A DNA stretch of 10,996 bases from a bacterium (GTDB lineage Bacteria; CG2-30-53-67; CG2-30-70-394), in assembly GCA_024278555.1 (NCBI GenBank), contig JAJRSX010000098.1, positions 1 through 10,996 of the forward strand, in the 5' to 3' direction. This document shows positions 1 to 10,996 of the stretch, piece by piece (position 1 is the stretch's first letter; each line of letters starts with the position of its first letter). Below the pieces are notes generated by a model. That model was not told the DNA's origin, searched no databases, and saw only the letters and a program-made list of their open reading frames with translations. The translations under genes were made by a program, and so were the position numbers.

Positions 1-9
1 CCTTTGCTT

Positions 10-79
10 GTGGGCTACGAGCCCGTGGTTAGCATTGAGCCAGGTGAGAACCTGAGCCCGCGAGGAGAGCGGCCTCCTC
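10..79. other. Candidate structured RNA or hairpin cluster at window edge
   Basis: Three perfect hairpins lie side by side. GGGCT (12-16) pairs with AGCCC (20-24) across ACG. CAGGT (41-45) pairs with ACCTG (50-54) across GAGA, a GNRA-type tetraloop. GAGGAG (62-67) pairs with CTCCTC (74-79) across six bases. An alternative long-range stem joins 10-16 to 55-61 (seven pairs, one G-U) and encloses the GAGA hairpin. No convincing protein is encoded here. It could be the 3' end of a structured RNA that starts before the window, a leader of the following operon, or chance in GC-rich DNA. The strand is undetermined because hairpins read on both strands. I could not match it to a known RNA family. Confidence 0.25.
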
Positions 80-163
80 ATCCCATCTCCGCGCGAGGCT
101 CCTTGACGATTGCGTGTCCCGCGCCTTTGCCAGCCCCGAGGGAAACCGTATCCTCTTGCGGCT

Positions 164-460
164 ATGCGCCTGCGATCTCTCTCTCTCCTGTCGTTCCTCC
201 TCCCTGCCCTCCTCGTCGCCTGCTCCGCCAAGCTCCCCGAGCCGGACAGCGCCGGGGCGCGCACCTACGTGCGCTACTGCTCGGTCAACGGCTGCCACAA
301 CGCCATCCCGCCGAAACAGGCGGGGGCGCGCTACTGGGACACGAAGCTGGAGATGATGCTCAAGCTGATCGCCAAGCACGGCGGCGCCCTCCCGAGCCCG
401 GCGGAGGTGGAGGAGATCCGCGCCTATCTCCACAAACACGCGATGCACTTCAACGGCTGA
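164..460 (+). CDS. Small c-type cytochrome-like lipoprotein with CX4CH motif
   Basis: A 98-residue exported protein. Residues 1-20 form a lipoprotein signal: basic MRLR, a hydrophobic stretch, then lipobox L17-V18-A19-C20. The mature part carries C39-S-V-N-G-C44-H45, a haem c-type attachment motif with four rather than two residues between the cysteines. It is followed by an amphipathic segment with M64 and M65 (M93 lies near the end) and the ending [16 protein letters not shown], which resembles small class I cytochromes ending in a P-S/T-x-E-E-x-x-x-I-x-x-Y-L helix. The likely role is membrane-tethered periplasmic electron transfer. The ATG at 164 is chosen because it places the signal peptide at the N-terminus; an in-frame ATT at 110 would add 18 non-hydrophobic residues. 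No strong Shine-Dalgarno is seen (GAGGGAA lies about 20 nt upstream). hemB follows after 16 nt, fitting a haem theme. Haem binding is inferred, not shown. Confidence 0.72.
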
Positions 461-465
461 GCCGC

Positions 466-471
466 GAGGAG
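466..471 (+). promoter_or_regulatory. Ribosome binding site of hemB
   Basis: GAGGAG lies five bases before the ATG at 477. This supports that start and independent initiation of hemB within the operon. Confidence 0.7.
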
Positions 472-476
472 CCCCC

Positions 477-1451
477 ATGTACTTCCCGATTACCCGCGGC
501 CGCCGCCTGCGCCGCACCGCCTCCCTCCGGCGGATGGTCCGTGAGACCCGCCTCTCCGTGGACGACCTCATCTATCCGATGTTCTCCACCGTCGGCAAGG
601 GGGTGAAGAGGCCCATCGCCTCCATGCCGGGGATCTTCCAGCAGTCGGTGGACCACATCGTCAAGGAGGCGAAGGAGGTCCACGGACTCGGCATCCCGGC
701 GGTGATCCTCTTCGGCATCCCCGACCACAAGGACGCCACCGGCTCGGGGGCGATCGCCGCCGACGGGATCATCCAGACGACGATCCGCGCCATCAAGGAT
801 GCGGTCCCCGAGCTGACGGTGATCACCGATGTCTGCCTCTGTGAGTACACCTCCCACGGCCACTGCGGGATCCTCAAGGGTGAGGAGGTGGACAACGACG
901 CCACCCTGCCGGTGCTGGTGGAGGAGGCCCTCTCCCACGCCGAGGCGGGGGCCGACATGGTGGCACCTTCGGACATGATGGACGGCCGCGTCGGCGCCAT
1001 CCGCGAGGCCCTCGACGAGGCTGACTACGGCCACCTCCCGATCATGGCCTATGCGGTGAAATACGCCTCCGCCTTCTACGGCCCCTTCCGCGAGGCGGCC
1101 GAGTCGACCCCCGCCTTCGGCGACCGGCGTGGCTACCAGATGGACCCGGCGAACGGCCGCGAGGGGCTGATCGAGGCGGCCATGGACGTGGAGGAGGGGG
1201 CCGACATCATCATGGTCAAGCCGGCGATGCCGTACCTCGACGTCCTGCGCACCCTGCGTGACGAGCTCGACCAGCCCCTCGCCGCCTACCAGGTAAGCGG
1301 CGAGTACTCGATGCTCAAGGGGGCGATCGAGCGTGGCTGGTTCGACGAGGAGCGGGTGGTGATGGAGTCCCTCACCGCCATCCGCCGCGCCGGCGCCGAC
1401 CTGATCCTCACCTACTTCGCAAAGGATGCAGCGCGATGGCTAAACGGCTGA
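477..1451 (+). CDS. hemB: Delta-aminolevulinic acid dehydratase (porphobilinogen synthase)
   Basis: A 324-residue enzyme, full length for the family, condensing two 5-aminolevulinate molecules into porphobilinogen, the second shared step of tetrapyrrole synthesis in the cytoplasm. The active-site lysines are visible: K195 in [13 protein letters not shown] and K248 in [11 protein letters not shown], the Schiff-base lysine. The catalytic zinc triad is intact as C120, C122 and C130 in [14 protein letters not shown], so this is the zinc-dependent form rather than the aspartate-rich magnesium form. Other family blocks present are [19 protein letters not shown] and [10 protein letters not shown]. 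The start is supported by GAGGAG at 466-471. It follows the cytochrome-like lipoprotein by 16 nt, and its last 16 nt overlap the next gene, so the three are probably co-transcribed. The context suggests haem supply tied to cytochrome c production. Confidence 0.97.
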
Positions 1452-2920
1452 GCAGGCCCCACTCCCGCGCGCGTGTGGCGGCTGCCACCCTGGCGGCGCT
1501 CCTCACCCTCCTCCTGCCGGCCGTCGCGCCGGCGGTGTCGTTGCCCCTGGAGGTCGAGGCGCAGGCCACCGACCTGTCGCCCGCCCAGCAGGAGGCCCTC
1601 AGCCAGTTCCTCAACGGGGAGAACTGCCCGTGCGGCTGCAACAAGGGGACACTCGCCAACTGCATCGCCAAGGACAGGAGCTGCTCCATCTCCCGCGGTT
1701 TTGCCCGCCAGGCGATCGCCGAGCTGCGCACCGGCAAGCCGATCGTCGCCGCGCGCAACGGCGTGGCGGGATACAAGAAGAGGGCCAAGCAGCAGCCCAA
1801 ACGGCTGCACCTCGACCCGAACAAGCGGTACGAGGTCAAGGTGGGTGACGCGCCGACCCTCGGCCCGGACGCCGCCCCGGTCACCGTCATCGCCTACCTC
1901 GACTACCAGTGCCCCTACTGCCGACGCGCCTGGCCGACCCTGGAGAAACTGCAAAAGTCGTTCCCCGACAAGGTGCGGCTGGTAGTCAAACAGCACGCCC
2001 TCCCCTTCCACAAGCAGGCCCGCACCGCCTCCCGCGCCGCCCTGGCGGCCGCCGAGCAGGGCCATTTCTGGGAGTACCAGGCGGCTCTCTTCAGGAAGGG
2101 GCAGAAGATCGACCGGGACAGCCTCATCGCCCTCGCCGGGGAGCTGAAGCTCGACGTGGACAGGTTCACCAAGGCGATCGACTCGACCCGCTTCGACGCC
2201 CAGATCGACGGCGAAGGGGCCGAGGCGGTGCGCCTCGGGGCCACCGGCACCCCCACCACCTTCATCAACGGCAAGCCCCTGGTGGGTGCCCAGCCGTACG
2301 CCTACTTCGAGTATCAGGTACGCCTGGCGCTCGGGGAGAACCCGAAGCCGCCGCCACCGCGCAAGCGCAAGGCGCGTGGTCCGAAGGTCGACCCGAACAA
2401 GCGGTACGACATCAAGGTGGGCGAGGCGCCGGTGCAGGGGCCGGCCTCGGCACCGGTCACCGTGGTCACCTATCAGGACGCCCAGTGTCCCTACTGCCGG
2501 CGGGTCTGGCCGACCCTCAAGGAGCTTCGCGAGAAGTTTCCCGACCAGGTGCGGATCTCCATCAAGCAGCACCCGCTGCCCTTCCACAAGCAGGCACGCA
2601 TCGCCTCGCGCGCCGAGCTCGCCGCCCAGGAGCAGGGCAAGTACTGGGAGTACAAGGATCGCCTGATGGCCAATGGTCAGCGTCTCGATCGCGACAGCCT
2701 CATCGCCCTGGCGAAGGAGGTCGGCCTCGACGTGGACAAGTTCACCGCGGCGCTCGACTCCGACCGCTTCGACAAGCGGATCGACGCCGAGTCCCAGGAG
2801 GCCATGAAGATCGGCGCCACCGGCACCCCGGCAAGCTTCGTCAACGGCCGCTACCTGCGCGGCGCCCAGCCGTACGCCAACTTCGAGAAGGCGGTGAAGG
2901 CGGCCCTGGAAAAGAAATAG
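1436..2920 (+). CDS. Secreted CPCGC (CcmH-like) plus tandem DsbA-like thioredoxin protein
   Basis: A 494-residue exported thiol-disulfide protein. Residues 1-35 or so are a Sec-type signal (basic [13 protein letters not shown], then an Ala/Leu core). Residues 45-120 hold a cysteine cluster, C64-P-C66-G-C68 with C76 and C83, followed by a helix ending near ELRTGKP; this pattern recalls CcmH-type cytochrome c maturation proteins. Two DsbA-like domains (Thioredoxin_4 type) follow: CPYC at 159-162 with cis-proline P273, and CPYC at 351-354 with cis-proline P465. Each is introduced by DPNKRY and contains [11 protein letters not shown] and GATGTP. The domains are collinear at a constant 192-residue offset. 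Likely role: periplasmic oxidation, reduction or isomerisation of cysteines, possibly on apocytochromes. The ATG at 1436 overlaps hemB by 16 nt, with AAAGGA about 10 nt upstream. It could instead be a general disulfide oxidase; no DsbB or DsbD partner is seen. Confidence 0.88.
1811..2917 (+). repeat. Intragenic tandem duplication of the DsbA-like domain
   Basis: The segment from 1811 to about 2335 is repeated from 2387 to 2917 at a constant spacing of 576 nt (192 codons). The copies align without gaps from the DPNKRY lead-in through CPYC, the KQH...LPFHKQAR block and GATGTP to the C-terminal helix. The first 22 nt after the opening base are identical at DNA level. By eye, well over half of residues match between copies, so the duplication is fairly recent or held together by selection. 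The linker between copies is Pro/Lys/Arg-rich (residues about 303-315). Confidence 0.9.
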
Positions 2921-3000
2921 GGAAGCGCCGCGGTCGCAGCGCAAAGGGTAGGAGCGAGCTCCCCCTCGCGAGCCGCACCACAGGCGCGGCCGGCCCCCAC

Positions 3001-3024
3001 CCGACGATTGTGATGTCTCGTCGG
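3001..3024. terminator. Possible bidirectional terminator hairpin
   Basis: CCGACGA (3001-3007) and TCGTCGG (3018-3024) form a perfect 7-bp inverted repeat around a 10-base loop. It sits in the 117-nt gap between two converging genes (stops at 2920 on + and 3038 on -), where a shared terminator is expected. No run of T follows on either strand, so if it terminates it is not a textbook intrinsic terminator. Confidence 0.35.
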
Positions 3025-3037
3025 CGGGAGTCGGCTC

Positions 3038-4516
3038 TTACCGGTCGGCGACCAACGCCCCGGCCACCGCCGCCATCAGCGCCTTGCGGTCGAAGGGCTT
3101 GGCGAGGAAGCCCTGGACCGCCTGGGCCCAGGCGGCATTGGTGACCGACTGCTCGCTGTAGCCGCTGGTGATCACCACCGGCAGCTCCGGGAGGAAGCGA
3201 CGCAGGGCCGCCACCACCTGCGGGCCACGCTTGCCCGGCATGGTGAGGTCGAGGAGGACGAGGTCGATCTCGTCGCCCCGCCGGCGGAGGAGCTCCAGGG
3301 CCGCGTCGCCGCTGTCGGCGGTCACCACGGTGTAGCCGCCGCGGTTGAGGAAGCGCTCGGCAACCATCCGCACCAGCGGCTCGTCGTCGACCACCAGGAT
3401 GGTCCCGCCCCCCGCCTCGCCCGCCGCCGCCTCCACCGGTCCTCCCCCACGCGCAACCTCCACCTCGGCGCGGCCCTCCAGGGGCAGGTGGATCTCGAAG
3501 AGGGTCCCCTCGCCAGGGGTCGACTCGACGCGCATCTCGCCCCCCGCGGCGAGGACGATCTCGCGACACATGGCCAGCCCGAGGCCGGTGCCGCGACCGA
3601 CCCCCTTGGTGGTGAAGAAGGGGTCGAAGATGCGTTGCTTTACCTCATCGGTCATCCCCATGCCGGTGTCCCGGACACGCAGGGTGGCGCGGCTGCCGTG
3701 GACGCGCACCGTCAACTCCAGGGTGCCGCCGGCGGGCATGGCGTCGCGGGCGTTGCAGCAGAGATTCATCACCACCTGCTGTACCCGGCCCGGTGGCAGG
3801 GGGACGCCCACCGCTTGATCCCGCAGGTCGGTGCGCACCTCAATCCGTGGGTCGAGGGTGTGGCGCAAGAGCGCGGCGATCGACTCGACGCAGCCGCACA
3901 GGTCCGCATCTCCCACCCCCTCCGGGTCGTCACGGGTGTAGGCGAGGATCTGCCCGGCAAGCCCCGAGGCGGCACGGGCGGCGCCCTCCAGACGGGAGAC
4001 CATCCGAACCTCCTCCCCGTCGTCGGGAAGCGTCTCCTTGAGGAGGCCGGCGATCCCGAGGATGCCGGTGAGATAGTTATTGAAGTCGTGGGCGACTCCG
4101 GCGGCGACGCCGCCCAGCCCCTGCAGCCGCTCGCTGCGCAGGATGTCGTCCTCCATGTGGCGCTGGAGGGTCACGTCGGCAAAGACCGCCAAGACACCGC
4201 CGTTCCACCGGCGGCAGGTCATCCGGTACCAACGCGACCCACCCGCGGCACAGTCGTGGCGCAGGCAGGACTGGCGCACGGCGCCGTCGTCGAGGGTCGC
4301 CCGCACCGCCACCTCCCACCCCGTCGCCTCGCTCTCCGGGGTCGGCGGCAGACCGCGCGGGAACCATTCGGCGAATCGGCAGCTACACCACGGAAGCTGG
4401 AGGGCGGCGTCGAACCAGGCGATCGCCAACTCCGTGCCGTCACACACCGCCTCGAACAGCTCCAGATCGCGCGGGGAGAGGCATGGAGGATTGGAGGTGG
4501 GAGAGAGCGGCTTCAT
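3038..4516 (-). CDS. Hybrid sensor histidine kinase with C-terminal receiver domain
   Basis: A 492-residue soluble kinase with no membrane segment or signal peptide. Residues about 15-120 are PAS-like, with a PAC-like ending before VFADVTLQRHMEDD. The HisKA H-box is VAHDFNNYL with phospho-acceptor H143, of the HDFNN (NtrB/HPK4-like) type. The HATPase domain has an N-box with N251 and N255 (NLCCNARDAM), G1 DTGMGM (283-288), F-box FDPFFTTK and G2 GRGTGLGLA. A linker of about 25 residues leads to a receiver with acidic pair D377/D378, phospho-acceptor D423 (LLDLTMPG), S451 and K473. No output domain follows, so phosphate must pass to another protein. The ATG at 4516 is preferred over an in-frame GTG at 4570, which would add 18 residues; neither has a good ribosome site. 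The gene is divergent from the HEAT/HD-GYP cluster, which it might regulate, and convergent with the redox operon. Confidence 0.93.
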   Translation of the reverse strand: MKPLSPTSNPPCLSPRDLELFEAVCDGTELAIAWFDAALQLPWCSCRFAEWFPRGLPPTPESEATGWEVAVRATLDDGAVRQSCLRHDCAAGGSRWYRMTCRRWNGGVLAVFADVTLQRHMEDDILRSERLQGLGGVAAGVAHDFNNYLTGILGIAGLLKETLPDDGEEVRMVSRLEGAARAASGLAGQILAYTRDDPEGVGDADLCGCVESIAALLRHTLDPRIEVRTDLRDQAVGVPLPPGRVQQVVMNLCCNARDAMPAGGTLELTVRVHGSRATLRVRDTGMGMTDEVKQRIFDPFFTTKGVGRGTGLGLAMCREIVLAAGGEMRVESTPGEGTLFEIHLPLEGRAEVEVARGGGPVEAAAGEAGGGTILVVDDEPLVRMVAERFLNRGGYTVVTADSGDAALELLRRRGDEIDLVLLDLTMPGKRGPQVVAALRRFLPELPVVITSGYSEQSVTNAAWAQAVQGFLAKPFDRKALMAAVAGALVADR

Positions 4517-4528
4517 CGTTGGCCAACG
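4517..4528. promoter_or_regulatory. Perfect 12-bp palindrome abutting the kinase start codon
   Basis: CGTTGGCCAACG reads the same on both strands and directly touches the ATG (4516-4514, minus strand) of the hybrid kinase. It occupies the place where a ribosome site would normally be and lies in the 136-nt divergent gap shared with the first HEAT gene. It could be an operator for a dimeric regulator or a start-site hairpin with a GGCC loop. No family assignment is possible from sequence alone. Confidence 0.3.
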
Positions 4529-4652
4529 GAGAGGTTCCAACCCGTTGAATCGGCAACCCACCGGCCGCACCTAACTAAGTTTGGACCCGGTTGGGGAGAT
4601 CGCGGAGGACGCCGATAGAGAGGGCTGCGCCCCCACCGGCGGACGTGGGCCC

Positions 4653-6665
4653 ATGGCGAACGACATCTCTCCCAACCCCGAGCTCACCCTCGCGACCACC
4701 CTGGAGCTGTGCCGACAGCTCCAGCGAACGGTGCGCGCCATCGCCCTCTACGGCGGTGACCACCCGGCAACGGGCCCGGCGGTGGAGGGGTTGGTAGTGC
4801 GCTACCGCGAGGTGGCGGCGATCGTCCACCTCGCCTTCGCCCCGGACCAGCTCATCGTTGACGGCCGGGAGACCGACCTCGACCCGTTCCTCACCTCCCT
4901 CACCAACCACCTGCATGCCCTCGGCGTTGCCCGAATGACCATCTCTCCCGGCGCGAAGGAGGACGAGGTGGCCGCCCTCGCCTACCACCTCGCCCGGCGC
5001 CCGGAGGAGGAGTTCGAGGAGCCGTGCCTGCCCCATTTCACCATGGAGGGGCTGGAGTACGTGGCCGTCGCCGCGAGTCGCAGCGCGGTGGCCGCCTCGG
5101 ACGCGGAGATTGCGGAACGCCAGCGGCAGCTCTGGCGGGCCCTAGCCACCGGCCGTCTCGGCGCCCACGAGGCCCTCGACAGCGAGGCCCAGGCCTTCGT
5201 CGAGGAGATGATGCGCCACAAGGGGAGCCTGCAGGAGCTGATCCGCACCCTCCCCGTCGACGACGCGGACCCCGCCGCCATCGACACCCCCCGTCTGCCC
5301 GGTAAGATGGTCGCCCGCCTCCTCCACCACCTGGACAGGGCGGGGCCTGGGGGGGCGGACCGCGACGGTATCGCCGCCAACATCGCCGCCCGCCTGATGG
5401 AGCTGGAGCCGGAGACGGTGGCCGACACCCTCGCCGACGAGGAGGCGCCGCAGGAGCTCATCGCCCGTGGCCTGGCACTGCAACCGAACGACGACCTCCT
5501 GGAGATGATGGCGGCGGTGGTCCGCGCCGAGGGGGCGGACTCCACCCGCATGAGCCACTGCATCGGCGCCTTCCTCTCCCCCGAGGCGCGTGCCTCCGGC
5601 CTCCTGCCGCAGGTCCGCCAGCGCCTCCACAACGCCGCCGAGGCGGGGGACGGCGAGCACCTCGCGGTGTGGCAGCGGGTCGAGGAGATCGCCCTGGAAC
5701 AGAGCGGCAAGCGGTACATGTCGAGCGCCTATGAGGAGCAGCTCGACGACTTCGCCGTCGCCCACTTTCCCAACATCTCCCGGTACCAGGACGACGACCG
5801 CCTCGACGCCGAGCGTCTCGCCACCCTGGAGCCCGACGCCCTGGCAGCCGACCACACCCACCTCCTCCTCGACCTCCTCGCCGACGAGACAAACCCGGAC
5901 GCCTTCCGGGAGGTGGTCGCGGCCCTCGGTGGGCGGCTGACGCGGGCGGTGGAGGAGCAGGACTTCGACCTCGCGACCCTCATCTCCGCCGATTTGAAGC
6001 ACCATTGCAGGACCGATAGCCCGCGGCCGGAGGGGTTCAAGCAGATGATTCGCCAACAACTCGGCGCCATTGGCGTGGAGGAGATGGTCGACCGCGCCCT
6101 CGGCGAGGTGCGCAACGTGGAGGCGGCGTGGTCGGAGACCTTTCACGCCTTCCTGTCGATCTTCGAGCGCGTCATCGCCCCCCACCTTCTCGACCGCCTG
6201 CGGGAAGAGGAGGACCGCCGGGTCCGCCGCACGATCATGGCGACCCTCGCCCGCTTTGCCGCGGATCTGGTCCCGGAGCTCATCCGCCGCCTCGACCGGG
6301 CGCCGTGGTTCTACGCCCGCAACCTGGTCCACCTCCTCGGAGAGTCCGGCTCCGAAGAGGCGGTTCGCCCCCTCACCCTCGCCCTCGGCCACGCCGACGC
6401 ACGGGTCGCCAAGGAGGCGATCGTCGCCCTGCGGGAGATCAACTCGCCACGCGCCCTCCCCTTCGTGATCAAGGCCCTCACCGTGGCCCGTGGTGGTGCC
6501 ACCGCCGACCACGACCGGGTCCGCGTCGAGGCGGCCCGCTATCTCGCCCACAACCGGTCGCCCGCCGCGATCGAGGCGCTCCGCAAGGGGGTCTTGAGCC
6601 AACGCCCGGCGGTGGCGGAGGCGTGTCGTCGGCTCCTCCACGACCAGCCCGGAGGCGACTCATGA
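4653..6665 (+). CDS. HEAT-repeat protein, module A (shares N-terminal domain with HD-GYP partner)
   Basis: A 670-residue soluble protein, mostly alpha-helical. Residues about 12-140 form an N-terminal domain with ALY33GGDH37PAT, then a DQLIVDG turn and GVARMTISPG; equivalents occur in the three following genes. The middle part (about 150-520) is helical and acidic, with LDSEAQAFVEEM conserved in the paralogue at 8189. The C-terminal part (about 530-665) is HEAT-like: RRTIMATLARF, then a W552-FYARNLVHLLGE block, ADARVAKEAIVAL, SPRALPFVIKAL and RVEAARYLA, each a short helix pair. The likely role is a protein-protein scaffold; no catalytic residues are recognised. The ATG at 4653 is chosen because an upstream TTG at 4581 adds 24 unlikely residues; no clear Shine-Dalgarno is present. 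Its TGA overlaps the next ATG (ATGA, 6662-6665), implying translational coupling. The exact function is unknown. Confidence 0.85.
   Translation: MANDISPNPELTLATTLELCRQLQRTVRAIALYGGDHPATGPAVEGLVVRYREVAAIVHLAFAPDQLIVDGRETDLDPFLTSLTNHLHALGVARMTISPGAKEDEVAALAYHLARRPEEEFEEPCLPHFTMEGLEYVAVAASRSAVAASDAEIAERQRQLWRALATGRLGAHEALDSEAQAFVEEMMRHKGSLQELIRTLPVDDADPAAIDTPRLPGKMVARLLHHLDRAGPGGADRDGIAANIAARLMELEPETVADTLADEEAPQELIARGLALQPNDDLLEMMAAVVRAEGADSTRMSHCIGAFLSPEARASGLLPQVRQRLHNAAEAGDGEHLAVWQRVEEIALEQSGKRYMSSAYEEQLDDFAVAHFPNISRYQDDDRLDAERLATLEPDALAADHTHLLLDLLADETNPDAFREVVAALGGRLTRAVEEQDFDLATLISADLKHHCRTDSPRPEGFKQMIRQQLGAIGVEEMVDRALGEVRNVEAAWSETFHAFLSIFERVIAPHLLDRLREEEDRRVRRTIMATLARFAADLVPELIRRLDRAPWFYARNLVHLLGESGSEEAVRPLTLALGHADARVAKEAIVALREINSPRALPFVIKALTVARGGATADHDRVRVEAARYLAHNRSPAAIEALRKGVLSQRPAVAEACRRLLHDQPGGDS
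6651..6655 (+). promoter_or_regulatory. Ribosome binding site of the module A HD-GYP gene
   Basis: GGAGG lies six bases before the ATG at 6662, inside the end of the HEAT gene. It decides the start and supports the overlapping ATGA arrangement. Confidence 0.75.
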
Positions 6666-8047
6666 GTCAGGCCACCTTCCGCCTCAACCACGCGCCGGCC
6701 ACCCCGGCCGCGGCGGTGTGCGACTGCTTCGCCCGCCTCTTCACCGCCCTCCATCGCACCTCCCTCTACCCGGCTGACCACCCGGCCTGTCGCGACGCAG
6801 TGGCGGCGGTCGCCACCGAGCTCGCCGAGATCCTTGACCGCGACAACACGGTGGCCGCGGCGGTGGTCGACGACCGCCTTCTCCTCAGCGGCTACCCCCA
6901 GGGTGAGAACGAGATACGCCTGCCCGGGGGGATGCGCGACCTGCACCGGTGGTCCATCGAGCACCTCGCCTTCGAACGCGGGGTGATGTTGAAGGAGATC
7001 CAGGCCCTCTTCGGCCTCCTCCACCGGCGGCCCGCCGACGGTGAGGACGCCACCACCGTCCTCAGCCGCGAAGGCGTCACCCACATCAAGGTCGGCCGCC
7101 TCTCCACCGGTGGCAACGCGGCGGTCAACGAGACGGTCGGGATCCGCCTCTATCGGCAGGCGGTGGAGGAGGTGGCCGCAATCCACCGGCAGGTCGGCGA
7201 GCACCGGCAGGTGGACCTTGGCCAGGCACGCCACATCGTCGAGGCGGTGATCGAGGATCAGCAGCGCGGCGACCAGCTCCAGGCCCTCACCTGGCTGAAG
7301 AGCCACGACGACTACACCTACACCCATGTGCTGAACGTCTGCATCCTCACCGTCGCCCAGGCGCGCACCCTCGGCATGAAGGAGGCGCGGCTGAACGCCA
7401 TCGGCGTCGCCGCGCTCCTCCACGACACCGGCAAGTGCTTCGTCCCCCCGGAGCTCCTGCGCAAGCCGGGCAAGCTCACCGCGGCGGAGTTCGAGGTCGT
7501 CAAGCAGCACCCCGCCCTGGGGGCGAAGCTCCTGCGCTCCCTCCCCCACGTGGACGACCTCACCGTCCTGGTGGCCTACGAACACCACATGCGCTTCGAC
7601 GGCAGCGGCTATCCGGAGCGCGCCCACCCTCGCACCCCCAACCTCGCCTCGCGCCTGTGCACCATCGCCGATTACTACGACGCCCTGCGCACCATCCGCA
7701 GTTACAAGAAGGAGATCACCCCGGACGAGGCCCTGCGCATCATGTCCCAGGGGGCGGGCACGGTCCTCGACCCGGTCTTGTTCAAGCACTTTGTCGAGAT
7801 GGTCGGCCTCTACCCGCGCGGCTGCCTGGTCCAGCTCACCGACGGCCGGGTCGCGGTGGTAGTTGCCACCCGCACCGGCTTCGCCACCCTGCCCATGGTG
7901 CGGGTGGTCACCGACGAGGATGGGGCGCTGCTCTCCAATCCGGTGGAGGTTGACCTGGCCGCTGGCCGCGCCGACGACCAGAGGCTCGGCATCGACCGGG
8001 CGATCGACCCCAACACGGTGGAGATCGCTCCCGAGGCATACCTTTAG
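6662..8047 (+). CDS. HD-GYP-type phosphohydrolase, module A
   Basis: A 461-residue cytoplasmic protein. Residues about 15-150 form the N-terminal domain shared with its neighbours (SLY36PADH40PAC, then VVDDRLLLSG, ending HIKVGRLS). Residues about 205-385 are an HD-GYP domain: H222 in THVLNV, H254-D255 and K258 in LLHDTGK, H283 in KQHP, H308-H309 followed by DGSGYP (313-318), and D337 in IADYYDAL. A C-terminal segment (about 386-461) reads RGCLVQLTDGRVAVVV, a small beta-rich tail seen in related proteins. Family members usually hydrolyse cyclic di-GMP through a di- or tri-iron centre. One departure is that the canonical HHE signature reads HHM, with the glutamate placed before the histidines (EHHM). 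Strong GGAGG at 6651. Overlaps the HEAT gene by 4 nt. Phosphodiesterase activity is likely but not certain; another cyclic nucleotide substrate or a degenerate, non-catalytic role is possible. Confidence 0.92.
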   Translation: MSQATFRLNHAPATPAAAVCDCFARLFTALHRTSLYPADHPACRDAVAAVATELAEILDRDNTVAAAVVDDRLLLSGYPQGENEIRLPGGMRDLHRWSIEHLAFERGVMLKEIQALFGLLHRRPADGEDATTVLSREGVTHIKVGRLSTGGNAAVNETVGIRLYRQAVEEVAAIHRQVGEHRQVDLGQARHIVEAVIEDQQRGDQLQALTWLKSHDDYTYTHVLNVCILTVAQARTLGMKEARLNAIGVAALLHDTGKCFVPPELLRKPGKLTAAEFEVVKQHPALGAKLLRSLPHVDDLTVLVAYEHHMRFDGSGYPERAHPRTPNLASRLCTIADYYDALRTIRSYKKEITPDEALRIMSQGAGTVLDPVLFKHFVEMVGLYPRGCLVQLTDGRVAVVVATRTGFATLPMVRVVTDEDGALLSNPVEVDLAAGRADDQRLGIDRAIDPNTVEIAPEAYL

Positions 8048-8188
8048 CTGCAAGCCGCTTTTCGGCACGATGAACCTTGCCCACGGGACATCGCCGCATC
8101 CTCGGTCGTCCCGAAGTTGAATCGGGCGCGGTCGCCCGACGCTCCACGAACGCTCCCTCACCCCATCCCCACCCCATACCGCCCACCC
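8048..8188 (+). promoter_or_regulatory. Hairpin-rich leader between the two HEAT/HD-GYP modules
   Basis: This 141-nt gap contains GCCG/CGGC (8054-8057 and 8063-8066, loop CTTTT). It also has CGGGAC/GTCCCG (8084-8089 and 8108-8113) with an inner CCG/CGG. CGATG/CATCG (8068-8072 and 8089-8093) competes with that stem. The strongest hairpin is a tight 7-bp stem TCGGGCG-CGGT-CGCCCGA (8122-8139). The last 40 bases before the ATG at 8189 are almost entirely pyrimidine plus A, with no Shine-Dalgarno. It may hold a terminator or attenuator for module A and the promoter of module B. I do not see a cyclic di-GMP riboswitch core or a clear -35/-10 pair. Confidence 0.35.
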
Positions 8189-10243
8189 ATGTCGGCCACC
8201 GAGCCCCACGCCCTGCCCGAGGCTCCGCCCGAATTCGTCGCGGCAGCCCTCCCCATCCTCCGTGCCCTCAGCGGCGCCTGGAAGGGTGCGCAGCTCTACA
8301 CCGCCGGCCACCCGTCGGTGGCCGAGGCGGTAGGCCGCCTGCACGAGGCATATGCGGAGGCGATGAAGGACCACCTCCTCCTCTCTCTCACCTTCCCCGG
8401 CGACGAGGTCGCGATCAACGACGGCCGGATCCCCGATCTGGAGGTGGGGCTCTCCCGCCTCTCCGCCCACGTCCACGCCATCGGCCTGGCGACCTTGCGC
8501 TTGGCGCCCGGCGCCACCCCGGACCACCTCGCCCACGTGGTCGAGGTCCTCGCCACCCCCCGGCCGGTGGTCCTGCAGGCGGGACGGATCGACGCCTTCA
8601 TCGACGAGGAGCGCCTCGGCCCCCTGCGCCTGCTGCCGCTCGACTACCGCCCCATCTTCCAGGTGGGGGCGAACGGCCTCCCCGGCCGGGCCCAGCTCGT
8701 CGACCCGGCGGGCCTCTGGTACGCGATGATCACCGGCTACGTGGTCCACGCCCCGGACCGCCTCGACAGCGAGGCGCGCTCGTTCATCGAGGCCTTCGCC
8801 ACCGACCCGACAAAGCTGCGCCACCTGGCCGACGAGCTCGCCCACCTGGAGCTCGACGAGGAGTGGATCGACATCCACAAGGTGAAGGGGACGCTGCTGG
8901 CGAACTTCTACCGCAGCCTCGGCCACCTCCTGCACACCGGCGAGCTGAAGCCGGAGGTGGCCACCGGCGTCGCCCGGGCCACCGAGCGGCTGGAGGCAGA
9001 TCGGCTGGTGGCCCTGGTGGCGGAGGTCTCGGAGGAGGACGAAGGGGTCGTCGACGAGCTCCTCGCCGCCTTCCAGCCGGAGCGCGCCGCCAACCTCTTC
9101 ACCACCGCCGGCGCCGCCGGGGAGTCGCTGGTGCAGGTGGCCGAACGGCTCCTCACCGTCCACCCGGAGAAGAAGCGGATCCTCGACCTCCTCGACGCCA
9201 GCGAGCAGGAGGTCGCCGCCCTGGCCGGCGACGGCCCCCCTACCATGGAGGCCCTCCGTGCCCTCTGCAGCCGCCTCGGCGAGGGCGCAGCCCTCGACCT
9301 CCTCCACGAGGCGCCCGGCGGGGTGGCGAGCGACTATGTCGACCAGCTCCGGTCGCTCACCGAAGATCGTGAGATCTGCACCCAGCTCCTCCGCGACCTC
9401 GCTCTCGAAGCGGCGGAGCAGGAGCGCGCCGAGCTCCACCTCACCCTGATCGAGCAGGAGGAGGACCCGGAGGAGCTCGACGACCAGCTCGCCACCCTCG
9501 TCGCCCTCGCCCTCTCCACCGCGGTGGACGGCCGCTACCACGCCACCCTCTCCGTGGTGGAGGGGCTGGTCTCCCTTGCCGCCAACGAGGAGCTGACCCC
9601 GGAGCGTCGGGAGCGGATCCAAGCGGCGGTCGACCGGCTGCCGGTGGCGGAGATCGTCGCCCTGCTCACCAGCGGTTACGGCGACTACGGCGCCACCCCG
9701 ACCGAGCGGGACGTGAGCCGTCTCATCACCGCCCTCGGGGAGCGGGCGATCGAGAACCTCCTCGACCGCCTGCGCGAGACGGACGATCGCTCCGAACGAC
9801 GGGCGATCGTCACCCTCCTGAAGAACCAGGGTGACGCCATCCTGGGGCGGGTAGCGGCGCGGCTGCACGACCCGGCGTGGTACTTCGTCCGCAACCTGCT
9901 CCATCTGCTCGGCCTCTTTCACGCGGAGGAGAGCGCCCGCCTGGTGATTCCCCTGCTGCGCCACGCCGACCTGCGGGTGGTGAAGGAGGCCCTCACCACC
10001 CTCGGCCGGATCGGCTCGCGCCAGGCGACCCCCTTCATCGCCCAGCTCCTCCTCACCGAGCCCACCCTGCCGTCCCGCCACTCCGACGAGCTGCGGGCCA
10101 GCGCCGCCCGCGCCCTGACCCACCTCGACGACCCGCGTGCCGCCCAGGCGCTCCAGCGTGGCACCCGCACCCGCCGTGCCGCCGTCGTCCAGGCGTGTGC
10201 CGCGGCCCTGCGCGAACGCGAAGTCGGAAAGGGCGAGGGATGA
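8189..10243 (+). CDS. HEAT-repeat protein, module B paralogue
   Basis: A 684-residue soluble protein homologous along its length to the HEAT protein at 4653-6665. The N-terminal domain (about 15-155) has AQLY37TAGH41PSV, DEVAINDGR and GLATLRLAPG. The middle has LDSEARSFIEAF, matching LDSEAQAFVEEM in module A. The C-terminal HEAT part contains ERRAIVTLLKNQG, a W564-YFVRNLLHLLG block, ADLRVVKEALTTLGRIG and SAARALTHL, followed by a helix rich in Arg/Ala. No enzyme motif is seen; a scaffold or regulator of the adjacent HD-GYP protein is the simplest reading. The ATG at 8189 is chosen over an in-frame TTG at 8117, whose extra 24 residues are Pro/Arg-rich and unlike the paralogue; there is no Shine-Dalgarno. 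Its TGA overlaps the next ATG in ATGA (10240-10243), exactly as in module A. Confidence 0.84.
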   Translation: MSATEPHALPEAPPEFVAAALPILRALSGAWKGAQLYTAGHPSVAEAVGRLHEAYAEAMKDHLLLSLTFPGDEVAINDGRIPDLEVGLSRLSAHVHAIGLATLRLAPGATPDHLAHVVEVLATPRPVVLQAGRIDAFIDEERLGPLRLLPLDYRPIFQVGANGLPGRAQLVDPAGLWYAMITGYVVHAPDRLDSEARSFIEAFATDPTKLRHLADELAHLELDEEWIDIHKVKGTLLANFYRSLGHLLHTGELKPEVATGVARATERLEADRLVALVAEVSEEDEGVVDELLAAFQPERAANLFTTAGAAGESLVQVAERLLTVHPEKKRILDLLDASEQEVAALAGDGPPTMEALRALCSRLGEGAALDLLHEAPGGVASDYVDQLRSLTEDREICTQLLRDLALEAAEQERAELHLTLIEQEEDPEELDDQLATLVALALSTAVDGRYHATLSVVEGLVSLAANEELTPERRERIQAAVDRLPVAEIVALLTSGYGDYGATPTERDVSRLITALGERAIENLLDRLRETDDRSERRAIVTLLKNQGDAILGRVAARLHDPAWYFVRNLLHLLGLFHAEESARLVIPLLRHADLRVVKEALTTLGRIGSRQATPFIAQLLLTEPTLPSRHSDELRASAARALTHLDDPRAAQALQRGTRTRRAAVVQACAAALREREVGKGEG
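10228..10233 (+). promoter_or_regulatory. Ribosome binding site of the module B HD-GYP gene
   Basis: AAAGGG lies six bases before the ATG at 10240, with a further GAGGG immediately upstream of the start. It sits inside the last codons of the HEAT gene and supports coupled translation. Confidence 0.5.
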
Positions 10244-10996
10244 AGACCGACGAGCAACGGCGCCACTCCCCCGAGGCGGTCGCCTTCGTGCAGCTCCTCT
10301 TTGGCGCCCTGCGCAACCGGGAGATCTATCCGCCGGGCCACCGGGTCCTGGAGGTGAGCGCCCAGCGCCTCGCCGACACCCTCGGCCCGGCCCTGGCCGG
10401 ACAGCCGGCCCTGCATATCGGGATCGTCGACGACAAGGTGGTCCTCGGCGAGTACCCCCTCTCCCAGGGGATCGCCCCGTCACCGGCGCAGCTCGCACCG
10501 CTCAACGAGCGCGAGGTGGAGCGCATCACCTTCGACGCCGAGACCTCCGCCGAGGAGGTCGCCGTACTCCTCGACGCCCTGGTGGCCGAGGCGCCGGTGG
10601 CCGACACCCTCGCCGCGGCCGGGGTGACCACCATCCGCGTCGGCCGCCTCACCGTCGGCGGCGGCAAGAGCGGCCGGCGATCGCTGGCCGAGCTGTACAA
10701 CGAGCTCTACCGCAACGCCGCCTTCGCGGTCCGTGACCTGCTCACCGTCTGCCGCGAGCGCGGGGTGGTAGAGCCGGGCGCCGCCCAGGCCACCGTCAGC
10801 GAGGTCGTCGGCCAGGCGGAGGCGGGGGAGGAGCGGCTCCTCGACCTCACCAACCTGCCGCGCCAGGAGGGCGAGGCCTTCTCCCACGCCCTCAACACCT
10901 GCATCCTCTCCGTCTCCCTCGGCCGCGACCTCGGCCTCACCGCCACCCAGCTCCGCGACTTGGGGACCGCGGCGCTCCTGCACGACATCGGCAAGC
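10240..10996 (+). CDS. HD-GYP-type protein, module B, 3' truncated by window end
   Basis: The first 252 codons of a gene that runs off the window; no stop is reached. The N-terminal domain (about 12-140) has REIY30PPGH34RVL, IVDDKVVLGEYP and TIRVGRLTVGGG, paralleling SLYPADHPAC, VVDDRLLLSGYP and HIKVGRLSTGG in the HD-GYP gene at 6662. The start of the catalytic domain is present: H216 in SHALNTCILSV and H248-D249 in LLHDIGK, 32 residues apart as in module A. The GYP half lies beyond the window, so its metal-ligand set cannot be judged. ATG at 10240 overlaps the HEAT stop by 4 nt, with AAAGGG at 10228-10233 as ribosome site. Presumably a cyclic di-GMP phosphodiesterase or a diverged relative, paired with the HEAT protein before it. 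Confidence 0.9.
   Translation, partial: MKTDEQRRHSPEAVAFVQLLFGALRNREIYPPGHRVLEVSAQRLADTLGPALAGQPALHIGIVDDKVVLGEYPLSQGIAPSPAQLAPLNEREVERITFDAETSAEEVAVLLDALVAEAPVADTLAAAGVTTIRVGRLTVGGGKSGRRSLAELYNELYRNAAFAVRDLLTVCRERGVVEPGAAQATVSEVVGQAEAGEERLLDLTNLPRQEGEAFSHALNTCILSVSLGRDLGLTATQLRDLGTAALLHDIGK

Follow-up and report, generated by a model that had tools for sequence, protein, structure and literature searches.

HD-GYP enzymes are usually explained by a fused sensor domain. The partners reported for RpfG of Xanthomonas are GGDEF and PilZ proteins (PMC4877007), and enzymes with a Y-T-Y cluster at the position of E185 in PmGH belong to the Y/F HD-GYP subfamily, which is predicted to be binuclear (Bellini et al., PMC4159591). 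Single mutants of PmGH at Tyr285 or Asp305 retain some activity (PMC4159591), and the loss of the GYP tyrosine and a change of Asp to Asn are features given for Bd1817, which is inactive on c-di-GMP (PMC8177086). No description of HEAT-repeat and HD-GYP proteins as one system was found in the open-access literature, most subscription papers being outside the scope of the search, and the initial annotation likewise named no known system with this composition. PmxA of Myxococcus was ruled out as a match, being a Cache-HAMP-HD-GYP protein. The individual protein families are known, while their combination, the N-terminal domain that they share and the scale of their conservation appear to be undescribed.

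Two HEAT/HD-GYP gene pairs in the window

The window (the whole stretch of 10,996 nt that was analysed) is all or the beginning of contig C67 from a genome of 3.06 Mb in 211 contigs. Four open reading frames on the plus strand bear out the order HEAT, HD-GYP, HEAT, HD-GYP proposed by the initial annotation: HEAT-A (4653..6665; 670 aa), HD-GYP-A (6662..8047; 461 aa), HEAT-B (8189..10243; 684 aa) and HD-GYP-B (10240..10996), the last being open at the contig end with 252 aa visible, which finish in LLHDIGK just past the HD motif. The 4-nt ATGA stop/start overlaps claimed for HEAT-A/HD-GYP-A (6662..6665) and HEAT-B/HD-GYP-B (10240..10243) could both be read in the sequence and are real. Paralogy, suggested earlier for both types of protein, was recovered by sequence comparison, with HEAT-A and HEAT-B collinear and 27% identical over residues 13-679 (E 4.6e-39) and HD-GYP-A and HD-GYP-B 28% identical. 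The two pairs are separated by 141 nt (8048..8188) in which no terminator-like site was seen and no promoter or terminator scored above shuffled sequences, a test that is uninformative at the G+C content of the window. Elsewhere in the window, two tandem DsbA/thioredoxin domains are encoded in one protein (1436-2920, plus strand) adjoining hemB (477-1451), and a hybrid histidine kinase with a C-terminal receiver domain (3041-4570, minus strand) is divergent from HEAT-A across a gap of about 80 nt.

Both HEAT proteins matched HEAT_2 (PF13646) in Pfam, HEAT-A with 47.7 bits (E 1.9e-12) and HEAT-B with 46.4 bits (E 4.8e-12) against a cut-off of 27.7 bits. Their identification as HEAT proteins held on these matches; the recognisable repeats, however, are confined to the C-terminal part. 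HEAT-A consists of an N-terminal LYPxxHP-type domain, a long helical region and C-terminal HEAT repeats that are recognisable at residues ~541-646 (6273..6590; PF13646 and PF03130). Residues ~150-540 are helical and of low confidence in the predicted model. Fold comparison of the model returned alpha-solenoid matches spanning residues 356-670, all of them generic solenoids; the HEAT part filled the match list, so that the N-terminal domain was barely probed.

Catalytic residues and the diverged second copy

HD-GYP-A is made up of an N-terminal domain, the catalytic HD-GYP domain (7307..7777) and a short C-terminal beta region. It matched HD_5/HD in Pfam (E 9e-29), with scores well above the cut-offs for both PF13487 (100.8 bits; cut-off 27.2) and PF01966 (57.3 bits; cut-off 22). 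The motif HD...HH...GYP is present (H254-D255, G316-Y317-P318), seven of the eight metal ligands of PmGH are shared (H222, H254, D255, H283, H308, H309, D337) and the residues equivalent to PmGH D183, K225 and D308 are also kept. The remaining ligand, E185, is replaced by Tyr218, the first residue of a Tyr-Thr-Tyr at PmGH positions 185-187, which places HD-GYP-A outside the trinuclear (E/D-T-G) HD-GYP subgroup. Alignment of 63 pairs to PmGH revealed that H189, H221, D222 and K225 are invariant in all 63, that H250, H276 and H277 are invariant where covered and that Y285 and D305 each fail once only, with Tyr at the E185 position in 60 of the 63. As the catalytic residues are nearly invariant and the Y-T-Y cluster is present, HD-GYP-A is predicted to be an active, binuclear phosphodiesterase, and the cyclic-dinucleotide phosphodiesterase role that the initial annotation had assigned is, at the level of sequence, supported for this copy. 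Neither HD-GYP-A nor HD-GYP-B gave a Pfam match to a REC domain, unlike RpfG-type response regulators, and by inspection the module of the window is cytoplasmic.

The part of HD-GYP-B past the HD motif is absent from the window and is known from one orthologue only. The closest relative, Nitrospirae bacterium CG2_30_70_394 of the same genus (L008), carries the full quartet, which, as in the window, adjoins hemB and the gene with thioredoxin domains; its HD-GYP-B is complete (L008:11795-13171; 458 aa). A search of the source assembly for the missing remainder of HD-GYP-B turned up nothing beyond the window itself and HD-GYPs that are unrelated, and no third module was found in the 2 kb downstream of the L008 quartet. 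About 240 bp of extra DNA (L008:11558-11794) separate HEAT-B from HD-GYP-B in this relative, at the place where the window has a 4-nt overlap.

HD-GYP-B of the window has Glu at the PmGH D183 and E185 positions, and the L008 orthologue has GFP for GYP, Asn for D305 (the last metal-binding Asp) and Gly for R314. Judged from this orthologue, HD-GYP-B lacks both an intact GYP and the last metal-ligand Asp, and HD-GYP-B of the window lineage is the sole strongly diverged active site among the 63 pairs. Catalytic inactivity of HD-GYP-B is therefore likely from its residues but unproven, because the single PmGH mutants keep some activity and a Glu occupies the E185 position. The gene is not decaying, as indicated by the identity between the two congeners of 84% for HEAT-B and 87% for HD-GYP-B and by a dN/dS of 0.26-0.28 for module B; the corresponding identities are 70% for HEAT-A and 77% for HD-GYP-A.

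Tandem HEAT/HD-GYP/HEAT/HD-GYP arrays were also present in a deltaproteobacterial MAG (L011) and in L149 (G551). Within the phylum of the window, the duplicated quartet belongs to the window's own family, and a single pair is present in its sister family. The HEAT tree groups both copies within each array (support 0.98, 1.0 and 0.98, with 0.98 for the HEAT-A/HEAT-B clade), so the duplication most simply occurred three separate times. The same grouping was recovered for L011 and L149 in the HD-GYP tree, which leaves the diverged HD-GYP-B unplaced. The initial annotation had read the duplication as two inputs or a heteromeric assembly. Because the second enzyme holds the only strongly diverged active site, a combination of a catalytic and a regulatory copy is likelier than two equivalent inputs.

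A shared N-terminal domain and co-inheritance of the pair across phyla

A domain of ~110 residues with an LYPxxHP motif (the NTD) is common to the HEAT and HD-GYP partners and lies at the N-terminus of both. In the window it occupies 4686..5000 in HEAT-A, 6710..7036 in HD-GYP-A (profile matches and model), 8234..8560 in HEAT-B and 10270..10596 in HD-GYP-B (profile matches for both). The first ~140 positions of the HEAT-protein profile matched the N-termini of HD-GYP partners (E 1e-8 to 1e-15), and profile-profile comparison of the HEAT NTD with the HD-GYP NTD gave a probability of 99.5% (E 1e-21) over 107 collinear columns; all seven control profile pairs, of which almost every one compared other regions of the two proteins, remained below 1%. 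The fold is identical in order in both AlphaFold models (mean pLDDT 82 and 74), running through two helices, three strands, a helix, a strand and a helix. No Pfam family matched above noise among 25 NTDs, and the search by sequence for a solved structure gave noise-level matches only. Profiles told the two NTD types apart in 141 of 144 unseen members during cross-validation, which indicates old, distinct paralogous types and not recent copies; the NTD of one HD-GYP subgroup has diverged beyond the reach of the profile. The NTD was absent from the reading of the initial annotation and is the best clue to how a HEAT/HD-GYP pair could assemble.

A genome search with the NTD alone, blind to neighbouring genes, found the domain in 7 of the 8 genomes of the window's small phylum and in 121 of 297, 75 of 118 and 46 of 149 genomes from the phyla of three relatives. 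In the phylum of a gammaproteobacterial relative it was found in 2 of 200 genomes, both with marginal matches. The initial annotation had proposed a search for adjacent HEAT and HD-GYP genes with an ATGA-type overlap, and homologues found mostly apart were to count against a functional pair. Instead, among 52 evaluable NTD-HEAT loci (at least 1.5 kb of downstream DNA; chosen from the top matches and not strictly random), 48 had an HD-GYP gene directly downstream on the same strand and 26 had an overlap of exactly 4 nt. In the completely listed genome sample from the phylum of G015, 64 of 97 NTD matches have a further NTD on their own strand at a distance of 1-3 kb, and none of the 97 has one on the opposite strand. 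An NTD pair was present in 25 of the 46 positive genomes of this phylum, and the other 21 appear to have solitary NTD genes.

The trees of the HEAT and HD-GYP partners are congruent (Mantel r 0.87 over 76 pairs), an agreement for which species phylogeny could account. Within genomes, paralogues keep matching partner types in 102 of 102 informative comparisons (non-independent; 13 genomes with at least two pairs), a result that species phylogeny is unable to explain and that physical linkage can, and which therefore shows co-inheritance and not contact. The HEAT/HD-GYP pair is conserved and co-inherited across several phyla, and chance adjacency is ruled out by the adjacent loci, the matching of paralogues and the same-strand spacing of NTDs.

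The genes flanking the pair in a few relatives, read by eye, were varied and housekeeping-like, with no common pathway seen among them. At one locus (L088; G005:C69, minus strand 2276-2743) an apparent remnant of the HD-GYP partner, with the NTD motif followed by loss of frame, adjoins an intact HEAT gene. In the phylum of G015, small PF01966 HD hydrolases of a different type (L150:2528-3208, L154:3902-4573 on the minus strand, L158:2308-3045 and probably L153:2384-3064) overlap and precede solitary NTD-HEAT genes, and HEAT proteins may there be paired with this other enzyme. A short-HEAT subtype was also observed, in which a convergent HEAT-profile gene, mostly of ~190-220 aa, lies downstream of the pair on the opposite strand (L098, L111, L112, L114, L116, L118, L119, L123, L124 and L134); the product in L112 is a pure HEAT-repeat protein.

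The NTD also occurs in proteins of ~1280-1430 aa from three phyla that combine GGDEF and AAA_16 with one or two NTDs and, in complete chains, with HEAT repeats (L100:1039-5334, L101:1396-5676, L102:167-4438, L146:829-4671 and L155:133-3039, the last ending at a contig end before any HEAT part). Their GGDEF domains matched with E about 1e-39 to 1e-42, and [AG]GDEF was present in four of the five read. Several genomes with such fusions appear to have HEAT/HD-GYP pairs too. As the NTD and HEAT repeats are also fused to an intact GGDEF, the same scaffold is tied to both sides of cyclic-dinucleotide metabolism, and the fusion is the best functional hint beyond the HD-GYP domain itself. The idea that the two fused NTDs represent one HEAT type and one HD-GYP type was unsupported, most being HD-GYP-like or ambiguous. 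The source genome of the window has 8 GGDEF and 5 HD-GYP domain matches. At L090:2218-4518, an NTD protein has a C-terminal part that resembles a degenerate GGDEF (no Pfam match) and adjoins a GAF-HD-GYP gene (4615-5859).

Possible modes of action and comparison with known systems

We consider it fairly probable that the pair forms a two-gene cyclic-dinucleotide phosphodiesterase module, in which the paralogous NTDs dock the catalytic subunit onto a HEAT subunit of its own and which is duplicated here as a canonical and a divergent copy. One module would consist of a HEAT protein followed by a cytoplasmic, usually translationally coupled HD-GYP cyclic-dinucleotide phosphodiesterase, and the window would hold two. 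The two NTDs, an ancient paralogous pair, would interact and hold the partners in a 1:1 or 2:2 complex. The HEAT solenoid would serve as the regulatory or targeting subunit, either recruiting a client or sensing a state, and could control the breakdown of c-di-GMP or 3',3'-cGAMP in the vicinity of the client. After duplication in the window lineage, module A would have retained the canonical active site, while the HD-GYP of module B would have gained Bd1817-like changes and, under purifying selection, may be catalytically weak or a regulatory subunit. The complex, its substrate and its output are what we infer. A broader proposal, which we hold more tentatively and at somewhat less than even chances, is that these proteins represent an undescribed, widespread class of complexes with a phosphodiesterase carried on a HEAT solenoid via an NTD heterodimer, and with a sister architecture that joins the same scaffold to a diguanylate cyclase and an AAA ATPase. 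If so, one scaffold family would organise both synthesis and breakdown, with lineage-specific catalytic/pseudo-catalytic duplication.

The direction of control could also be the reverse, with the HD-GYP protein acting mainly as a cyclic-dinucleotide receptor (a trigger enzyme) whose binding or turnover switches the HEAT partner, the HEAT protein then being the output that binds a client. The retention of a divergent copy with Bd1817-like changes under purifying selection would suit such a role, as would the nature of HEAT solenoids as protein-binding platforms (generic matches only), but nearly all copies keep the full catalytic set, more than a mere receptor needs, and we regard this as unlikely. 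A little less likely still is that the genes are co-expressed and co-inherited and their products form no complex, each protein using its NTD independently to sense one and the same ligand. In favour of this, solitary NTD-HEAT genes exist, with no NTD pair in 21 of the 46 NTD-positive genomes from the G015 phylum, the NTD occurs twice in one chain with GGDEF, physical linkage alone can give matching trees, and 4-nt overlaps and co-inheritance do not prove contact because they are also found in operons with non-touching products. Independent sensors would not, however, lead one to expect immediate adjacency in a fixed order across three phyla, about half of the loci having a 4-nt overlap, nor two NTDs that are separate old types, as is expected of subunits that bind each other. 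An anti-phage or other conflict system is very improbable: HD-GYP-like enzymes can act on 3',3'-cGAMP (PMC8177086), but none of the four proteins matched a PADLOC family (E 0.001), the flanking genes read by eye in the few relatives look to be of a housekeeping kind and the pair has been co-inherited as a unit over long times.

The docked phosphodiesterase module that we favour resembles RpfG-GGDEF and other HD-GYP networks in that an HD-GYP enzyme would act via protein partners. The reported partners of RpfG, however, are GGDEF and PilZ proteins and no HEAT protein, and the window module is by inspection cytoplasmic and has no REC domain. An analogy, but no more than that, can be drawn with the PP2A holoenzyme, in which a metal-dependent phosphoesterase has a HEAT solenoid of its own (the A subunit). 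PP2A A subunits occur among the generic solenoid matches of the HEAT-A model, although the homology is that of generic HEAT only and the enzyme family is unrelated to HD-GYP. In structural comparison, the HD-GYP-A model matched best to Bd1817 from Bdellovibrio bacteriovorus (PDB 3tm8/3tmb/3tmc/3tmd), with Z 25.8 and rmsd 2.7 A over 235 residues (model 69-382 on chain 14-306). This match runs upstream of the HD domain, with the first two NTD helices (LYPxxHP) outside the aligned range and no similarity of Bd1817 to the NTD at the sequence level. The orthologue of HD-GYP-B further resembles Bd1817 in having neither the GYP Tyr nor the last Asp, which is Asn, and the N-terminal region of Bd1817, so far an orphan, may find a context in the module.

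The nearest described enzymes are the Y/F HD-GYP phosphodiesterases, which HD-GYP-A resembles in its HD_5/HD matches, its HD and GYP motifs and its Tyr-Thr-Tyr. It differs from them in having an unnamed NTD in place of REC, GAF, PAS or Cache, and in having a dedicated upstream HEAT partner that bears the same NTD. In a large, multi-phylum subgroup of HD-GYP enzymes, regulation appears to reside on a dedicated HEAT protein, a separate chain with the same NTD as the enzyme. For bacteria in which the inputs and outputs of cyclic-dinucleotide control are mostly unknown, this would, if true, name both a partner and a docking domain, together with a wide range of genomes in which to test them.
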